A stretch of 64,000 bases of DNA from Lentilactobacillus buchneri (GTDB taxonomy: Bacteria > Bacillota > Bacilli > Lactobacillales > Lactobacillaceae). The stretch's first letter is position 1. Each line of letters starts with the position of its first letter. Below the pieces are notes generated by a model, which saw only the letters and a program-made list of their open reading frames with translations, was not told the origin of the DNA and did not search any database. The stretch is taken from NCBI RefSeq assembly GCF_018314255.1, contig NZ_CP073066.1, positions 2,418,001-2,482,000 on the forward strand, written 5' to 3'. Position numbers and translations under genes: made by a program. Of this stretch, positions 1-64,000 are shown one piece after another.

Positions 1-155
1 TTGATGCAGGCTCAGATGAGCGACTGATCCCAACATTACTGTTTGAAGCATACATGACCCAACTGGGTGGGCGAATTATCCGTGTCCATAACGTCAAAGA
101 AACCCAAGAACTGATTAAAACCTATCAGATCTTCAAGGACATATTAAGTGATTAA
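1..155 (+). CDS. folP: Dihydropteroate synthase, C-terminal end (partial)
   Basis: The visible 50 codons are the tail of a frame that enters from the left edge and stops at TAA. The segment GGRIIRVHNV followed by a helix ending in FKDILSD matches the last strand and helix of dihydropteroate synthase, where the Arg-Val-His motif contacts the sulfa/pABA and pterin phosphate site. The enzyme joins pABA to the pterin pyrophosphate in folate synthesis in the cytoplasm. The next gene starts within about 15-90 bases on the same strand. The identification rests on the C-terminus only. Confidence 0.7.
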   Translation, partial: DAGSDERLIPTLLFEAYMTQLGGRIIRVHNVKETQELIKTYQIFKDILSD

Positions 156-244
156 GGAAGTGATCAACCATCTTAGTTGAACAATTAATCGCCCAAATCG
201 TAACGCTAAAAAGTCAGCCATATCCCTGGATAAATACCCAAAAA

Positions 245-682
245 GTGCAGACGGCTATCGAGTTGCTGAGGGCAAACTCCCAAGGACTTCGCGACCGGAA
301 ATCGCCATTTCATCTGTCTGCAAGTGCGATGGTCTTTGAAGGAGGTAAGGGGATCTTTATCCGGCACCCATACCTGCATACAATTCTATTGCCTGCCGGT
401 CACGTTGAGCCAAACGAAATGCCGATTGATTGTGCCATCAGAGAATTTACCGAAGAGACCGGTTTGGTTTTAAAAACTAGTCCCAATTCGTTAATCGACG
501 TCAACATCATTGATATTCCGGCTAATCCGCAAAAAGGCGAGGGTGCTCATCAACATCTGGACTTCCGCTACTGGTTCTCCTCGATTGAACCACATACCAA
601 ATATCATGCTGAGCTGCCAATATTTCAGTTGACCAGGCAGGAGGCCCCGGTGGAGTTTCAACCATATTTTACACTAATATGA
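245..682 (+). CDS. NUDIX hydrolase
   Basis: The protein carries a complete NUDIX box: Gly of GHVEPNE, then REFTEETGL, fitting GX5EX7REUXEEXGU. Such enzymes use Mg to hydrolyse nucleoside diphosphates linked to another moiety; the substrate cannot be read from the sequence. The first usual start is the GTG at 245 (145 aa), but it has no good Shine-Dalgarno site. The same frame is open back to 164 and reads like a real N-terminus; an AAGGAAG at 154-160 stands 9 bases before an in-frame ATC at 170. The true start may therefore be ATC (170 aa). It follows folP directly and may share its transcript. Confidence 0.8.
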   Translation: MQTAIELLRANSQGLRDRKSPFHLSASAMVFEGGKGIFIRHPYLHTILLPAGHVEPNEMPIDCAIREFTEETGLVLKTSPNSLIDVNIIDIPANPQKGEGAHQHLDFRYWFSSIEPHTKYHAELPIFQLTRQEAPVEFQPYFTLI

Positions 683-802
683 TTGGCAAAAATAAGAGAT
701 CATGATTATTGCCATATACAATTAGCCGATTCAAATCAAGGAAAAGTTTCTGTAAAACCGGTTATTGGTATATACAATTATTTAAAAAGAAGGTTCAACA
801 CA

Positions 803-1237
803 ATGGACAATCAAATTATCACCAGAAAAATGCAGGCAGAAGATTATCCAAATGCTTATGCATTGTGGCAACAAGTTCCCGGCATGAATCTGCGGGAATT
901 TGACGATAGTTTTGAAGAAATCAGTCGATTATTGCGATTCAATCCCAATTTCTGTTTTGTAGCGGAGACCAAGACTGACAAACAGATCATCGGCAGCATT
1001 CTGGGTGCAACTGATGGTCGGCGCGGGACGATTTATCATTTGGCAGTTGCTCCGGGTTATCAGAATCAAGGTTTGGGAACTCAACTGGTCAATAAAGTGA
1101 TTGAACAGCTCCAAGCTGTCGGTATTCATAAAATCTTTGTCAATGTCATGAAAGATAATCTTGCAGGCCAATCATTTTGGCAGCATCTAAAATTTGTTAA
1201 ACGAAGTGACGTGATTCGTTTTAATAAAATTATTTAG
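803..1237 (+). CDS. GNAT family N-acetyltransferase
   Basis: A 144-residue single GNAT domain. The acetyl-CoA pyrophosphate-binding motif is visible as VAPGYQNQGLGTQL (Q-x-x-G-x-G type), preceded by the usual beta strand (IYHLAV) and followed by NLAGQSFWQHLKF, the typical C-terminal motif in which the tip of the substrate domain closes. The substrate is unknown. The open frame extends back to 683, but the ATG at 803 has an AAGAAGG at the right distance, and the upstream 40 codons look non-coding. It is the last + strand gene before the dif site. Confidence 0.85.
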   Translation: MDNQIITRKMQAEDYPNAYALWQQVPGMNLREFDDSFEEISRLLRFNPNFCFVAETKTDKQIIGSILGATDGRRGTIYHLAVAPGYQNQGLGTQLVNKVIEQLQAVGIHKIFVNVMKDNLAGQSFWQHLKFVKRSDVIRFNKII

Positions 1238-1288
1238 ATACGTATCAGAGAAGCGGGGTGCAGACTCATTTTTCTTGATACGGATTCT

Positions 1289-1316
1289 ACTTTACATAAT
1301 ATATATTATACGAAGT
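1289..1316. other. dif chromosome dimer resolution site (Xer recombination site)
   Basis: A 28-bp site built as 11-bp arm, 6-bp centre TATATA, 11-bp arm. Read on the - strand the arms are ACTTCGTATAA and TTATGTAAAGT. From memory of the Firmicutes consensus (arms ACTTYCTATAA and TTATGTWAACT around TATATA), 26 of 28 positions fit. XerC/XerD-type recombinases resolve dimers here at the replication terminus. Position supports it: genes to the left are on +, and genes to the right are almost all on -, as expected where two replication forks meet. It lies between convergent genes, in non-coding DNA. Confidence 0.85.
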
Positions 1317-1327
1317 AGAGAAAAGGT

Positions 1328-1384
1328 AAAAAGAACCAGCTACCAAAGCCAACACTCTCGGCAATGGTAACTGGTTCTTTACTT
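1328..1384. terminator. Bidirectional Rho-independent terminator
   Basis: Inverted repeat AAAGAACCAG(C)TACC (1330-1344) with GGTAACTGGTTCTTT (1366-1380), loop of about 21 bases, flanked by A-rich sequence on one side and TTTACTTT on the other. It sits between the convergent GNAT and LicD genes and can serve both. Confidence 0.7.
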
Positions 1385-1433
1385 TAATTTCGTGAACAAT
1401 TAACCAACGGCTTCCTCCAGAGGATTTCCGGAT

Positions 1434-2243
1434 TCAACTTGAGTGTTCGTTTGGTAAATTATCCACTCGTACTTTTAAAACGTGACGCTGAATGCGTTTA
1501 TTTAACGGTGGCAGTTTCATATAGTCACCGTACAAGCGTGTTAAGTATGCATCATAATCTGCTAGGACTGGCACCCGTAAATTTTCAAAGGCCATTGGGA
1601 TTAAATGATGGATCTCTGTCGGCTTGATTAATTCTTTTCCGTACTGATACGGTGATGACATGTTAATCAACGATAATTCCGAGTGACCGTTATATTGGGT
1701 CATTGTGCTGAGTCGAATATCGTATAGCTCACTCAAATTATAATCCGCATACTTAGATTGTGTGATACTTTGCTGATACAGGTCAGGATAAAATCGCTTT
1801 CGAATCTCTTCTAACAGCATTGCCAATTTTGCTTGCTGTTTTTCCTGTTGCGGACGTTTATTTGGCATTCGATCGAACGGAAATACATCAATAAAGATGC
1901 CATTCTTGGCTTTTGTCAACTCACGGCCATGTTCCAAGATCCGCGTGCCATCAGCCATCACTTTAGCGAAATCGTATTCGTATTGTGGATCAAGGCGATT
2001 CTCTTCAACGAAGTATCCTCGATGTGACAACTCTGCCGGTGCAACTTGTAGAAACCTTTCAAAATCAGTGCGCGGCAAACCAATATCAATATCGTCGTCC
2101 CATGGAATAAAGCCGTGATGACGCACGGCACCAATTGCTGAACCACCAGTTAGAAAATATTCCAGATGGTATTTAGAATTGATTGCTGCCACATTTGCCA
2201 GAATACCCAGTTGAACTTGATGAATTAATTTTAAATCAACCAT
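1434..2243 (-). CDS. LicD family phosphotransferase-like protein
   Basis: A 269-residue protein of the LicD/nucleotidyltransferase-fold family. The signature is clear near the N-terminus: GGSAIGAVRHHGFIPWDDDID (residues 33-53), where the Gly-Gly-Ser and the Asp cluster form the nucleotide and metal site. Family members transfer phosphocholine or similar groups to teichoic acids or capsular sugars; the actual substrate is not evident. There is no signal peptide. The start has a strong TAAGGAGG. It is a monocistron lying exactly between the dif site and a second dif-like palindrome, which is unusual and raises the chance that it was acquired. Confidence 0.8.
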   Translation of the reverse strand: MVDLKLIHQVQLGILANVAAINSKYHLEYFLTGGSAIGAVRHHGFIPWDDDIDIGLPRTDFERFLQVAPAELSHRGYFVEENRLDPQYEYDFAKVMADGTRILEHGRELTKAKNGIFIDVFPFDRMPNKRPQQEKQQAKLAMLLEEIRKRFYPDLYQQSITQSKYADYNLSELYDIRLSTMTQYNGHSELSLINMSSPYQYGKELIKPTEIHHLIPMAFENLRVPVLADYDAYLTRLYGDYMKLPPLNKRIQRHVLKVRVDNLPNEHSS

Positions 2244-2359
2244 ATTTAGAACCTCCTTAATCAGAAATCCGATCTCATATCTAAACCTCTTTCAAATTGG
2301 ATTGTTCACTTATTAATATTAATCGATTCCAACATTGGGTCAATTAATATGCTTATTTA

Positions 2360-2368
2360 TGATATACT
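2360..2368 (+). promoter_or_regulatory. Extended -10 promoter of xerS
   Basis: TGATATACT is an extended -10 (TG-N-TATACT). No convincing -35 lies at 17 bases. The expected transcription start falls inside the palindrome that begins at 2369, so a protein bound there would block initiation. Confidence 0.5.
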
Positions 2369-2400
2369 TAACTTAATAAAATACAGATTTTATTAAGTTA
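2369..2400. repeat. Perfect 14-bp inverted repeat, dif-like, in the xerS promoter
   Basis: TAACTTAATAAAAT (2369-2382), spacer ACAG, then ATTTTATTAAGTTA (2387-2400); every arm base pairs. Read as 11-6-11 the core is ACTTAATAAAA, TACAGA, TTTTATTAAGT, which shares 20 of 28 positions with the dif site at 1289-1316. It could be a Xer recombination site (streptococcal xerS genes sit beside difSL) or an operator for xerS. No T-run follows, so it is not a terminator. Confidence 0.7.
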
Positions 2401-2478
2401 TACGCCAAAAAATAAACAGCCCCACCAAATTTACTGCGATTTGCTGGGATATGATTAACTGAATTAAGGAGCTTAAAA

Positions 2479-3576
2479 ATGAAATCATCTCAATATATTC
2501 AACACAATCAACAGCTGGTTCAAACCCTGCCAACTTATATTAATGAATATTATCTTGACAAATCAACGGTTCCATTATCCCCCGCCACGCTATATCAGTA
2601 TCTAAATGAGTTTTACCGCTTCTTCACTTGGATGATCGACGTTGGGATTACTGACGTGAAAACTGTCAAAGAAATTCCACTCTCCGCGCTGGAACACTTC
2701 AAAAAACAGGATATGGAACTGTATAAGTCTTACCTGCTGAACCGTGGCAAGCAAACGGCTTCCCATCCGCAAGCACCAATTTCTCATCGGACAGTCAATC
2801 GTTCCCTGAACGCGCTCTCAGCCTTATTCCGATACTTATCGGAGGAAAATGAAACTGCCGATGGTGAGCCTTATTTTTACCGGAATGTGATGAAGAAAAT
2901 TGCCTTGGTTCCCGACAGCGAAACCTATCAAACCCGTGCCAACAACATTAAGGATCAACTCATGTTGGGTGACGCGGATGTGAAATACATTGAATTCATC
3001 CAGAATGACTATCCCAAGACACTGACCAATAAACGAACGCTGTCATTATATCAACGCGATCGTGAACGTGACGTGGCAATCAATGCGCTGATGCTTGGCA
3101 CTGGCATTCGGGTGTCCGAGCTGACCAATGCAAATGTCTCTGATTTAAATTTGAGCAAAGCGGCAATTGTCGTCCGGCGAAAAGGCGGCAAGTACGATTC
3201 CGTGCCCATTGCCAGCTGGGTGCTTCCCTATCTGGCAACCTATTTAAACGTCCGTAAGCAACGGTATTTGGCCACCAAGACTACCCCTGCCCTCTTTTTG
3301 ACGAAAGGGGCAAGCCAACCCAGAAGAATTTCCACCGCGACTGTTGAACTATTGGTGGCGAAATACTCCCAAGTTTTCAACCACGTGCGGATTACACCCC
3401 ACAAGTTACGGCATACATTGGCTTCGAAGCTCTATTTGGAAACCAACAATGAGCACTTGGTGGCCACTCAGCTTGGCCAGAGTTCAACCAATGCGACTGG
3501 CTTATACACGCACATCATTGACACCAAGCAACGCCAAGCCCTTGATAAACTTCATCGTGACAAACAGCGTCACTAA
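2479..3576 (+). CDS. xerS: XerS-type tyrosine recombinase
   Basis: A 365-residue tyrosine recombinase. N-terminal SAM-like DNA-binding domain to about 175, catalytic domain after that. Catalytic residues are visible: R211 (TGIRVSEL), K235/K238 (RKGGK), H308 and R311 (HKLRH), and the nucleophile Y343 (GLYTHI). The motif usually written LGHSS is LGQSS here, so the second His is Gln334. Length and segments such as GEPYFYRNVMKK and RERDVAINALMLGTGIRVSE match XerS, the single Xer recombinase of streptococci and lactococci, better than XerC/D. The start has AAGGAG. It is a + strand monocistron close to dif, although this chromosome also encodes a XerC-like protein. Confidence 0.85.
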   Translation: MKSSQYIQHNQQLVQTLPTYINEYYLDKSTVPLSPATLYQYLNEFYRFFTWMIDVGITDVKTVKEIPLSALEHFKKQDMELYKSYLLNRGKQTASHPQAPISHRTVNRSLNALSALFRYLSEENETADGEPYFYRNVMKKIALVPDSETYQTRANNIKDQLMLGDADVKYIEFIQNDYPKTLTNKRTLSLYQRDRERDVAINALMLGTGIRVSELTNANVSDLNLSKAAIVVRRKGGKYDSVPIASWVLPYLATYLNVRKQRYLATKTTPALFLTKGASQPRRISTATVELLVAKYSQVFNHVRITPHKLRHTLASKLYLETNNEHLVATQLGQSSTNATGLYTHIIDTKQRQALDKLHRDKQRH

Positions 3577-3608
3577 AAAAATTCGTGGGTAGATTGCCAC
3601 AAAATTCC

Positions 3609-4766
3609 TCAGCGATTTGTTTTTTGATCCACAGCTGACCCCTCAACTGATTGAGTTGATTTTACAGCTTTCTGATAGGCAGACCACATTTTTGATTGAA
3701 CTTTCGAAAATGTCATCTGATCAAATTCACTGGAGTGGATCCATTTACCCGGAAAATAGCTTAAATCAATATCTTCCGCTATTTGGCCTTCCAGTAACTT
3801 AATTTTCCATTGCTGATGGGTAAAGGTGTGAACAACCGTTGGCGTAGATACTGGATGCAACGCGACACTTAGTTGGTAATCGGTCTTTAGTCGGGTTTCG
3901 ATTATGTCAATTAACGTTGATTCTGTCGCCAGTTGGTCATCAGTTAAATTTTTGCGGTCAAATAACGGAAACATCCAAAAATTGGCCAGAATGCCATGAC
4001 TCGGGCGTTTTTCAAATAAGTACCCCGCCTTGGAATGGATGACCACTCCAAAGTAATCGTGGCGAACCGGCCGCTTCTTTTTGGTCTTCACTGGGTAATG
4101 GTCTTCAATCCCATCCAGATATGACTGGTTGAAATCCTTGACCGGTGATTGGCTGGTATCATAATTGGTGGCTGTCATGTAGCTGGCACCCAAATCCATA
4201 ATTGCTTGATTAAAGTCGCCTGGTCGATCCTTTGAAACGATTGGGTTGATTATTTTTTCAAATACCTGACGAGTGTGTGGTTTAGCAACATCATCGTCGA
4301 TTTCTAACAGCCTGGCAAAAACGCGAAAGGCATTTCCATCCACTGCCGCCACTGGTTGGCCAAAAGCAATACTGGCAATGGCACCGGCCGTATAGGGCCC
4401 GATACCGCTCAATTCCTGAAGCTCTTTTGCAGTCGTTGGCCATTGGCCCTGATAATCGAAAACAATCTGTTGAGCCGCCTTTTGAAGGTTCCTGGCCCGA
4501 GAATAGTAGCCCAGTCCTTCCCAAGCTTTCATCAGCTTGTCCTCCGGGGCTGCAGCCAGATCTTCAATCGTTGGAAATTCGTTCATAAACCGTAAATAAT
4601 ACGGAATGACTGTTTCCACCTGAGTTTGCTGAAGCATAATTTCTGACACCCACACATGGTAAGGATCCTGATCCTGCCGCCATGGCAAATCCCGCTTATT
4701 TTGGTCATACCAGGCTAGTAGCGTCTCCTGAAATGCTTTGATTGTCTTATTTGACCATTTGATCAT
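3609..4766 (-). CDS. mutY: Adenine DNA glycosylase MutY, clusterless type
   Basis: Removes adenine mispaired with 8-oxoguanine. HhH-GPD domain with E42 (SEIMLQQTQV), the hairpin LSGIGPYTAG and D143 (AVDGNAFRVF), then a C-terminal NUDIX-like 8-oxoG reading domain (about 236-370, FWMFPLF motif). The four Cys that bind the [4Fe-4S] cluster in most MutY proteins are M197, T204, S207 and N213 here, and I see no cysteine in the whole 385-residue protein. Cluster-free MutY is described in lactobacilli. The start uses AAGGAG. The gene converges with xerS with only 32 bases between the stops. Confidence 0.93.
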   Translation of the reverse strand: MIKWSNKTIKAFQETLLAWYDQNKRDLPWRQDQDPYHVWVSEIMLQQTQVETVIPYYLRFMNEFPTIEDLAAAPEDKLMKAWEGLGYYSRARNLQKAAQQIVFDYQGQWPTTAKELQELSGIGPYTAGAIASIAFGQPVAAVDGNAFRVFARLLEIDDDVAKPHTRQVFEKIINPIVSKDRPGDFNQAIMDLGASYMTATNYDTSQSPVKDFNQSYLDGIEDHYPVKTKKKRPVRHDYFGVVIHSKAGYLFEKRPSHGILANFWMFPLFDRKNLTDDQLATESTLIDIIETRLKTDYQLSVALHPVSTPTVVHTFTHQQWKIKLLEGQIAEDIDLSYFPGKWIHSSEFDQMTFSKVQSKMWSAYQKAVKSTQSVEGSAVDQKTNR

Positions 4767-4794
4767 CTGACGATTTCTCCTTACAGTTTAATTC

Positions 4795-4846
4795 AAAATA
4801 ATAAAGGGCTGTTGGCAAAATTTGCGTTTTGTCACAGCCCTTTATG
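4795..4846 (-). terminator. Terminator of msrB-msrA
   Basis: Stem ACAGCCCTTTAT / ATAAAGGGCTGT (4834-4845 with 4801-4812) with an inner GACAAAA/TTTTGCC pairing; read on - it ends in TTTATTATTTT. Confidence 0.75.
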
Positions 4847-4882
4847 TGAATGGTCATTAATAGCTGAAATATCCTTGGCTAA

Positions 4883-5404
4883 CTAATTTTTCTGCCAGTT
4901 CTTCTTGATAAAGTTTTCGCGTCCGCCCATTTCTTCCATTTGATAACGGAGCGGATTTTTCTTGTAGAATTCTTGATGTTCTTCTTCTGCCGGATAGAAT
5001 GGTTTGGCATCCTCAATTTGGGTCACGATTGGACTGTCAAATTGTTCACTCTCGGCGAGGGCTTTCTTTGAAGCTTCGGCAATTTTTCTTTGCTGCTCAT
5101 CCTTCACGTAAATTACCGGACGATAATTATCACCGCGATCTTGGAATTGTCCCATGGCGTCCGTTGGGTCAGTTTGATGCCAATAGATTTCCACTAACTT
5201 ATCATACGAGATTACCTCAGGGTCAAAGAAAATTTTGACCGCTTCAGTGTGGCCAGTGGTGTGGCTGGCAACTTGTTCATAAGTTGGGTTGGGAACATGG
5301 CCGCCAGTATAGCCGGAAACGACCTTGTTAATACCGGGAATAGTGTCAAATGGCTTGACCATGCACCAGAAACATCCACCTGCAAAAATTGCTGTATCTT
5401 CCAT
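4883..5404 (-). CDS. msrA: Peptide methionine-S-sulfoxide reductase
   Basis: MsrA repairs the S form of methionine sulfoxide in proteins. The catalytic motif GCFWCM is at the N-terminus and the domain runs to about residue 155 (family length about 170). The ATG at 5404 has GAGGTG six bases ahead; the frame also offers a GTG three codons earlier that overlaps this Shine-Dalgarno site and is unlikely. It lies 20 bases after msrB, so both stereoisomer-specific reductases come from one transcript. The C-terminus (FIKKNWQKN) has no resolving Cys. Confidence 0.95.
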
Positions 5405-5424
5405 GCATTGCACCTCAATTTCAT

Positions 5425-5853
5425 TTATTCAAATAATTGTTTGTATTTACTGTATCCCTTTGCGTCCAATTCGGCAACCGGAATAAATTTTAAGGCTGCT
5501 GAATTAATGCAAAATCGGTGACCACCAGCATCTTTGGGACCGTCTGGGAACACGTGCCCAAGATGTGAACCCGCCTGCTTACTTTTGACTTCTTCGCGAA
5601 TCATGCCAAAAGAAGTGTCCAAGTGCTTATCAATATTGGCTGGGTCAATCGGTTTCGTAAATGATGGCCAACCACAGCCGGCATCATATTTATCGGTCGA
5701 TGAGAACAGCGGTTCTCCGCTCACGACATCCACGTAAATACCGGCTTGGTAAAAGTCATCATACTGACCGCTAAATGGCGCCTCAGTCCCTTTGTTTTGG
5801 GTAACATCGTATTGTTCCGGGGTTAGTTTGTTTTTGAGTTCCTGCTTGTCCAT
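5425..5853 (-). CDS. msrB: Peptide methionine-R-sulfoxide reductase
   Basis: MsrB reduces methionine-R-sulfoxide. Recognised by [11 protein letters not shown] and the catalytic Cys in [11 protein letters not shown] close to the C-terminus. The two CxxC zinc motifs of many MsrB proteins are missing (the usual first pair is VDVV in [13 protein letters not shown]), so this is the zinc-free form. Start ATG with GGAGGG. First gene of the msrB-msrA pair, with its own promoter. Confidence 0.95.
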
Positions 5854-5898
5854 GATAACCCTCCATTAAATTAGGTTGTGTACAACTAAACTAAGTTC

Positions 5899-5927
5899 AT
5901 TATAGTGGCCAACCAACCCAAAGTAAA
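5899..5927 (-). promoter_or_regulatory. Promoter of msrB-msrA
   Basis: On the - strand: -35 TTTACT (5922-5927), 17-base spacer, -10 TATAAT (5899-5904), 45 bases ahead of the msrB start. Confidence 0.7.
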
Positions 5928-5930
5928 CAA

Positions 5931-5972
5931 AAACGGCCAAACTAACCATTCAGATTAGCCGGACCGTTTGAA
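5931..5972 (-). terminator. Terminator of ppaC
   Basis: On the - strand AAACGGTCC..CTAA pairs with TTAG..GGCCGTTT and is followed by a T-rich run. It overlaps the upstream side of the msrB promoter. Confidence 0.6.
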
Positions 5973-5984
5973 AGAGTTGATGAA

Positions 5985-6911
5985 TTAGCTTAATGCATCT
6001 GTTAATGGCGGAACAACTTGCTTCTTACGTGAAACAACACCTGGTAATGACATTGTGTCGTCACTGAGTTTGCTGTTAAATGCTTTTTCAACTGCAGATG
6101 ATGGTTCGCCGACAACAATCATCTTTGAATCGCTGTTCAAAACGTTAGTAATCAGAACTAAGAACAAGTCGTAGCCCTTATCAGCAGCTTCAGCCTTCAT
6201 GGCATTCTCAATGTCATTTTTACGCTTGTCAATTTCGCTGAATTCAACGACGTTGATTTGGTCAATCCGAACACTCTTACCGCCCATTGTAAATGACTTG
6301 GCATCAGAATCAATGAGTTCTTGGTCCGTCTTTGCTGAAACGTTGGTCCCAGCTTTAAGCATCTCGATGCCGTACTTTTCGTAATCGATGTCAGCAATTT
6401 CAGCTAAAGTCTTGACAGCAATTTTATCTTCTTCAGTGGTCGTTGGTGACTTCAGTAACAACGTATCTGAAATAATTGCTGAAAGCATTAAGCCGGCTAA
6501 TTGAGCAGGGATTTCAACTTTGTTTTCGTCAAACATCTTAACGATAATCGTACTGCAGCAGCCAACTGGTTCGGCGCGGTAGTATAGTGGCTGATCAGTC
6601 TGGAAATTAGAAATTCGGTGGTGATCAACCACATGAGTGATGGTTAAATCTTTGATGTCACTGACACTTTGTTGGAATTCATTGTGGTCAACCAACATGA
6701 CGGAGTCAACTTCATTTTTAGCAGTTTTGATAATTCGTGGAGTCGGCTCGTCAAAATAATTTAACACAAATGCGGTTTCTGAATTGGGTTCACCCAAAGC
6801 AACGGCTTCAGTATCATACCCTAATTTGTTCTGCAGATATGAATAGGCTTTTGCAGCAACGATTGCATCTGTATCAGGACTTTGATGACCAAAAACTAAT
6901 TCTTTACTCAT
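5985..6911 (-). CDS. ppaC: Manganese-dependent inorganic pyrophosphatase (family II)
   Basis: Hydrolyses pyrophosphate in the cytoplasm, driving biosynthetic reactions. DHH-family fold: HQSPDTDAI (residues 9-17), VDHNEF and the DHH motif in [10 protein letters not shown] hold the metals; the C-terminal DHHA2 domain ends with the SRKKQ motif that binds substrate phosphate. Length 308 is standard. The start has AAAGGAGA. It lies 28 bases after the LysR gene and may be transcribed with it. Confidence 0.96.
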
Positions 6912-6939
6912 TTACATAATCTCCTTTGATAATCAAAAT

Positions 6940-7899
6940 TTATTTCCCTAAACGGGCTAAATAATCTTCTTTAGCAAGGAACTCATCGAACTTCTGTAAG
7001 AAACGTTCAATCCGCGGGATTTCGTTCTTGCGGTTCCGGTAGACGAAATTCAGATCAAACTTGACTTTAGGATCCAATTCAGTGACCCAAATGTCATCGT
7101 CAGTCAACTTCTTAAGGTCGATATTGAGCATATATGACTTTGGTAATGCCGTGTTGGTGTGGGAATTAATGGCGAACTTCAAAATCTGCTCGGGCATGGT
7201 ATATCGTGCCGCTACCTTTGGCCAGTCCACCATTTGGTTCTTAAAGGATTCCCGCAAAGTTTGGTTGAGATAATAATCTTGTGGATACATCACCCATGGC
7301 CTGTCGTTGACATCTTTCAAGTGGACCCGTTTACGTTTGGCCAAACTTGGGTTGTGGTGGATAAACAATAAGTCATCCGAGATAATCTTCTTGGAGCTGT
7401 ATGGCTTCCAGTTCTTAATCGATTCATCCGGCAGGTACATGATTGCCAAATCGATTCGGTTGTTCTCCAAGCTTTCCCAAATCTCTTTTCTGGTCAGCAT
7501 GTGGAAATTGACTTCCAAATCCGGATTTTCCTGGTAAAGTGCCAGGGCAAAATCTTCAAAGACTTTGGTTTCAACGGAAGCGAGGATTCCCAGATTAATT
7601 TGACCAGTCGTTGAGCTGGTAGCTTGTTGAATCTGGTCGTTGGCATCATTTAACAGATCGTATATCTGCCGGGTTGTCTTCAACATGATCACACCTGCAT
7701 CGGTCAGCCTTAATTTCTTGCCAACCGAGTAGAATAATTCAGTTCCCATTGTCTTTTCAAGCTTCTTGATTTGTTGGGTCAGCGCTGGTTGCGTAATTCC
7801 CAAGATCTGGGCAGCTTGTGTGTAGTTCATCGTTTCTGACAACTGGAGAAAATACGATAAAGTCTTTGATGCAAAAATATTTTCCTGAGTGGTTTTCAT
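6940..7899 (-). CDS. LysR family transcriptional regulator
   Basis: N-terminal winged helix-turn-helix (about 14-72: NYTQAAQILGITQPALTQQIKKLE) followed by a periplasmic-binding-like effector domain from about 100. The ligand and targets are unknown. The start uses AAGGAGA. The upstream 100 bases separate it from parC and contain several AT-rich hexamers that could form its promoter (for example TTGTAT-16-CATAAT). Its product could act on ppaC just downstream, but this is inference. Confidence 0.9.
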   Translation of the reverse strand: MKTTQENIFASKTLSYFLQLSETMNYTQAAQILGITQPALTQQIKKLEKTMGTELFYSVGKKLRLTDAGVIMLKTTRQIYDLLNDANDQIQQATSSTTGQINLGILASVETKVFEDFALALYQENPDLEVNFHMLTRKEIWESLENNRIDLAIMYLPDESIKNWKPYSSKKIISDDLLFIHHNPSLAKRKRVHLKDVNDRPWVMYPQDYYLNQTLRESFKNQMVDWPKVAARYTMPEQILKFAINSHTNTALPKSYMLNIDLKKLTDDDIWVTELDPKVKFDLNFVYRNRKNEIPRIERFLQKFDEFLAKEDYLARLGK

Positions 7900-8001
7900 T
7901 CAGACTCTCCTTATCGGTCCGTGCGACCATTATATAATTAACAGGATACTGCTATTATGATAATTCTTATTGTTAATACAATCAATTAATATGGTAAAAA
8001 T

Positions 8002-10440
8002 TTAATCAATTGATAAGCCGACAAACTTTGGTCTGATTGAAACCGGGGTGCCTTCACTGTCAACATCAATTACAAATGAGCCGTTGGAATAACGCCCACC
8101 CAATGAATAATCTGCTGGTAAAATATCGTGAACCCGGCGATGATCGGTCCGCACTTCAAGCGGCTGGTCTTCGCTTTCGATTCGACAAAAGTCCACAATT
8201 CTGTGCGGATTATTTTTAAGTTCCCGCAGGATCATAACGCCCTTTCGAGCCCTTGAAGTGGCAGGAATTTCTTTAACAGCTAATTTCTTGAAAGACCCAC
8301 GTTGGGTCACAATTGCCAAGACATCGTCTTCAGAGACCAGTTGGAGGTTGGTGACTTTATCAACACCTCGAAGCCCCATGGATTTTACGCCGGTAGTTCT
8401 GGCGCCATTAACCGGTACCTCATCGATCCCATAGCGTAAGGCTAAGCCATTATTAGAGATAAGAAGCATTTGTCCAGCAGTTGCGGGCGTCTTCAAATAA
8501 TGAATGGCCACTACCCGCTCATCAGCAGTTTTGAGCTTCTCATAGGTGTAGGCATGGCTCTTGTAGGTCCGTCCCGGCTTCATATCCGCAAAACCAGTTT
8601 GTTTGACATGCCCTTGGTCAGTTGCAATCAAGAAGGTTCCTGGTTGCTTGAGTGAATCAAAAGCATAGGTGCCAATGATTTCCTCGTCAGCATCCAACCC
8701 GATGGTCTGAGAAATATGCTCACCGGTATCCTTCCACTTCACATCTGCCAATTCAAAGACTGGCCGATAGATCAGATTACCTTTATTGGTGAACATAAAC
8801 AGATGATCGCGGGCATTTAATTCGGCCATAAAGATTGGATAATCTTCATCTTTTAAACCAGTGTCGGTTGTCGAAGCTTTATATGACCGAATGCTGCTTC
8901 GCTTGATGTAGCCGTCATGGCTGACCATCACGATCACATCCTCGTCAGGGATCAAGACATCTGTATTAATCTTGATATCTGAAACCTCAGCTTGAATCTC
9001 GGTTCTCCGAGCGCTGCGATAAGTTTTCGCCAATGCGCGTAACTCGTTGGCCAAAACCCGATTGAGTTCTTTTGGACTATTCAAAATTTTGTTGTCTTTG
9101 GTAATTTCGTCGGCCAGGTGCTGGTGTTCGTTCTCCAACTCTGTCACGTCAGTATTGGTCAAACGATACAGCTGCAAAGCGACGATGGCATCAGCCTGTT
9201 TTTCTGAAAAATCGTAGGTTTTGACCAGATTGTCACGGGCATCTTTACGGTTCTTACTTGCTCGGATGGTTTTGATGACCTTGTCCAAAATTGATAAGGC
9301 ATGAATCAATCCCTCAACGATATGCTGACGGTCCTGAGCCTTCTTTAAATTGTATTTGGTCCGCTTCTCAATGACTTCTTGTTGGAATTCGAGATAGGCC
9401 ACCAAGATCTTTTTCAGTGACAAACGTTCCGGCCGCATATGGGAAATGGCAACCATATTGAAATTGTAGGAAACCTGCAAGTCGGTATTCTTGAACAGGT
9501 AGTTCAAAATTCCTTTTGAGTCAACATCACGCTTTAATTCGACAACAATGCTGAGTCCGTTACGATCACTTTGATCACGAACCTCCGAAATGCCTTCGAT
9601 CTTCTTGTTCAAGCGAATTTCATCAATCCGTTTGACTAGTTGGGCCTTATTAACCTCGTAAGGAATTTCTGTGATGACAATTTGTGATTTGTTGCCTTTC
9701 AGTGGCTCAATGGAAGTCTTCGAGCGGACGATAATCTTGCCGTGACCGGTTTCGTATGCTTTTTTGATGCCGTCAATTCCTTGAACAATTGCGCCAGTTG
9801 GGAAATCGGGTCCCTTCACAAACTGCATCAAATCATCCAGAGTTGCATCCGGGTGCTTCTGCAGGTAAAGAATCGCGTCAATCACTTCTCCGAGGTTATG
9901 CGGTGGAATATCGGTCGCATAGCCGGCAGAAATTCCAGTAGAACCGTTCACAAGCAAATTGGGGAATCGGGATGGCAAAACAGTTGGTTCGTACTCGGTG
10001 TCATCAAAATTGAGGACCCAGTCGACCGTGTCCTTTTCGATATCCCGCAGCATTTCGCTGGCGATTTTGCTCAAACGCGCTTCGGTATACCGCATTGCGG
10101 CAGGCGGATCACCGTCCATTGAACCATTGTTGCCGTGCATTTCAATCAGCGGCTCGCGAACCTTCCAGTCTTGGCTCATTCGATTCAATGCTTCATAAAT
10201 CGAACTGTCGCCATGGGGATGAAAATTACCCATGACATTTCCCACGGATTTTGCTGATTTACGAAACGGTTTGTCGTACGTATTGCCGTCTTTGTTCATG
10301 GCATAAAGGATTCGTCGTTGAACCGGCTTTAAACCATCCCGAATGTCAGGCAAGGCCCGTTCCTGAATGATTGATTTGGAATATCTGCTGAACCGTTCGC
10401 CCATGACATCTTCGAGGGTCAAACTTTCAATTTTACTCAT
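8002..10440 (-). CDS. parC: DNA topoisomerase IV subunit A
   Basis: The breakage-reunion subunit of topoisomerase IV, which unlinks sister chromosomes. The catalytic Tyr is Y118 (AAMRYTEA). The quinolone-resistance region reads HPHGDSSIYEA with S79 and E83, the unsubstituted state. The C-terminal half is a beta-pinwheel (repeated GxxxR/K-type blades from about 500). ParC rather than GyrA is supported by the adjacent parE and length 812 without an acidic tail. The gene begins 16 bases after parE; the start has AGGGGG. Its location about 7 kb from dif fits its terminus function. Confidence 0.96.
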   Translation of the reverse strand: MSKIESLTLEDVMGERFSRYSKSIIQERALPDIRDGLKPVQRRILYAMNKDGNTYDKPFRKSAKSVGNVMGNFHPHGDSSIYEALNRMSQDWKVREPLIEMHGNNGSMDGDPPAAMRYTEARLSKIASEMLRDIEKDTVDWVLNFDDTEYEPTVLPSRFPNLLVNGSTGISAGYATDIPPHNLGEVIDAILYLQKHPDATLDDLMQFVKGPDFPTGAIVQGIDGIKKAYETGHGKIIVRSKTSIEPLKGNKSQIVITEIPYEVNKAQLVKRIDEIRLNKKIEGISEVRDQSDRNGLSIVVELKRDVDSKGILNYLFKNTDLQVSYNFNMVAISHMRPERLSLKKILVAYLEFQQEVIEKRTKYNLKKAQDRQHIVEGLIHALSILDKVIKTIRASKNRKDARDNLVKTYDFSEKQADAIVALQLYRLTNTDVTELENEHQHLADEITKDNKILNSPKELNRVLANELRALAKTYRSARRTEIQAEVSDIKINTDVLIPDEDVIVMVSHDGYIKRSSIRSYKASTTDTGLKDEDYPIFMAELNARDHLFMFTNKGNLIYRPVFELADVKWKDTGEHISQTIGLDADEEIIGTYAFDSLKQPGTFLIATDQGHVKQTGFADMKPGRTYKSHAYTYEKLKTADERVVAIHYLKTPATAGQMLLISNNGLALRYGIDEVPVNGARTTGVKSMGLRGVDKVTNLQLVSEDDVLAIVTQRGSFKKLAVKEIPATSRARKGVMILRELKNNPHRIVDFCRIESEDQPLEVRTDHRRVHDILPADYSLGGRYSNGSFVIDVDSEGTPVSIRPKFVGLSID

Positions 10441-10456
10441 TTTTTAGACGCGCCCC

Positions 10457-12412
10457 CTAATCACTTGTATTATCCAAGATGCTGCCATCTTCTTCTAAAT
10501 TAAATTTGACGTTATGTTCAATCCATTTTCTTCGGGGTTCAACTTTATCGCCCATCAAAGTGGTCACCCGTTTTTCAGCGAGAGCGGCATCATCGATCCG
10601 AACCCGAATCAAAGTCCGAGTGTCAGGATTCATGGTTGTTTCCCACAGTTGGTCAGCGTTCATCTCACCCAAACCTTTGAACCGCTGGAGGCTGTAGCCC
10701 TTGCCAAAGTCCTTTGATACCTTATTTAATTCTTCATTGGTCCAAGCATATTGGACTTTCAACTTCTTGCCGGCACCCTTCTGTAGCTTGTAAAGAGGTG
10801 GTAAGGCGATGAAGACTCTGCCATTATCGATCATTGGCCGCATGTATTTGTAGAAGAACGTCAACAAGAGAATCTGAATATGAGCACCGTCATCATCGGC
10901 ATCGGTCATAATGATAATCTTATCGTAGTTGGCATCATCAATGTTAAAATCGGCACCAACGCCGGCACCAATTGTATAAATCATAGTATTGATTTCTTCG
11001 TTTTTCATAATTTCCGGGAGCTTTGCCCGTTCGGTGTTCAAGACCTTCCCTCGAAGGGGCAAAATTGCCTGATATCTTCGGTCTCGGCCCTGTTTGGCAG
11101 AACCGCCGGCTGAATCCCCTTCGACCAGAAACAGCTCATTTCGGCTGTAATCCTTTGATTGAGCCGGGGTCAATTTTCCTGACAGCAGGCGTTCTTGTTT
11201 TTTATGCCGTTTGCCGGTTCGGGTTTCATCCCGGGCTTTTCTTGCCGCCTGTCGGGCTTGTCTGGCACGCAAGGCTTTATGAACCAGAGTCTGGGCAAAT
11301 TCACCATTTTCCATCAAATAGTAGCCCAGCTTCTCACTGACAACGTTATCAACGATTGAGCGGGCTTCAGGGGTGCCTAGTTTTTCTTTGGTCTGACCTT
11401 CAAATTGGAGAATTTCTTCTGGAATTCGTAACGATAATACGACGGACAGTCCCTCGCGGACATCGCTGCCTTCAAGGTTCTTATCCTTTTCCTTGAGCAT
11501 CCCCACTTTTCGGGCATAGTCATTAAAGGCTTTCGTCCAAGCATTTCTCAGACCCGCCTCGTGCGTGCCGCCGTCCTTGGTTCGAACGTTGTTAACAAAT
11601 GACAGCATGGTTTCAGAATAACCATCGTTATACTGCGCAGCCACTTCGACTTCCACGCCGTCTTTTTTGCCGTCGAAATACATCACGTCGCCCAGGGTAT
11701 GCTTATCTTCATTCAAATATTGAACGAATTCCTTAATACCCTCTTCGTAATGGAAAACGTCTTCCTGCTCCTGATCGGTTCGTTCGTCAGTCAGGGTAAT
11801 TTTGGTTCCTTTAAGTAGAAAGGCGGATTCCCGTAATCGCTCGGAAAGAACCGAGAAATTGTAAACCGTGCTGGTGAAAATAGTTGGATCCGGTTTAAAG
11901 GTTACCGTTGTCCCACTATGAGCGCGGGTCTTGCCCAATTTTTTCAGTGTGCCCACCGGATGGCCGCCGTTTTTGAAATCTTCTTCGTAACGGTAACCGT
12001 CACGGACAATCACAACTTTCAGCCAAGTAGAAAGTGCGTTGACAACGCTGGCGCCGACGCCGTGCAGTCCACCGGATGTTTTGTAGCCGCCCTGACCGAA
12101 TTTACCGCCGGCATGAAGCATCGTTAAAATCACTTCAGGAGTTGGTTTCCCTGAAGCGTGCATACCAGTTGGCATCCCCCGGCCGTGATCGACCACCGTG
12201 ATACTGTTGTCCTTATGAATTGAGACGTCAATTTCGTCCCCATAACCGGCCAAAACTTCGTCCACGGCATTATCAACAATTTCGTAGACCAAATGATGCA
12301 GGCCGCGTGAATCAGTGGAACCGATGTACATTCCAGGACGCTTTCTAACCGCGTCGAGTCCCTCAAGAATTTGAATCGAGGAATCATCATATTTTTGCTT
12401 TTGCTTTACCAT
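10457..12412 (-). CDS. parE: DNA topoisomerase IV subunit B
   Basis: The ATPase subunit. The GHKL fold shows EIVDNAVDEVLAGYG, DHGRGMPTG and GGLHGVGASVVNALS in the first 130 residues. The TOPRIM domain shows LFLVEGDSAGGSAKQGRDR and ITDADDDGAHI-type acidic residues (MTDADDDGAH). Length 651 and the motif QTKEKLGTPEARSIV fit ParE. Start ATG with AAGGAG. A likely - strand promoter is TTTCCA-17-TATTAT just upstream, divergent from plsY. Confidence 0.96.
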   Translation of the reverse strand: MVKQKQKYDDSSIQILEGLDAVRKRPGMYIGSTDSRGLHHLVYEIVDNAVDEVLAGYGDEIDVSIHKDNSITVVDHGRGMPTGMHASGKPTPEVILTMLHAGGKFGQGGYKTSGGLHGVGASVVNALSTWLKVVIVRDGYRYEEDFKNGGHPVGTLKKLGKTRAHSGTTVTFKPDPTIFTSTVYNFSVLSERLRESAFLLKGTKITLTDERTDQEQEDVFHYEEGIKEFVQYLNEDKHTLGDVMYFDGKKDGVEVEVAAQYNDGYSETMLSFVNNVRTKDGGTHEAGLRNAWTKAFNDYARKVGMLKEKDKNLEGSDVREGLSVVLSLRIPEEILQFEGQTKEKLGTPEARSIVDNVVSEKLGYYLMENGEFAQTLVHKALRARQARQAARKARDETRTGKRHKKQERLLSGKLTPAQSKDYSRNELFLVEGDSAGGSAKQGRDRRYQAILPLRGKVLNTERAKLPEIMKNEEINTMIYTIGAGVGADFNIDDANYDKIIIMTDADDDGAHIQILLLTFFYKYMRPMIDNGRVFIALPPLYKLQKGAGKKLKVQYAWTNEELNKVSKDFGKGYSLQRFKGLGEMNADQLWETTMNPDTRTLIRVRIDDAALAEKRVTTLMGDKVEPRRKWIEHNVKFNLEEDGSILDNTSD

Positions 12413-12483
12413 TCGTTATGACTCCTTTTTTTGCAATCTACTTCATAATAACCTAAATTTACGCCGATGGAAACGAAATTTTA

Positions 12484-12512
12484 TTGGCTGAACTCAAATT
12501 ACATGCTAAAAT
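12484..12512 (+). promoter_or_regulatory. Promoter of plsY
   Basis: TTGGCT (12484-12489), 17-base spacer, TAAAAT (12507-12512), 47 bases before the start codon. Confidence 0.65.
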
Positions 12513-12559
12513 GAGAAACGCTATTAAGTTTATTAATTGCGACTATTGTGAGGTTTGAG

Positions 12560-13198
12560 ATGAATTCTAATATTGAACAAATTATAATGCTGTTAGTGCT
12601 AGCTTATTTGCTGGGATCAATTCCCAGCGGTGTCTGGATTGGTAAAATTTTCTTTCACATTGATATTCGCCGACACGGTTCCGGCAATATCGGGACTACC
12701 AATACCTACCGGGTTTTAGGGCCGATTGCCGGCGCGATTGTCATGGCGCTGGATATTTCTAAAGGAGCGGTAGCGACATTACTGCCGACATTTTTTCATA
12801 TCACCGCGATCAGTCCGTTGATCTTTGGATTCATGGCGATTTTGGGGCACACCTTTTCAATCTTTGATAAATTCAAAGGCGGCAAGGCGGTGGCAACCAG
12901 TGCAGGGATGCTGCTGGCATACAAGCCGGCTTTCTTCTTTTTGGCAGCCGGGATTTGGATTCTGGTGATTTTGTTAACCAGCATGGTCAGTCTTGCCAGC
13001 ATGATCGGTTTTACCTTAACGACCATCGCAATTTTCTTTACCCACGACATTTTATTGAGTGTCATGGCGGTGATCCTGACCTTTTTCATTTTTTACCGGC
13101 ATCGGGCCAATATCAGCCGAATTAAAAATGGCACCGAAAGTATGGTGCCATTTGGCCTTGGCAATCGGCTGCGAAAACGTAAAGATCCGAATGAATAA
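12560..13198 (+). CDS. plsY: Glycerol-3-phosphate acyltransferase (acyl-phosphate type)
   Basis: Membrane enzyme that transfers the acyl group of acyl-phosphate to the sn-1 position of glycerol-3-phosphate, the first step of phospholipid synthesis; the acyl-phosphate comes from PlsX, encoded at 27.8 kb. Five hydrophobic segments and the conserved loops are visible: GSIPSG, GSGNIGTTN and the FKGGKAVAT loop. The ATG at 12560 has TGAGG six bases ahead; the GTG four codons earlier overlaps that Shine-Dalgarno site. It is one of few + strand genes in a - strand region and is monocistronic. Confidence 0.95.
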   Translation: MNSNIEQIIMLLVLAYLLGSIPSGVWIGKIFFHIDIRRHGSGNIGTTNTYRVLGPIAGAIVMALDISKGAVATLLPTFFHITAISPLIFGFMAILGHTFSIFDKFKGGKAVATSAGMLLAYKPAFFFLAAGIWILVILLTSMVSLASMIGFTLTTIAIFFTHDILLSVMAVILTFFIFYRHRANISRIKNGTESMVPFGLGNRLRKRKDPNE

Positions 13199-13205
13199 CC
13201 AATCA

Positions 13206-13246
13206 AAAACGAGTGATTTCTGAAATAAGGAATCACTCGTTTTTAG
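13206..13246. terminator. Bidirectional terminator between plsY and the epimerase gene
   Basis: Stem AAACGAGTGATTTC / GAATCACTCGTTT with TTTTTAG on + and A-run on the other side. Confidence 0.85.
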
Positions 13247-13292
13247 TTTGGATTTTAATCGGCCGGACAATTGATGCGACAGCTACTATCAA

Positions 13293-14168
13293 TTAGAAGA
13301 AACTGATTGAATATCGGCCGGCAAAGGCGTGGCGGCCAGCCAACTGATTAATCGCAAATTTATCTTCCAGCTTGCCGTCGGCATTCACTGTATCAGCCAG
13401 TCCCCACCACGGTTCAATGCAGGCAAATGGGGCTTTTTTTGGGTACGGTGACCAGATACCGACATATGGTGCATTCTCAACCGTGAGTGAAACACCATGA
13501 TCATTTTGGGCATTGGCCAGCATCACAGTCGTTTCCTGGCGATCAAGGCTCAAAACGATGGCATCGCTGTTAAACAGCTCGTGGTTCAACGGCAGCGGCT
13601 TGGTCAGGTCAATTGCCTGGGGATCGTTTGGATCGCTATACGGCGGTTTTAAGGGGATTTGAACGTATGACTTCTTTGGTGCTACCCGAATAAAGGAATC
13701 CTCGAAGTTACCTTCCCCTTTGACCAAAGGAATGTTAAAGCCGGGATGAGCTCCAATTGAAAATAACAGTGTGTCTTGACTTGGATTGATGACGTTTAGA
13801 CTCACATTCAATTGATGATCGACCAGTTCGTAAATGATTCGCAGTTCGAATTTAAACGGATATTTGGCCAACGTTTCCTCAGTGGGCCGCAAAACCAGTG
13901 AGACTTTGGTTGGTAATTGGGATTCAACTTCAAACTGATTGTCCCGGGCAAACCCGTGTTGGGTCATTTCATAAGTATGGCCAGCATAGGTGTATTGGTT
14001 GTCCTTAAGTCGACCGACGATCGGGAACAGAATTGGCGCATGCCGTTTCCAAAATGCTGGATCCGCCTGCCAAATATATTCTAATCCGTCAGTATCTTTC
14101 ACGGAGGTGAGTTCGGCACCCTGCTCGTTGATGAGCACGGTCAAATACTGATTTTTCAAGGTAATCAT
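13293..14168 (-). CDS. Aldose 1-epimerase family protein (LacX-like)
   Basis: A 291-residue galactose-mutarotase-fold protein. Conserved positions include GAELTSVKD, FPIVGRLKDNQY, the His in HGFAR and the His/Glu region GAHPGFN and CIEPWWG. It belongs to the LacX/YihR-type branch rather than classical GalM, whose active-site Glu lies in a different context. It would interconvert sugar anomers, but the substrate is not known. The start has GGGAGGAAG. It follows hslU by 20 bases and so may ride on the xerC-hslVU transcript. Confidence 0.85.
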   Translation of the reverse strand: MITLKNQYLTVLINEQGAELTSVKDTDGLEYIWQADPAFWKRHAPILFPIVGRLKDNQYTYAGHTYEMTQHGFARDNQFEVESQLPTKVSLVLRPTEETLAKYPFKFELRIIYELVDHQLNVSLNVINPSQDTLLFSIGAHPGFNIPLVKGEGNFEDSFIRVAPKKSYVQIPLKPPYSDPNDPQAIDLTKPLPLNHELFNSDAIVLSLDRQETTVMLANAQNDHGVSLTVENAPYVGIWSPYPKKAPFACIEPWWGLADTVNADGKLEDKFAINQLAGRHAFAGRYSISFF

Positions 14169-14188
14169 TTAATCTCTTCCTCCCAATT

Positions 14189-15601
14189 TTACAGAATGTA
14201 ACGTGAAAGATCTTTATTTTGAGCCAGTTTGCCAACTTTATCATCGACGTATTTTTCAGTGATCGTAATATCGCCCATCTGCATATCCGGTCCTTCGTAA
14301 AGGATATCTTCAAGCAGTTTCTCAAGAATCGTGTGCAGACGACGGGCACCGATATTATCAGTATTGTGGTTGACGTCAGTAGCAATCTCGGCAATTCGAT
14401 TAATCGCCTCAATGGTGAAGGTTACTTTGATATTATCAGTCCCGATCAACGCAATGTATTGTTTGGTCAATGAGTTGGTTGGTTCTGTCAAAATGCGGAC
14501 AAAGTCTTCTTTGGTTAAATCATTTAACTCAACTCTGATTGGGAAACGTCCTTGGAGTTCTGGAATTAAATCAGAGGGCTTGTTTTCGGCAAAGGCACCC
14601 GAACCAATGAAGAGCATGTGATCCGTGTTGACGGTCCCATATTTGGTATTCACCTGAGAGCCTTCAACGATTGGCAAAATGTCGCGTTGAACCCCTTCAC
14701 GGGAAACTTCGCCACTGTTTTGAGACTTTCCCGGAGCAATCTTATCAATTTCATCAATAAAGATGATTCCGGTATTTTCGGCGCGAACGATCGCATTATG
14801 GTAAAGATCGGCCTTGTTGATCAATTCCTCAGAAGCCTGGCGGGTTAGAATTTCACGCGCTTCGCTTACAGGGACGGTGCGCTTGATTTTCTTTTTGGGC
14901 ATCAGTCCGGCTAAGGTATCATTCAAATCGATCCCCATTTGGTTCATCATCGTGCTTTGACCAGCGGGTTGTTGGGATGGATCATCCATTTCAATTTCAA
15001 CCTGGTCGTTTTCCAGCAAACCGGCCTTGAGTTTTTCTGCGATCGACATCCGTTTTTCACGGATATCATCAGTTACTTCTTCTTGATCGTCCTGATTTTC
15101 AGACGGCATCTGGCCATTTTGCATCTGAGTAAACATATTCATCAGGTTCTGCATCTCATTTTGGCGGTTCTCTTTTTTCTTTGCCGGTGCCAAAAGTTTG
15201 ACCAAGCGATTGTTGGCCTGCTTTTCTGCCTCGACATGGACCTGTTTGTACTGATCAGCCCGTTCCAATTGGATGGCATTTTCGACCAGGTCACGAACCA
15301 TTGATTCAACATCGCCACCCACGTAACCGACTTCGGTAAATTTGGTAGCCTCAACCTTCACAAACGGTGCGTTAACTATTTTAGCCAAACGGCGGGCAAT
15401 TTCAGTTTTCCCAACTCCGGTCGGTCCGATCATCAAAAGGTTTTTTGGTGAAATTTCATCCTGCATGTCTTTTGACAGCTGCATTCTGCGGTATCGGTTC
15501 CGCAAGGCCACAGCAACCGCTTTTTTGGCCTCGTTTTGGCCAACAATATATTGGTCAAGCACGGAAACAATTTCTTTTGGTGTTTGAGTAGACTCAGTCA
15601 A
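14189..15601 (-). CDS. hslU: HslU ATPase of the HslUV protease (ClpY)
   Basis: AAA+ unfoldase that feeds HslV. Walker A GPTGVGKTEIARRL near residue 55, Walker B FIDEIDKI near 260, the long I-domain between them with a Gln/Met/Asn-rich stretch, and the C-terminal tail DLSRYIL that inserts into HslV. The start is TTG with AGGAGG eight bases ahead, 12 bases after hslV. Length 470 fits the family. Confidence 0.96.
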   Translation of the reverse strand: MTESTQTPKEIVSVLDQYIVGQNEAKKAVAVALRNRYRRMQLSKDMQDEISPKNLLMIGPTGVGKTEIARRLAKIVNAPFVKVEATKFTEVGYVGGDVESMVRDLVENAIQLERADQYKQVHVEAEKQANNRLVKLLAPAKKKENRQNEMQNLMNMFTQMQNGQMPSENQDDQEEVTDDIREKRMSIAEKLKAGLLENDQVEIEMDDPSQQPAGQSTMMNQMGIDLNDTLAGLMPKKKIKRTVPVSEAREILTRQASEELINKADLYHNAIVRAENTGIIFIDEIDKIAPGKSQNSGEVSREGVQRDILPIVEGSQVNTKYGTVNTDHMLFIGSGAFAENKPSDLIPELQGRFPIRVELNDLTKEDFVRILTEPTNSLTKQYIALIGTDNIKVTFTIEAINRIAEIATDVNHNTDNIGARRLHTILEKLLEDILYEGPDMQMGDITITEKYVDDKVGKLAQNKDLSRYIL

Positions 15602-15613
15602 TTTAAGTTCCTC

Positions 15614-16156
15614 CTATAATTCTTCAGAAATCACGTTTTGATTCGTGAAAATATCGATGTTGCCGGCAATGTGAATGGCGGCTTCAGCAATTTCTCTGGC
15701 GCTCATGTCTTGGGCATGATGTTTCATGGCAGTTGCCGCAGCTAAGGCAAAGTTACCGCCGGAACCAATTGCTAAAATATCATCGTCCGGTTCGATCACT
15801 TCACCTTGACCGGATACCAGCAATAAATCTTTGTCGTTCATCACGATTAACAAAGCCTCGAGCTTCTGTAACTGTTGGTCGCCACGCCACTCTTGGGCCA
15901 GTTCAACGGCGGAACGTTTCAGGTCACCGTCAAACTGGTTTAATTTCTTCTCAAATCGTTCTTCGAGGTTAAAGGCGTCAGCGACACTTCCGGCAAAGCC
16001 GACAACGACTTGGTTGTCATAAATCAGACGAACTTTGTGGGCGGTTCCCTTCATAATGACTTTTTCACCCATGGTAACCTGACCGTCTCCAGCCATTGCG
16101 AGATGGCCATTGTGGCGAACAGCGACGATAGTAGTTGCTTCAAATTTGATTGGCAT
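15614..16156 (-). CDS. hslV: HslV peptidase subunit (ClpQ)
   Basis: Proteasome-like N-terminal nucleophile peptidase. The TTIVAVR motif is preceded by MPIKFEA, so the mature active Thr (T8) requires removal of seven residues; Gram-negative HslV has only Met ahead of it. GDGQVTMG and the [11 protein letters not shown] segment are present. Length 180 is normal. Start with AAAGGGG. Forms a two-tier ring with HslU; the order xerC-hslV-hslU is the usual Firmicutes order (codV-clpQY). Confidence 0.95.
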
Positions 16157-16170
16157 AATATACCCCTTTG

Positions 16171-17115
16171 TTAGTTTGATTTTAATGAATCATTATTTCG
16201 AGGAAAATACTTTTTATAATCATTCATTAAATGTGATTTGGTAACGTGTGTGTAGATTTGAGTTGTCGACAGGCTGCTGTGTCCCAGCAACTCTTGAACC
16301 GACCGCATATCGGCACCATTATTGAGCATTTCGGTCGCAAACGTGTGTCGCAGCATGTGGGGATGAATCTTCGTCGTCAGACTACTTTGTTTGACGATTT
16401 GATCCATCAGATATTCGATGCCCCGACTTGTCAGCGGTCGGCCGTAATGATTCACAAATAAAAATGGATGGTCTTGATGGTACTTGGCCATGATTGGGCT
16501 TCTGGCGTCGCTGAGATAAGTTTCAATCGCCTCTTGAGCATATTCCCCAAAGGGCACGTATCTTTGCTTGTTGCCCTTCCCAGTGACTAAGATGGTTCGG
16601 TTGTCCAAATCGATGTCATTGAGCTGAATTCCGGCGCACTCGCTGACCCGAATGCCAGTCGCATATAAAGTTTCCAGAACAGCCGTATCGCGCAATCCCA
16701 GTTGGTGATTGGGATTTTGTCTGGCTCCCTGAAAAAGCGCCCGCATCTCATTTTGATACAAAAATCTGGGCAAACGCCGATGATTGCTCTTCAAGTGGAC
16801 ATATTCGAATGGATTGTTGGCGATCACAGTATTCTTCACCAGGAAAGCATAGAACGACTTTAATGCCGACACCTTTTGGGCGATGGAATTCCTGGCGTAC
16901 TTTCGCTCGTAAAGATCGCTCAAAAATGCTTCAACATCAAACGAGTCCACTTGGGTCAATGGTTTGCGTTCACTGGGAATTTCGGCCAGAAAGCGGGTGA
17001 ATTCGGCAATGGCCTGCTGATAAGCCTGGATGGTATCAGTAGAATAGTGACGGTCACTCTGTAAATACTTCAGAAACCATTGAATATTTTTTTGATCTTC
17101 ATCTGATTCAGCCAT
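16171..17115 (-). CDS. xerC: Tyrosine recombinase XerC (CodV)
   Basis: 314 residues: N-terminal core-binding domain to about 110, then the catalytic domain with R in [12 protein letters not shown] in GKGNKQR, HMLRH and the LGHSS...IYTHV nucleophile Tyr, all intact. It should act with XerD at dif (1289-1316); xerD is not in the window. The ATG at 17115 has GAAGGTGAT at good distance; an ATG eleven codons earlier has only AGGAC too close. First gene of xerC-hslV-hslU. Confidence 0.93.
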
Positions 17116-17339
17116 AACTATCACCTTCAACGATGTAATCGTGTTCATGTCCTAATATCTATGATAGCAAATAAACGCCGTTTGTGCGCAGTTTGCTATG
17201 AAATTAACCAAAACTAAATCCGATCATAATCATCGAATAAGCGTCATTTTACCGACCTGATTAGCAGTCATCAATCGATTGTGCTAGTCTTAACCAGAAC
17301 TTAAGCATTGTGGTAGCCTGGAACCTAAAAACGAGAATA

Positions 17340-17371
17340 CAAAAAAACTGAATCGAATAATTCGATCCAGT
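17340..17371 (-). terminator. Terminator of rplS
   Basis: On the - strand CTGGATCGAA-TTA-TTCGATTCAG followed by seven T. Confidence 0.85.
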
Positions 17372-17383
17372 CTAATTGATTCA

Positions 17384-17746
17384 TTATCCACGTGAACGAA
17401 GGGAAGCTCGAATACGAGCAGCCTTACCTTGTAAGTCACGCAGGTAGTAAAGCTTGGCACGACGAACGTGACCTTGTCTTACTACTTCGATTTTATCAAC
17501 TCGTGGTGAATGAAGTGGGAAAATTCGTTCAACCCCAACACCGTTACTTACTTTACGAACGGTATAAGTGGCTTGAATGCCTGAACCCTTGCGTTTGATA
17601 ACAACACCTTCGAACAACTGAATACGTTCTCTGGTACCTTCAACAACCTTAACGTAAACTCTTACAGAATCTCCGGCACGGAAATCAGGAATGTCATTAC
17701 GTAGTTGCTTCTCGTTGATCTTGTCAATCAATTGATTTTGTCGCAT
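17384..17746 (-). CDS. rplS: 50S ribosomal protein L19
   Basis: 120 residues, with the typical L19 beta-barrel signature [16 protein letters not shown] and the C-terminal [18 protein letters not shown]. The ATG at 17746 has GGAA nine bases ahead; a TTG two codons earlier is too close to it. The roughly 90 bases between trmD and this start could contain an L19 leader, which I could not confirm. Last gene of the rpsP-khpA-rimM-trmD-rplS group. Confidence 0.97.
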
Positions 17747-17835
17747 AAACAAATCTTCCTTTCACTAACATTCATTATCTTGTCTGACAGCGGAATGTTG
17801 TTTTGCGGCTTGCGCCAAAAATTAGTGTAACACAA

Positions 17836-18636
17836 TTATTCATCGTCTGTAAAGGTATTTTTCTTGTCAGTATCTTCTGCGGTTTGCTTTTCTTCTTCCT
17901 CAATCCGGACGTCAGCCAACAATTTCTTTTGGGTGCTGGTTAAATTGTGATGGTCGATCAGATCGGGTCGCCGGAGGTAAGTTCGTCTCAATGCCTCCTT
18001 TTGATTCCATAAGGCGATTTTTTTATGGTCGCCGTTCATGAGAACTTCAGGGACCTTCATTCCCCGGAACTCTGCCGGCCGGGTATACTGGGGCTCTTCC
18101 AAGAGACCCGTTGAAAAGGATTCCTCAACGCTGGATTGATGATTGCCCAAAACACCGGGAATTAGCCGGGTAATAGCGTCGATCATGACCATCGCAGGCA
18201 ATTCCCCGCCAGTCAGGACAAAGTCCCCCAATGAATACTCATCGGTCACGATGGAACGAATGCGTTCATCATACCCTTCATAATGACCGCAGATAAAGGT
18301 TAAATGGTCATCATGTGACAACTCTTCAGCATCATGCTGTTTGAATGGCTTTCCGGCCGGATCCATGAGAATCACTTTGCCCTTAGGATAGCCGGCAGCT
18401 TCAGCAGTTTGTTTGGTGTGGTCGTACGCATCCAAAATGGGTTGCGCCTGCAGCAGCATTCCCGCACCACCGCCAAAGGGATAATCATCCACGTGACGGT
18501 GCTTGTCGGTGGTAAATTCACGAAAATTGGTGACATCTAAATCAATAATGTGATTTTCAATTGCTTTTCCAATAATCGAATCGTGCATCGGGACTGAAAA
18601 CATTTCTGGAAATAAACTCAGTACGTCGATTCTCAT
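17836..18636 (-). CDS. trmD: tRNA (guanine-37-N1)-methyltransferase
   Basis: Methylates G37 next to the anticodon, which prevents frameshifts. The SPOUT knot is visible as [13 protein letters not shown] and [11 protein letters not shown], followed by [13 protein letters not shown]. The C-terminal tail after about 240 (Glu/Lys/Thr rich) is longer than the core family. The start overlaps the last 4 bases of rimM, showing translational coupling. Confidence 0.96.
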
Positions 18637-19154
18637 TCGTCCAAGCCCTCCGGAACATCTGCGGTTATCTTACCGGCATCAAGGTCAACATTCGTAATGA
18701 CAGAATCGATCTTTGGCAGCAGTAAATCTTTTTGCTGATCGCGTTCAACCACCCAAACATCATTGGCGCCGGGTGAGAGGATCTCCTTCACTTGGCCAAT
18801 TGGGTTACCATTTGGATCAACAACGTCCAGGCCGATGATTTGGTGGTAGTAATACTCACCAGGCTTAAGATCATCACTTGAGAGGCTTTCCTCATCAATT
18901 TTAAGTTCTGATGGCTTTAAGTACTCAACGTCATTGATCGAGGGATGATTCTTGAAGTGCAATAGGATAAATCCTTTGTGCTTGCGGACACCGTCAATTG
19001 TCAGCGCCACTTGTTCGTGCTTGTTAGGCAATTTGGCAAAAACCGTGTTGCCGACTTTGAACCGTTTTTCTGGAAAATCAGTAATCGAAATCACTCTGAC
19101 TTCGCCTTTCAAGCCTTGGGTATTGACAATTTTGCCAATATTATAATAATTCAT
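18633..19154 (-). CDS. rimM: 16S rRNA processing protein RimM
   Basis: 30S maturation factor that binds S19. N-terminal RimM barrel ([17 protein letters not shown]) and C-terminal PRC barrel ([21 protein letters not shown]). 173 residues, standard. Read with trmD. Confidence 0.95.
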
Positions 19155-19195
19155 TCACTCACTCCTCCAGCTCTAATGAATCTCATTTTGAATAA

Positions 19196-19234
19196 AGAAA
19201 AAGGGCCTAAACAAAACCTTCGTTTCGCTTAAGA
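19196..19234 (-). terminator. Possible terminator or attenuator after khpA
   Basis: On the - strand AGGGTTCTTAAGC pairs imperfectly with GTTTAGGCCCT, then TTTTTCTTT. Stem is mismatched, so read-through into rimM is likely. Confidence 0.45.
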
Positions 19235-19237
19235 ACC

Positions 19238-19486
19238 CTATTGTTTCCCATCGTCGACAATCAGACGAGCTTTCTTTTGACCCTCAACCGGAACACTGTA
19301 AACAATGGTCCGGATGGTCTGAATCACATGGCCATGCTTTCCAATGATTCTGCCAATATCTTCTTCGTTCAACTTCAGATGATATTCCATAAATCGATCG
19401 GATTCATTATGCGAAATCTCGATATCCTTAGGATAGTCTACCAACGGTGAGATAATCTTATTAATTAAACCATCAATACTTGTCAT
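19238..19486 (-). CDS. khpA: KH-domain RNA-binding protein KhpA
   Basis: An 82-residue single KH domain with the GxxG loop in GRIIGKHGHVIQTIRTI. KhpA forms a heterodimer with KhpB (EloR) and binds small RNAs and mRNAs in Gram-positive cells. The ATG at 19486 fits known homologues that begin MTSI/MTDI; a GTG four codons earlier overlaps the rpsP region and is less likely. Sits between rpsP and rimM as in most Firmicutes. Confidence 0.93.
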   Translation of the reverse strand: MTSIDGLINKIISPLVDYPKDIEISHNESDRFMEYHLKLNEEDIGRIIGKHGHVIQTIRTIVYSVPVEGQKKARLIVDDGKQ

Positions 19487-19502
19487 GATGATAATCACTC
19501 AC

Positions 19503-19778
19503 TTACTTTTTTGAGTATTTAGCTTCGTGATATTTCTTCATAATACCGGCATCTGATAAGATGTTACGAACAGTATCAGATGGTTGGGCACCATTGTTCA
19601 ACCAGTTCATGATTGACTCTTCTTCAAGAGTAATCTTGGCAGGCTGAGTTAATGGACTGTAAGTACCAACGTTTTCGATGAAACGACCATCACGAGGACT
19701 ACGTGAATCGGCAACAACGATACGGTAATATGGGCGCTTCTTTGAACCCATGCGCTTTAAACGAATCTTAACTGACAT
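19503..19778 (-). CDS. rpsP: 30S ribosomal protein S16
   Basis: 91 residues with the S16 opening [33 protein letters not shown]. Start ATG with AGGAGG. First gene of the group with its own promoter. Confidence 0.98.
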
Positions 19779-19811
19779 GCTTTTACCTCCTGTAATGTTT
19801 TAACGATTAAT

Positions 19812-19840
19812 AATATACCAGTAATTCGAATGCTTGTAAA
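19812..19840 (-). promoter_or_regulatory. Promoter of rpsP
   Basis: On the - strand TTTACA (19835-19840), 17 bases, TATATT (19812-19817). Confidence 0.7.
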
Positions 19841-19938
19841 GGTTTTTTTCTTTACACCATCAAAAGAACTGACGGATTGACTTGTTTTGGCCAAACTGAC
19901 CAAATTAATGGCGTGTCAATGCTGATAACTTGTCAGAA

Positions 19939-21378
19939 TTAACGGCGCTTCTTATTCTTTTTCTTCAAACGGCGTTTCTTATTCTTTTTCATTTTACGAC
20001 TGAACTGTTTCATTGCCAGTTTGGACATTTTACCGCCCATGCCGGTACTGTTCATCATATTTTCCATGCCGGACATGTTGCCTTTGGAAACCTTGTTCAT
20101 CATGGTTTTCATTTGGCCAAATTGTTTAATCATTCGATTGACTTCTTGGATTGGTCGACCGGAACCGCGGGCAATTCGTCGGCGCCTTGATGGGTTTAAT
20201 ACATCAGGGTCAGTCCGTTCTTGATCGGTCATTGAATAGACAATCGCCTTCAGGTGGTCCATGTCTTTAGGGTCCATGTTGGCGTTTTTTAATTGGGGAT
20301 TATTAGCCATCCCCGGAATCATTTTCATGATTTCATCCAAGGGTCCCATCTTTTGAATTTGATTTAACTGGTCAACAAAATCGTTGAAATCAAAGGTATT
20401 CTCTTGGATTTTCTCAGATAATTCCTGAGCCTGCTTTTCATCATACTCTTTTTGAGTCTTCTCAATGAGTGAAAGCATATCACCCATTCCAAGAATTCGC
20501 GAAGCCATTCGATCAGGATAGAAGACGTCCAAATCAGACATTTTCTCACCCTGACCAACGAATTTGATTGGCTTTTGAGTGACGGCCCGAATTGAAAGTG
20601 CGGCACCACCACGGGTGTCACCATCCAACTTGGTTAAGACAACTCCGGTTACGTCCAAGGTCTTATTAAATCCTTCGGCGGTCGCCACGGCGTTTTGACC
20701 AGTCATGGCATCAATGACCAACAGAATTTCGTTGGGTTCAACGGCATCCTTGATATGACTTAATTCGTCCATCAACTTTTCGTCGATTTGCAGACGACCG
20801 GCCGTATCAATGATCACGTAGTCATTATGGTCTTGCTTGGCCTGTTCGACACCCCGTTTGGCGATTTCGACCGGGTCAACATCCGTTCCCAGTGAAAACA
20901 CGGGGACGTCGATTTGCTGACCAACCGTCTGCAGCTGATCAATGGCAGCCGGCCGGTAGATATCATCGGCAATTAATAACGGTCGGGCGTTCTGCTCATT
21001 CTTTAATTTTAAAGCCAACTTCCCGGCAGTTGTGGTTTTACCGGCACCTTGGAGACCAGACATCATGATAATGGTGGGGATTTTTTCTGCTTTATTCAGG
21101 GGAACAGCTTCTTCCCCCATCGTTTTAGTTAACTCTTCGTCAACAATTTTGACAATTTGTTGCGAGGGATTTAGCCCTTCCAACACCTTGGCACCGTTGG
21201 CACGCTCCTCAACGGTTTTGACAAAGTCACGGACGACTTGGAAATTAACATCGGCTTCCAGTAAAGCCAGTCTGATTTCCCGCATGGTTGCCCGCAGATC
21301 GGACTGGGAAACTTTTCCTTTGCCACGTAAAGTTTTCATGGCGTTTTGTAAACGCTCGGTTAATCCTTCAAAAGCCAA
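19939..21378 (-). CDS. ffh: Signal recognition particle protein Ffh
   Basis: SRP54 GTPase that binds 4.5S RNA and signal sequences and docks with FtsY. NG domain with GLQGAGKTTTAGKL, DTAGRLQ and TKLDGDTRGG; the Met-rich M domain follows from about 300 (several MxxM clusters). The C-terminus is strongly basic (KKNKKRR repeats) after residue 460. 479 residues. It starts 12 bases after ylxM. Confidence 0.97.
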   Translation of the reverse strand: MAFEGLTERLQNAMKTLRGKGKVSQSDLRATMREIRLALLEADVNFQVVRDFVKTVEERANGAKVLEGLNPSQQIVKIVDEELTKTMGEEAVPLNKAEKIPTIIMMSGLQGAGKTTTAGKLALKLKNEQNARPLLIADDIYRPAAIDQLQTVGQQIDVPVFSLGTDVDPVEIAKRGVEQAKQDHNDYVIIDTAGRLQIDEKLMDELSHIKDAVEPNEILLVIDAMTGQNAVATAEGFNKTLDVTGVVLTKLDGDTRGGAALSIRAVTQKPIKFVGQGEKMSDLDVFYPDRMASRILGMGDMLSLIEKTQKEYDEKQAQELSEKIQENTFDFNDFVDQLNQIQKMGPLDEIMKMIPGMANNPQLKNANMDPKDMDHLKAIVYSMTDQERTDPDVLNPSRRRRIARGSGRPIQEVNRMIKQFGQMKTMMNKVSKGNMSGMENMMNSTGMGGKMSKLAMKQFSRKMKKNKKRRLKKKNKKRR

Positions 21379-21390
21379 TTAATTCACCCC

Positions 21391-21732
21391 TTATTGTTCT
21401 TCGGTTGTTTCCAAATTTTTGATCATTGAATTCAGTTTGTCATCGTGTGGATATTTTTTTTGAATATAAGCTTGAATGTGGTCTAGTTTGTCGTTCCGGT
21501 CAACAAAGCTGTGATACAAATTCAGCTTGTCTTCATATTGCTGAAGAATCTTCTCGGAACGGCGAATATTATCATAGACGGCCTGCCGACTGACGTTATA
21601 TTCACCGGCAATTTCCCCCAGCGAGTAGTCGTCAGCATAATACAGTTCAATATAGTTGGCCTGCTTTTTGGTGAGCAGTGGCTCGTAAAATTCAAACAAA
21701 GAATTGATGTAGTTATTTTTTTCCAGTTCCAT
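21391..21732 (-). CDS. ylxM: YlxM/p13-like SRP-associated helix-turn-helix protein
   Basis: 113 residues, a sigma-70 region 4-like helix-turn-helix ([31 protein letters not shown] at 29-59). YlxM proteins are encoded next to ffh and modulate SRP in streptococci. Start ATG with AAGGAG. Cotranscribed with ffh. Confidence 0.92.
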
Positions 21733-21809
21733 ATTGAAACTCCTTTGACGGCCAATACGTCATCTAGCGTACAGATTTATATAACGTCAGTCAACGTTAA
21801 AATACCTGA

Positions 21810-23150
21810 CTATTCGGAAATGAGGCCTTTGAATAAACCGTAAACAAAGTCGTTTGGATCAAACGGCTTCAAATCGCCGACCTGCTCACCTAAACCAACG
21901 TACTTGACCGGCAGATGTAATTCACTGCGAATAGCGAGGACAATCCCACCACGAGCTGTGCCGTCAAGCTTGGTCAAAACAATTCCGGAAACATCAGTGG
22001 TTTCCTTAAACATTTTGGCTTGAGTCATGGCATTTTGGCCGGTGGTGGCGTCAAGTACCAGCAAGACTTCGTGTGGGGCTTCAGGAATCTCACGAGTTAG
22101 AATTTTCTTCATTTTACTTAATTCGTTCATGAGGTTGACCTTATTCTGCAGCCGACCGGCGGTATCAACCATTAAGATGTCATAGTCTTCTTTTCTGGCT
22201 TTAACAACCGCATCGTAGACCACAGATGCCGGATCACTTTTCGCTTTGCCTTTGACGATATCCACACCATCTCGTTCTGCCCAAACATTGAGTTGTTCAA
22301 TTGCGCCGGCTCTAAAGGTATCGGCAGCGGCTAAAACGACCTTTTTGCCTTGGTCTTTATACATCTTAGCCATCTTACCAATCGTGGTTGTCTTACCAAC
22401 CCCGTTGACACCGACAAACATGATAACTGTCGGACCGGATTTTGCCATGTTAATGGCCGAATTTTCACCATTGCCGGCTTGATCGTACATGTCAATCAAT
22501 TTTTTAACGATTACGTTTTGAACATCTTTGGGCTTCTTGGCATTTTGCAGCTTGACTTCATCGCGCAACTCATCGGCAATTCGCATCGAGGTTTCAAAAC
22601 CGACGTCGGATTCAATCAGCATGTCTTCCAAGTCGTCAAAAAATGATTCATCAACGTGACGGAAGTTTGCTAAAAGGGCATTCAGTTTTTGACCAAACGA
22701 GGACCGCGACTTTTCCAATCCTTTTTCGTATTGCTGAGTATTTGAATCTGTGGCTGATTCTGCCGGTTCTGGACTTTCAGCTGATTTTTCAGGCTCAGCT
22801 GGCATATGCGACTCTTCTGTCGAAGATTCCTGCTCAGCCGATGAATTTGGTTCACTAACAGTTGGTGCTGGTTTTTGAGCATCGTCCGGCTGCTTTGTGG
22901 TTTGTTGGCCATTTGATTCTTCAGGCTGTTCTGTCGGTTGTTCTTCGGTCTTTTCAGCTGGTTCATCAGCCGGCCTCTTAGTGGCTTTGGCGGACTCTTC
23001 AACATCTGTGGTTGTTTGATTTGAAGTGGCGGCGCTTTGGTCGTCTTTGGCAGGTGCTTCTGGTTTGGGTTCGGTTTGTTCAGTTGATTCAGTCGGCTTT
23101 TTTTCATCGTCTTTTTTGGAACGACGTTTAAATATATCAAAAAGTCCCAA
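21810..23150 (-). CDS. ftsY: SRP receptor FtsY
   Basis: 446 residues. The first 145 form an acidic, Glu/Gln/Pro/Ser-rich low-complexity A domain that helps membrane contact. The NG GTPase follows: GVNGVGKTTTIGKM, DTAGRLQN, TKLDGTARGG, and the closing GVGEQ-type motif (GLGEQVGDLKPFDP). The start codon touches the stop codon of smc (adjacent bases), so translation is coupled. Confidence 0.96.
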   Translation of the reverse strand: MGLFDIFKRRSKKDDEKKPTESTEQTEPKPEAPAKDDQSAATSNQTTTDVEESAKATKRPADEPAEKTEEQPTEQPEESNGQQTTKQPDDAQKPAPTVSEPNSSAEQESSTEESHMPAEPEKSAESPEPAESATDSNTQQYEKGLEKSRSSFGQKLNALLANFRHVDESFFDDLEDMLIESDVGFETSMRIADELRDEVKLQNAKKPKDVQNVIVKKLIDMYDQAGNGENSAINMAKSGPTVIMFVGVNGVGKTTTIGKMAKMYKDQGKKVVLAAADTFRAGAIEQLNVWAERDGVDIVKGKAKSDPASVVYDAVVKARKEDYDILMVDTAGRLQNKVNLMNELSKMKKILTREIPEAPHEVLLVLDATTGQNAMTQAKMFKETTDVSGIVLTKLDGTARGGIVLAIRSELHLPVKYVGLGEQVGDLKPFDPNDFVYGLFKGLISE

Positions 23151-26100
23151 TCAACTCACCTCCGTTTTTAAATTATCTAAATTAACAGTAACAACTTTTG
23201 AAACGCCTGATTCCTGCATCGTTACCCCATACAGTTGATCGGCGTAAATCATGGTTTCTTTTCGATGAGTGATGACCACAAACTGGGTCTCATCACCAAA
23301 ACGCTTTAAGTATTTTGCAAAGCGGTCTGCGTTAAACGGGTCAAGGGCGGCTTCGGCCTCATCCAAGATGCAAAATGGCACCGGTCGAACCTTAATGATC
23401 GCAAACAGCATGGTGATCGCTGTTAAGGCTTTCTCGCCACCGGACAAGAGATTTAAGTTGCGATAGTTCTTGCCAGGCGGCTTAACCATAATCTCAATTC
23501 CAGTATCCAACATATCATCAGGATCGGTCAAGACCAGTTTGGCTTCACCGCCGCCAAACATATCAACGAAGACTTTTGAAAAGGCTTGGCTGACTTGTTT
23601 GAACGCCGTGGCAAATTTAGTCGTGATGGTGTCATCCATGTCGCGCATGGTGGCGGTTAAATGATCCTTGGCATCCAAGAGGTCTTGTTTTTGACTGGTC
23701 AAAAATTCAAAACGTTTGGAAACTTCCTTGAATTCCTGGATGGCACCGATATTCACCGGCCCAATTTCGTCAATCCCGGTCCGCAGCATTTTAATTTGGC
23801 TGGCAACCTGCTTTTCATCCCAATTCCAGTCGGGATTCGCTAAATCATGTTGATCGATCTGATAAGTCGTTTCCAGAGTCGCAAAGTTGGTATCCAGATT
23901 CTGGTGGTTTTTAGCAGCAGCTGTCTGGGCACTGGTAAGTTCATATTTGGCGTTATTCAAGTTAATCTGCTCATCTTGAATCTTTTGATTTAACTGATCC
24001 AAATGATCCTGCGCTTCGCCAACGGTGGCTTTCAACTTGTTTTGCGTCAGGTTAAGTGCGTGTTGGCTGGCTTCGGCAGTCTTAATTTGCTCGTTCAACG
24101 TCCCCGCGTCCACTTGACGACTGAGTTCAGCCTTTAAGTGGTCTCGCTGTTTGATCAGGCGGTCCCGATTCTGCCGATGAGTCGCAATCTGCTTTTTGAT
24201 TCCTGTTTGATCAACTTCAAGCTGATTCAACTTTTGCTGCTCAACAACAATCGCCTCTCGGACTTGTTGCTTTTCCGTGGTAAATTTTTGAGCCGATTGT
24301 TTAACGTTTGCCAGTTGAACCCGTTTGTTATCCAAGTCGTCATTGACTGCCCGCAATTGTTTGTCGATGGCATCCTGACGGTTGACCAGCTGGTCGGTGT
24401 CAGTTGTTCCATCGGACTGGGCAGCGTTCTTCAAAGCGAGCTGGAGGGTCTTAAATTCACGCTGCTTTTCCTGAACAGCCTCTTCAAGTGAATGACACTG
24501 GTCCTCCAAGGTTGCGGTCTGTTGGCGAATTTCGAACGCTTTTCGTTGACCACGCTCATGTGACGCAGTGATTTTAGCCAGCTCATCCTTGGCATGCTGG
24601 AGCCGACGTTCATTTTCCGTCAGCTTTTGGTCCATTTGAGCGGTCGATTGATTGAGAGCGGCCAACTCGGATTTTTGAACCAACACCCCTTGGTTATCAT
24701 GACGACTGGCACCACCGGTTAAGGATCCACCGGCATTGACGACTTGGCCATCCAAAGTGACAATGCGCGTGCGCTGATTAATTTGCTTGGAAATGTTAAT
24801 TGCGTGGTCAAGCGTATCGGCGATAATCGTGGTCCCCAAAAGGAAGCCTTTAATCTGGTTGAGATTATCCGGCATGGATACCAAATCGGCTGCTACACCA
24901 ATGAATCCAAGAACTTCTTGTGACTCGTGGACGATTGTCGAACTTAGCCACCGACTTTTAATGGTTGAAATTGGCAGCAGGGTCACCCGCCCCAAACGCT
25001 CTTTGGTCAGCAAACCAATGGCGGAGGAAGCGGCCCGGTTATCCTCGACAATGACGTGTTGGGCTTGAGATCCTAATGCGGTCTCGATGGCCTTCACATA
25101 TCGTTGATCAATCGTTAAATAGTCACTGACCGGCCCCAAAATCCCGGTTAATTGGTTTTTCCGTTTGAGAAGATTCGCCACGCCCCGATAAAAGCCACGA
25201 TAAGAGTCATGGAGATTCTTCAAAGACTCGGCTTTTGCTTTGGCCTGCTCGGCAATTTTGAGTGCTGCCAGCCAATTGGCTTGGGAACTGTCGACAGCCT
25301 GCTGGTGAGTATTCATTAATTGAGTTAAATCAGCCAGCTGCTTGGAAACATCCGTCAATTCAGATTGGCTGGATGCTAGAGCGGTTTGTTTGTTAGCCAA
25401 TTCTGCCTGGGTTTGGCCAAGGTCTTCGCGCACTTTATTAATCCGCTGTCGCTGTGACCCCAGTTGCTGCTCAAGTTGGGCTTCATCATGAGTTTTCATG
25501 GTAATTTGATTTTTAATGTCGGTTTTTTGCTGCAGTAAGTCGACATATTGATTACGCAATTGGTCGATTTCAGATTCAATTACCGAAACGCTATTCGCTT
25601 TTTGGGCTTCTGCCAGTTTGTCGAAATCGGCTTGTTTGGCAGCAATTTTTTCCGATAGCCGTTTGCCGGCATCCACCGATTGGGTGAGTTTGACCTGAAA
25701 ATCGTCAATTTGCTTGTCAGTCAGTTTGATTTGTTCCGAAATCCGGTTTAAATCGGCGTCCTTAAAAGACTTCTCTTGGGCGGACAACTGATGCTTGCTC
25801 TTCAGCGACTGAATTTGTTCGGTTGCTGTCAGAATTTGCTCGTTGATTTGGTCGATTTGGGCCCGGTTTTGAGTTAAATTGGCTTTCAGTTTGTCGCGGT
25901 CATTTTCATCCCGGCGAACTTGAGCGTAAATTTTATTAACCAAGTCAGACTTTTCACTAACGGTGTGTTTGAGCTGCTGGCCGGCTGCGATCAATTTCTG
26001 AGTTGCCAAAATTAACTGCTGCTTTTCAAACTGATCTAAACGCTTTTTTTGATCCAGATAATCCGTTGCCAGACTACTTTGCTCTTCAAGCGGTGCCATT

Positions 26101-26708
26101 CGACTTTGAAGTTCAGAAATGATGTCTTCCACTCGATTGAGATTATCGGAAGTCTCATCGATTTCTTTTTGGGCAGTATTCTTGTGCTGCTTGTATTTGT
26201 AGACGCCGGCGACATTTTCAATAATTGATCGTCGCTCCTCAGGTTTACTGTTGAAGATTTGTTCCACATTACCCTGAGAAATGATCGACAATGACCCTTG
26301 ACCGATGCCGGTATCCATGAACAAATCGGTAATGTCCTTAAGACGACACTGTTTTTCGTTTAAATAATAGGAACTATCGCCGTTCCGAAAGAGTTTCCGG
26401 GAAAGCTTGAGCTCATCGAAGGGAGACTTAATGAAATGGTCGGAGTTGTCCAAGGTTAAAGTCACCGAGGCCATGCCTAAAGACCGTCGATCGGCGGAGC
26501 CTGAAAAAATAACATCAGGCATCCGCGACCCACGGAGATTTTTGGCAGATTGTTCCCCCATTACCCAACGGATTGATTCGGCAATATTACTCTTACCGCT
26601 TCCATTGGGACCAACAATTCCAGTCATTCCACCCGGAAACTTGATGAGGGTTTTGTCTGCAAATGATTTAAAACCGATAATTTCAATGGATTTAAGTTGC
26701 ACACTCAT
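23151..26708 (-). CDS. smc: Chromosome segregation protein SMC
   Basis: 1185 residues. Walker A GPNGSGKSNI in the first 45, long coiled coil, hinge around 500-650 (YRGFYRGVANLL to VNAGGSLTGGA), second coiled coil, then signature LLSGGEKALTA and Walker B CILDEAEAALDP near the C-terminus. It condenses and segregates chromosomes with ScpA/ScpB, which are not in the window. It starts 8 bases after rnc. Confidence 0.97.
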   Translation of the reverse strand: MSVQLKSIEIIGFKSFADKTLIKFPGGMTGIVGPNGSGKSNIAESIRWVMGEQSAKNLRGSRMPDVIFSGSADRRSLGMASVTLTLDNSDHFIKSPFDELKLSRKLFRNGDSSYYLNEKQCRLKDITDLFMDTGIGQGSLSIISQGNVEQIFNSKPEERRSIIENVAGVYKYKQHKNTAQKEIDETSDNLNRVEDIISELQSRMAPLEEQSSLATDYLDQKKRLDQFEKQQLILATQKLIAAGQQLKHTVSEKSDLVNKIYAQVRRDENDRDKLKANLTQNRAQIDQINEQILTATEQIQSLKSKHQLSAQEKSFKDADLNRISEQIKLTDKQIDDFQVKLTQSVDAGKRLSEKIAAKQADFDKLAEAQKANSVSVIESEIDQLRNQYVDLLQQKTDIKNQITMKTHDEAQLEQQLGSQRQRINKVREDLGQTQAELANKQTALASSQSELTDVSKQLADLTQLMNTHQQAVDSSQANWLAALKIAEQAKAKAESLKNLHDSYRGFYRGVANLLKRKNQLTGILGPVSDYLTIDQRYVKAIETALGSQAQHVIVEDNRAASSAIGLLTKERLGRVTLLPISTIKSRWLSSTIVHESQEVLGFIGVAADLVSMPDNLNQIKGFLLGTTIIADTLDHAINISKQINQRTRIVTLDGQVVNAGGSLTGGASRHDNQGVLVQKSELAALNQSTAQMDQKLTENERRLQHAKDELAKITASHERGQRKAFEIRQQTATLEDQCHSLEEAVQEKQREFKTLQLALKNAAQSDGTTDTDQLVNRQDAIDKQLRAVNDDLDNKRVQLANVKQSAQKFTTEKQQVREAIVVEQQKLNQLEVDQTGIKKQIATHRQNRDRLIKQRDHLKAELSRQVDAGTLNEQIKTAEASQHALNLTQNKLKATVGEAQDHLDQLNQKIQDEQINLNNAKYELTSAQTAAAKNHQNLDTNFATLETTYQIDQHDLANPDWNWDEKQVASQIKMLRTGIDEIGPVNIGAIQEFKEVSKRFEFLTSQKQDLLDAKDHLTATMRDMDDTITTKFATAFKQVSQAFSKVFVDMFGGGEAKLVLTDPDDMLDTGIEIMVKPPGKNYRNLNLLSGGEKALTAITMLFAIIKVRPVPFCILDEAEAALDPFNADRFAKYLKRFGDETQFVVITHRKETMIYADQLYGVTMQESGVSKVVTVNLDNLKTEVS

Positions 26709-26716
26709 TCTCCAGT

Positions 26717-27427
26717 CTAAACTAGATTGTCGCCCTCGGTATCAAACTGTTCCAGGGCTTGTTGGGCGGCCTTTTGCTCGGCGCCTTTCTTGGAATGGCC
26801 AATTCCAACACCGTAAAGTTTGCCGTCAATTGAGACGTTGACCTTAAACGAACGGTCGTTGTCGGGTCCGTATTCGTCCACTAATTCATAGTCGATGGCC
26901 ACCGGACCGTCTGCTTGGGCGAGTTCTTGTAACTCGGTCTTATGATCAAAGAATTCGGCAAACATGCCTTCATCGAGCTTTGGAAAAATCACTTTGGTCA
27001 CAAACCGTGTTACCTCGGCCTGCCCTTGGTCCAAATAAAGGCAGCCGACGAATGATTCAAAAATATCACATAACAGCGAGTCCCGATCACGAGCCCCCGC
27101 CTTTTCTTCGCCCTTACCGAGACGGATATACTGATTAAAATGACATTCTCTGGCAAAGGTGCTGAAACTTTGCTCATTAACCATTGCTGCTCGAAGTCGC
27201 GTGAGCCGTCCTTGAGGCATCTTTGGATAACGTTTGAAAATGTAGTCGGAGACGATCAGCTGTAAAACTGCATCCCCCAAAAACTCCAGACGCTCATAAA
27301 ATTTTAAGCCTTCACCGCGATGCTCATTGACGTAAGAAGCCTGTGTGAATGCTTCATCAAGCAAATCCTGATCGTCGATATGGATGCCAAAATCTTGCTT
27401 TAGCATCTCATTTAAACCCTTTATCAA
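26717..27427 (-). CDS. rnc: Ribonuclease III
   Basis: Cleaves double-stranded RNA in rRNA processing. Signature ERLEFLGDAVLQL (residues 45-57), second metal-site region DIFESFVGCLYLDQG, and a C-terminal dsRNA-binding domain (GKLYGVGIGHSKKGAEQKAAQQAL). The start is TTG with GGAGG seven bases ahead. An extended -10 promoter (TGATATAAT on -) lies about 60 bases upstream. Confidence 0.96.
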   Translation of the reverse strand: MIKGLNEMLKQDFGIHIDDQDLLDEAFTQASYVNEHRGEGLKFYERLEFLGDAVLQLIVSDYIFKRYPKMPQGRLTRLRAAMVNEQSFSTFARECHFNQYIRLGKGEEKAGARDRDSLLCDIFESFVGCLYLDQGQAEVTRFVTKVIFPKLDEGMFAEFFDHKTELQELAQADGPVAIDYELVDEYGPDNDRSFKVNVSIDGKLYGVGIGHSKKGAEQKAAQQALEQFDTEGDNLV

Positions 27428-27514
27428 TCTTTTACCTCCACATAAAATCCAGATAACAGTAAAAAATTGAAATTATATCAAACTTGAGATAATTCCAATT
27501 TAAGATTACTTTTA

Positions 27515-27757
27515 TTATTTTTGATGAGCCATGACAAAATCAACGGCCTCGTTAATGGTATTCAGCTTTTCAGCATCCTCATCGGAAATTTCTGCGTTAA
27601 AAGTATCTTCCATATCCAATACGAATTCAACAAAATCAATTGAATCAGCATCAAGATCGTTTTTGAAATTTAAGTCACCGGTAATTTTACTTCGGTCGAC
27701 ATCAAACTGGTCAGCCACCAAATCGGCAATTTTATTAAACACTTCATCTTTGTCCAT
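27515..27757 (-). CDS. acpP: Acyl carrier protein
   Basis: 80 residues with the phosphopantetheine serine S39 in DADSIDFVEFV. Start ATG at 27757 has AGGTG nine bases ahead; the GTG four codons upstream overlaps it. Carries acyl chains for fatty acid and phospholipid synthesis; it lies next to plsX as in B. subtilis, but fabD and fabG are absent from this interval. Confidence 0.95.
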   Translation of the reverse strand: MDKDEVFNKIADLVADQFDVDRSKITGDLNFKNDLDADSIDFVEFVLDMEDTFNAEISDEDAEKLNTINEAVDFVMAHQK

Positions 27758-27809
27758 TTTGATAAACACCTATTTCATAAAATTAATTTGCTAATGATTA
27801 TTATATCAA

Positions 27810-28853
27810 CTATTTACTGCTTTTGATACTATCTTTTATCTGCTGCAGTTCATCAGCATGGTCGACGACGTATTGATTCAGATCAGGAATCATATTTGAG
27901 GCAATAATCTGGCGGATTTGGCCAATCGTATTCTTCACCGTGTCTGCTTTGCTGCTGCCATGTGTCTTGACGACCGGCGCATTAACGCCGAGTAAAACTG
28001 CGCCGCCATATTGTGAATAGTCCATTGAACCACCAATTTTGTGGAAAGCGTCTTTTAACATCAAAGCCCCAAACTTTGCCTTAGTGCCGCTATCCATGAT
28101 GGTCGTCTTAATTAAGCTGAGCATCGACAAAGCAGTTCCCTCAATGCTCTTTAATACGGCGTTTCCGGTAAAGCCGTCGGTCACAACCACGTCGGCGGCC
28201 CCGTTGAGTAATTCACGGGATTCAACGTTGCCGACAAAATTGATATCTTTGTCGGCTGCCAAAAGATCATGCACTTTCCGGTGATTCATATCACCTTTAT
28301 CCGCTTCGGTCCCGTTGTTCAAGAGACCAATTCGTGGATTTTCAACTTGGTTGACGTTTTGGGCGTAATATTTTCCCATCAAGGCATACTGGTAAATATT
28401 TAAAACCTTGGTGTCGGCATTGGCTCCCACGTCAATCATCACAAATTTATCTTGATTCTTAACGCCGATGACCGGCAAAGTGGTGGTCAATCCGGGACGA
28501 TCGATTCCTTTGATGCGGCCAACGATAAACAAACCAGCGGCTAAAATGGCACCAGTGTTCCCTGCCGAGAAGAATGCATCCGCAGTTCCTTCTTTAACGG
28601 CGGTTGCTGCCAGAACGATGCTGGATTGTTTTTTGGTACGAACGGCTTTAACCGGTTCATCACCCATTTCGATGACTTCATCGGCTTGGACAATCTGAAT
28701 TCGATCATCATTTTTAAGATATTTTTTAATTTGGTCGGTTTGACCAAATAGTTGGAATTCAACATCGGCATAAGCATCCCGTGCCAATTCAATTCCTTCA
28801 ACAACTTCTTTAGGGGCGTAATCGCCGCCCATGGCGTCAACTGCAATTTTCAT
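27810..28853 (-). CDS. plsX: Phosphate acyltransferase PlsX
   Basis: Converts acyl-ACP to acyl-phosphate for PlsY. Recognised by AVDAMGGDYAPKE at the start and the motifs AGNTGAILAAGLFIVGRIKGIDRPG and GFTGNAVLK. 347 residues. Start ATG with AGGAG. It follows recG by 13 bases; the fapR gene found here in Bacillus is missing. Confidence 0.96.
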   Translation of the reverse strand: MKIAVDAMGGDYAPKEVVEGIELARDAYADVEFQLFGQTDQIKKYLKNDDRIQIVQADEVIEMGDEPVKAVRTKKQSSIVLAATAVKEGTADAFFSAGNTGAILAAGLFIVGRIKGIDRPGLTTTLPVIGVKNQDKFVMIDVGANADTKVLNIYQYALMGKYYAQNVNQVENPRIGLLNNGTEADKGDMNHRKVHDLLAADKDINFVGNVESRELLNGAADVVVTDGFTGNAVLKSIEGTALSMLSLIKTTIMDSGTKAKFGALMLKDAFHKIGGSMDYSQYGGAVLLGVNAPVVKTHGSSKADTVKNTIGQIRQIIASNMIPDLNQYVVDHADELQQIKDSIKSSK

Positions 28854-28866
28854 ATTTAACTCCTAT

Positions 28867-30897
28867 TTAATCCGTAGTAATAGTTTCATTATATTTTAAA
28901 TACTGTGATAATTGTACATTTTCTGGCTGCTTTTGCCAGTCTTGATGAACCGTAATACTCTGGGCCTCCTGATTGGCAACTTGTAAAATATTCAAATCAC
29001 CAACCGGATCGGCCACTTTGAAATCAGGCATCCCTGATTGTTTACTGCCGGTGATGTTACCTTGGCCACGCAATTCCAAATCCTTTTGGGAGAGGAAAAA
29101 GCCGTCGGTGCTGCTGGCAACCGCCGTCATCCGCTTTTTACCCAACTCGTTTTTGGGGTCGGCAATCAAAATGCAGTAGGACTGCGTGTCGCCACGGCCA
29201 ACGCGACCGCGAAGTTGGTGGAGTTGTGCCAAACCGAAATGATCGGCATCAAATATCAGCATGGTATTGGCATTCGTCACGTCAACGCCAACTTCAATCA
29301 CCGTTGTCGCCACCAGAACTTGGAATTGATTGTTCTTAAAATCGGCCATGGCCGTATCCTTTTCTTCATCGGACATTCGCCCATGTAGGAGACCAACCGA
29401 ATACTGCGGTTCAAAAATCGCTTTGAAACGGTCGAAAATCGCCATGGCGTTCTTCATATCGACAGCTTCCGATTCCTCTATCAACGGTGTGACGACGTAC
29501 ACTTGATTTCCGGCATCCAATTGTTTCTTAACGAATCGGATGGCACTATCCGTTTTAGCGGAGGTAATCCAAGTTGTCTTAATTGGCTTGCGGCCCTTTG
29601 GCAGTTCGTCGATCACAGAAACGTCCATATCACCGTACATCGTAATCGCCAGTGTCCGCGGAATCGGCGTGGCAGTCATTGCCAGCATGTTGGTACTATT
29701 TCCCTTCAGTCGTAAGGCCTGGCGCTGGTTGACCCCGAAGCGATGCTGTTCGTCAATGACCGCCAAACCAAGATCGTGATAGTCAACTTGATCTTGGAAT
29801 AAGGCGTGGGTGCCGACAATCAGATTGACTTCGCCGTCAGCAATCCGTGGCAGCATCGCCTTACGGGCTAGGCCAGTGGTCGCCCCGGTCAACAGGGCAA
29901 TGTTGATATCAAATTTTTCAAACAACTTGGCAAACGTGTTGGCATGCTGCTCGGCTAGAATTTCAGTTGGGGCCATAATTGCGGCTTGTTTGCCGGCACT
30001 AATCGCTGCCAAAATAGCAATTGCAGCAACCACAGTTTTGCCACTACCAACATCCCCTTGGAGCAAGCGATTCATTTCCAATGGTTTGCCCAAGTCTGTC
30101 AAGATTTCATTGACAACTTTGTTTTGGGAATCGGTCAGTTTGAATTTTAGTTGACTGGTGAACTGCCCAACCAGATCGGGATCGTAGGTGACTTTGGCTG
30201 CCGGATCCGGTTTTCTGTGGCGCTGTTTTAAAATTTGAATTTTCATGGCAAATAAGAAAAATTCCATGAACTTGGCAGTTCGAAAAGCTTTTTGGGCAGC
30301 GACCGGTGATGTTGGAAAATGGATATTTTGAATGGTATCGTGGAAAGATTCCAATCGATACTTGGTGCGAATTGATTCTGGAATAACGTCAACTAGCTGA
30401 TCCTGGTATTCATCAAATCCAAGCTTGATCAATTGCTTAATGGTATTTTGTTTGACTTCTTTGTTACTTGGATAGATTGAATCATAGGTTTCGCTTTTTT
30501 CGCCGTTTAAAATTTTCATCCCTTGAATCTGGTTACGATTGCGGTCAAAGGTACCAAAAATAATCACTTGGGCTTCCAACTCAAGCTGCTTTTTCAGCCA
30601 CGGCTGATTAAAAAAAGTGACGTTATAGATTTCATCATTAATTTTTAAATGAAAACCAAGCCGACTTTTGCGCCGACCAAAAAAACGAACAGTTGGCTCG
30701 CTAATCACGATCCCTTTGACGGTGACTTTTTGGCCATCGACGGCAGTTCTTAAATCTTTTAGCGATAAATCATCATATCGGCGGGGATAATAAGTCAGTA
30801 AGTCGTTGATGGTATTGATTCCGAGCTTATTAAAAGCAGTCAGGCGCTTTTCGCCGACTCCTTTGAGAACCCCAACCGAATCACTTAAGCTGGCCAA
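28867..30897 (-). CDS. recG: ATP-dependent DNA helicase RecG
   Basis: Reverses stalled forks and processes branched DNA. Wedge/OB domain in the first 200 residues, then helicase lobes with LLQGDVGSGKTVVA, DEQHRFG, TATPIPRT and the QLRGRVGRG motif. The start is taken as TTG at 30897 with GGAGGG seven bases ahead, giving 676 residues starting LASLSD; an ATG 18 codons earlier has no such site. Confidence 0.95.
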   Translation of the reverse strand: MASLSDSVGVLKGVGEKRLTAFNKLGINTINDLLTYYPRRYDDLSLKDLRTAVDGQKVTVKGIVISEPTVRFFGRRKSRLGFHLKINDEIYNVTFFNQPWLKKQLELEAQVIIFGTFDRNRNQIQGMKILNGEKSETYDSIYPSNKEVKQNTIKQLIKLGFDEYQDQLVDVIPESIRTKYRLESFHDTIQNIHFPTSPVAAQKAFRTAKFMEFFLFAMKIQILKQRHRKPDPAAKVTYDPDLVGQFTSQLKFKLTDSQNKVVNEILTDLGKPLEMNRLLQGDVGSGKTVVAAIAILAAISAGKQAAIMAPTEILAEQHANTFAKLFEKFDINIALLTGATTGLARKAMLPRIADGEVNLIVGTHALFQDQVDYHDLGLAVIDEQHRFGVNQRQALRLKGNSTNMLAMTATPIPRTLAITMYGDMDVSVIDELPKGRKPIKTTWITSAKTDSAIRFVKKQLDAGNQVYVVTPLIEESEAVDMKNAMAIFDRFKAIFEPQYSVGLLHGRMSDEEKDTAMADFKNNQFQVLVATTVIEVGVDVTNANTMLIFDADHFGLAQLHQLRGRVGRGDTQSYCILIADPKNELGKKRMTAVASSTDGFFLSQKDLELRGQGNITGSKQSGMPDFKVADPVGDLNILQVANQEAQSITVHQDWQKQPENVQLSQYLKYNETITTD

Positions 30898-30966
30898 TGT
30901 TATCCCTCCTTTGTCATTGATATAAATAAAAGCTTGGCCAGTGTTGACCAAACTTTTAGGAATTGT

Positions 30967-32676
30967 TTATTCAACCGAAATTAAGAATGGGTAGACTGGT
31001 TGATCACCTTCGTGAATCTCAACTTCCAGTTCGTCATCCAATTTCAAAATGCCGGCCTGGACTTTTTCGGCAGCCGCCTGATCAGCGCCTTCACCGTAAA
31101 TGATCGTAATGGCTTCACTATCGTCATCCAGCATCTTCTTAACCATCTGGATGGCCGTGTCAATCAGTTTATCACCAACGGTGGCAATATCGCCGTCAAC
31201 GATGCCCATAAATTGATCTTTTTTAATATCCAAATCATCAATCTTAGTGTCACGAATGGCGGTCGTCACTTGGCCGGACTTAACCGTTGGCAAATTATCT
31301 TCCATTGCCTTTTGGTTATCTTCGAGCGAATTTTCCGGATTAAAGCCAAGCATGGCGGTAATCCCTTGTGAGATCGTCTTTGAATGAACAATGACCGTCG
31401 GAATATCAACCACCTTGGCAGCTTGTTCAGCCGCCAGGAAAATGTTTTTGTTATTCGGCAAGACGATTGCCTGTTTGGCTTTTGTATTTTGAATTGCGTT
31501 GACAATGTCTTCGGTACTAGGATTCATCGTCTGTCCGCCGCTGACAATGTAGTTGACGCCCAAACTTTCAAACAGTTGGTTCAGCCCCTTGCCTGAAGAA
31601 ACAGAAATAATGGCAGTATCTGAAGTTGGCTGTTGGGTGCTGATACTTTCAGCTTTTTGAATTGGTGAAGCATCCTCTTGGCTGTCCTCATCTTCTTCAA
31701 TGATGGTTTCTTGTTGAAGTCGCATGTTATCGACTTTAACAGTTGCCAAATCTCCAAACTCCTGACCCCAGGCAAGCACTTTGCCGGGATGTTCAGTGTG
31801 AACATGGACTTTGACAATATCATCATCGTTGATCACCAGCAATGAATCGCCAAGTTTGGCGAGATAATCATAAAAGGTCTGATAGTCAAATTGATGATCG
31901 ACTTCGCGGCCTTTGCCGATTCGGACCATAATTTGCGTACAGTAGCCATACACGATATCTTCTGGATTTAATTTACTTTGAACACTTTGATCGGCCACTT
32001 TAATCATCTGATTCATTTCCGCATCGTTAGGTTGATATTCACCAGATTCAGCTTCGTTTCTGCCATTCAAGACATCATCGAAAGCTTCCAAAACGAATAC
32101 CAATCCTTGTCCACCCGAGTCGACGACGCCAACCTGCTTCAGAACCGGCAATAAATCCGGTGTTTTCTCCAAAGCGGATTGTGAGGCCTGGTAGATGGCA
32201 TCCATGACAGCGACAACATCATTGGTCGTAGCGGCTGCTTTCTTACCAGCAGTAGCGGCCATTCGCACAACGGTCAAAATGGTTCCCTCGGTTGGCTTCA
32301 TAACGGACTTATAGGCGATTTCCGTCCCGGCAACGAAGGCATCAGAAATATCTTGGGCACTCAAAGTTTCTTTACCCTCCGTGGACTTCGAAAAGCCCCG
32401 GAAAATCTGCGATAAAATAACCCCTGAGTTGCCTCGGGCTCCCATTAGAAGTCCCTTAGCCAAAGCAGCGGTTAAATCGCCAACGTTTGTCTTGACATCT
32501 TTATTCACATATTTATAACCCGAAGCCATGGATAGGCTCATATTGGTTCCGGTATCTCCATCCGGAACCGGGAATACGTTCAGTGAATTGATAAAATCAG
32601 AATTTTTATTTAGTTTAGTTGCGGCTGCTTGAACCATTGCCGTAAATTCGGTGTTGGTAATTTCTGTAACCTTCAA
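30967..32676 (-). CDS. fakA: Fatty acid kinase catalytic subunit FakA (YloV/DAK2 family)
   Basis: DAK2-type kinase domain at the N-terminus (NVFPVPDGDTGTNM binds Mg-ADP; RGNSGVILSQIFRG), middle domain, and C-terminal domain similar to DegV proteins. With FakB it phosphorylates free fatty acids to acyl-phosphate, which PlsY/PlsX use, so it fits the lipid genes nearby. The likely start is TTG at 32676 behind AAGGAGG (569 aa); an ATG nine codons earlier lacks a site. Cotranscribed after the Asp23 gene. Confidence 0.92.
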   Translation of the reverse strand: MKVTEITNTEFTAMVQAAATKLNKNSDFINSLNVFPVPDGDTGTNMSLSMASGYKYVNKDVKTNVGDLTAALAKGLLMGARGNSGVILSQIFRGFSKSTEGKETLSAQDISDAFVAGTEIAYKSVMKPTEGTILTVVRMAATAGKKAAATTNDVVAVMDAIYQASQSALEKTPDLLPVLKQVGVVDSGGQGLVFVLEAFDDVLNGRNEAESGEYQPNDAEMNQMIKVADQSVQSKLNPEDIVYGYCTQIMVRIGKGREVDHQFDYQTFYDYLAKLGDSLLVINDDDIVKVHVHTEHPGKVLAWGQEFGDLATVKVDNMRLQQETIIEEDEDSQEDASPIQKAESISTQQPTSDTAIISVSSGKGLNQLFESLGVNYIVSGGQTMNPSTEDIVNAIQNTKAKQAIVLPNNKNIFLAAEQAAKVVDIPTVIVHSKTISQGITAMLGFNPENSLEDNQKAMEDNLPTVKSGQVTTAIRDTKIDDLDIKKDQFMGIVDGDIATVGDKLIDTAIQMVKKMLDDDSEAITIIYGEGADQAAAEKVQAGILKLDDELEVEIHEGDQPVYPFLISVE

Positions 32677-32705
32677 CAACTTGTCCTCCTTGGTCACTTG
32701 CATAA

Positions 32706-33068
32706 TCAGTCATTCATTACCTGAACGCCTTGAATGATGACATTGACCGAATTTGCAGATACCCCAAGCATACTTTGTAGGTTATACTTAACCTTTGCTT
32801 GAACGTTTTTAGAAACCTCTGAAATTTTGTTGCCATAAGCAACGATAATATAAACGTTAACTTCAATTTCATTATCGTGTTGTTTAACCACAACACCTTT
32901 GAAATAATTCTCGCGGTTTAAAATCGTGTTGACATTGTCTCTGAGCTGATTGCGACTTGCCATACCCACGACTCCGTAATTATCGGTGGCAGCCCCACCA
33001 ACAACATTTGCGATGACGTTGTTGTCGATGTCAACTGTTCCAAATCTGGTTTTGATTTTGACGGCCAT
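32706..33068 (-). CDS. Asp23/Gls24 family protein (YloU)
   Basis: 120-residue Asp23 domain (YGVVGMASRNQLRD; KVKYNLQSMLGVSANSVNVIIQGVQ). Gram-positive envelope-stress-associated family with no known catalysis; its place ahead of fakA is conserved in Firmicutes. Start ATG with AAGGAGG. A small palindrome, TATTAAC-GATA-GTTAATA (33100-33117), lies just upstream and may be an operator. Confidence 0.9.
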   Translation of the reverse strand: MAVKIKTRFGTVDIDNNVIANVVGGAATDNYGVVGMASRNQLRDNVNTILNRENYFKGVVVKQHDNEIEVNVYIIVAYGNKISEVSKNVQAKVKYNLQSMLGVSANSVNVIIQGVQVMND

Positions 33069-33198
33069 GTGCAGCAGCCTCCTTAATTTTCTATTAACCT
33101 ATTAACGATAGTTAATATTACCACAATAACGCTAAAAACCAAAGTAATCTTGATGCCCCCAAGAAGACTGTCAAGTATAATTACTTGAAAGAAAAGTA

Positions 33199-33227
33199 TT
33201 GCAATATCAATGTATGTATGATAAATT
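33199..33227 (+). promoter_or_regulatory. Promoter of rpmB
   Basis: TTGCAA (33199-33204), 17 bases, TAAATT (33222-33227). Confidence 0.55.
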
Positions 33228-33288
33228 ATTCTAGTGTAATGAAACAGACTTTAACACTAAAATCAAAGAGAAGGGAGATTTGTTACCC

Positions 33289-33474
33289 ATGGCAAAGGAT
33301 TTTATTAACGGTAAGCGTACCCACTTTGGTAACAAACGTTCACACGCTTTAAACTCAAGCCGTCGCAGCTGGAAGCCAAATTTGCAAAAAGTTCGCATTC
33401 TTGTTGATGGCAAGCCTAAGAAGGTTTGGATTTCTGCCCGAACACTTAAATCAGGTAAAGTAACCCGTGTATAG
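33289..33474 (+). CDS. rpmB: 50S ribosomal protein L28
   Basis: 61 residues, [22 protein letters not shown], with no CxxC zinc motif, i.e. the zinc-independent form. ATG preceded by AAGGGAG; a TTG three codons earlier lies too close to the site. Monocistronic on the + strand and divergent from the asp23-fakA pair. Confidence 0.96.
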
Positions 33475-33484
33475 TAATAACTTG

Positions 33485-33510
33485 GATCGATGTTAATCGG
33501 TCTTTTTTAT
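33485..33510 (+). terminator. Terminator of rpmB
   Basis: GATCGAT-GTTA-ATCGGTC then six T. Confidence 0.75.
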
Positions 33511-33525
33511 TACCTTCAAAAATAG

Positions 33526-33577
33526 AGGCAACTCTCAGCAGCCGTTTTCGGTGAGCTGAGGGTTGCCCCTTTTTTTA
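33526..33577. terminator. Bidirectional terminator, rpmB/thiN
   Basis: GGCAACTCTCAGC (33527-33539) pairs with GCTGAGGGTTGCC (33555-33567), then CC and seven T on +; read on - it closes the thiN operon and overlaps the thiN stop. Confidence 0.85.
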
Positions 33578-34237
33578 GTTATAACGATTAATATCTTTGC
33601 TTTGAATAACACACATCACCCCACTGCCAAATTTAAACCTGGCAGTTTCACCAACAAATTCGTTGCTGGCAAGCGACATTGGGTGTTTAACCTGATAATC
33701 ATTCAGCTGATATTTTTCATCAAACAAAGTTAAATGATCCATCGGCGTTAACGCCACAAAGGCCAAATATTTTTTATCAGGTTCTTTTTCAATCTGATAA
33801 GTCCCTGGCAAAAAGAAAGTAATCGTATTTTGCTTGTCAATCATTCGAATTTTCGGTGCGTAGGGCTTGAACCGGGGCTCCAAAACCATCCACAGATTGG
33901 CTAGAAAATGATCCAGCCGACCACCCGTCGCACCGTAAATGTCAAGTCGATCGGCGTGATGTTCCTGCAAGGCGACCTTCAACCCCAATTGGGTATCAGT
34001 ATCGTCTTTTTCAGGAATTGATTGGCGGATATCCTTAATGTGGTCACGAACCAATTGAAGTTCTGCCGGTTTTAAGGAATCAAAGTCACCAATCGCGACA
34101 AGTGGGTCGATTCCCCGTTCAATCAAATGGAGATTGCCTCTATCGATGCCGATCCAATCACCTTTAATCTGTCCATTTTTCAATTCGTCTGGCCAGAGGT
34201 CAATGGGGCCGCCAACCAATAGATTTAAGATCTTCAT
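33575..34237 (-). CDS. thiN: Thiamine pyrophosphokinase
   Basis: Makes thiamine diphosphate from thiamine and ATP. TPK catalytic segment IGIDRGNLHLIERGIDPLVAIGDFDS and the DDTD motif PEKDDTDTQLGL, then GATGGRLDH. 220 residues. Its ATG is directly adjacent to the rpe stop. Last gene of the long gmk-to-thiN operon. Confidence 0.94.
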   Translation of the reverse strand: MKILNLLVGGPIDLWPDELKNGQIKGDWIGIDRGNLHLIERGIDPLVAIGDFDSLKPAELQLVRDHIKDIRQSIPEKDDTDTQLGLKVALQEHHADRLDIYGATGGRLDHFLANLWMVLEPRFKPYAPKIRMIDKQNTITFFLPGTYQIEKEPDKKYLAFVALTPMDHLTLFDEKYQLNDYQVKHPMSLASNEFVGETARFKFGSGVMCVIQSKDINRYN

Positions 34238-34891
34238 TTATTTGGTCGCATCCTTTATTGCTTTGATTCGGCTAACAGGATCATCGGCGTCAAAAACGTA
34301 TGATCCGGCAACTGCCACCGTTGCACCGGCTTGATAGGCACCCACAACCGTGTGGTCATTAACGCCACCATCAATTTCGATGTCAAAGTTCAAGCCTTCA
34401 CTTTTTTTCAACTCATCGAGTTCTGCGATCTTTTTAACCGTTTCAGGCAGGAACTTCTGACCGCCAAATCCAGGATTAACCGTCATTACCAAGACCTGGT
34501 CAACCATGTATAGTACTGGCTTGATGGCTGATACCGGCGTACCTGGGTTGATGACAACTTCAGCCTTGACCCCTTTGTTCTTGATCATCTGCAAAGCCCG
34601 GTGAATATGAGGGGTTGCCTCAACGTGAACTCCGATGATATCGGCTCCTGCATCCGCGAATTGGTCAATGAAACGTTCCGGTTGTTCAACCATCATATGG
34701 ACATCCAAGATCATCTTGGTGATCGGACGAATGGCTTTGACCCACCCAGGTCCATAAGATAAAGCGGGGACAAACTGACCGTCCATGATGTCGATGTGGA
34801 GCACTTCTGCCCCACCCTGGTCGACTTTTTCAATATCTTTTTGTAAATTGACATAATCCGCGCTCAAAATTGAAGGTGCAACTTTAATCAT
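34238..34891 (-). CDS. rpe: Ribulose-phosphate 3-epimerase
   Basis: Interconverts ribulose- and xylulose-5-phosphate in the pentose phosphate/phosphoketolase pathway. TIM barrel with APSILSADYVNLQKD, HIDIMDGQFVP, DVHMMVEQP, MTVNPGFGGQKF and IDGGVN. Start ATG at 34891 has GAGGAAG ahead; the longer frame overlaps the end of rsgA. 217 residues. Confidence 0.96.
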   Translation of the reverse strand: MIKVAPSILSADYVNLQKDIEKVDQGGAEVLHIDIMDGQFVPALSYGPGWVKAIRPITKMILDVHMMVEQPERFIDQFADAGADIIGVHVEATPHIHRALQMIKNKGVKAEVVINPGTPVSAIKPVLYMVDQVLVMTVNPGFGGQKFLPETVKKIAELDELKKSEGLNFDIEIDGGVNDHTVVGAYQAGATVAVAGSYVFDADDPVSRIKAIKDATK

Positions 34892-34902
34892 AACTAACTT
34901 CC

Positions 34903-35793
34903 TCACTTTTTATAATTTGGTTTCCGGTTTTTAATGTCGGTGTACAACTGCAGATAATTCTCATACCGACTCTGCATGATCTCACCGCTGGCCACTTCTT
35001 TTTTCACTTCGCAGTCCGGCTCATTGACGTGCACACATCCCCGAAAGCGGCACTTCACAGATGCCCGCTTGAACTCTGGGAAATAATTGGCAAGCTGGCG
35101 GTAATCGATCTCCAAGGTATCATACGAGGAAAATCCGGGAGTGTCTGCGATATACCCATCGTTGACCCGCAATAAAGCAACTTTTCGGGTTGTGTGTTTT
35201 CCACGATTTAATGCCGTAGAAATCTCACCGGTAGCGAGCTGCAAATCCGGTGCCAAGTGATTGAGAAGTGTCGATTTGCCGGCACCCGTCTGTCCCATTA
35301 TCACATTTTCTTTTCCTGAAAACAATTGCCGTAAATGGTTCAACGAATTTTCATCAAACGCGGCTTCCGGCAGAATAACGTCATAAGGAATGTTAGCGTA
35401 GGCAACTGCTAAATCTTTAAAATAATTCAGTTGTTTTTCAGATAACAGATCCGTCTTGGTGAAATAAATGATCGGCTTGATATTGGCAATTTCCAATGCA
35501 ATCAACTGACGGTCCAATAAGTTACTGGAAAACTCCGGCTGAGTGGTTGCCGTCGTCACAATCGCCTGATCAATATTGGCAATCGGTGGCCGAACCAGAG
35601 AATTCTTTCGTGGCAGCATCTTCAATATGTATCCTTTGTCGCCATCTTCAACTTGGAACTCAACGTCATCGCCGACCAACGGTGTAATTTGACGCTTTCG
35701 AAAATTCCCCCTGGCGCGTGTTCGATAAACCTTGCCTTCTGAGTGAACATCATAAAAGCCACTCAAAGACTGAAAAATCTTTCCCTGTTTCAA
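34903..35793 (-). CDS. rsgA: Ribosome small-subunit-dependent GTPase RsgA
   Basis: Circularly permuted GTPase assisting late 30S maturation. OB fold at the N-terminus, then G4 (FTKTD) before G1 (GQTGAGKSTLLNHL) and G3 (DTPGFSS), and the zinc site C-x-C..H..C (VKCRFRGCVHVNEPDCEVK). Start TTG with GAGGTG five bases ahead; 296 residues. Confidence 0.95.
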   Translation of the reverse strand: MKQGKIFQSLSGFYDVHSEGKVYRTRARGNFRKRQITPLVGDDVEFQVEDGDKGYILKMLPRKNSLVRPPIANIDQAIVTTATTQPEFSSNLLDRQLIALEIANIKPIIYFTKTDLLSEKQLNYFKDLAVAYANIPYDVILPEAAFDENSLNHLRQLFSGKENVIMGQTGAGKSTLLNHLAPDLQLATGEISTALNRGKHTTRKVALLRVNDGYIADTPGFSSYDTLEIDYRQLANYFPEFKRASVKCRFRGCVHVNEPDCEVKKEVASGEIMQSRYENYLQLYTDIKNRKPNYKK

Positions 35794-35861
35794 TTGATCA
35801 CCTCGATAAAAAATCACTTCCCTTACATTATAAGAGAAGTGACTTTGTTTTGCAGTAATTA

Positions 35862-37904
35862 TTAATGTGAATCGTAGGTCACGTTGTTATCACGCATGAT
35901 CGTCCGACCATCGCGGACCACTTTGTATTGACCGACTTCATTGCCAGACAATTTAAATGGCAAGGTGACTTGCGTATCCTTTGTGATCACCATCTGCTTG
36001 TAAACCGTCGACAAACTATGATCATGGTCTTTGAGATAAATCAAGACCACGTTCTCGTTGGAACCACTGGAACTATCTGTGGAAGCAGCATCACTGGAGA
36101 TGCCACTTTCATTCAATGTGGAGTCAGATGATGCCGCCGAACTGTTGTCGAGGTACGGGATGATAATTTTAACATTGAAACTCTTCAATTCATCCGAACT
36201 GTCTTTCTTAGGCCCACGAGAAATCCAAACCGCGACGTTGCCGCCCTGTTGAATCGATTCGTTGGCATTTGGTGATTGGCGGACAACTCGCCCCTTGGGC
36301 TGATCGTCAGAGTAGACATAATCAAAAGTTGGGTTAATTTCCACCTTGTTAGAATATGAGACCACTTGAGCCTTGGTCATGCCGGTTAAGTCTTTCAGCG
36401 TAATCCGTTTAACACCGGTTGAAACCACAAAGGTCAGTGTCTTGGTAGCCGGATTGAACCGTTTGCCGGACTCAAAGTCCTGTTGGAGAATTCTGCCTGA
36501 GCCAAATGAACTTGAAGGAGCGTTACGCCGATGAACCGTAAACCCTTCGTCTTCCAATTTCTGTTTGACAACATCATATTCTTGACCGACATAGTTGCCG
36601 ACCCGAACGCGACGAGGCCCGGAACTCACGACCAAATTGACCTTGGTGCCCTTTTTGACTTTGGTTTCTTCCTTGGGACTGGAACTGATGACGCGATGAC
36701 GATCAATCTTATCACTACTTTGATATTTGACACTGCCAACGGTCAAATTAGCGGCTTTAATCTTGGCTTCCGCCTCAGTTTCCAACGTCCCGGAGACAAT
36801 TGGCACCGTGGTTTTCCCGTTAGCTGAAACAATCATGATGAAGGCCAGAATAATTAACAGCAGGCCAACAATCCCACCGATAATCCACCATCTTCGTCGC
36901 CGTTTTTTCTTCGGCGGCTTTGGTTTGTCGTTCGAGGTACCGGCAGGCTTTTCCTCGCGTTTAGCCGGATTGGCATCCGCTGAGGCAGTCGTATCATCCA
37001 ATGGTGAAAATGGCATCACCCGGGTTGCTTCATCAACCGGGTTTTGTGGCGGCTGAACCGTAAATTTAGGTTCATTAGCCCGTGACTTGTCCAATGACGT
37101 ATTCAAATCAGCAGCCATTTCATTAACTGTTTGATAACGATCATCGGGATTCTTAGCGGTGGCTTTCAAGACAACATTTTCCATTGCCTGGGGAATGCGC
37201 GGATCGAAATCCCTGACTGAAGGCATTGGCGTTTGTGAATGTTTAATGGCAATTGAAACGGCGGTATCACCGTTAAATGGCACTTTGCCGGTCAAGATTT
37301 CATAGAGAATAATCCCTAATGAGTAAATGTCCGATCTGGCAGTCGCCATCTGGCCCTTAATTTGTTCAGGGGACAAATAGTGAATCGAGCCAATAATCGA
37401 ACGAGTCTGAGTCATCGTATCTTCTGTACCGGCCCGGGAAATTCCAAAGTCGGTAATCTTAATATAACCGTTCTTATCGACCAAAATGTTTTGAGGCTTT
37501 AAATCACGGTGAATAATATTATGCCGGTGGGCTTCACTGACAGCTGAGCAAATTTGCTCCATAATATTGACAACTTCGGCATAGGGAATGGGAAAGTTGT
37601 CCTTGATGTATTTCTTTAAATCTTCACCGTCAACAAATTCCATGACCAAATACTGCATCCCCTCAACCTCGTCAACATCATAAATGCCAACAATGTGAGG
37701 ATTATCCAGTTGGGTCGCCGCCATTGCTTCATGCTGAAAGCGCTTCTTAGCTTTGGGGTTGTCTCGGAAATCAAGTCGCAACAGTTTAACGGCAACTTTT
37801 CGCTTCAAAATGAGGTCTTCGGCCAGGTATACGTCGGCCATTCCACCCTCGCCCAAGCGACCGATAATTTCATAGCGACCGTTTAATACATAGCCTTTAT
37901 TCAT
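35862..37904 (-). CDS. pknB: PASTA-domain Ser/Thr protein kinase (PknB/PrkC)
   Basis: Membrane kinase that senses muropeptides or lipid II and controls cell wall growth. Kinase domain 11-270: GEGGMADVYLAED, K40, HRDLKPQN (D134), DFGIS (D152). One transmembrane helix at 339-361 after a lysine-rich stretch; then three PASTA domains outside (about 365-571) and a Ser/Asp-rich linker with a C-terminal domain of unknown role. Its first 8 bases overlap stp, so phosphatase and kinase are coupled. Confidence 0.96.
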   Translation of the reverse strand: MNKGYVLNGRYEIIGRLGEGGMADVYLAEDLILKRKVAVKLLRLDFRDNPKAKKRFQHEAMAATQLDNPHIVGIYDVDEVEGMQYLVMEFVDGEDLKKYIKDNFPIPYAEVVNIMEQICSAVSEAHRHNIIHRDLKPQNILVDKNGYIKITDFGISRAGTEDTMTQTRSIIGSIHYLSPEQIKGQMATARSDIYSLGIILYEILTGKVPFNGDTAVSIAIKHSQTPMPSVRDFDPRIPQAMENVVLKATAKNPDDRYQTVNEMAADLNTSLDKSRANEPKFTVQPPQNPVDEATRVMPFSPLDDTTASADANPAKREEKPAGTSNDKPKPPKKKRRRRWWIIGGIVGLLLIILAFIMIVSANGKTTVPIVSGTLETEAEAKIKAANLTVGSVKYQSSDKIDRHRVISSSPKEETKVKKGTKVNLVVSSGPRRVRVGNYVGQEYDVVKQKLEDEGFTVHRRNAPSSSFGSGRILQQDFESGKRFNPATKTLTFVVSTGVKRITLKDLTGMTKAQVVSYSNKVEINPTFDYVYSDDQPKGRVVRQSPNANESIQQGGNVAVWISRGPKKDSSDELKSFNVKIIIPYLDNSSAASSDSTLNESGISSDAASTDSSSGSNENVVLIYLKDHDHSLSTVYKQMVITKDTQVTLPFKLSGNEVGQYKVVRDGRTIMRDNNVTYDSH

Positions 37905-38646
37905 CGGCGGTCACCTCCGAATCGTATTGGGCGATCAAGACAGTAATGTTGTCCAAGCCGCCATTTTGATTGGCCAAGGACACCAACATGTCACACTTAG
38001 TCTGTAATTCTTCATCCATTGACAAAATTTTTTCGATGTCGGCATCGTCGACCATATTGGTCAAACCGTCGGTACAGAGTAAAATTTGATCTCCAGGTTG
38101 GGCGGTATACGGTTTGAAGTCGGCGGCCGAATCGTTGTTGATTCCCAGACTCTTGGTAATAATATTTTTGTATGGGTTGGTTTTGGCCTGGTCTGGAGTG
38201 ATATCACCGTGTTTGACCAATTCATTCACATAGGAATGGTCTTCCGTGATCTGAGTGAATTGCCCGTTGGAATAGACATAACCTCGACTATCGCCAATGT
38301 TGGCGATCAGACTCTGTTTGCCATCAATAAGTGTCGCCACGATGGTCGTCCCCATACCATGGAGTCGTGTGTCCGTGTTGGATTCATCGATAATCGCGGT
38401 ATTTTCTTTTGCCAACTGGTTTTCAAACCAAGTTTCAATTTTATCCAGGCTGGAAATACTGGTCGTTTCAAAAGCGGCTCCCATGTGGGTGACAACCATT
38501 TGAGAAGCGACTTCGCCAGCATTATTGCCGCCGATTCCGTCGGTAATTAATGCCAAAATGAGGCCGGTTTGATTTTTGAACGCGCCGACCGCATCTTCAT
38601 TTTTGTCGCGAACTTTTCCAGTTGAGGATTGATATGCAATTTGCAA
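37897..38646 (-). CDS. stp: PP2C-type protein phosphatase (Stp/PrpC)
   Basis: Reverses phosphorylation by the kinase encoded next. PP2C metal motifs: RDKNEDAVGAF, DGIGGNNAGEVAS, NIGDSRGY, CTDGLTNMV and GGLDNITVL. The start is taken as TTG at 38646 with CGGAG nine bases ahead (249 aa); the longer frame overlaps rsmB. Confidence 0.95.
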   Translation of the reverse strand: MQIAYQSSTGKVRDKNEDAVGAFKNQTGLILALITDGIGGNNAGEVASQMVVTHMGAAFETTSISSLDKIETWFENQLAKENTAIIDESNTDTRLHGMGTTIVATLIDGKQSLIANIGDSRGYVYSNGQFTQITEDHSYVNELVKHGDITPDQAKTNPYKNIITKSLGINNDSAADFKPYTAQPGDQILLCTDGLTNMVDDADIEKILSMDEELQTKCDMLVSLANQNGGLDNITVLIAQYDSEVTADE

Positions 38647-38660
38647 ATTGATCAACTCCG

Positions 38661-39992
38661 TTATGATTTCCGAATGAGGGAGCAAACAAAGAAGCCGTCT
38701 GAATCATAGTCATCGGGGTAGATTTGAACCATCTTGCTATCCGGATTCAAATGATTGGCAGTCTTTGTCTTCGTGATTTCAAAATTAGGGTTCTCGCTGA
38801 TAAACTTGGCGATCACGTCTTGATTTTCCTGTTTAACAATCGTACAGGTACTATATGTAATAGTACCACCAGTTTTAACTTTAGCGGAAACGGCATTCAA
38901 AATTTGTAACTGAATCTCACTTAGACGATTGATATCAGCAATTGTTTTGTCATAACGAATCTCCGGCTTTCTTCTGAGGAGTCCCAGCCCAGAACACGGT
39001 GCATCAACTAAAATTGAATCAAACAAGCCGTCTTCAAATTTGGTATCGACTTTGCGGGCATCCAATTCAAAAGTTTCAACTTGCTTGTAGACTCCGAGAC
39101 GAGTGGCATTTCGCTGGACGGTCTTTAGTTTGTTTTTATGAATATCTAATGCAAAGACTTTGCCGGCCTTCAAACGGCTGGCAATTTGGGTAGTTTTGCC
39201 GCCCGGGGCACTGCAGGCATCCAAAACGTTGTTATCAGGGGAAATCTGCATTGATTCAACTGGCAGCATGGCACTTTCATCCTGAATGGTTAACAGGCCG
39301 TCAGTGAAAAAGTCACTGTGAATGATTTGGCCATCGTTAATAATAATCCCTTCACTGGAAACTTGGCTGGGTTCGGCATCATAGCCGTCCTTGGCCAAAT
39401 CTGCCAGCAAATCTTTTTGAGAGATTTTGGCTAAATTGGCACGAACCGATTGTTTTGGCGCTTTATTCAGGGATGCTAAGATTGAAGCCGTTTTTGGCTT
39501 GCCAAGTTGTTCGTCAAGCATTTCTACCAACCAGGTTGGCACACTATATTCAATCGATAGTCGGGTCTTTTCGTCCTGAATGTCATCCAAGTTTGGCATC
39601 CCCTGCCGATCCATTTGATGCAAAATACCGGTCACAAATCGGCGGGTGCCGTCATGGCCCATCTGCTTGGCAATTTTAATTGTTTCATCAAAGATTGCCC
39701 GCTTGGGAACCCGATCCAGATACTCCAACTGGTACATCGCGGTATAGAGCAACTCTTTGACCCAGGCTTCAGTCTTTTCCGGTTCACGCAAAAACGGCCG
39801 GAGTTGATATTCCAGCGTTAATCGATGCTGAATGACCCCGTACACAATGTTGGTGAACAGTCCTTTATCAGCTGGGCCCATTGAAGTGGATTGAATCACG
39901 GCATTAATCTGCAGATTTGAATATGAACCATTACTGGTGCGAACCAACGTCATGACTGCAAGTTGGCGTGGATTATTTGTTGTATATTTCAT
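38661..39992 (-). CDS. rsmB: 16S rRNA (cytosine-967-C5)-methyltransferase
   Basis: 443 residues. N-terminal NusB-like RNA-binding domain, then the methyltransferase with DACSAPGGKTTQIA, VDAPCSGLG (two-Cys mechanism) and TYSTCTI. Methylates C967 of 16S rRNA. The start codon abuts the fmt stop. Confidence 0.95.
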   Translation of the reverse strand: MKYTTNNPRQLAVMTLVRTSNGSYSNLQINAVIQSTSMGPADKGLFTNIVYGVIQHRLTLEYQLRPFLREPEKTEAWVKELLYTAMYQLEYLDRVPKRAIFDETIKIAKQMGHDGTRRFVTGILHQMDRQGMPNLDDIQDEKTRLSIEYSVPTWLVEMLDEQLGKPKTASILASLNKAPKQSVRANLAKISQKDLLADLAKDGYDAEPSQVSSEGIIINDGQIIHSDFFTDGLLTIQDESAMLPVESMQISPDNNVLDACSAPGGKTTQIASRLKAGKVFALDIHKNKLKTVQRNATRLGVYKQVETFELDARKVDTKFEDGLFDSILVDAPCSGLGLLRRKPEIRYDKTIADINRLSEIQLQILNAVSAKVKTGGTITYSTCTIVKQENQDVIAKFISENPNFEITKTKTANHLNPDSKMVQIYPDDYDSDGFFVCSLIRKS

Positions 39993-40937
39993 TTATTTAA
40001 TCACCTGTTGGCCAACTTTAAGTGACTGACCAATCCCATTTAAGTAATCTGTTATTTGTTGTTTTGGTTTGCCGGCGGGCTGAAGCTCCTGAATGGATAA
40101 AACAGTGCCTTTTCCTGCTGACAATAATAATTGATGCTTGGTTTTCTCAACCACTGATCCTGGCGCCATTTCAGTGGTTTGATCGACGACTTGTGCCCGC
40201 CAAATTTTGGTTCGTTTACCGTTGATAACCGTATAAGCGACCGGATCCGGCCGCAGGGCACGAACTTTGGCGTTAACCATAAACGCGGTTTGATTGAAGT
40301 CCAGTTGCTCTTCTTCCGGTTTGATGTTGGGTGAAAAGACGACTTGATCCTGATCTTGAGGCACTGGGGAGATATCGCCGGTGATCACTTTTGGCAAAGT
40401 GGCTAACAGCAGGTCGCGGCCCACGATACTGAGTTTGTCAAACATCGTCTCGGTATCATCATCTGGCTGAATTGGAACCGCTTTTTGTGCCAAAATGTCG
40501 CCGGCATCCATCTTTTTAACCATGTAGATGAGACTGATGCCGGTTTCTGAATCACCATTCATAATCGCGTACTGAACAGGCGCGCCACCACGGTACTTAG
40601 GCAAAAGTGAGCCATGAACATTGACGGCCGCAATTTTGACGGCGTTTAACATCTTCGTCGGTAAAAATTGACCGTAGGCTGCCGTGACAATCAAGTCTGG
40701 ATGAAAGTCAATGACCCGCTGCATTTCCGGGCTCCCACTAAGTTTTTCAGGTTGAAACACCGGCAGATGATTGGCAACGGCGGCTTGTTTAACCGGGCTT
40801 TGTGAAATCCGGTGTTTCCGGCCGACTGGTCGATCCGGTTGGGTGACAACACATAAAATATCGTATTTTTGATCAAGTAATCCTTGTAGAATTGGGACCG
40901 CGAACTGTGGCGTTCCCATGAACACAACTGTCGTCAA
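39993..40937 (-). CDS. fmt: Methionyl-tRNA formyltransferase
   Basis: Formylates initiator Met-tRNA. FMGTPQFAVPIL at the start and HGSLLPKYRGGAP with the catalytic HxSLLP and following Asp; C-terminal OB-like domain. 314 residues. The def gene, often next to fmt, is absent between priA and fmt. Confidence 0.96.
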   Translation of the reverse strand: MTTVVFMGTPQFAVPILQGLLDQKYDILCVVTQPDRPVGRKHRISQSPVKQAAVANHLPVFQPEKLSGSPEMQRVIDFHPDLIVTAAYGQFLPTKMLNAVKIAAVNVHGSLLPKYRGGAPVQYAIMNGDSETGISLIYMVKKMDAGDILAQKAVPIQPDDDTETMFDKLSIVGRDLLLATLPKVITGDISPVPQDQDQVVFSPNIKPEEEQLDFNQTAFMVNAKVRALRPDPVAYTVINGKRTKIWRAQVVDQTTEMAPGSVVEKTKHQLLLSAGKGTVLSIQELQPAGKPKQQITDYLNGIGQSLKVGQQVIK

Positions 40938-40964
40938 ATTTATCGTTTCCTTTCGTGATTCAAA

Positions 40965-43364
40965 TTACATAAAGTCCAGCGGTTCATTATCAATTGCAAT
41001 TTGGAGGCCTTGACGTTGCTTTTTTTGTGACTGGACTAAAATCTCGTCTAAAGTGGCCTTTAACTGAGGTTCCTTTCGATACTTGATAATGATTTGGTAA
41101 TAGTAACGGTTGTCAATTCGGGTAATCGTTTTTGGCGTTGGGCCGAGAATGATTGCCTGTGGGGATAGCTGCTTTTTTAAAAAGTTCATAATCCCAAACA
41201 TCTCCGAAGCCGTTTGATTCTCACTGGGAGAATTGCCGGTTAACTTAACTGTATAGTAGTACGGTGGGTATTTGCCATCGTGGCGGACACGCATTTCGGT
41301 GGCGTAAAACTTCTCGTAATACTGCGTTTTGGCCAATTGAATCGCATAATGATCAGGGTTAAAGGTCTGGATGATGACCTCCCCGGTTTTGTCGGCTCTC
41401 CCCGAGCGGCCCGAGACTTGCGTGAGGAGTTCAAAAGTCCGTTCACTTGATCGAAAATCTGGAAACTGCAACGCTGAATCTGCGTTTAAGACGCCGACCA
41501 AGGTGACTTCAGGAAAATCCAATCCTTTGGCAATCATTTGCGTTCCCAGCAAAATATCCGCCTTGTGGGCGCCAAATTGATCAATAATTGCTTCATGAGA
41601 CCCCTTTTTACGAGTGGTATCAACATCCATTCGCAGAACTCTGGCAGTTGGAAACATGTCTTTGACCTGTTCCTCAAGCTGCTCACTGCCCATGCCATAA
41701 AAGCGAATCCGTTTACTGTGGCATTGTGGGCAGACAGTTGGCACCGGTTCTTTGTGGCCGCAATAATGACAATTAAGGGTATGTGTATTTTTGTGCATCG
41801 TCAGCGAAATATCGCAGTTGGGGCATCGAGGAACGTACCCGCAGTCTCGACACATCAAAAAGGCAGAATAACCGCGGCGATTCAGCAATAAAATCACCTG
41901 CTCATGTTTGTCGAGGCGAACCTGGATCGCATCGGCCAATTTTGTCGATAGTGCACTGTGGTGTTTTGCCAGTTCAGTTTTCATATCAATAATCGAAACG
42001 TGCGGTAAAGCATGCTGATTGATGCGATGCGGCAGCTTTAACAGTGTATAGACGCCCTTCATTGCCCGTGCACGGGATTCCAGCGATGGAGTGGCACTTC
42101 CCAGTACCACGGGGCAATTATTATAGGCAGCCCGCCATTTAGCAACATCTCGGGTTTGGTAGCGAGGGTTGTCGGCTTGTTTGTAGCTGCTGTCATGCTC
42201 CTCGTCCATAATGATTAAGCCAATATTGCTGAGCGGCGCGAACACAGCTGAGCGAACCCCAACGACCACTTTGGCTTTCCCTTGGTTAATCCGCTGCCAT
42301 TCATCGTAGCGTTCGCCGGAAGACATCGCACTATGAAGCATCGCCACTTGATCACCAAATCGGCTGCGAATGCGGCCAACAATTTGAGGGGTCAAGGTGA
42401 TTTCGGGCACCAGCATCAACGCCGTCCGCCCAAGTTCCAGCGCGTGGGCAATTGACTGCAGGTAAACTTCGGTTTTTCCAGAACCGGTGACGCCTTCCAA
42501 TAAAAAGACCTGATCTTTTTTGTGGACGACCGCCTGTTCAATCGAATTGACTGCTGCTTGTTGATCAGGTTGTAACTTAAACGGCTGACTGGGGGCGACA
42601 TCTCTGAGAAATGGGTTGCGAACATGGCGCTTCAATGTTGAAGCCACCCACCCCTTCTTTTCGGCAGCTTTCAAAGTGGCGCTGGTCACTCCAAGGGATG
42701 CCCATTTGGAAACCAGAAGTGTTTCGTTTTGATGGGTCTTGAGCAGGTTTAACAATTGAATTTGTCCACGAGCATTTTTCCGTACGGTTTTGAGGGCGTC
42801 ATCAATCTGGACGTCATTTAATTGACCTCGATAAGCTTTTCGCATAATTGGCCGGGCGCGGTTGGTGAGATCATACTCAACTTGAATATCGCCGGCTTTC
42901 TGCAGATTTAAAATCTCTGCTAAAACCTGATTATTATATTTCTGGCGGTCATATTCGACTTCTGGCTGTCCTTGGAAGATTTCCGGATACTGCTGGCAAA
43001 CTTGTTCATTTTTGGCAATTAGTTTCTTTTGGTTCTTAGTCCGCATTCCACCTGGAAGCATGGTTTGTAAACAGCTGATTTTAAAGGAATAGGTTTGATC
43101 AGCCAGCCACTCAGCCAATTTAAGTAACTCAGAATTAACGACTGGGTATAAATCAATCAGGTCGGCAATCGGTTTGAGTTTGCCGTTGAAGCTGGAACTG
43201 TCGGAAAGACCAACCACAAACCCAGTAATTTTGCGGTTGCCAAAAGGAACCTGGACGCGCATGCCAGGTTGAATTTGATCCGCTAAATGATCTGGAATCG
43301 AATAGCTGAACGGACTGTTGGTTTGGCGTGCTGGGACGTCAACAATAACTTGAGCAACCTGCAA
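40965..43364 (-). CDS. priA: Primosomal replication protein N' (PriA helicase)
   Basis: Restarts replication at collapsed forks. 3'-DNA-binding domain at the N-terminus, helicase with LEGVTGSGKTEVYLQ and DEEHDSSYKQ, paired zinc motifs (CRDCGYVPRCPNCD, CHYCGH, CPQCHS) and QVSGRSGR. Start TTG at 43364 with AAGGAG eight bases ahead; the GTG six codons earlier overlaps the coaBC stop. 799 residues. Confidence 0.95.
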   Translation of the reverse strand: MQVAQVIVDVPARQTNSPFSYSIPDHLADQIQPGMRVQVPFGNRKITGFVVGLSDSSSFNGKLKPIADLIDLYPVVNSELLKLAEWLADQTYSFKISCLQTMLPGGMRTKNQKKLIAKNEQVCQQYPEIFQGQPEVEYDRQKYNNQVLAEILNLQKAGDIQVEYDLTNRARPIMRKAYRGQLNDVQIDDALKTVRKNARGQIQLLNLLKTHQNETLLVSKWASLGVTSATLKAAEKKGWVASTLKRHVRNPFLRDVAPSQPFKLQPDQQAAVNSIEQAVVHKKDQVFLLEGVTGSGKTEVYLQSIAHALELGRTALMLVPEITLTPQIVGRIRSRFGDQVAMLHSAMSSGERYDEWQRINQGKAKVVVGVRSAVFAPLSNIGLIIMDEEHDSSYKQADNPRYQTRDVAKWRAAYNNCPVVLGSATPSLESRARAMKGVYTLLKLPHRINQHALPHVSIIDMKTELAKHHSALSTKLADAIQVRLDKHEQVILLLNRRGYSAFLMCRDCGYVPRCPNCDISLTMHKNTHTLNCHYCGHKEPVPTVCPQCHSKRIRFYGMGSEQLEEQVKDMFPTARVLRMDVDTTRKKGSHEAIIDQFGAHKADILLGTQMIAKGLDFPEVTLVGVLNADSALQFPDFRSSERTFELLTQVSGRSGRADKTGEVIIQTFNPDHYAIQLAKTQYYEKFYATEMRVRHDGKYPPYYYTVKLTGNSPSENQTASEMFGIMNFLKKQLSPQAIILGPTPKTITRIDNRYYYQIIIKYRKEPQLKATLDEILVQSQKKQRQGLQIAIDNEPLDFM

Positions 43365-43378
43365 GGCAGATTCTCCTT

Positions 43379-44590
43379 TCACTGATTTTGCATTTGTGTG
43401 GCAATAATATCGATTAACTGATCGGCAACCTTTGCCTTACTCTCGACATTCGTCTTAATTTGCTTGCCGTCAGCAAATAAAAATGTCACTTGGTTGTTAT
43501 CGGCGTTAAAGCCAATCCCGCTTTGGGAAACATCGTTAGCCACAATCATGTCCAAATTCTTTGATTGAATTTTTTTGGTGGCGTTGCTGATTAAATCATT
43601 GGTTTCGGCAGCGAAGCCGATCACTAATTGGCCAGGCTGTTTGATAGTGGCAATTTCTTTTAAGATATCGGGATTTCTAACGAGTTCCAGGGTCATGGTT
43701 TGATTATCAGCTGTTTTTTTGATTTTTTTATCGGCTACCTTGGCCGGTCGATAATCGGCAACAGCGGCGGCCATTACCAAAATATCAGCGTGAACAAAGG
43801 CTTGTTTGACCTCTGCTAACAATTCAGCCGCCGTTTCAACTCGAATGAAATTGACGCCGGATGGCGGGGTAATCAACGGATTAGCCGCGATCAACGTGAC
43901 ATTGGCACCGGCATTTTTGAAAGCGTTGGCCACTGCGAAGCCCATTTTTCCAGATGAATGGTTGGTTAAATAGCGAACCGGGTCAAGTGGTTCACGGGTT
44001 CCTCCGGCAGTGACGACGACAGATTTTCCGGCTAAGGATCCACCTTTCAGCTTTAAGCTTCCATCAACCCACGTTAAAATTTCGCTGGGTTCCGGCATCC
44101 GGCCCTTCCCGGAATAGCCCTCGGCAAGGAAGCCTTCAGCCGGTTCCATGATTTGAATACCGGCTTGTTTTAAGTTGGCGATATTTTGTTGGGTGGCAAA
44201 ATTGGCGAGCATGTGAGTATTCATGGCAGGCACAACAAATACCGGCACTGCCATCGTTAATAATGTGGAAGTGACAATATTATCCGCAATGCCATTCGCC
44301 ATTTTGGCAATCGTATTCGCGGATGCCGGGGCAACAATTGCCAAATCAGCATCATCAGCAGTCTTGACGTGGGGAATGATTGTCGGATCTTTACTGTCAA
44401 AATCGCTGGTCAATACGGTATTCTTACTGACAGTTTGAAATGCCAGCGGTGTCACAAACTTTTGGGCTGCTTCACTCATAATGACGTGAACATCGTTGTG
44501 GTTCTTCACTAATAGGCGTACCAGTGACAGTGATTTGTAGACGGCAATGCTGCCCGTCACAAATACGGCAACGTTTTTGTTTTGAAACAT
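43379..44590 (-). CDS. coaBC: Phosphopantothenoylcysteine decarboxylase/synthetase (CoaBC)
   Basis: Bifunctional CoA synthesis enzyme. N-terminal flavin decarboxylase (VTGSIAVYK, PAMNTHM, catalytic Cys-free loop) and C-terminal CTP-dependent synthetase (TAGGTREPLDPVRYLTNHSSGKMG, AAAVADYRPA). 403 residues. Start ATG with GGGGTGGA. A 260-base gap separates it from rpoZ, with a terminator in between. Confidence 0.96.
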   Translation of the reverse strand: MFQNKNVAVFVTGSIAVYKSLSLVRLLVKNHNDVHVIMSEAAQKFVTPLAFQTVSKNTVLTSDFDSKDPTIIPHVKTADDADLAIVAPASANTIAKMANGIADNIVTSTLLTMAVPVFVVPAMNTHMLANFATQQNIANLKQAGIQIMEPAEGFLAEGYSGKGRMPEPSEILTWVDGSLKLKGGSLAGKSVVVTAGGTREPLDPVRYLTNHSSGKMGFAVANAFKNAGANVTLIAANPLITPPSGVNFIRVETAAELLAEVKQAFVHADILVMAAAVADYRPAKVADKKIKKTADNQTMTLELVRNPDILKEIATIKQPGQLVIGFAAETNDLISNATKKIQSKNLDMIVANDVSQSGIGFNADNNQVTFLFADGKQIKTNVESKAKVADQLIDIIATQMQNQ

Positions 44591-44799
44591 TCTTCCACCC
44601 CGTTTCAGATTTCATTCTTTATTGTACCAAATCTAAGACGGATAAAAACAGTCGGCGTCTTAAAAGTTGGCTGCACCCCAGTGGAAAAGGCGATTAACTT
44701 CAAAATGATCCCCCCGGATTGCTAACGCCGAGTTTCGGCCGGGATCACAAGATAAGCTGACAACAGGATTGGCTGGTATCATCTTGTCCAACAAAGACA
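44591..44799. other. Non-coding interval between rpoZ and coaBC
   Basis: No open frame with a start and ribosome site was seen. It holds short inverted repeats (AAGACG..CGTCTT near 44635-44660 and GGATC-rich stretches at 44708-44745) but I recognise no riboswitch. A possible coaBC promoter has -10 TACAAT about 45 bases ahead of the gene. Confidence 0.4.
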
Positions 44800-44842
44800 A
44801 AGGGACTGCCAGCAAAACAGTCGTTTTGCCGCAGTCCCTTAA
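44800..44842 (-). terminator. Terminator of gmk-rpoZ
   Basis: Stem AAGGGACTGC..GCAAAAC / GTTTTGC..GCAGTCCCTT (arms 44831-44840 with 44800-44809). T-run on - is only moderate. Confidence 0.65.
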
Positions 44843-44851
44843 TGATCAATC

Positions 44852-45064
44852 TTATTCAAAATCTTTTGCTTTAGGATCGATTTTCAATACACCAGCAGCA
44901 ATTTCTTCCAAAGCTTTGCCGACTGATTTTTGTGATTTGTAGTGATCCAATAATGGCTTGGCACCGGCATCCAATTCATGGGCCCGCTTGCTGGAAAGCG
45001 CAATTAATGAATAACGGGAATCAATTTTATCTAACAATTTATCAACAGATGGGTAAAGTAACAT
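44852..45064 (-). CDS. rpoZ: DNA-directed RNA polymerase subunit omega
   Basis: 70 residues: [50 protein letters not shown]. Follows gmk by 2 bases, the conserved pair. Confidence 0.95.
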
Positions 45065-45066
45065 AA

Positions 45067-45681
45067 TTATTTATCTCCTAACATTGACTCATAATCGGGC
45101 ATCACCCGAGCAACTTTTAATCGTTCACTTCTAATAATCGACTTGATTCGGTCAACAGCCAAAGGAACCTGGTCGTTTAAGACGGCGTAATCATAATTAC
45201 GCATCATGCTGATCTCGCCGACGGCCTTTTTGATGCGCTTATTAATAACATCCATCTTGTCAGTTCCACGACCAACCAGACGGTGTTTTAATTCCATTAG
45301 ATCTGGCGGAGTCAAAAAGACGAAGACCGCATCAGGAACATTGGCGCGAACCTGCATGGCACCATTGACTTCAATTTCCAAGAAAACATCCTTGCCGGAT
45401 TCCAAGGTCTCGTTAACATATTTTAATGGGGTCCCATAGTAGTTGTCAACATACTTGGCGTACTCGAGCATTTCACCATTCTGAATATTCTCTTCGAACT
45501 GCTCTTTGGAAACAAAATAATAATCGACACCGTTCTTTTCACCGGGACGCGGCTTTCTGGTTGTCATTGAAGTTGAATATTCAAAATCAACATCAGGCTC
45601 CTCAAACAACGCCTTACGCACCGTTCCCTTACCAACTCCGGACGGTCCTGATAAAACAATCAACATTCCTCTTTTAGCCAT
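45067..45681 (-). CDS. gmk: Guanylate kinase
   Basis: GMP to GDP. P-loop [15 protein letters not shown], then [19 protein letters not shown] and [13 protein letters not shown]. 204 residues. First gene of the leftward group; start ATG with GAAGGGA. Confidence 0.97.
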
Positions 45682-45782
45682 CGAAAAAATCCCTTCAATT
45701 ATTTGTAATACCTGCTATTATCGCCCTTTTTGCCCCATTTGACAAGTCCCAGGGCACTGATTAAGAAATTTGCATTTGGGGG

Positions 45783-45811
45783 TTGCGTTTTAGAACGAAC
45801 GTTCGTATAAT
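45783..45811 (+). promoter_or_regulatory. Promoter of the YolD-like gene
   Basis: TTGCGT (45783-45788), 17 bases, TATAAT (45806-45811). Confidence 0.75.
45792..45805 (+). promoter_or_regulatory. LexA (SOS) box 1
   Basis: AGAACGAACGTTCG: GAAC-N4-GTTC with 9 of 10 half-site positions of the Gram-positive SOS box CGAAC-N4-GTTCG. It abuts the -10 hexamer, where bound LexA would block RNA polymerase. Confidence 0.65.
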
Positions 45812-45818
45812 GAAGCTA

Positions 45819-45832
45819 CAAACAAATGTTCG
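45819..45832 (+). promoter_or_regulatory. LexA (SOS) box 2
   Basis: CAAACAAATGTTCG: 12 of 14 positions match the B. subtilis consensus CGAACATATGTTCG. It lies over the start of the transcript. Confidence 0.6.
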
Positions 45833-45843
45833 GGGTGAACAAA

Positions 45844-46149
45844 ATGCAAAACAAACAATCATATCTCTCAGAAATTACCAAGACCTTTCGAACCAACTAT
45901 GATCGCTTCTTCGAAATTGTCCGTAACACTCACCAAATCAAACAAATGCCGACTTTCCAGCTGAATTATTTCATTCAACAGACACTCGAAAACAACTTTC
46001 CCATCACGATCGAATTTAACGATCAGGATAATGAACAGACCGGCTACTTAACCAAACTTTCCGCAGACCGTTACCTATTGACTTCAGATGATAATCATTT
46101 CACTCGAATTGTGAAGTTGTCAGAAATTAAAGCGATTCGTAAATACTAA
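45844..46149 (+). CDS. YolD-like protein, SOS-regulated (candidate)
   Basis: 101 residues, not named from close recognition. The middle and C-terminus (FQLNYFIQQTLENNFPITIEF, GYLTKL, YLLTSDD, IVKLSEIKAI) follow the YolD pattern: helix, then small beta barrel. YolD proteins often accompany Y-family polymerases and are under LexA. Here the gene stands alone between gmk and recN (both on -) with two LexA boxes at its promoter, so it is likely induced by DNA damage. The ATG at 45844 has GGGGTGA. Function beyond that is unknown. Confidence 0.6.
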   Translation: MQNKQSYLSEITKTFRTNYDRFFEIVRNTHQIKQMPTFQLNYFIQQTLENNFPITIEFNDQDNEQTGYLTKLSADRYLLTSDDNHFTRIVKLSEIKAIRKY

Positions 46150-46168
46150 GATTATATCAGATTATATT

Positions 46169-46215
46169 TTAGGGCTTGAGACAAAACTGAATGTTTTGTC
46201 CCAAGCCCTTTTGCA
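46169..46215. terminator. Bidirectional terminator, YolD-like gene/recN
   Basis: AGGGCTTG(A)GACAAAAC with GTTTTGTC(C)CAAGCCCTTTT, five-base loop. Confidence 0.85.
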
Positions 46216-46302
46216 TTTTTAGGATTAATCTGGGTAAACAGTGCGTTCAACAGCAGCTTCCAAGTGGATAGCGGAAATTAATCATTTATTTTTCGACGGC
46301 AC

Positions 46303-48006
46303 TTAAGATGCTTTGATCTTTTGTTTTTCCTCATCCGCCAATTTCAACAGCTCACTAGCATGTTCCTTGGTTAACTTGGTAATTGCCGTTCCGGAAAGCA
46401 TTCGCGAGATTTCAGCGACACTTTGGGCGGTTGTCAGTTCCGTAATCGTCGTGGTTGTCCGATTGTCAGCAATCTTTTTTTCAATAAAGTCGTGATGATC
46501 ACTCATCGCAGCCACTTGTGGTAAATGGGTAATACATAAAACTTGAGATTTTTGTGAAATCGTATAAATCTTATTGCCAATCGCCTGGGCAACCCGTCCA
46601 GAAACGCCGGTATCGACTTCATCGAAAATAATTGATGTGACACCAGCAGCCTTGGCAAACATGGTCTTTAAAGCCAACATAATCCGGGACAATTCGCCTC
46701 CAGAAGCTGACTTGACCAATGGCAGCATTTTCTCACCAGGATTGGTCTGAATATAAAATTCAACTCGATCTGCACCCAGCCGGTTTAAAGCACGATTTTG
46801 CTGGATATTGACCTCAAAGACCGCTTTATCCATGTAAAGGTCGGATAACTGCTGGTGAACGGCTTTTTCAAGCTTTTTAGCCCACCGGTGGCGAATGTCT
46901 GAGATCTTAGTTGCCTGCTGAATCAAATCGGATTTGAGCGTGGCTAATTGCTTATCCAAATCGTCGCTGGCTTCGGCATCCCCCGACATTTGTTTCAGTT
47001 CCTGTTTGATTTTGGCAAGATAGTCCAAAATTTGACTGACTGAATCACCATATTTGTGCTTGAGTTGATAGATGGTGTTGAGACGCTGCTCAACTTGATC
47101 CAAACGGTCCTGATCAAATTCTAAATTACTCAATTGATCGGAAATCTGACTGGCAACATCTTGAAGCGCGAAGAAAGCTCCGGATAGATTATCCGAAATT
47201 TGTTTATATTCAGGATCCAAATCTTCAATGTCCTGCATCGAACTCATTGCCGATCCGATTGAATCAATTGACCCGCTGGCCTCCTCGTCGCCGTTAATGC
47301 CTTCATAACTAGCCAAGAGCGCATCATGAATCTTTTGAAAATTGTTCAACCGGTCTCTTTCAGCGACTAAATCTGTGTCCTCATTCTCATGGAGATCGGC
47401 AGCTTCAATCTCTTTAATTTGAAATTTGAGCATATCAACCCGTTGAGCCCACTGCTTCTCATTTTGATGTTTCTTTTGATTTAGATCGCGCAGCTTAATA
47501 AATTGATCGTATTGGTCTTGATAAGATTGCAAAACACTTGCCAGTTCATCTTCGGCATAGTCATCTAATAATTGAATGTGCCGTTCCGGCCGCATTAACT
47601 CCTGATGATCATTTTGACCCTGAATATCGACGATCGTTTCGCCGATTCGTTTGAGGGTGGCAATATTGACCATGATTCCGTTTACCCGACAGCTGTTGCG
47701 ACCATTGGCAAAAATGACCCGCTCGATAATCACGTTACCGTCACTGTGATCAATTCCAAGGTCATCAAGGACGTTGTAGGTGGGGTTATCATCATGAAGG
47801 ATGAAGTTTCCCTGAATAACGGCTTTGGAAGCCCCGGTCCGAATGAGATCATGGGATCCCCTGCCGCCAACCAAGAGGCCGACAGCATCAATGATGATCG
47901 ACTTTCCAGCCCCGGTTTCACCGGTTAACACGGTCATTCCTGCCTGAAAATCAATATCTAAGTGTTCAATGATTGCAAAATCGGTAATTGATAGTTCGAG
48001 TAACAT
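46303..48006 (-). CDS. recN: DNA repair protein RecN
   Basis: SMC-like ATPase for double-strand break repair, 567 residues. Walker A TGETGAGKSIIIDA, coiled coil, then ASGGELSRIMLALK and FDEVDTGVSG. Typical SOS gene elsewhere, but no LexA box is seen here because it follows argR by 21 bases. The conserved order is ispA-tlyA-argR-recN. Confidence 0.96.
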   Translation of the reverse strand: MLLELSITDFAIIEHLDIDFQAGMTVLTGETGAGKSIIIDAVGLLVGGRGSHDLIRTGASKAVIQGNFILHDDNPTYNVLDDLGIDHSDGNVIIERVIFANGRNSCRVNGIMVNIATLKRIGETIVDIQGQNDHQELMRPERHIQLLDDYAEDELASVLQSYQDQYDQFIKLRDLNQKKHQNEKQWAQRVDMLKFQIKEIEAADLHENEDTDLVAERDRLNNFQKIHDALLASYEGINGDEEASGSIDSIGSAMSSMQDIEDLDPEYKQISDNLSGAFFALQDVASQISDQLSNLEFDQDRLDQVEQRLNTIYQLKHKYGDSVSQILDYLAKIKQELKQMSGDAEASDDLDKQLATLKSDLIQQATKISDIRHRWAKKLEKAVHQQLSDLYMDKAVFEVNIQQNRALNRLGADRVEFYIQTNPGEKMLPLVKSASGGELSRIMLALKTMFAKAAGVTSIIFDEVDTGVSGRVAQAIGNKIYTISQKSQVLCITHLPQVAAMSDHHDFIEKKIADNRTTTTITELTTAQSVAEISRMLSGTAITKLTKEHASELLKLADEEKQKIKAS

Positions 48007-48027
48007 GTTTTCAACCTCTCAATAATT

Positions 48028-48489
48028 CTATTCAGTTCCCAACATACTATTGATCTGATTGCGCATATTAATCGCATCGGCTTCGGTTTTGCAGATAATC
48101 AAGACCGTGTTGTCATCGCCGAGGGTGCCGAAAATCCCGCTGTAGTTCATCTGGTACATCAAACTAGAAATGACCGGTCCACTACCAGGTAAGACTTTCA
48201 TAAAGACCAACTTGTCTTGAGAGTCAACCGACACAAACGAATCTCGAATCGATTGAACCAGTTTCTTTTCAGTATCAATATTTTTTTGCGTCGGCAAACT
48301 GTATCGATACCCACCGGTAACTGAAGGTACTTTGACGAGCTGCATATCTTTAATGTCTCTGGAAACAGTGGCCTGAGTAACTTTTATCCCCTGCTTATCC
48401 AGTAGCGAGACAAAATCTTCCTGTCTTTGAATATTATTACTTGTCAGTAATTGTTTGATTAGCCTTTGGCGTTCTTTCTTACGCATCAT
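48028..48489 (-). CDS. argR: Arginine repressor ArgR/AhrC
   Basis: 153 residues. N-terminal winged helix (RLIKQLLTSNNIQRQEDFVSLLDKQG, VTQATVSRDIKD), C-terminal hexamer and arginine-binding domain with the GTLGDDNTVLIIC motif. Start with GGGGGTG. Its operon position next to recN is conserved in Firmicutes. Confidence 0.93.
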   Translation of the reverse strand: MMRKKERQRLIKQLLTSNNIQRQEDFVSLLDKQGIKVTQATVSRDIKDMQLVKVPSVTGGYRYSLPTQKNIDTEKKLVQSIRDSFVSVDSQDKLVFMKVLPGSGPVISSLMYQMNYSGIFGTLGDDNTVLIICKTEADAINMRNQINSMLGTE

Positions 48490-48526
48490 TACACCCCCAA
48501 CAATAAAATTGAATAAAAATACAGGT

Positions 48527-49342
48527 TTACGAACCCTTTAATTCAGAATAAGCGTTCTCGATGACTTTTTCAATCGAAACATTTGGTGACATGACTGGTT
48601 GATCATCAGATTCTAACTCAACTAAAAATTCAATATTGCCAGCGCCACCCTTGATCGGCGAGAAATCAAGGTTTTGAACTGAATAACCGTTGGCCACAGC
48701 GAAGTTCAGAATTTTTTCCAAGACCATTTTATGCACAGCGGGATCCTTAACGATACCATGCTTGCCAACATTGGCCTTACCAGCTTCGAATTGAGGCTTA
48801 ATCAAAGCCACCACATGACCATTTTTAGTGATGATCTGTTTCAGCGGTGGCAGGATTAACTCTAAAGAAATGAATGAAACGTCAATTGAGGCAAACTCAG
48901 GCTGTCCATGGGTGAAATCGGCCAACTTACTGTACCTGAAATTGGTGTGTTCCATGACCACAACCCGGGGATCCTCCCGCAGTTTCCAGACCAATTGATT
49001 ACTGCCGACGTCCAGTGCGTAGCTTAATTTGGCACCGTTTTGCAGCATCACATCCGTAAACCCGCCAGTTGAGGAGCCGATATCCAACACGGTCAGCCCT
49101 TTAACATTCAGATGAAATACTTTGAGGGCTTTTTCGAGTTTTAACCCGCCACGACTGACATACGGCATTGGCTTGCCTTTAAGGTGCAGGTCGGTATCCA
49201 CAGGGATTTTGGTTCCCGGTTTGTCCAACCGTTCTTCGTTATCACCAAGAATCTCTCCCGCCATGACGGCACGTTTGGCCTTTTCCCTGGTATCAAACAG
49301 TCCTTGGGTTACTAGTAGTACATCGACTCGTTGCTTTTCCAT
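48527..49342 (-). CDS. TlyA family rRNA (cytidine-2'-O)-methyltransferase
   Basis: S4 RNA-binding domain at the N-terminus (QRVDVLLVTQGLFDTREKAKRAVMAG), then a FtsJ-type methyltransferase with VLDIGSSTGGFTDVML and the KDKE-like acidic/lysine residues (IKPQFEAG). Start ATG at 49342 (271 aa), AAGGA ahead; the longer frame overlaps ispA. Members methylate 16S/23S rRNA; also called YqxC. Confidence 0.9.
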   Translation of the reverse strand: MEKQRVDVLLVTQGLFDTREKAKRAVMAGEILGDNEERLDKPGTKIPVDTDLHLKGKPMPYVSRGGLKLEKALKVFHLNVKGLTVLDIGSSTGGFTDVMLQNGAKLSYALDVGSNQLVWKLREDPRVVVMEHTNFRYSKLADFTHGQPEFASIDVSFISLELILPPLKQIITKNGHVVALIKPQFEAGKANVGKHGIVKDPAVHKMVLEKILNFAVANGYSVQNLDFSPIKGGAGNIEFLVELESDDQPVMSPNVSIEKVIENAYSELKGS

Positions 49343-49343
49343 A

Positions 49344-50237
49344 TTACTTTTCGTCCTTATTTTTAAAATAGCTTGTGAAATCATTTAACAGACTGGTATC
49401 AATCGATAGCGCTTCTCTGGCAGTTGCGAGGGCCTGCTGGGCATCGGCGACCGTCTGATTCAGCATTTCATATGATTTGGCCAAACCAAGCAAATTGGGA
49501 TACGTATTTTTATTAGCGTCCTGGTGGACCGGTTTGCCGATTTCTGCTTCTGTCCCAACAACGTCTAAGATGTCATCGTAAATTTGGTAAGCTTCGCCAA
49601 ACTTCTCAGCAAACGTTAACAGTGACTTGCGTTTTTCCGGAATAACCCGGCCCATAATCAGGCCAGCTTCAACGGCATAGCGAATCAAGGCACCGGTTTT
49701 GTTGCGGTCAAGTTTTTGAAGCCCTGACAACGATAGCCGGGTGCCTTCAAATTCGATATCGTCGGCCTGACCTGAAACCATCCCATGGGGGCCGGCAGCT
49801 TTGGCAAGTGCCAAAGTCAGTTCAGCTTGGGTTTGACTGTCCAAATCATTATCCACCAGCCACTGAAATGCCAGTGGTTGGAGGCCATCACCTGCAAGAG
49901 TTGCCATCCCAGCGCCAAATTTTACGTGATTGGTAGGCTTTCCCCGTCTGAGGTCATCATTGTCCATAGCCGGCAAATCATCATGAATTAAAGAATACGA
50001 ATGCATTAGTTCCAGTGCACAGCTGGTTTTTAAGACGGTCTGGTCGATTGGGTCGCCCAAACTCGCCAATACCGCAAGCGTCAACAAGGGTCGTAAGCGT
50101 TTCCCTCCAGCGTTGACTGAATAACTCATCGCTGCTTCCAGAGTCGTCTGATCCGTATCCGGTTTGATGTCATTTTCCAAAATCTGATTGATTTTTGGAA
50201 CCCACAACCGTTCAAAATCAGTTAGGTTGGTTGCCAT
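49344..50237 (-). CDS. ispA: Polyprenyl (farnesyl/geranyl) diphosphate synthase
   Basis: Chain elongation of isoprenoids for undecaprenyl carriers. Aspartate-rich motifs DDLPAMDND and YQIYDDILD. The ATG at 50237 (297 aa) has AAGGATG and overlaps the last codons of xseB by 20 bases; the longer frame is too deep in xseB. Confidence 0.93.
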   Translation of the reverse strand: MATNLTDFERLWVPKINQILENDIKPDTDQTTLEAAMSYSVNAGGKRLRPLLTLAVLASLGDPIDQTVLKTSCALELMHSYSLIHDDLPAMDNDDLRRGKPTNHVKFGAGMATLAGDGLQPLAFQWLVDNDLDSQTQAELTLALAKAAGPHGMVSGQADDIEFEGTRLSLSGLQKLDRNKTGALIRYAVEAGLIMGRVIPEKRKSLLTFAEKFGEAYQIYDDILDVVGTEAEIGKPVHQDANKNTYPNLLGLAKSYEMLNQTVADAQQALATAREALSIDTSLLNDFTSYFKNKDEK

Positions 50238-50484
50238 CGCTATCATCCTTTTCATCTTTAGGTGCTTCGAATTCCACTTCATTGCCATCTTTGTCCATCA
50301 TTTTGGCCATGGTGTGTTCGGCCTTGGTTAAGGTGTCTTGAAGCTGTTCACTCAGTTGAATTCCGGTTTTAAATTTGGCCATCGACTCTTCCAAGGAAAC
50401 GTTTCCCTGTTCCAATTGATTGACGATGGTTTCCAGTTGGTCCATTTTTTCCTCAAAGGTTTGATTGTCTTGTTTATCAGGCAT
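50218..50484 (-). CDS. xseB: Exodeoxyribonuclease VII small subunit
   Basis: 88 residues: TFEEKMDQLETIVNQLEQGNVSLEESMAKFKTGI is the family hallmark. Start ATG behind AGAAGGAG. It lies 1 base after xseA. Confidence 0.95.
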   Translation of the reverse strand: MPDKQDNQTFEEKMDQLETIVNQLEQGNVSLEESMAKFKTGIQLSEQLQDTLTKAEHTMAKMMDKDGNEVEFEAPKDEKDDSDGNQPN

Positions 50485-50485
50485 A

Positions 50486-51835
50486 TTATTTCTCCTTCTT
50501 TGCATTTATCTGATTGACAGAAGCGTTGACGATACCGTCACTGAAATGGACATCAATTGTTTTGCTGCTCAAGTCGGCAACCCGTTTGATAAAATGTCCC
50601 TGTTCGTCTGTGGTGTACGTATAACCTCGACTGAGAATCTTCAACGGGCTCAAGTGGTCAAGTGAGCCGACCAACATCTGATAATGTTGGGAAACATTTT
50701 TCAGGTTCTGAGTTGTTGCCCGGTTGAGTCGACCTTTGAGTGTTGCCAGTTTTTGCTGCTCTTCTCTAATCGTATATGTTGGCGCGACCAAACGCAGGCG
50801 CAATTTAAGATCAGAAAAACGATCCTTTCGTTTACCGGTAATCTTGTCAGATTGATTATAGAGTCGCTGCGTCAGTAGATCCAAACGTTGAGCAAAAGTT
50901 TCGTAAATCCGTTGAGGTGTCGTGAAAACAGTGGACTGCCGGAGTCGCTTCAATCGCTGTTTGTCTTGCTGAACAACCTGGTAAGTCGCATTAATGATGC
51001 GGTTTTGGGTCGTCCTGAGGTCAACTAACACTTGATCCAACCTGGGAACTGCCAGTTCGGCAGCTGCCGTTGGTGTCGCGGCCCGAACATCGGCAACTAA
51101 ATCAGCAATTGTGGTGTCGGTTTCATGACCAACTGAGGAAATGACTGGAATTTTACTGGCAACAATCGCTCTGGCGACGTTTTCTTCATTAAACGGCCAC
51201 AAATCTTCGATCGATCCGCCACCACGCCCGACAATGAGGGTATCAAAATTGCCAATTTGATTGACTCGCTCAATTTGTCGGACAATGTCTGCACTGGCCT
51301 CGGTTCCTTGAACCAGGGCAGGAAACAGGACAATTTGGGCAATCGGATATCGACGGCGGACAGTGGTAATAATATCGCGGATAACCGCGCCGCTTGGCGA
51401 AGTGACGACCGCAATTCGTTTGGGAAATTTTGCCAGCGGCTGCTTTGGCAAATTGAATAACCCTTCGGTGGACAGTTTTTGTTTGAGCTGTTCGTAAGCT
51501 TGGTACAGCTGACCAACGCCGTCAGGTTCCATCTGTTCCACATAGATTTGATAACTTCCACTGGGTTCATAGACCGAAATATGGCCCACAACTAAAACTT
51601 TCATGCCTTCTTCAGGGATGAATTTTAGCCGGTTGAAAGCCGATTTAAACATGATCGCACTAATTTTCGCGTGATCATCCTTCAAGCTAAAGTATTGGTG
51701 GGCATTCGGGCGCAATCGAAAGTTGGAGATTTCCCCAGTGAGGTATACCTTAGTTAAATACGGATCAACATCAAATTTTCTTTTAATATATTTTGTTAAG
51801 GCGCTAACGGTTAAATAATCATTCGCCACGTTCAA
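50486..51835 (-). CDS. xseA: Exodeoxyribonuclease VII large subunit
   Basis: 449 residues. N-terminal OB fold (VYLTGEISNFR..HQYFSLKD), catalytic core with AVVTSPSGAVIRDIITTV, VGRGGGSIEDLWPFNEE and SVGHETDTTIADLVADVRAATPTAAAE, and a C-terminal coiled coil. It overlaps the folD end by 17 bases. Confidence 0.96.
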   Translation of the reverse strand: MNVANDYLTVSALTKYIKRKFDVDPYLTKVYLTGEISNFRLRPNAHQYFSLKDDHAKISAIMFKSAFNRLKFIPEEGMKVLVVGHISVYEPSGSYQIYVEQMEPDGVGQLYQAYEQLKQKLSTEGLFNLPKQPLAKFPKRIAVVTSPSGAVIRDIITTVRRRYPIAQIVLFPALVQGTEASADIVRQIERVNQIGNFDTLIVGRGGGSIEDLWPFNEENVARAIVASKIPVISSVGHETDTTIADLVADVRAATPTAAAELAVPRLDQVLVDLRTTQNRIINATYQVVQQDKQRLKRLRQSTVFTTPQRIYETFAQRLDLLTQRLYNQSDKITGKRKDRFSDLKLRLRLVAPTYTIREEQQKLATLKGRLNRATTQNLKNVSQHYQMLVGSLDHLSPLKILSRGYTYTTDEQGHFIKRVADLSSKTIDVHFSDGIVNASVNQINAKKEK

Positions 51836-52685
51836 GGCTCCATTCTGCTAAATCAACAGTTTGCTGCATCAAAGTTGCAATTGTCATTGGACCAACACCA
51901 CCGGGAACGGGTGTGATGTAAGAAACTTTGTCAAATAAATCATCATAGTCGGTGTCTCCCACTAGGTGCCCTTCTTCATTAATATTTTGACCAACATCAA
52001 TAATGACGGCTCCCGGTTTAACATCGTTTTTAGTAACGGTATGAAGACTCCCGGTTGCTGAAACAATCACATCAGCGTTCTTAGTATATTCAGTAATATC
52101 TTTTGTTAAAAGATGGAGAATTGAAACCGAAGCACCAGCATTTAACATTAAAGCAGCCATTGGTTTACCGACAATGGCACTTCGGCCGATCATCACCGCG
52201 TTTTTCCCCTTCAAATCAATGTGATATTCATCAAACATTGTCATCACACCTTTGGGCGTACATGCAACCGGATACTTGGTTGAATCATTTAAGTATAATT
52301 TTCCAACGTTAATTGGATGAAAACCATCGACATCTTTTTCAGGCAAAATGGAACGGGTGATTTGTTTTTCATTGATTTGCTTTGGCAGTGGGTCCTGCAC
52401 TAAAATCCCCGTAATCTTGGGATCCTGATTGTACTCCTGAACAACTTTCAGCAACTCATCTTGGGTAATGGTATCTGGTAATTCCCTGACAATTGAATAG
52501 ATTCCCAATCTAACGGCCGTCCGATGCTTATTTCTGACATATCGCTGGCTGGCAGGATCTGTGCCGACAATGATCACAACTAACCCGGGAGTGATTCCGT
52601 GTTGGTCTTGGAGTTGTTTTACCCGTTCGCTCGTCTGTGCGTTTAACTTCTTTGCCAATGCTTTTCCATCAATAATCGTTGCCAT
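51819..52685 (-). CDS. folD: Methylenetetrahydrofolate dehydrogenase/cyclohydrolase
   Basis: Interconverts one-carbon folates. VGTDPASQRYVRNK (catalytic Lys), GILVQDPLP, GRSAIVGKPMAALM and PGGVGPMTIATL. 288 residues. Start with AAGGAGCG. First gene of folD-xseA-xseB-ispA-tlyA-argR-recN. Confidence 0.96.
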   Translation of the reverse strand: MATIIDGKALAKKLNAQTSERVKQLQDQHGITPGLVVIIVGTDPASQRYVRNKHRTAVRLGIYSIVRELPDTITQDELLKVVQEYNQDPKITGILVQDPLPKQINEKQITRSILPEKDVDGFHPINVGKLYLNDSTKYPVACTPKGVMTMFDEYHIDLKGKNAVMIGRSAIVGKPMAALMLNAGASVSILHLLTKDITEYTKNADVIVSATGSLHTVTKNDVKPGAVIIDVGQNINEEGHLVGDTDYDDLFDKVSYITPVPGGVGPMTIATLMQQTVDLAEWSLERGE

Positions 52686-52729
52686 CTAGAAACCGCTCCT
52701 TTATATTTTCATCGTGAGAAATCATATGT

Positions 52730-52767
52730 ACAAAAAAATAGATTTACACATGTGTAAATCTATTTTA
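52730..52767 (-). terminator. Terminator at the nusB stop codon
   Basis: Perfect palindrome with 16-bp arms and no loop bases (52735-52750 and 52751-52766), followed on - by TTTTTTT. The nusB TAG sits inside it. It could also bind a protein ahead of folD. Confidence 0.75.
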
Positions 52768-53173
52768 CCAGTTCTTCTAAAGCATGTGACAAAATCCCGT
52801 TAACAAATTTTCGTGAACGGTCGTCACTAAATTTTTTTGCAAGTTCGATTGCTTCATTGATTGATACCTTGGCAGGCATGTCATCCACATAAACCATCTC
52901 GTAGATAGCAATCTCCAAGATGATTAAATCGGTTCGGGCAATTCGCTCAAGTGACCAACTGGAAGCTAAATACTTTTCAATTGTATGATCGATTTCAGAC
53001 TTGTGTTCCAAAACGCCAGAAATAAGTTGATGCAGGTATTCTGGGTAGTCGTCGCCATATTTACCGCTCGTCAAAACTTGGAAGAAATCCTTCCAATCAG
53101 TTTGATCGTTGGTATTTAGGGCAAACAGTGTTTGAAACGCAATTTCTCTGATCTGGTGTCGTGTTAATTCCAC
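52760..53173 (-). CDS. nusB: Transcription antitermination factor NusB
   Basis: 137 residues, all-helical NusB: TRHQIREIAFQTLFALN, ARTDLIILEIAIYEMVY, SINEAIELAKKFSDDRSRKFVNGIL. Its first base is the last of the Asp23 gene stop. Confidence 0.95.
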   Translation of the reverse strand: MELTRHQIREIAFQTLFALNTNDQTDWKDFFQVLTSGKYGDDYPEYLHQLISGVLEHKSEIDHTIEKYLASSWSLERIARTDLIILEIAIYEMVYVDDMPAKVSINEAIELAKKFSDDRSRKFVNGILSHALEELVK

Positions 53174-53610
53174 TATTCCTCACCATTTTCTTCATTGTCA
53201 GCGAACGGATTATCCGGATCAATCGTACTGGTGGTTTTTTCCGGAATCACGCCTTGAACATGCACGTTAACTTCGGTGACTTTCAAGCCGGTCATAAACA
53301 ACAGCTGCTGTTCGACTTGACTTTGAATTTCCAATGCAACTTTTGGAACTGAAACGCCATAGTTCAAGTATACATAGACGTCGATCGTTAATTCCTCATC
53401 TGTGTATGTCAAATTAACGCCCTTACCGTGTTCTTTTCTTCTTCCAAGTAATTCATTGACACTCGTTGAAAATGAGCCACGCATCCGGTTAACGCCGTCA
53501 ATTTGCGATGCGGCTACCCCAGCAATAATTTCCAGGACATTGGGTGCAATCTCAATTTTGCCAAGTTCGGGATCATTTGAATGAAGAATGATATTCGTGT
53601 CTTCAGCCAT
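53173..53610 (-). CDS. Asp23/Gls24 family protein (YqhY-like)
   Basis: 145 residues: NVLEIIAGVAASQIDGVNRMRGSFS, NYGVSVPKVALEIQSQVEQQL, VNVHVQGVIPE. The YqhY homologue is encoded beside nusB in many Firmicutes and linked to lipid synthesis control in Bacillus; function here is inferred. Second Asp23 paralogue of the window. Confidence 0.9.
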   Translation of the reverse strand: MAEDTNIILHSNDPELGKIEIAPNVLEIIAGVAASQIDGVNRMRGSFSTSVNELLGRRKEHGKGVNLTYTDEELTIDVYVYLNYGVSVPKVALEIQSQVEQQLLFMTGLKVTEVNVHVQGVIPEKTTSTIDPDNPFADNEENGEE

Positions 53611-53641
53611 TATAAAGCCTCCGTTTCAGATCAATCGGCTA

Positions 53642-54202
53642 CTATGCCCGTGAAATGTAAGTTCCATCGGTGGTATTGATAGTCAACTTGTCACCCTGGT
53701 TAACAAAGAATGGAACTTGCAATGTTAATCCAGTCGTCATAGTTGCGGGTTTTGAACCACCCGAAGCAGTATCACCTTTGATACCAGGTTCAGTGGAAGC
53801 TACTTCAAGAACAACGGTATTAGGTAATTCAATTCCTAAGGTTTCGTTGCCGTATTGAATAACTTGAACTTCCATGTTTTCTTGTAAATAATTCAGTTCG
53901 CTTTTAATTTGTTCAGCAGGAATTGAAATTTGATCGTAAGTATCCATATCCATGAAGACATGTTGATCACCATCAGCATACAGATATTGCATTTTGCGCG
54001 TATCGATTTGAGCCTGTTCCATCTTAGCGCCTGAACGGAAAGTTTTTTCTTGAACAGCACCGGTCCGCAAGTTCTTCAGCTTTGAACGAACAAATGCGCC
54101 ACCCTTACCAGGCTTAACGTGTTGGAAGCTTAAAATCCGCCAAATTGCGTTATCGACCTCGATGGTTAAACCATTTTTAAAATCAGCAGTTGAAATTGCC
54201 AT
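53642..54202 (-). CDS. efp: Elongation factor P
   Basis: Relieves stalling at polyproline stretches. 186 residues with three barrels; loop [11 protein letters not shown] carries the Lys that is modified in many bacteria. Start ATG with AGGAGG. An AT-rich -10 (TATAAT) lies 30-40 bases upstream on -. Confidence 0.97.
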
Positions 54203-54295
54203 TGTTGTTCCTCCTAAATGTAATGTAACATAAATAGATTATATAATACTTTCGGTCAAAATAGCCAATGAAAATGGCATTCTAATCCTGAGCAA

Positions 54296-54343
54296 TTAAA
54301 AAGCCGGGATGCAAAACACGCGTTTTGTCCCAGCCTCTTTAAT
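54296..54343 (-). terminator. Terminator of rplU-prp-rpmA
   Basis: AAAGAGGCTGGGACAAAACGC with GCGTTTTGCATCCCGGCTTT pairing on -, ending in TTTTTAATT. Confidence 0.8.
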
Positions 54344-54356
54344 TAAACTATTGTGC

Positions 54357-54650
54357 TTACTTTGCAGCTTCAGCAACTGGATAAACTGAAACCTGACGCT
54401 TGTCGCGTCCTTTTCTTTCGAAACGAACAACTCCATCAACGACTGCAAACAATGTATCATCGTTACCACGCTTAACATTGTTCCCTGGGTAAATATGAGT
54501 TCCACGTTGACGATAGATGATTGATCCACTGTGAACTGATGAGCCATCAGCAGCCTTTGTACCCAAACGACGACCAGCTGAGTTACGACCGTTGGCAGTT
54601 GATCCACCACCTTTATGGTGAGAGAAGAATTGTAAATTCATTGCTAACAT
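54357..54650 (-). CDS. rpmA: 50S ribosomal protein L27
   Basis: 97 residues. The N-terminal extension MLAMNLQFF precedes [15 protein letters not shown]; Firmicutes cut after the FF pair, here before Ser10, by the Prp protease encoded just upstream. Without cleavage the L27 tail would block the peptidyl transferase centre. Start ATG with GGAGGTG. Confidence 0.97.
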
Positions 54651-54676
54651 AGGTTTACACCTCCAGATTAATTGAT

Positions 54677-55012
54677 TTATTTCGCTGTGTTTAACTTAAT
54701 ATACTTACTATAACTTTCGGCTATATCAGCCATTCCGTTCGCAAAAGTATTCAAAACTGCATCAGCTTGAATGCGCTTTTTTGAATCGCTAACAACTGGT
54801 ACATTGACTGATAAATAGCCACCATTGTCATCGTCACTGTCGACATCGACATCCAGTCCAACAACCTCTTGAAGACCGTTAACCGTTGTGATGCTTAACA
54901 CAGAAACAGCAGAACAGACAATGTCTTGCCCATATTCACCCGCATCGGCATGGCCGGTAATGGTGAACCCACTTACATGACCGCGATAACGCTTAATGGT
55001 CGCCTTAATCAT
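54677..55012 (-). CDS. prp: Ribosomal-processing cysteine protease Prp
   Basis: 111 residues. Catalytic His21 (GHA) and Cys33 (DIVCSAVS) in the usual spacing. Cleaves the N-terminal extension of L27. ATG at 55012 with GAGGTG; a GTG three codons earlier overlaps this site. Lies between rplU and rpmA as in all Firmicutes with the extension. Confidence 0.95.
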
Positions 55013-55032
55013 ATCAGTCACCTCAAAGTAAA

Positions 55033-55341
55033 TTATGCCTTGATTGAATCAATAACAACCTTGGTATATGGTTGACGATGGCCCTTCTTTGAACGTGAGC
55101 CCTTCTTTGGTTTGTAACGGAAGATGATAATCTTCTTTTGACGACCCTGTTTTTCAACAGTTCCAGTTACTGATGCGCCATCAACTAATGGTGTACCAAC
55201 TTTAACTGAATCGCCACCAACCATAACAACTTGATCAAAAGTAACCTTTGCGCCTTCTTCTGCGTCTAATTTTTCAACGTAGATTGCGTCGCCTTCGGAA
55301 ACCTTGTATTGCTTACCGCCTGTAGTAATAACTGCGTACAT
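55033..55341 (-). CDS. rplU: 50S ribosomal protein L21
   Basis: 102 residues: [17 protein letters not shown] and the C-terminal [16 protein letters not shown]. Start with AGGAGGTG. First gene of rplU-prp-rpmA. Confidence 0.98.
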
Positions 55342-55354
55342 ATCTTGTGCACCT

Positions 55355-55457
55355 CCTTATAAGTTTGCTTAGACTCGCCGAGAACAAGCGCTCCGATCAC
55401 TATCGAAGACTTATCAGCTTGAATCGAGCGGTTGTAGCTGTGGAAGCCACAATTACA
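55355..55457 (-). promoter_or_regulatory. L21 leader (candidate autoregulatory RNA)
   Basis: About 115 bases of untranslated leader lie ahead of rplU. It has a strong hairpin, GTTGTAATTGTGG-CTT-CCACAGCTACAAC (- strand), and a second pairing around CGATAGTGATCGG. Position and size fit the L21 leader family of Firmicutes. Confidence 0.6.
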
Positions 55458-55465
55458 ACGTTACT

Positions 55466-55494
55466 AGTATACATAATTGGCAGGTGTTCGTCAA
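55466..55494 (-). promoter_or_regulatory. Promoter of rplU
   Basis: TTGACG (55489-55494), 17 bases, TATACT (55466-55471) on -. Confidence 0.8.
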
Positions 55495-55510
55495 TAGAAA
55501 CCTGATCCCA

Positions 55511-55542
55511 TAAAAAAACAACCGCTACCCACGGCTGTTTTA
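55511..55542 (-). terminator. Terminator of the small membrane protein gene
   Basis: AACAGCCG-TGGGTAG-CGGTTGTT then seven T on -; it overlaps the stop codon of the small gene. Confidence 0.8.
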
Positions 55543-55656
55543 TTTACGTTGAGCTAAATGTCTGCCATTGGCTCGCGTGGTGGTTGAAGAATTGGTAAAA
55601 TACTGAATAATGCCACTAACGATGAAAATGAAGACAATAAAGATTACAAATCCCAC
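55540..55656 (-). CDS. 38-residue single-span membrane protein
   Basis: Found from its own signals: AGGAGG, 8 bases, GTG start, 38 codons, TAA, and a terminator at the stop. The protein opens MGFVIFIVFIFIVSG and continues IIQYF, a single hydrophobic helix at about 2-20, then a hydrophilic, positively charged tail (TTTRANGRHLAQRK). This suggests N-outside, C-inside insertion. I do not recognise the family. It has a promoter (TTGAAC-17-GATAAT) and forms its own transcript, so expression is likely real. Confidence 0.65.
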   Translation of the reverse strand: MGFVIFIVFIFIVSGIIQYFTNSSTTTRANGRHLAQRK

Positions 55657-55703
55657 AACGTCCACCTCCTAATTGTTGTGACAGCAGATTGCTGCACAAC
55701 TAC

Positions 55704-55732
55704 ATTATCCAGTTTTGTCAACGAACGTTCAA
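55704..55732 (-). promoter_or_regulatory. Promoter of the small membrane protein gene
   Basis: TTGAAC (55727-55732), 17 bases, GATAAT (55704-55709) on -. The -35 overlaps ACGAACGTTC, a sequence also present in the LexA box region at 45797; here one half-site is degraded. Confidence 0.6.
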
Positions 55733-55831
55733 ATTTTTGAATTCAACCAACTCAAATTTTAATAAAAATGCAACTTTCTTAAGGAATTCATAATCATATT
55801 GACATCTTTGCCCTAAAAGACTGATTAAACA

Positions 55832-55860
55832 TTGACTACCCTGTTAATATTTCATATAAT
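55832..55860 (+). promoter_or_regulatory. Promoter of the tRNA-Arg gene
   Basis: TTGACT (55832-55837), 17 bases, TATAAT (55855-55860), 15 bases ahead of the tRNA. Confidence 0.85.
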
Positions 55861-55875
55861 TGTTATTGTTGATTT

Positions 55876-55949
55876 GTCGCAATAGCTCAGCTGGATAGAG
55901 CAACGGTCTTCTAAACCGTAGGTCGAGAGTTCGAATCTCTCTTGCGACA
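55876..55949 (+). tRNA. tRNA-Arg (anticodon TCT)
   Basis: 74 bases with full cloverleaf: acceptor GTCGCAA/TTGCGAC, D arm GCTC..GAGC, anticodon stem ACGGT/ACCGT around CTTCTAA (anticodon TCT, reads AGA), T arm GAGAG-TTCGAAT-CTCTC, discriminator A. CCA is not encoded. The prophage begins just 3' of it, so its 3' half is a likely attachment site. Confidence 0.97.
55930..55949. other. Candidate prophage attachment core in tRNA-Arg 3' end
   Basis: Phage tail and lysis genes start beyond the tRNA, whose 3' end stays intact. Tyrosine integrases usually use this part of tRNA genes. The partner copy would lie outside the window, so the exact core is unknown. Confidence 0.35.
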
Positions 55950-55990
55950 TAGTGTACCATTTTTAGCAGTTTTACTGCAACGTTGATAAG

Positions 55991-56036
55991 ACGCCTCAAA
56001 TCCTTTTATATGATGGATTCGAGGCGTTTTTATTTT
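55991..56036 (+). terminator. Terminator after tRNA-Arg
   Basis: ACGCCTCAAATCC with GGATTCGAGGCGT (one mismatch), then TTTTATTTT. Confidence 0.8.
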
Positions 56037-56286
56037 AGCTGAAAGTTGTCGTTATTTTCTCTTACTTTATTTCTTTTTCAGAAATTGGGTCAAAAAATGG
56101 TCAACAAGATTCTAGAAGACAAAACTATCTTCTTTCGTATGTATTATTCTAGATAATGATAATGGATCAAAACGAATTAATTAATAACAAATTGTACTTA
56201 CGTTATCAAGATGATTCAATCATATATATAGTAGAAAAACCGCTTGAGGTCGAAATGTTAAATGTTTTTCCAAACACTTTGAAAAC

Positions 56287-56690
56287 TAAAAAATCCACCT
56301 CGAATTAACAAGATGGGATTAATATCAGTGTTTTCACATTGATGTAAACGTGAACTACTCGTCACTAAAGTAACGAGTTTTCTCAACTGGTGCCGCTTAT
56401 AAATACACTATTTATTAAAAAGTGTAAACGCCCACCCAGTTAAATTTAATCTCTAATATAAAAAAAGCCCACCCCGAATTATCGAGGTGAGCTTGATATA
56501 TCAACGTTCTCACATCATGTATTCACTTTTACACCTTTTGCTGAAAAATGTAAACAGAATAAGCAAAAATGTTATATTTAAATAGATATAATTTCAAAAA
56601 GCAAAAAAGCGCCCACCCCCAGAGGAGTGAGCGTAGTTAACACGAGCCTATGATGTTAACAGTTTGCCTTTTTAGCTGAAAAATGTAAAC
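56287..56690. repeat. Three degenerate terminator-plus-TGTAAAC units
   Basis: Each unit holds a hairpin with CCACC/GGTGG-type arms followed 48-82 bases later by TGTAAAC (56343, 56549, 56684); a fourth TGTAAAC is at 56423 after a CCCACCC segment. The 17-mer GCTGAAAAATGTAAACA occurs exactly at 56540 and 56675. Possibly integrase arm sites or repeated terminators. Confidence 0.6.
56602..56634 (-). terminator. Terminator of the phage lysis genes
   Basis: GCTCACTCC-TCTG-GGGGTGGGC (two G-U pairs) then GC and T-run on -. Two related hairpins with T-runs follow downstream at 56458-56493 and 56287-56318. Confidence 0.7.
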
Positions 56691-56693
56691 ATA

Positions 56694-57512
56694 CTACTTT
56701 TTTAAATAAATCCGGTGAACGTAATCCGCATTGCTACTGATATAGCCTTTAGCGTACTTCAGCTTTAAATGGGTGATCTTACCAGCTTTGACCGCCTTAG
56801 CCCACATCCGTGAGCCTTTCATCAGACGCTGTTTGCTTTGCGTGTCTTTGCTGAAGTTCTTCTTTTTGTAGATCCAGACGGGAGAAGTCACTTCATACAA
56901 GCCAATTTTTGGTGACTTATAGTAATTTGGCTTAGCAACCATTTTACTGCCAGAAAGTGAGCCATCAAAGTCATACGAAGCATCAACCTTTAGTCCTTTA
57001 AAATCATCGGTAAACTGCCAACTATTTGCGTTGGCTACCCCAGGCTGCGAAACGCCATAGGCAGCTACCCAGATATGCTTGTCAATAAGTTCCGATCGCT
57101 TAATTCGTCCAGAATTGAACCAGGAACCGCTGCCGTAGGTGATGACATTTTTATAACCGGCATTGATAAGATAGCGCAAAAAGACGTTCACTTGGGGAGT
57201 TGTATTGTAGGGCAATCCGGATGCTTCAACATTAATTGCTAGAACTGTTGACTTATCCAGCCCAAACTTCCTGACCCAAGCCAAAAAGTACCGCGCTTCT
57301 GCTGTCCCATTTCCATGAAAGAAGTGGTAAGCGCCAACTGCACCAAATACTTTATAGGCATTCGTCACTTGGGCGGATGCTTTCGGATTCAAGTAGTTGG
57401 TGCCCTCAGTCAATTTGACCATAGCAGCATCAACTCCATGAGCTTTAAAAGTTTTGAAGTATGAAACTGATGATCCTTGGTAACTGGCAAGATCAATTAC
57501 AATTTTAGGCAT
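56694..57512 (-). CDS. Phage endolysin, glycoside hydrolase family 25 lysozyme
   Basis: 272 residues. GH25 domain 1-190: VIDLASYQG with D7, VKLTEG (E36), and the active-site strand LAINVEASG with E96 but N94 where family members have Asp (DVE). The C-terminal 80 residues are Lys/Tyr rich (PVWIYKKKNFS, LKLKYAKGYIS), resembling SH3/SLAP-like cell wall binding. The ATG at 57512 has GGGAG eight bases ahead and overlaps the holin end by 8 bases. It cleaves the glycan at the end of the lytic cycle if active. Confidence 0.85.
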   Translation of the reverse strand: MPKIVIDLASYQGSSVSYFKTFKAHGVDAAMVKLTEGTNYLNPKASAQVTNAYKVFGAVGAYHFFHGNGTAEARYFLAWVRKFGLDKSTVLAINVEASGLPYNTTPQVNVFLRYLINAGYKNVITYGSGSWFNSGRIKRSELIDKHIWVAAYGVSQPGVANANSWQFTDDFKGLKVDASYDFDGSLSGSKMVAKPNYYKSPKIGLYEVTSPVWIYKKKNFSKDTQSKQRLMKGSRMWAKAVKAGKITHLKLKYAKGYISSNADYVHRIYLKK

Positions 57513-58041
57513 TCTGATCACTCCCTGAATTTGCTACTGATTGGATGGTTTGAGGTGCTTGAGAAGCGGAGTGTCCTACACCTTCAGGTTTGGGTGCGGA
57601 TGATTGTGCGACTGGTGCTGCAGAGCTTGCCGATGTTTGTGGGGTGGCCGAATTTTCGGCTGTCTCAGTTGGCTCTGGCAAAGTCTGTGGTTGATGATTA
57701 TCATAGCCGAGTTTCTTGAATTGCTGATAGGCTGCTTCAACGATTGAGTCAACAATTTCCGGAGTTACCCAGGTTAGCCCAAGTTGTGCCGCAAAGTCAG
57801 CCACATCTTTGTCGGCCGCCTTTTTCCGGTCAGATTTGGATAATCCCGCCAATGTGGCAAACTTGGTAACGGTCGTTAGGGCGAAATCCGTCACCTGGTT
57901 AAGTTGCTTATTTTTAATGTGAATCTTTAAGTATGGTTGGACTTGCTTCACGACCACAATAATCAGAGCCACCAATGCGGCTAGAATGCCGGTACTTTGA
58001 AGCCAGCTAAAAATATCACTAATCTGTTTAAAAATTTTCAT
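57505..58041 (-). CDS. Phage holin, LLH-type
   Basis: 178 residues. One strong transmembrane helix at about 14-38 (GILAALVALIIVVVKQV), a helical middle with KADRKKAADKDVADF-like charged segment, and a Pro/Ala/Ser/Gln-rich C-terminal tail of about 60 residues. Fits Lactobacillus phage LL-H holins in length and layout. Start ATG with GGAGG-like AGGAGAAT ahead. Paired with the lysin. Confidence 0.75.
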   Translation of the reverse strand: MKIFKQISDIFSWLQSTGILAALVALIIVVVKQVQPYLKIHIKNKQLNQVTDFALTTVTKFATLAGLSKSDRKKAADKDVADFAAQLGLTWVTPEIVDSIVEAAYQQFKKLGYDNHQPQTLPEPTETAENSATPQTSASSAAPVAQSSAPKPEGVGHSASQAPQTIQSVANSGSDQNA

Positions 58042-58053
58042 AATATTCTCCTC

Positions 58054-58371
58054 CTAATGTAAGAAATGAATGAGTTGTTGTAGAATCAAATAAATAACGG
58101 AACTGGACCCGATCGCAATGGTAACCACCTTCCACAAGTTCTGACGATTGATAACTTCCATCTCGTTTTTATGAGTTTCATTCTTTTCGTTTCCACGAAT
58201 GACAGCTTCTAAAATTCGAGTATTCTGTTCTCGTAAATACTTATTACTTTCATCAACACTCTTTAAAGTGTCAGTCATTTTATTGTTGAGATCAGTAATG
58301 CGTCTTTCATGGTCTGATAATTCTTTGCCATGTTTCAGTAACATTTGATGATCCTCATCGCTTAATGGCAA
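58054..58371 (-). CDS. XhlA-like phage lysis-associated protein
   Basis: Coiled-coil N-terminus (DHERRITDLNNKMTDTLKSVDES, NTRILEAVIR) and one C-terminal membrane helix (VVTIAIGSSSVIYLILQQLI), as in XhlA of PBSX. The only ATG of the longer frame (58413) lies inside a terminator hairpin, so the start is more likely the TTG at 58371 (105 aa) or GTG at 58380, near AGAAGGG and GTGAGG. The start is uncertain. Confidence 0.7.
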   Translation of the reverse strand: MPLSDEDHQMLLKHGKELSDHERRITDLNNKMTDTLKSVDESNKYLREQNTRILEAVIRGNEKNETHKNEMEVINRQNLWKVVTIAIGSSSVIYLILQQLIHFLH

Positions 58372-58399
58372 CGGCCTCACTTCCCTTCTATTTTGGGGT

Positions 58400-58432
58400 A
58401 AAAGAAAAGCCATCTATTTTCATAGACGGCTA
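58400..58432 (-). terminator. Terminator ahead of the lysis cassette (1)
   Basis: AGCCGTCTA-TGAAAA-TAGATGGCT then TTTCTTTT on -. Confidence 0.75.
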
Positions 58433-58442
58433 ATTTTCGGGC

Positions 58443-58475
58443 AAAACAAAAGCACCTATCCGTAGATAGATGCAT
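58443..58475 (-). terminator. Terminator ahead of the lysis cassette (2)
   Basis: GCATCTATC-TACG-GATAGGTGC then TTTTGTTTT on -. Confidence 0.75.
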
Positions 58476-58599
58476 TTTCATATACTTTTAGGGGATATAT
58501 GAAAAAGTATGAATATATCTAGAGGTATATATTCTGGGGGAATATACACTTGAAGGGTATGAATAACAACAGTGAATGGGCTGTTATCCACGGAAAAAT

Positions 58600-58630
58600 T
58601 ATATCATATTTTGCCAAAATTGAATACCCG
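58600..58630 (-). promoter_or_regulatory. Possible late promoter between tail fibre and lysis genes
   Basis: On - an extended -10 TGATATAAT at about 58600-58608 with TTCAAT 17 bases upstream. Transcripts would run through several hairpins and the two terminators. Confidence 0.4.
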
Positions 58631-58663
58631 ATCATCGGTGTCAAGTTTTACATAGTAATTCAT
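58604..58663 (-). pseudogene. 19-codon phage remnant
   Basis: ATG, then MNYYVKLDTDDRVFNFGKI and TGA. It looks like the start of a small protein found after tail fibre genes in lactobacillus phages, cut short. Homology is from memory and weak. Confidence 0.3.
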
Positions 58664-58679
58664 AAAATTTTCATTATTT

Positions 58680-60287
58680 CTAATTATTAACTAGGGAATC
58701 ATAGTATATTTTTGCAAATGATCCTCCACTGTTTGACATAATAGCGATGTTTGTTGGTGAATAAATTTCACAGTTACTTGGTAAAGAAATTTTAGCTCCC
58801 GCAGCCGTAGCTGAAATTGATCCAACAGTACTTCCATCGTTGTTTAAAAACCCGTTACTAGAATATGATACAAATAATAAATCAATATCGGTTATACGAT
58901 TAACTATTCCGCTAAGATCAAGCATGGTACATGCATAAATAGTTGTATGGACAGAGTTCGCGTAAATATTTGCCTCAATATATTTATCATCTTCATGGTT
59001 TTTATATATCATTGTAATACTTTTTAATCCTTGCGAATTGGGAAGCGTTACCGTATGCCAAGCCGAGTTTTCAACGCTTTTCAAATCGTCGCTAGTAGCG
59101 ACTGGAACACCTCCTGACTGCAAACCTGCTGTAAAGTTGGTTTGCTGAGATGTTCGTGCTAGGTCAGACGGTAAACTGCTTGCTAGTAATAACGGATTAT
59201 TGTTAACAGTTGGAACGGTATCAAAGTTGTTGGCACCGGATAGGTGGGCTACTTCACTGTCATCAGCAGGTGTGTAACCAATTTTATCTTGCTTGGAACT
59301 AACCTCTTCAATTCCTGCTACATCACTAGCTGGTTTACGCATATCAGCAATATTCACTTTTTTATCCAGTTGCTGATTAACGTCAACTGTTTTGGCATAA
59401 GCATTCCCTGCACTATCAGTGGGATCGGTTTCAAAAGTATTTTTGCCTTTGAAGTCATTATTTTCACCAGTTCTGGCGATGTCAGTTGGCAAAACCGCAT
59501 TCAATTGAGACTTGGTAATAACTAAATCCCAATCAGACCATTTATTGTTGGTCGGATTATATGATCGAACGTAGCTTGTGCCATTAATATCGTCGTAAGC
59601 CAATTGTGTGACACCATCCGTTGTGTCTTTATTCCCATAAACAATAATCTGGCCATTAGTTGAAAAGTCTTCTGGTGCACTAAGCGGCAAACTGCCCTTA
59701 ATCAAGTGGTAGCCCGTGGTAATAAAACTGTCAAGGTTATCAGATTCTGATAGTGTTGAACCTGCATTAACAATTCCCTGGCTAATAATCTGTTGAATCT
59801 TCTGGTCAACATATTCTGGAGTAACTGTGCCTGCTTGATCAGGATTTAAGCTCACAGTTGCCGATCGGCTTAAAGCACTGGCGTATTTTGGCGAGATTGC
59901 AGCTGTTGCTGCTCCATCCTTTCCCGCCGGCATTGTTTGCTTAACAGTGCTGGGAGTGATTGCAAATAACCGTTCATCTGTTATAACTGCACTGCCCTTA
60001 GCATACCAACCAATAACATAAAAATCGAAATTTTGAGTAACTTCTTTATTAGTAAAAGTGGCTCCTAAATTAACTGTATTATCAACTCGACTGATAACCG
60101 TTGTTCCGGTTGTTTGCTGAATTAATGTTAGTGATGTGGTTTTTTGAATATCCACATCAGATTCCTGTGTTAAGTCGTCAGCAGCTAATACCGTTTTCGT
60201 ATAAGTAATTTTGTCATTACCATTATTTACAGAACTCAATAAATCCATCCCTAAGTCCGTAATAATAGTATCACCCATTTTTTGCAT
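58680..60287 (-). CDS. Phage tail fibre / receptor-binding protein
   Basis: 535 residues. The N-terminus (MGDTIITDLGMDLLSS, FDFYVIGWYAKG) fits the baseplate-attachment domain of myophage tail fibres. The middle holds a repeated pattern LPxDxARTxxxxxFxxxxxF at about 266 and 365, typical of fibre shafts. The C-terminus (DLLFVSYSSNGFLNNDG) probably forms the host-binding tip. AGGAGG lies ten bases before the ATG; MGDT three codons on is an alternative. It follows the YmfQ-like gene by 14 bases. Confidence 0.8.
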   Translation of the reverse strand: MQKMGDTIITDLGMDLLSSVNNGNDKITYTKTVLAADDLTQESDVDIQKTTSLTLIQQTTGTTVISRVDNTVNLGATFTNKEVTQNFDFYVIGWYAKGSAVITDERLFAITPSTVKQTMPAGKDGAATAAISPKYASALSRSATVSLNPDQAGTVTPEYVDQKIQQIISQGIVNAGSTLSESDNLDSFITTGYHLIKGSLPLSAPEDFSTNGQIIVYGNKDTTDGVTQLAYDDINGTSYVRSYNPTNNKWSDWDLVITKSQLNAVLPTDIARTGENNDFKGKNTFETDPTDSAGNAYAKTVDVNQQLDKKVNIADMRKPASDVAGIEEVSSKQDKIGYTPADDSEVAHLSGANNFDTVPTVNNNPLLLASSLPSDLARTSQQTNFTAGLQSGGVPVATSDDLKSVENSAWHTVTLPNSQGLKSITMIYKNHEDDKYIEANIYANSVHTTIYACTMLDLSGIVNRITDIDLLFVSYSSNGFLNNDGSTVGSISATAAGAKISLPSNCEIYSPTNIAIMSNSGGSFAKIYYDSLVNN

Positions 60288-60301
60288 TTACATGCTGCCT
60301 C

Positions 60302-60868
60302 CTATACATAGAGTATTTCTTCCTGAATCGTTTGGGTTGCTATATAAAGCGAAGATTGCGTGTTGATGGTGAATGCCACTTGATCAATCCAGACTCCGAG
60401 TAATGTGGCAGCTTGTAATCCAGTTAGCATAATTTCTGTTTTGCGTTTGTCATCCGCATATTCAAACGGGATTCCATATACAGTAATATGATTTACTTTA
60501 TTTGTGCCATCCCTTGTAGATTCAACGTGAATCTCACTTAGATCAATCTCCAAGGAATTAGCGATTACCCGTTCAATTGAATTAATAGTTCCGTCGGATG
60601 TAGCAACTTGCTTTTTTAGACGAATTAAAAAACGCAAGAAATCATCGTCACTGTCTGGACGTGACACCTGGTACTGTGCCGCAATCATATCGAGCGATGT
60701 GCCTTCAGCGTAATCAATCGCCGTCCAGTCAACAATCTTGCTGCCCAGATCTGAGCCGAACTCAAACATCTGATTAAGTTCGTCCATCATTCCATAAATG
60801 ACGCTGTCCGGCTGGTGACTCCAATGCTGTGCAAGTTCTGCCATCATCTGATCAGTTGTGTATAACAT
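60302..60868 (-). CDS. YmfQ/XkdU-like phage baseplate protein
   Basis: 188 residues, DUF2313-type: YAEGTSLDMIAAQYQVSRP, DFLRFLIRLKKQ and TNKVNHITVYGIP. In PBSX and Mu-like phages this protein follows baseplate J and bridges to the fibre. Twelve bases from baseplate J. Start ATG with GGGGGCC-type site. Confidence 0.8.
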   Translation of the reverse strand: MLYTTDQMMAELAQHWSHQPDSVIYGMMDELNQMFEFGSDLGSKIVDWTAIDYAEGTSLDMIAAQYQVSRPDSDDDFLRFLIRLKKQVATSDGTINSIERVIANSLEIDLSEIHVESTRDGTNKVNHITVYGIPFEYADDKRKTEIMLTGLQAATLLGVWIDQVAFTINTQSSLYIATQTIQEEILYV

Positions 60869-60879
60869 GTGATGGCCCC

Positions 60880-62121
60880 CTATTCAAAGTCTAATTTAAT
60901 TGAGTTAGTTGTGGATGTGTACCCAGTTAGCATGGCCGTATTATCATCACCAACATTGATCCAATCAGTCGATCCTTGCGGAACTTCATATTTATCCACT
61001 TGAATATCTTGACTAGATAAATTGCTTGGATCACGACCAATTAAAATAGTAGCTTCATCCACGCCGTCCATTGAATAGATATCCGGATACATCTTGGTCA
61101 GTACAACGTTAGCACCCATTGAAAGGCTGTTGATATAGTCAGCGATCAGTTCTTTAACTTCACCAATGCCACTATCGGCATCCCAATTAGAATTTGTTTT
61201 GAGCTTAACATTGACATGAATCGGAATTGGTGTTGCATAATCAAAATAATATGTTCGCATTGTTCCAGAATCATCGGCCACTTGGCCTGACTCTGAACCG
61301 GTAAACATCGGTCCAAAGCCAGAGTAGGTCGCTAATGCATTTAGAATGTCTTGTTTAGCACCACCTAGCACATATAGATGAACAGTGTAAGGAGGATTAC
61401 CATAGCTATCAACTGTTCCCAAAGGATTTTGGACGGCCCCAACTTGTTTTACGCCAGAAAGATTGGTTAATGCAGTAATAATGCCATTGATGGTTCCAGA
61501 AGGGTTGGCGATAGTTTCCGTAATAATCCGCCGTCGCAAGAGATCATCAGTTTCTCGATCCATACCGCCATTTGATGCTTCTGGGTTGTTAACACTGATA
61601 ATATTGTCATCCGGATCGGAAACAATAGTAATACTATTAGCTGGAGTGTTAGTGTAAGCACCATAATCATCGGAGTTGGCATTAACATCAACTGACCAGG
61701 ATCCATCGGATTGCCGAGTTGTAACAACATCGTTTATTACATCAAACACAATTCCATCTGCAGTTTCGAACTGGGTTCCAGCCTCGATCAAATATTCTCC
61801 ATCCGTCACAATATGAAGCGTTGCTTGTGATTGAGATGAATCATTCCGTGTGATCCCAGCATTAGATGCTTGACGATCCAGGCCGGTATCGGTTGCTGTA
61901 GTTACATAGGCATCATAATAGAATAACTGCAATTGTTGAAAATACTTAGATATGAAATATGAGAAGGACATTGAAAGAATGCCGAAATTTGAATTCGCCG
62001 TTAATGGAATATCCTCGCCGAACCGACGTTTGAAATCGGTCTGCACTGCATCTAATACTTCCTCATAAGTTGGCACTAAGAATCCGCTAGAGCTTAGGCC
62101 ATATTTTAAATCAAGTGCCAA
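60880..62121 (-). CDS. Phage baseplate J-like protein (XkdT)
   Basis: 413 residues. Baseplate_J pattern: GLSSSGFLVPTYEEVLDAVQTDFKRRFGEDI, SQSQATLHIVTDGE, GGMDRETDDLLRRRI, and SGVKQVGAV. Forms the wedge of the contractile baseplate. The start is TTG at 62121 behind AAAGGAGG; it overlaps the XkdS-like gene by 11 bases, while the longer frame would overlap by 56. Confidence 0.88.
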   Translation of the reverse strand: MALDLKYGLSSSGFLVPTYEEVLDAVQTDFKRRFGEDIPLTANSNFGILSMSFSYFISKYFQQLQLFYYDAYVTTATDTGLDRQASNAGITRNDSSQSQATLHIVTDGEYLIEAGTQFETADGIVFDVINDVVTTRQSDGSWSVDVNANSDDYGAYTNTPANSITIVSDPDDNIISVNNPEASNGGMDRETDDLLRRRIITETIANPSGTINGIITALTNLSGVKQVGAVQNPLGTVDSYGNPPYTVHLYVLGGAKQDILNALATYSGFGPMFTGSESGQVADDSGTMRTYYFDYATPIPIHVNVKLKTNSNWDADSGIGEVKELIADYINSLSMGANVVLTKMYPDIYSMDGVDEATILIGRDPSNLSSQDIQVDKYEVPQGSTDWINVGDDNTAMLTGYTSTTNSIKLDFE

Positions 62122-62494
62122 TATCGTATCCTCCTTTTGCTTGCTGTTCATTATCATCTTCATCAAGATAGGTTACTTCGAAGTCAACAATCAAATGACG
62201 ATTTTTATCTTTAGTAAAAGTAATTGAATCAACAGTTTGAATCTCGGGAACTTGAGCAGTGATAGCAGCTTCCATGTCATCAGTAGCATGTTCTAGATCT
62301 GGCTGTTTACCTAACATATTGGAATAATCAGACCCAATTTCTGAATCTAAGTTGTCCATCTCACCATAATAAATATCCAAAGTTGCTCTAATGCGCTGTG
62401 CAATTTCATCAGCACCTTCAACAACTTCTAAGTCATGAGTATTAGGATCAATGACAAAATCTCCACTTTGGTCAATCATCAAATCTCTAGCCAT
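62111..62494 (-). CDS. XkdS/gp25-like phage baseplate protein (DUF2634)
   Basis: 127 residues: GDFVIDPNTHDLEVVEGADEIAQRI, TLDIYYGEMDNLDSEIGSDY, the LysM-free W/gp25 type sheath-initiator fold. Immediately before baseplate J, as in PBSX. Confidence 0.82.
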   Translation of the reverse strand: MARDLMIDQSGDFVIDPNTHDLEVVEGADEIAQRIRATLDIYYGEMDNLDSEIGSDYSNMLGKQPDLEHATDDMEAAITAQVPEIQTVDSITFTKDKNRHLIVDFEVTYLDEDDNEQQAKGGYDIGT

Positions 62495-62908
62495 TTATAT
62501 CACTCCCACTATGATCGAATCATTGATATCATGTTGACGACCGGAAGATGGGGTATATTCCTTAGCTGTACCATCCCAATCATCCATATCGTGATCCATG
62601 ACCGTGACGACTACAACCGCACCAGCATGCATAATAGGTGTGGGAATCGCCCCATTAAATTTATCCTTTACCGTCATTAGCCACTCATCGAGTTGATAAC
62701 AACACTTGCTAACCGGCACATCCAAAATCTGAGCTTTCTTTGATCCATCCGAGAAATTGTTCAGAGGTTGAATGTCAGCCGTATGGTGCGTTTTATCATA
62801 CTTGATAACCTTGGCGTGATAATTACAGTCCAGATCGTAATTAATGTTGTTCAGCATGTTGTGAAACGTCTTGTACCAATTTTTTTGCTGTGAAGCTTGT
62901 TCAACCAT
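62495..62908 (-). CDS. Phage baseplate/spike protein (DUF2577 or Gp138-type)
   Basis: 137 residues: HAKVIKYDKTHHTADIQPL, GAVVVVTVMDHDMDDWDG and a His-Asp pair near the C-terminus suggest an OB-fold puncturing-device protein. The ATG at 62908 has AGGTG six bases ahead; the longer frame starts from a GTG inside it. Assignment between XkdR-like and Gp138-like is open. Confidence 0.65.
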   Translation of the reverse strand: MVEQASQQKNWYKTFHNMLNNINYDLDCNYHAKVIKYDKTHHTADIQPLNNFSDGSKKAQILDVPVSKCCYQLDEWLMTVKDKFNGAIPTPIMHAGAVVVVTVMDHDMDDWDGTAKEYTPSSGRQHDINDSIIVGVI

Positions 62909-62917
62909 CCATATCAC

Positions 62918-63952
62918 CTACACCTTCTGAATCGACATTTGCGATTGTGGATTAGTTCCATCCGAGGTATGTTGACCTGCTGACACAAAGAACTTACCTT
63001 TGAGATATTTAGACTGCATAATGATTCCAGTTAGTGTGGAGACTTCCGGAATCAGTGGCGTAGTAATTTCCCACGTAGTTGTCCCTTCGTCGTCCTCATC
63101 CATACTAGGTGGAGTCATTAAAATGTCATCAGTGATCACAAACCAGGTACGTTTTTTCACTTTGGGATCCAAGATTTCCAAGTCACCACGAATGTACAAC
63201 AACTTAGATTCACCCCGTTTTACCAAACTTTTAAGAACAGTTAAAGGCTTACCCTTTGCGGTATAAGCCTTTTTGATTGGTGTGTTTTTATGGAGTTGAA
63301 TCTTGCTGATCTTGATACCGGCTTTGGATGCAACCGCCTTGATAATCTGTTCAAGCGTCTTACCTTTATGAAAAGCCATGTTAACCATGAACGTTTTGGT
63401 TGCCTTATGTTTAACCCGCTTTTTCTTATAAGTGGCCTTTTGATATACCTTTTTGGTCTTATAGTGACCGACCTTCTTGCCATTTTCGGTGGTATAGTAA
63501 TGAATCCGTTTATTAACCCATTTGCCAGGTATTTTCTTTTTTACCGTCGTATACTGATTGACTTTCTTCTTTTTCTGCACCCGAATCTTACGAGCTTCGA
63601 TATTCTTATAGTCAGTTCCCTCAGTATACGTAATAACAATATTTTCTGTGGTTCCGTCGGATTGATTGACGCCAATTTGAGATAGATAACCTTCACACAA
63701 TGTTTTTTGAGACTTACCCCAGTTAAACGCTAAGACACACTTCTGGCCTTTCTTATAAAAGTCTCGGTGCTTTTTACTCATGTTGTACAGTGTCACCGTG
63801 TTCTGAGCCGGTGTCGGTTGATCGGCAAAGTTGACTTCAAAGGCAAACGGATAATTATTATCCTTAATTTCATTATTAAAAACGGTCTGCTTGTTACCAC
63901 TATCATCGGTCACGATAAACCAAGCATGGGGATCTTTAAATTCAGTTGTCAT
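62918..63952 (-). CDS. XkdQ-like tail hub protein with lysine-rich insertion
   Basis: 344 residues. Ends (FEVNFADQPTPAQNTVTLYNMS, GYLSQIGVNQSDG; then LEQIIKAVASKAGI, KPLTVLKSLVKRG, ILDPKV) fit the gpD/XkdQ hub. Residues 121-187 are an unusual insert: 22 Lys and 4 Arg, one acidic residue, with short repeats around KKVYQKATYKKK. Start ATG overlaps the stop of the preceding gene (ATGA). Confidence 0.75.
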   Translation of the reverse strand: MTTEFKDPHAWFIVTDDSGNKQTVFNNEIKDNNYPFAFEVNFADQPTPAQNTVTLYNMSKKHRDFYKKGQKCVLAFNWGKSQKTLCEGYLSQIGVNQSDGTTENIVITYTEGTDYKNIEARKIRVQKKKKVNQYTTVKKKIPGKWVNKRIHYYTTENGKKVGHYKTKKVYQKATYKKKRVKHKATKTFMVNMAFHKGKTLEQIIKAVASKAGIKISKIQLHKNTPIKKAYTAKGKPLTVLKSLVKRGESKLLYIRGDLEILDPKVKKRTWFVITDDILMTPPSMDEDDEGTTTWEITTPLIPEVSTLTGIIMQSKYLKGKFFVSAGQHTSDGTNPQSQMSIQKV

Positions 63953-64000
63953 ATGACAATCGTCCCTTCTGCATCAGTCTCATCGTCTTCGTCATCAGGA
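63949..64000 (-). CDS. Unnamed phage gene, C-terminal end (partial)
   Basis: Sixteen codons visible, PDDEDDETDAEGTIVI, then TGA overlapping the next ATG. Position suggests the XkdP/LysM-like tail protein, but the sequence alone cannot tell. The rest is outside the window. Confidence 0.5.
   Translation of the reverse strand, partial: PDDEDDETDAEGTIVI

Follow-up and report, generated by a model that had tools for sequence, protein, structure and literature searches.

The replication terminus of a Lentilactobacillus chromosome probably carries two dimer-resolution systems. In the arrangement that we propose from genome sequences, dif would be recombined by XerC and XerD under the control of FtsK, and a further recombinase, XerS, would act on an 11-6-11 site of its own that is a relative of difSL. 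The stretch of Lentilactobacillus buchneri DNA analysed here (64,000 nucleotides, hereafter the window) contains both sites. What stands out is that dif and XerCD, both intact, have next to them a candidate XerS site that is symmetric and shaped like dif.

A canonical dif site at the replication terminus

The dif site occupies positions 1289-1316 of the window and reads ACTTCGTATAATATATATTATGTAAAGT on the minus strand, with an 11-6-11 layout. Following the usual arrangement of dif, we take 1316-1306 (ACTTCGTATAA) to be the XerC half-site and 1299-1289 (TTATGTAAAGT) the XerD half-site, separated by the centre TATATA (1305-1300). The original prediction had named this segment a near-consensus dif, and the site is present as described. 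At up to three mismatches it is the sole match in the 2,537,205-bp genome, so that no better dif was found elsewhere (a reversed-pattern control gave none), and the sole match in the window, where none of 100 shuffles contained one. It differs at 1 of 28 positions from ACTTCGTATAATATATATTATGTAAACT, a comparison dif derived from the sites of relatives, and exact copies of the 28-mer are present elsewhere in the family. The data support a canonical XerCD dif at the terminus, in itself a routine feature. The last plus-strand gene before it encodes a GNAT-like acetyltransferase (803-1237; family matches below cut-off). Between dif and the XerS site lies a minus-strand LicD-like gene (1434-2243), a name that originates with the original prediction; its best family match, a cholinephosphotransferase model, is below cut-off, and when 23 other loci were compared it was matched only in L. 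parakefiri, L. parabuchneri and L. hilgardii. An inverted repeat at 1331-1379 between these convergent genes, read by eye, is probably a two-way terminator. An Rfam search of 600-3700 returned nothing at the gathering threshold.

The position of dif on the chromosome was assessed on the main contig C1 (2,508,572 bp), where dif lies at 2,419,289 and dnaA at 1,247,701-1,249,020. The two are 1.17 Mb apart one way and 1.34 Mb the other, which puts dif 83 kb off the exact antipode. GC skew, followed in samples totalling about 510 kb (20% of C1; contiguous over 2398-2508 kb), has a single sign on each arm. All 20 ten-kb samples taken between 1259 and 2390 kb are positive, as is the 20-kb flank at 2398-2418 kb; the window taken whole, two stretches at 2482-2508 kb and all 20 samples from 1 to 1206 kb are negative. 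The opposite sign change falls between the samples on either side of dnaA. Over the contiguous 2398-2508 kb, cumulative skew peaks at 2,416,429, which is 2.9 kb from dif. Coding strands agree with the predicted switch from plus to minus: open reading frames of at least 120 aa cover 14,226 bp on the plus strand and 2,109 bp on the minus strand in the 20 kb left of the window, and 2,742 bp and 52,860 bp, respectively, in the window itself. Over the first 30 kb, to the right of dif, the only plus-strand frames of at least 100 aa that were kept are xerS and one of 217 aa. The motif GAAGAAG, a lactococcal FtsK guide, is oriented toward dif on both arms (53 versus 20 on the left, 59 versus 24 on the right), a bias that may merely track gene strand. 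A local rearrangement could be invoked for the strand switch, given the displacement from the dnaA antipode, the positive skew of some 2-kb windows right of dif and the sample at 2380-2390 kb, in which minus-strand coding exceeds plus-strand coding and skew is just +0.011; the uniform sign of the samples along both arms makes this explanation scarcely credible. Uniqueness of dif, skew, strand switch, distance to dnaA and the presence of XerC, XerD and FtsK-gamma all agree with the claim that replication forks converge here, and place dif at the replication terminus.

Xer recombinases and FtsK

The genes for the classical system are intact. xerC lies in the window (16171-17148, minus strand; 325 aa, 357.6 bits against a cut-off of 335.15) and xerD outside it (C1:2350076-2350945; 390.9 bits, cut-off 329.6). 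FtsK-gamma has two matches over cut-off, C1:1983833-1984012 and C1:65359-65541, in separate open frames of 789 and 727 aa, each of which might serve one Xer system. The unique 28-bp 11-6-11 site at a skew shift, with XerC, XerD and FtsK-gamma encoded, is as in Bacillus subtilis and Escherichia coli; the window differs from these in that another recombinase, together with a candidate site for it, stands within 1.1 kb.

This second recombinase, a member of the family for which Le Bourgeois 2007 is said to be the original paper, is encoded by xerS (2479-3576, plus strand; 365 aa), which reaches 435 bits (XerS cut-off 267) and starts 1,163 bp right of dif. The original prediction had placed a XerS gene within 1.2 kb of dif and counted it toward the terminus. 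The location and the identity stand; the use made of them does not, because XerS has its own candidate site and dif goes with XerD, so that a nearby XerS is no evidence for its acting on dif. The catalytic positions are R211, K235, H308, R311, Q334 and Y343. XerS and the genes around it assign the window to Lentilactobacillus; the closest named relative among the best 80 of 431 loci is from L. parakefiri (91%), and for this one pair a dN/dS of 0.055 (dS 0.91) indicates strong purifying selection on xerS. At the catalytic His/Trp position (residue 334 here), Gln is found in 58 of 59 lactobacillus XerS proteins, the exception being L059, and His in 19/19 of the streptococcal type. This replacement might mean altered activity and counts against two working systems.

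A candidate XerS site upstream of xerS

A search for repeats revealed a perfect 14-4-14 inverted repeat at 2369-2400, just upstream of xerS, that is absent from the original prediction. Its 28-bp core, 2371-2398 on the plus strand, has arms of 11 and a centre of 6 (ACTTAATAAAA-TACAGA-TTTTATTAAGT), ends 80 bp before the xerS start and is present in a single copy in the genome at up to three mismatches. Perfect repeats with arms of at least 13 and gaps of 4-8 bp number two in the window, the other beginning at 52735, and none in 30 window shuffles. The repeat at 52735 is a second near-perfect 32-bp palindrome, AAAATAGATTTACACATGTGTAAATCTATTTT (52735-52766). We read 2371-2398 as very probably the site of XerS itself, and the distribution of such sites across the family bears on this reading.

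Among 201 genomes of the family, XerS scored over cut-off in 59 and not in 142. Of the 59, 58 were examined (57 loci plus the window; G043, whose xerS is cut by a contig end, was omitted) for TAAAA-N6-TTTTA in the 1 kb upstream of xerS, a minimum of 9 complementary pairs out of 11 being required. Such a site was found in 35/58 loci, versus 4 of 1160 shuffles. The 23 loci in which it was not found in that interval speak against the two-system proposal. In eight of them a site lies farther off (5.6-16 kb in G107, G131, G154, G173 and G190; 1.5-7.5 kb in G005, G097 and G146) and in three the repeat is weak or shifted (G012, G028, G119), leaving 12/58 where no site was found (G020, G041, G045, G071, G079, G103, G122, G124, G166, G183, G196, G200). 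These twelve include six of the nine XerS-only genomes of genus g6, in which XerS should need a site most, again a point against the proposal. Genome-wide, the pattern is present in 34/59 genomes with XerS (in 33 of the 34 at most 20 kb from xerS) versus 13/142 without; a reversed control matched in 22/201.

The 45 distinct 28-mers have 37 different centres. Changes on both sides are seen at arm pairs 1, 2, 4 and 6, and pair 3 is T:A throughout although this was not imposed; the complementarity of the set is inflated because sites were selected for 9 of 11 pairs, with five imposed. As the dyad is conserved and the centre variable, 2371-2398 appears recombination-site-like. Two exact forms of the XerS site had no match in viral contigs, and there is thus no sign of phages using those two forms.

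Among the closest known systems is difSL/XerS of streptococci and lactococci. In 19/19 top-scoring XerS loci of family f4, which we take to be streptococci because they have difSL and group with named Streptococcaceae in the XerS tree, ATCTTTCCGAAAAACTATAATTTTCTTGAAAAAT or a near copy stands 59-69 bp before xerS, measured by its right half; the twentieth locus compared, L135 from a family-f1 lactobacillus, is without a site of this type. Some lactobacilli have the difSL core AAAACTATAATTTT at the same place, for example G091 with TCATTAAAACTATAATTTTAATGA. Shared with difSL/XerS are thus the XerS ortholog, an inverted-repeat site directly upstream of xerS at the terminus, half-sites ending in AAAA / TTTT and, in some lactobacilli, the CTATAA centre. 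The window has TACAGA instead, a mismatch that weighs against the proposed kinship. Its site is also a symmetric 11-6-11, whereas difSL is described as an asymmetric 31-bp site with a long central region in PMC5357621. Moreover, the window genome keeps XerC, XerD and dif, and so is not a single-recombinase system, and its XerS has Gln rather than His in the active site.

Pairing of dif with the XerS site

dif was seen around 36 of the 58 XerS loci, many of which are covered to only 1.5 kb upstream: in 35 it lies upstream of xerS, at 492-1268 bp, and in one (G119) downstream. Together with G103, where dif is 15 kb from xerS, G119 shows that pairing is not universal, which counts against the two-system proposal. 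A second sample, the best 80 of 431 named loci, partly from the same species, gave both sites in 61; one or both are missing in the stretch covered in the other 19, some of these stretches being short. The order is dif, site, xerS in 61/61, the XerS site having been sought only upstream of xerS and dif everywhere, and the spacing between the two sites is 397-1168 bp (median 814). In ten of these loci the site is separated from xerS by 1.9-8.3 kb, and in one by 421 bp; dif is still 510-1157 bp from the site. The ten are L. hilgardii (where the interval between site and xerS includes masked N), six Secundilactobacillus, Companilactobacillus furfuricola and zhongbaensis, and Levilactobacillus namurensis. 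The DNA between dif and the XerS site was aligned for the window and 24 of the 61 two-site loci. It aligns across species among the window, L. parakefiri, L. parabuchneri and L. hilgardii. Comparison across genera gave no more than two short matches, of 73 and 24 bp, and the data therefore do not support an insertion precisely at dif that brought its spacer along.

XerS with and without the classical system

With dif scored at up to two mismatches and XerD over cut-off, 44 of the 59 genomes with XerS have both, 13 have neither and two are discordant (the fragmented G043 has dif only, G196 XerD only). In some lineages, then, XerS occurs where the classical pair has been lost, in most it occurs alongside that pair, and it seems able to work alone, judging from this distribution. 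Of the nine g6 genomes sampled, all have XerS, none has a dif match or XerD over cut-off, and each has one weaker XerC/XerD-like match. In G123 and G147, two genomes of genus g8 (the Bombilactobacillus group), XerS does not reach its cut-off, and neither a dif match nor, at E 1e-40, a match to XerC/XerD was found; they are possibly without any known dimer-resolution system. Two members of the window's own genus with no XerS over cut-off (G047, G149) have dif, and the XerS module is absent from the 10 kb examined.

The neighbourhood of xerS also varies. Among the best 80 of 431 named loci, 54 allowed ParC, LysR, PpaC and MsrA/B to be scored. These neighbours lie beyond xerS, away from dif, in 11 Lentilactobacillus, three Bombilactobacillus, three Latilactobacillus and Dellaglioa (for Dellaglioa and two Bombilactobacillus loci, where no dif was seen, the side is relative to xerS only), and on the dif side in 24 Levilactobacillus, seven Secundilactobacillus, two Companilactobacillus, L. 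kribbianus, one uncultured MAG and Lactobacillus sp. HBUAS51381. The XerS module therefore occurs on either side of dif. In the XerS tree, Companilactobacillus is nested twice among Levilactobacillus (once at 86/73, once inside a 99/98 fork), and L. kribbianus is placed beside the Levilactobacillus/Companilactobacillus group. Judging by this tree, XerS has moved between genera. The dif types appear not to have followed: the Companilactobacillus loci keep dif sites that end in AACCT, and in L. kribbianus (L179) XerS and its site are of the Levilactobacillus type and the dif next to them is of the Lentilactobacillus type. We infer from these nestings and the retained dif types that xerS and its site can be transferred without dif, and regard L179 as a candidate for transfer of the whole module.

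Discussion

How would two systems operate at one terminus? An odd crossover fuses the sister chromosomes, and FtsK would then pump DNA toward the strand switch. There XerC and XerD would recombine dif at 1289-1316, under FtsK, or XerS would act on the symmetric 11-6-11 site at 2371-2398; a crossover at either site would restore monomers. Recombination by XerS at this site, a drive by FtsK and activity of both systems in the same cell are the conditional parts of the model.

Two other accounts of XerS have to be weighed against this one. XerS might be a further recombinase for dif itself, the inverted repeat being only a promoter operator. The short distance from the repeat to the xerS start in the window, its place within 1 kb upstream of xerS in 35/58 loci and its outer bases (ACTT...AAGT), which resemble those of dif, are compatible with such a role. 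However, where DNA separates the repeat from xerS, the repeat stays near dif, away from the gene that it would control; a dif match is missing in 14/59 genomes with XerS; and streptococcal XerS uses a separate site adjacent to its gene, according to PMC5357621. We consider action on dif very unlikely.

A less remote, though still improbable, alternative is that XerS and its site are a stranded mobile element or a selfish recombination module close to dif that takes no part in resolving dimers wherever XerC and XerD remain. A patchy occurrence (59/201 genomes), transfer between genera and a position that, judged by the conserved neighbours, can be on one side of dif or the other are what such an element would display. 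It fits poorly with the purifying selection measured in one pair, with the joint absence of dif and XerD from 13 genomes that have XerS and with the lack of an exact match to two site patterns in viral contigs; the genes between site and xerS also look ordinary by eye in the loci inspected (translations only). We thus favour two dimer-resolution systems, each with its own site.

More tentatively, and with odds that we would place somewhat against it, the model can be extended to the family. Many lactobacilli would have two independent systems with sites 0.4-1.2 kb apart, and XerS with its site would be a transferable replacement kit that settles repeatedly beside the dif of the recipient, persists alongside it and later permits the joint loss of XerD and dif. 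Since two crossovers would remake the dimer, sites kept so close together may serve to exclude one another at a single FtsK synapse.

Coexistence of XerC, XerD and XerS has a precedent in Lactobacillus helveticus DPC 4571, whose xerS lies near the skew shift; Kono 2011 (PMC3025954) found neither dif nor a XerS site in that genome and considers the coexistence a possible evolutionary intermediate. Here, in another genus, both sites have been located. Among the matches listed in our literature search, no title or abstract described a lactobacillus XerS site. The candidate site offers an answer to the gap stated in Kono 2011 (PMC3025954), the lack of a XerS site. It opens to experiment the questions of how a single chromosome could use two resolution systems even though an even number of crossovers undoes the job, and how one essential recombination system may be replaced by another.
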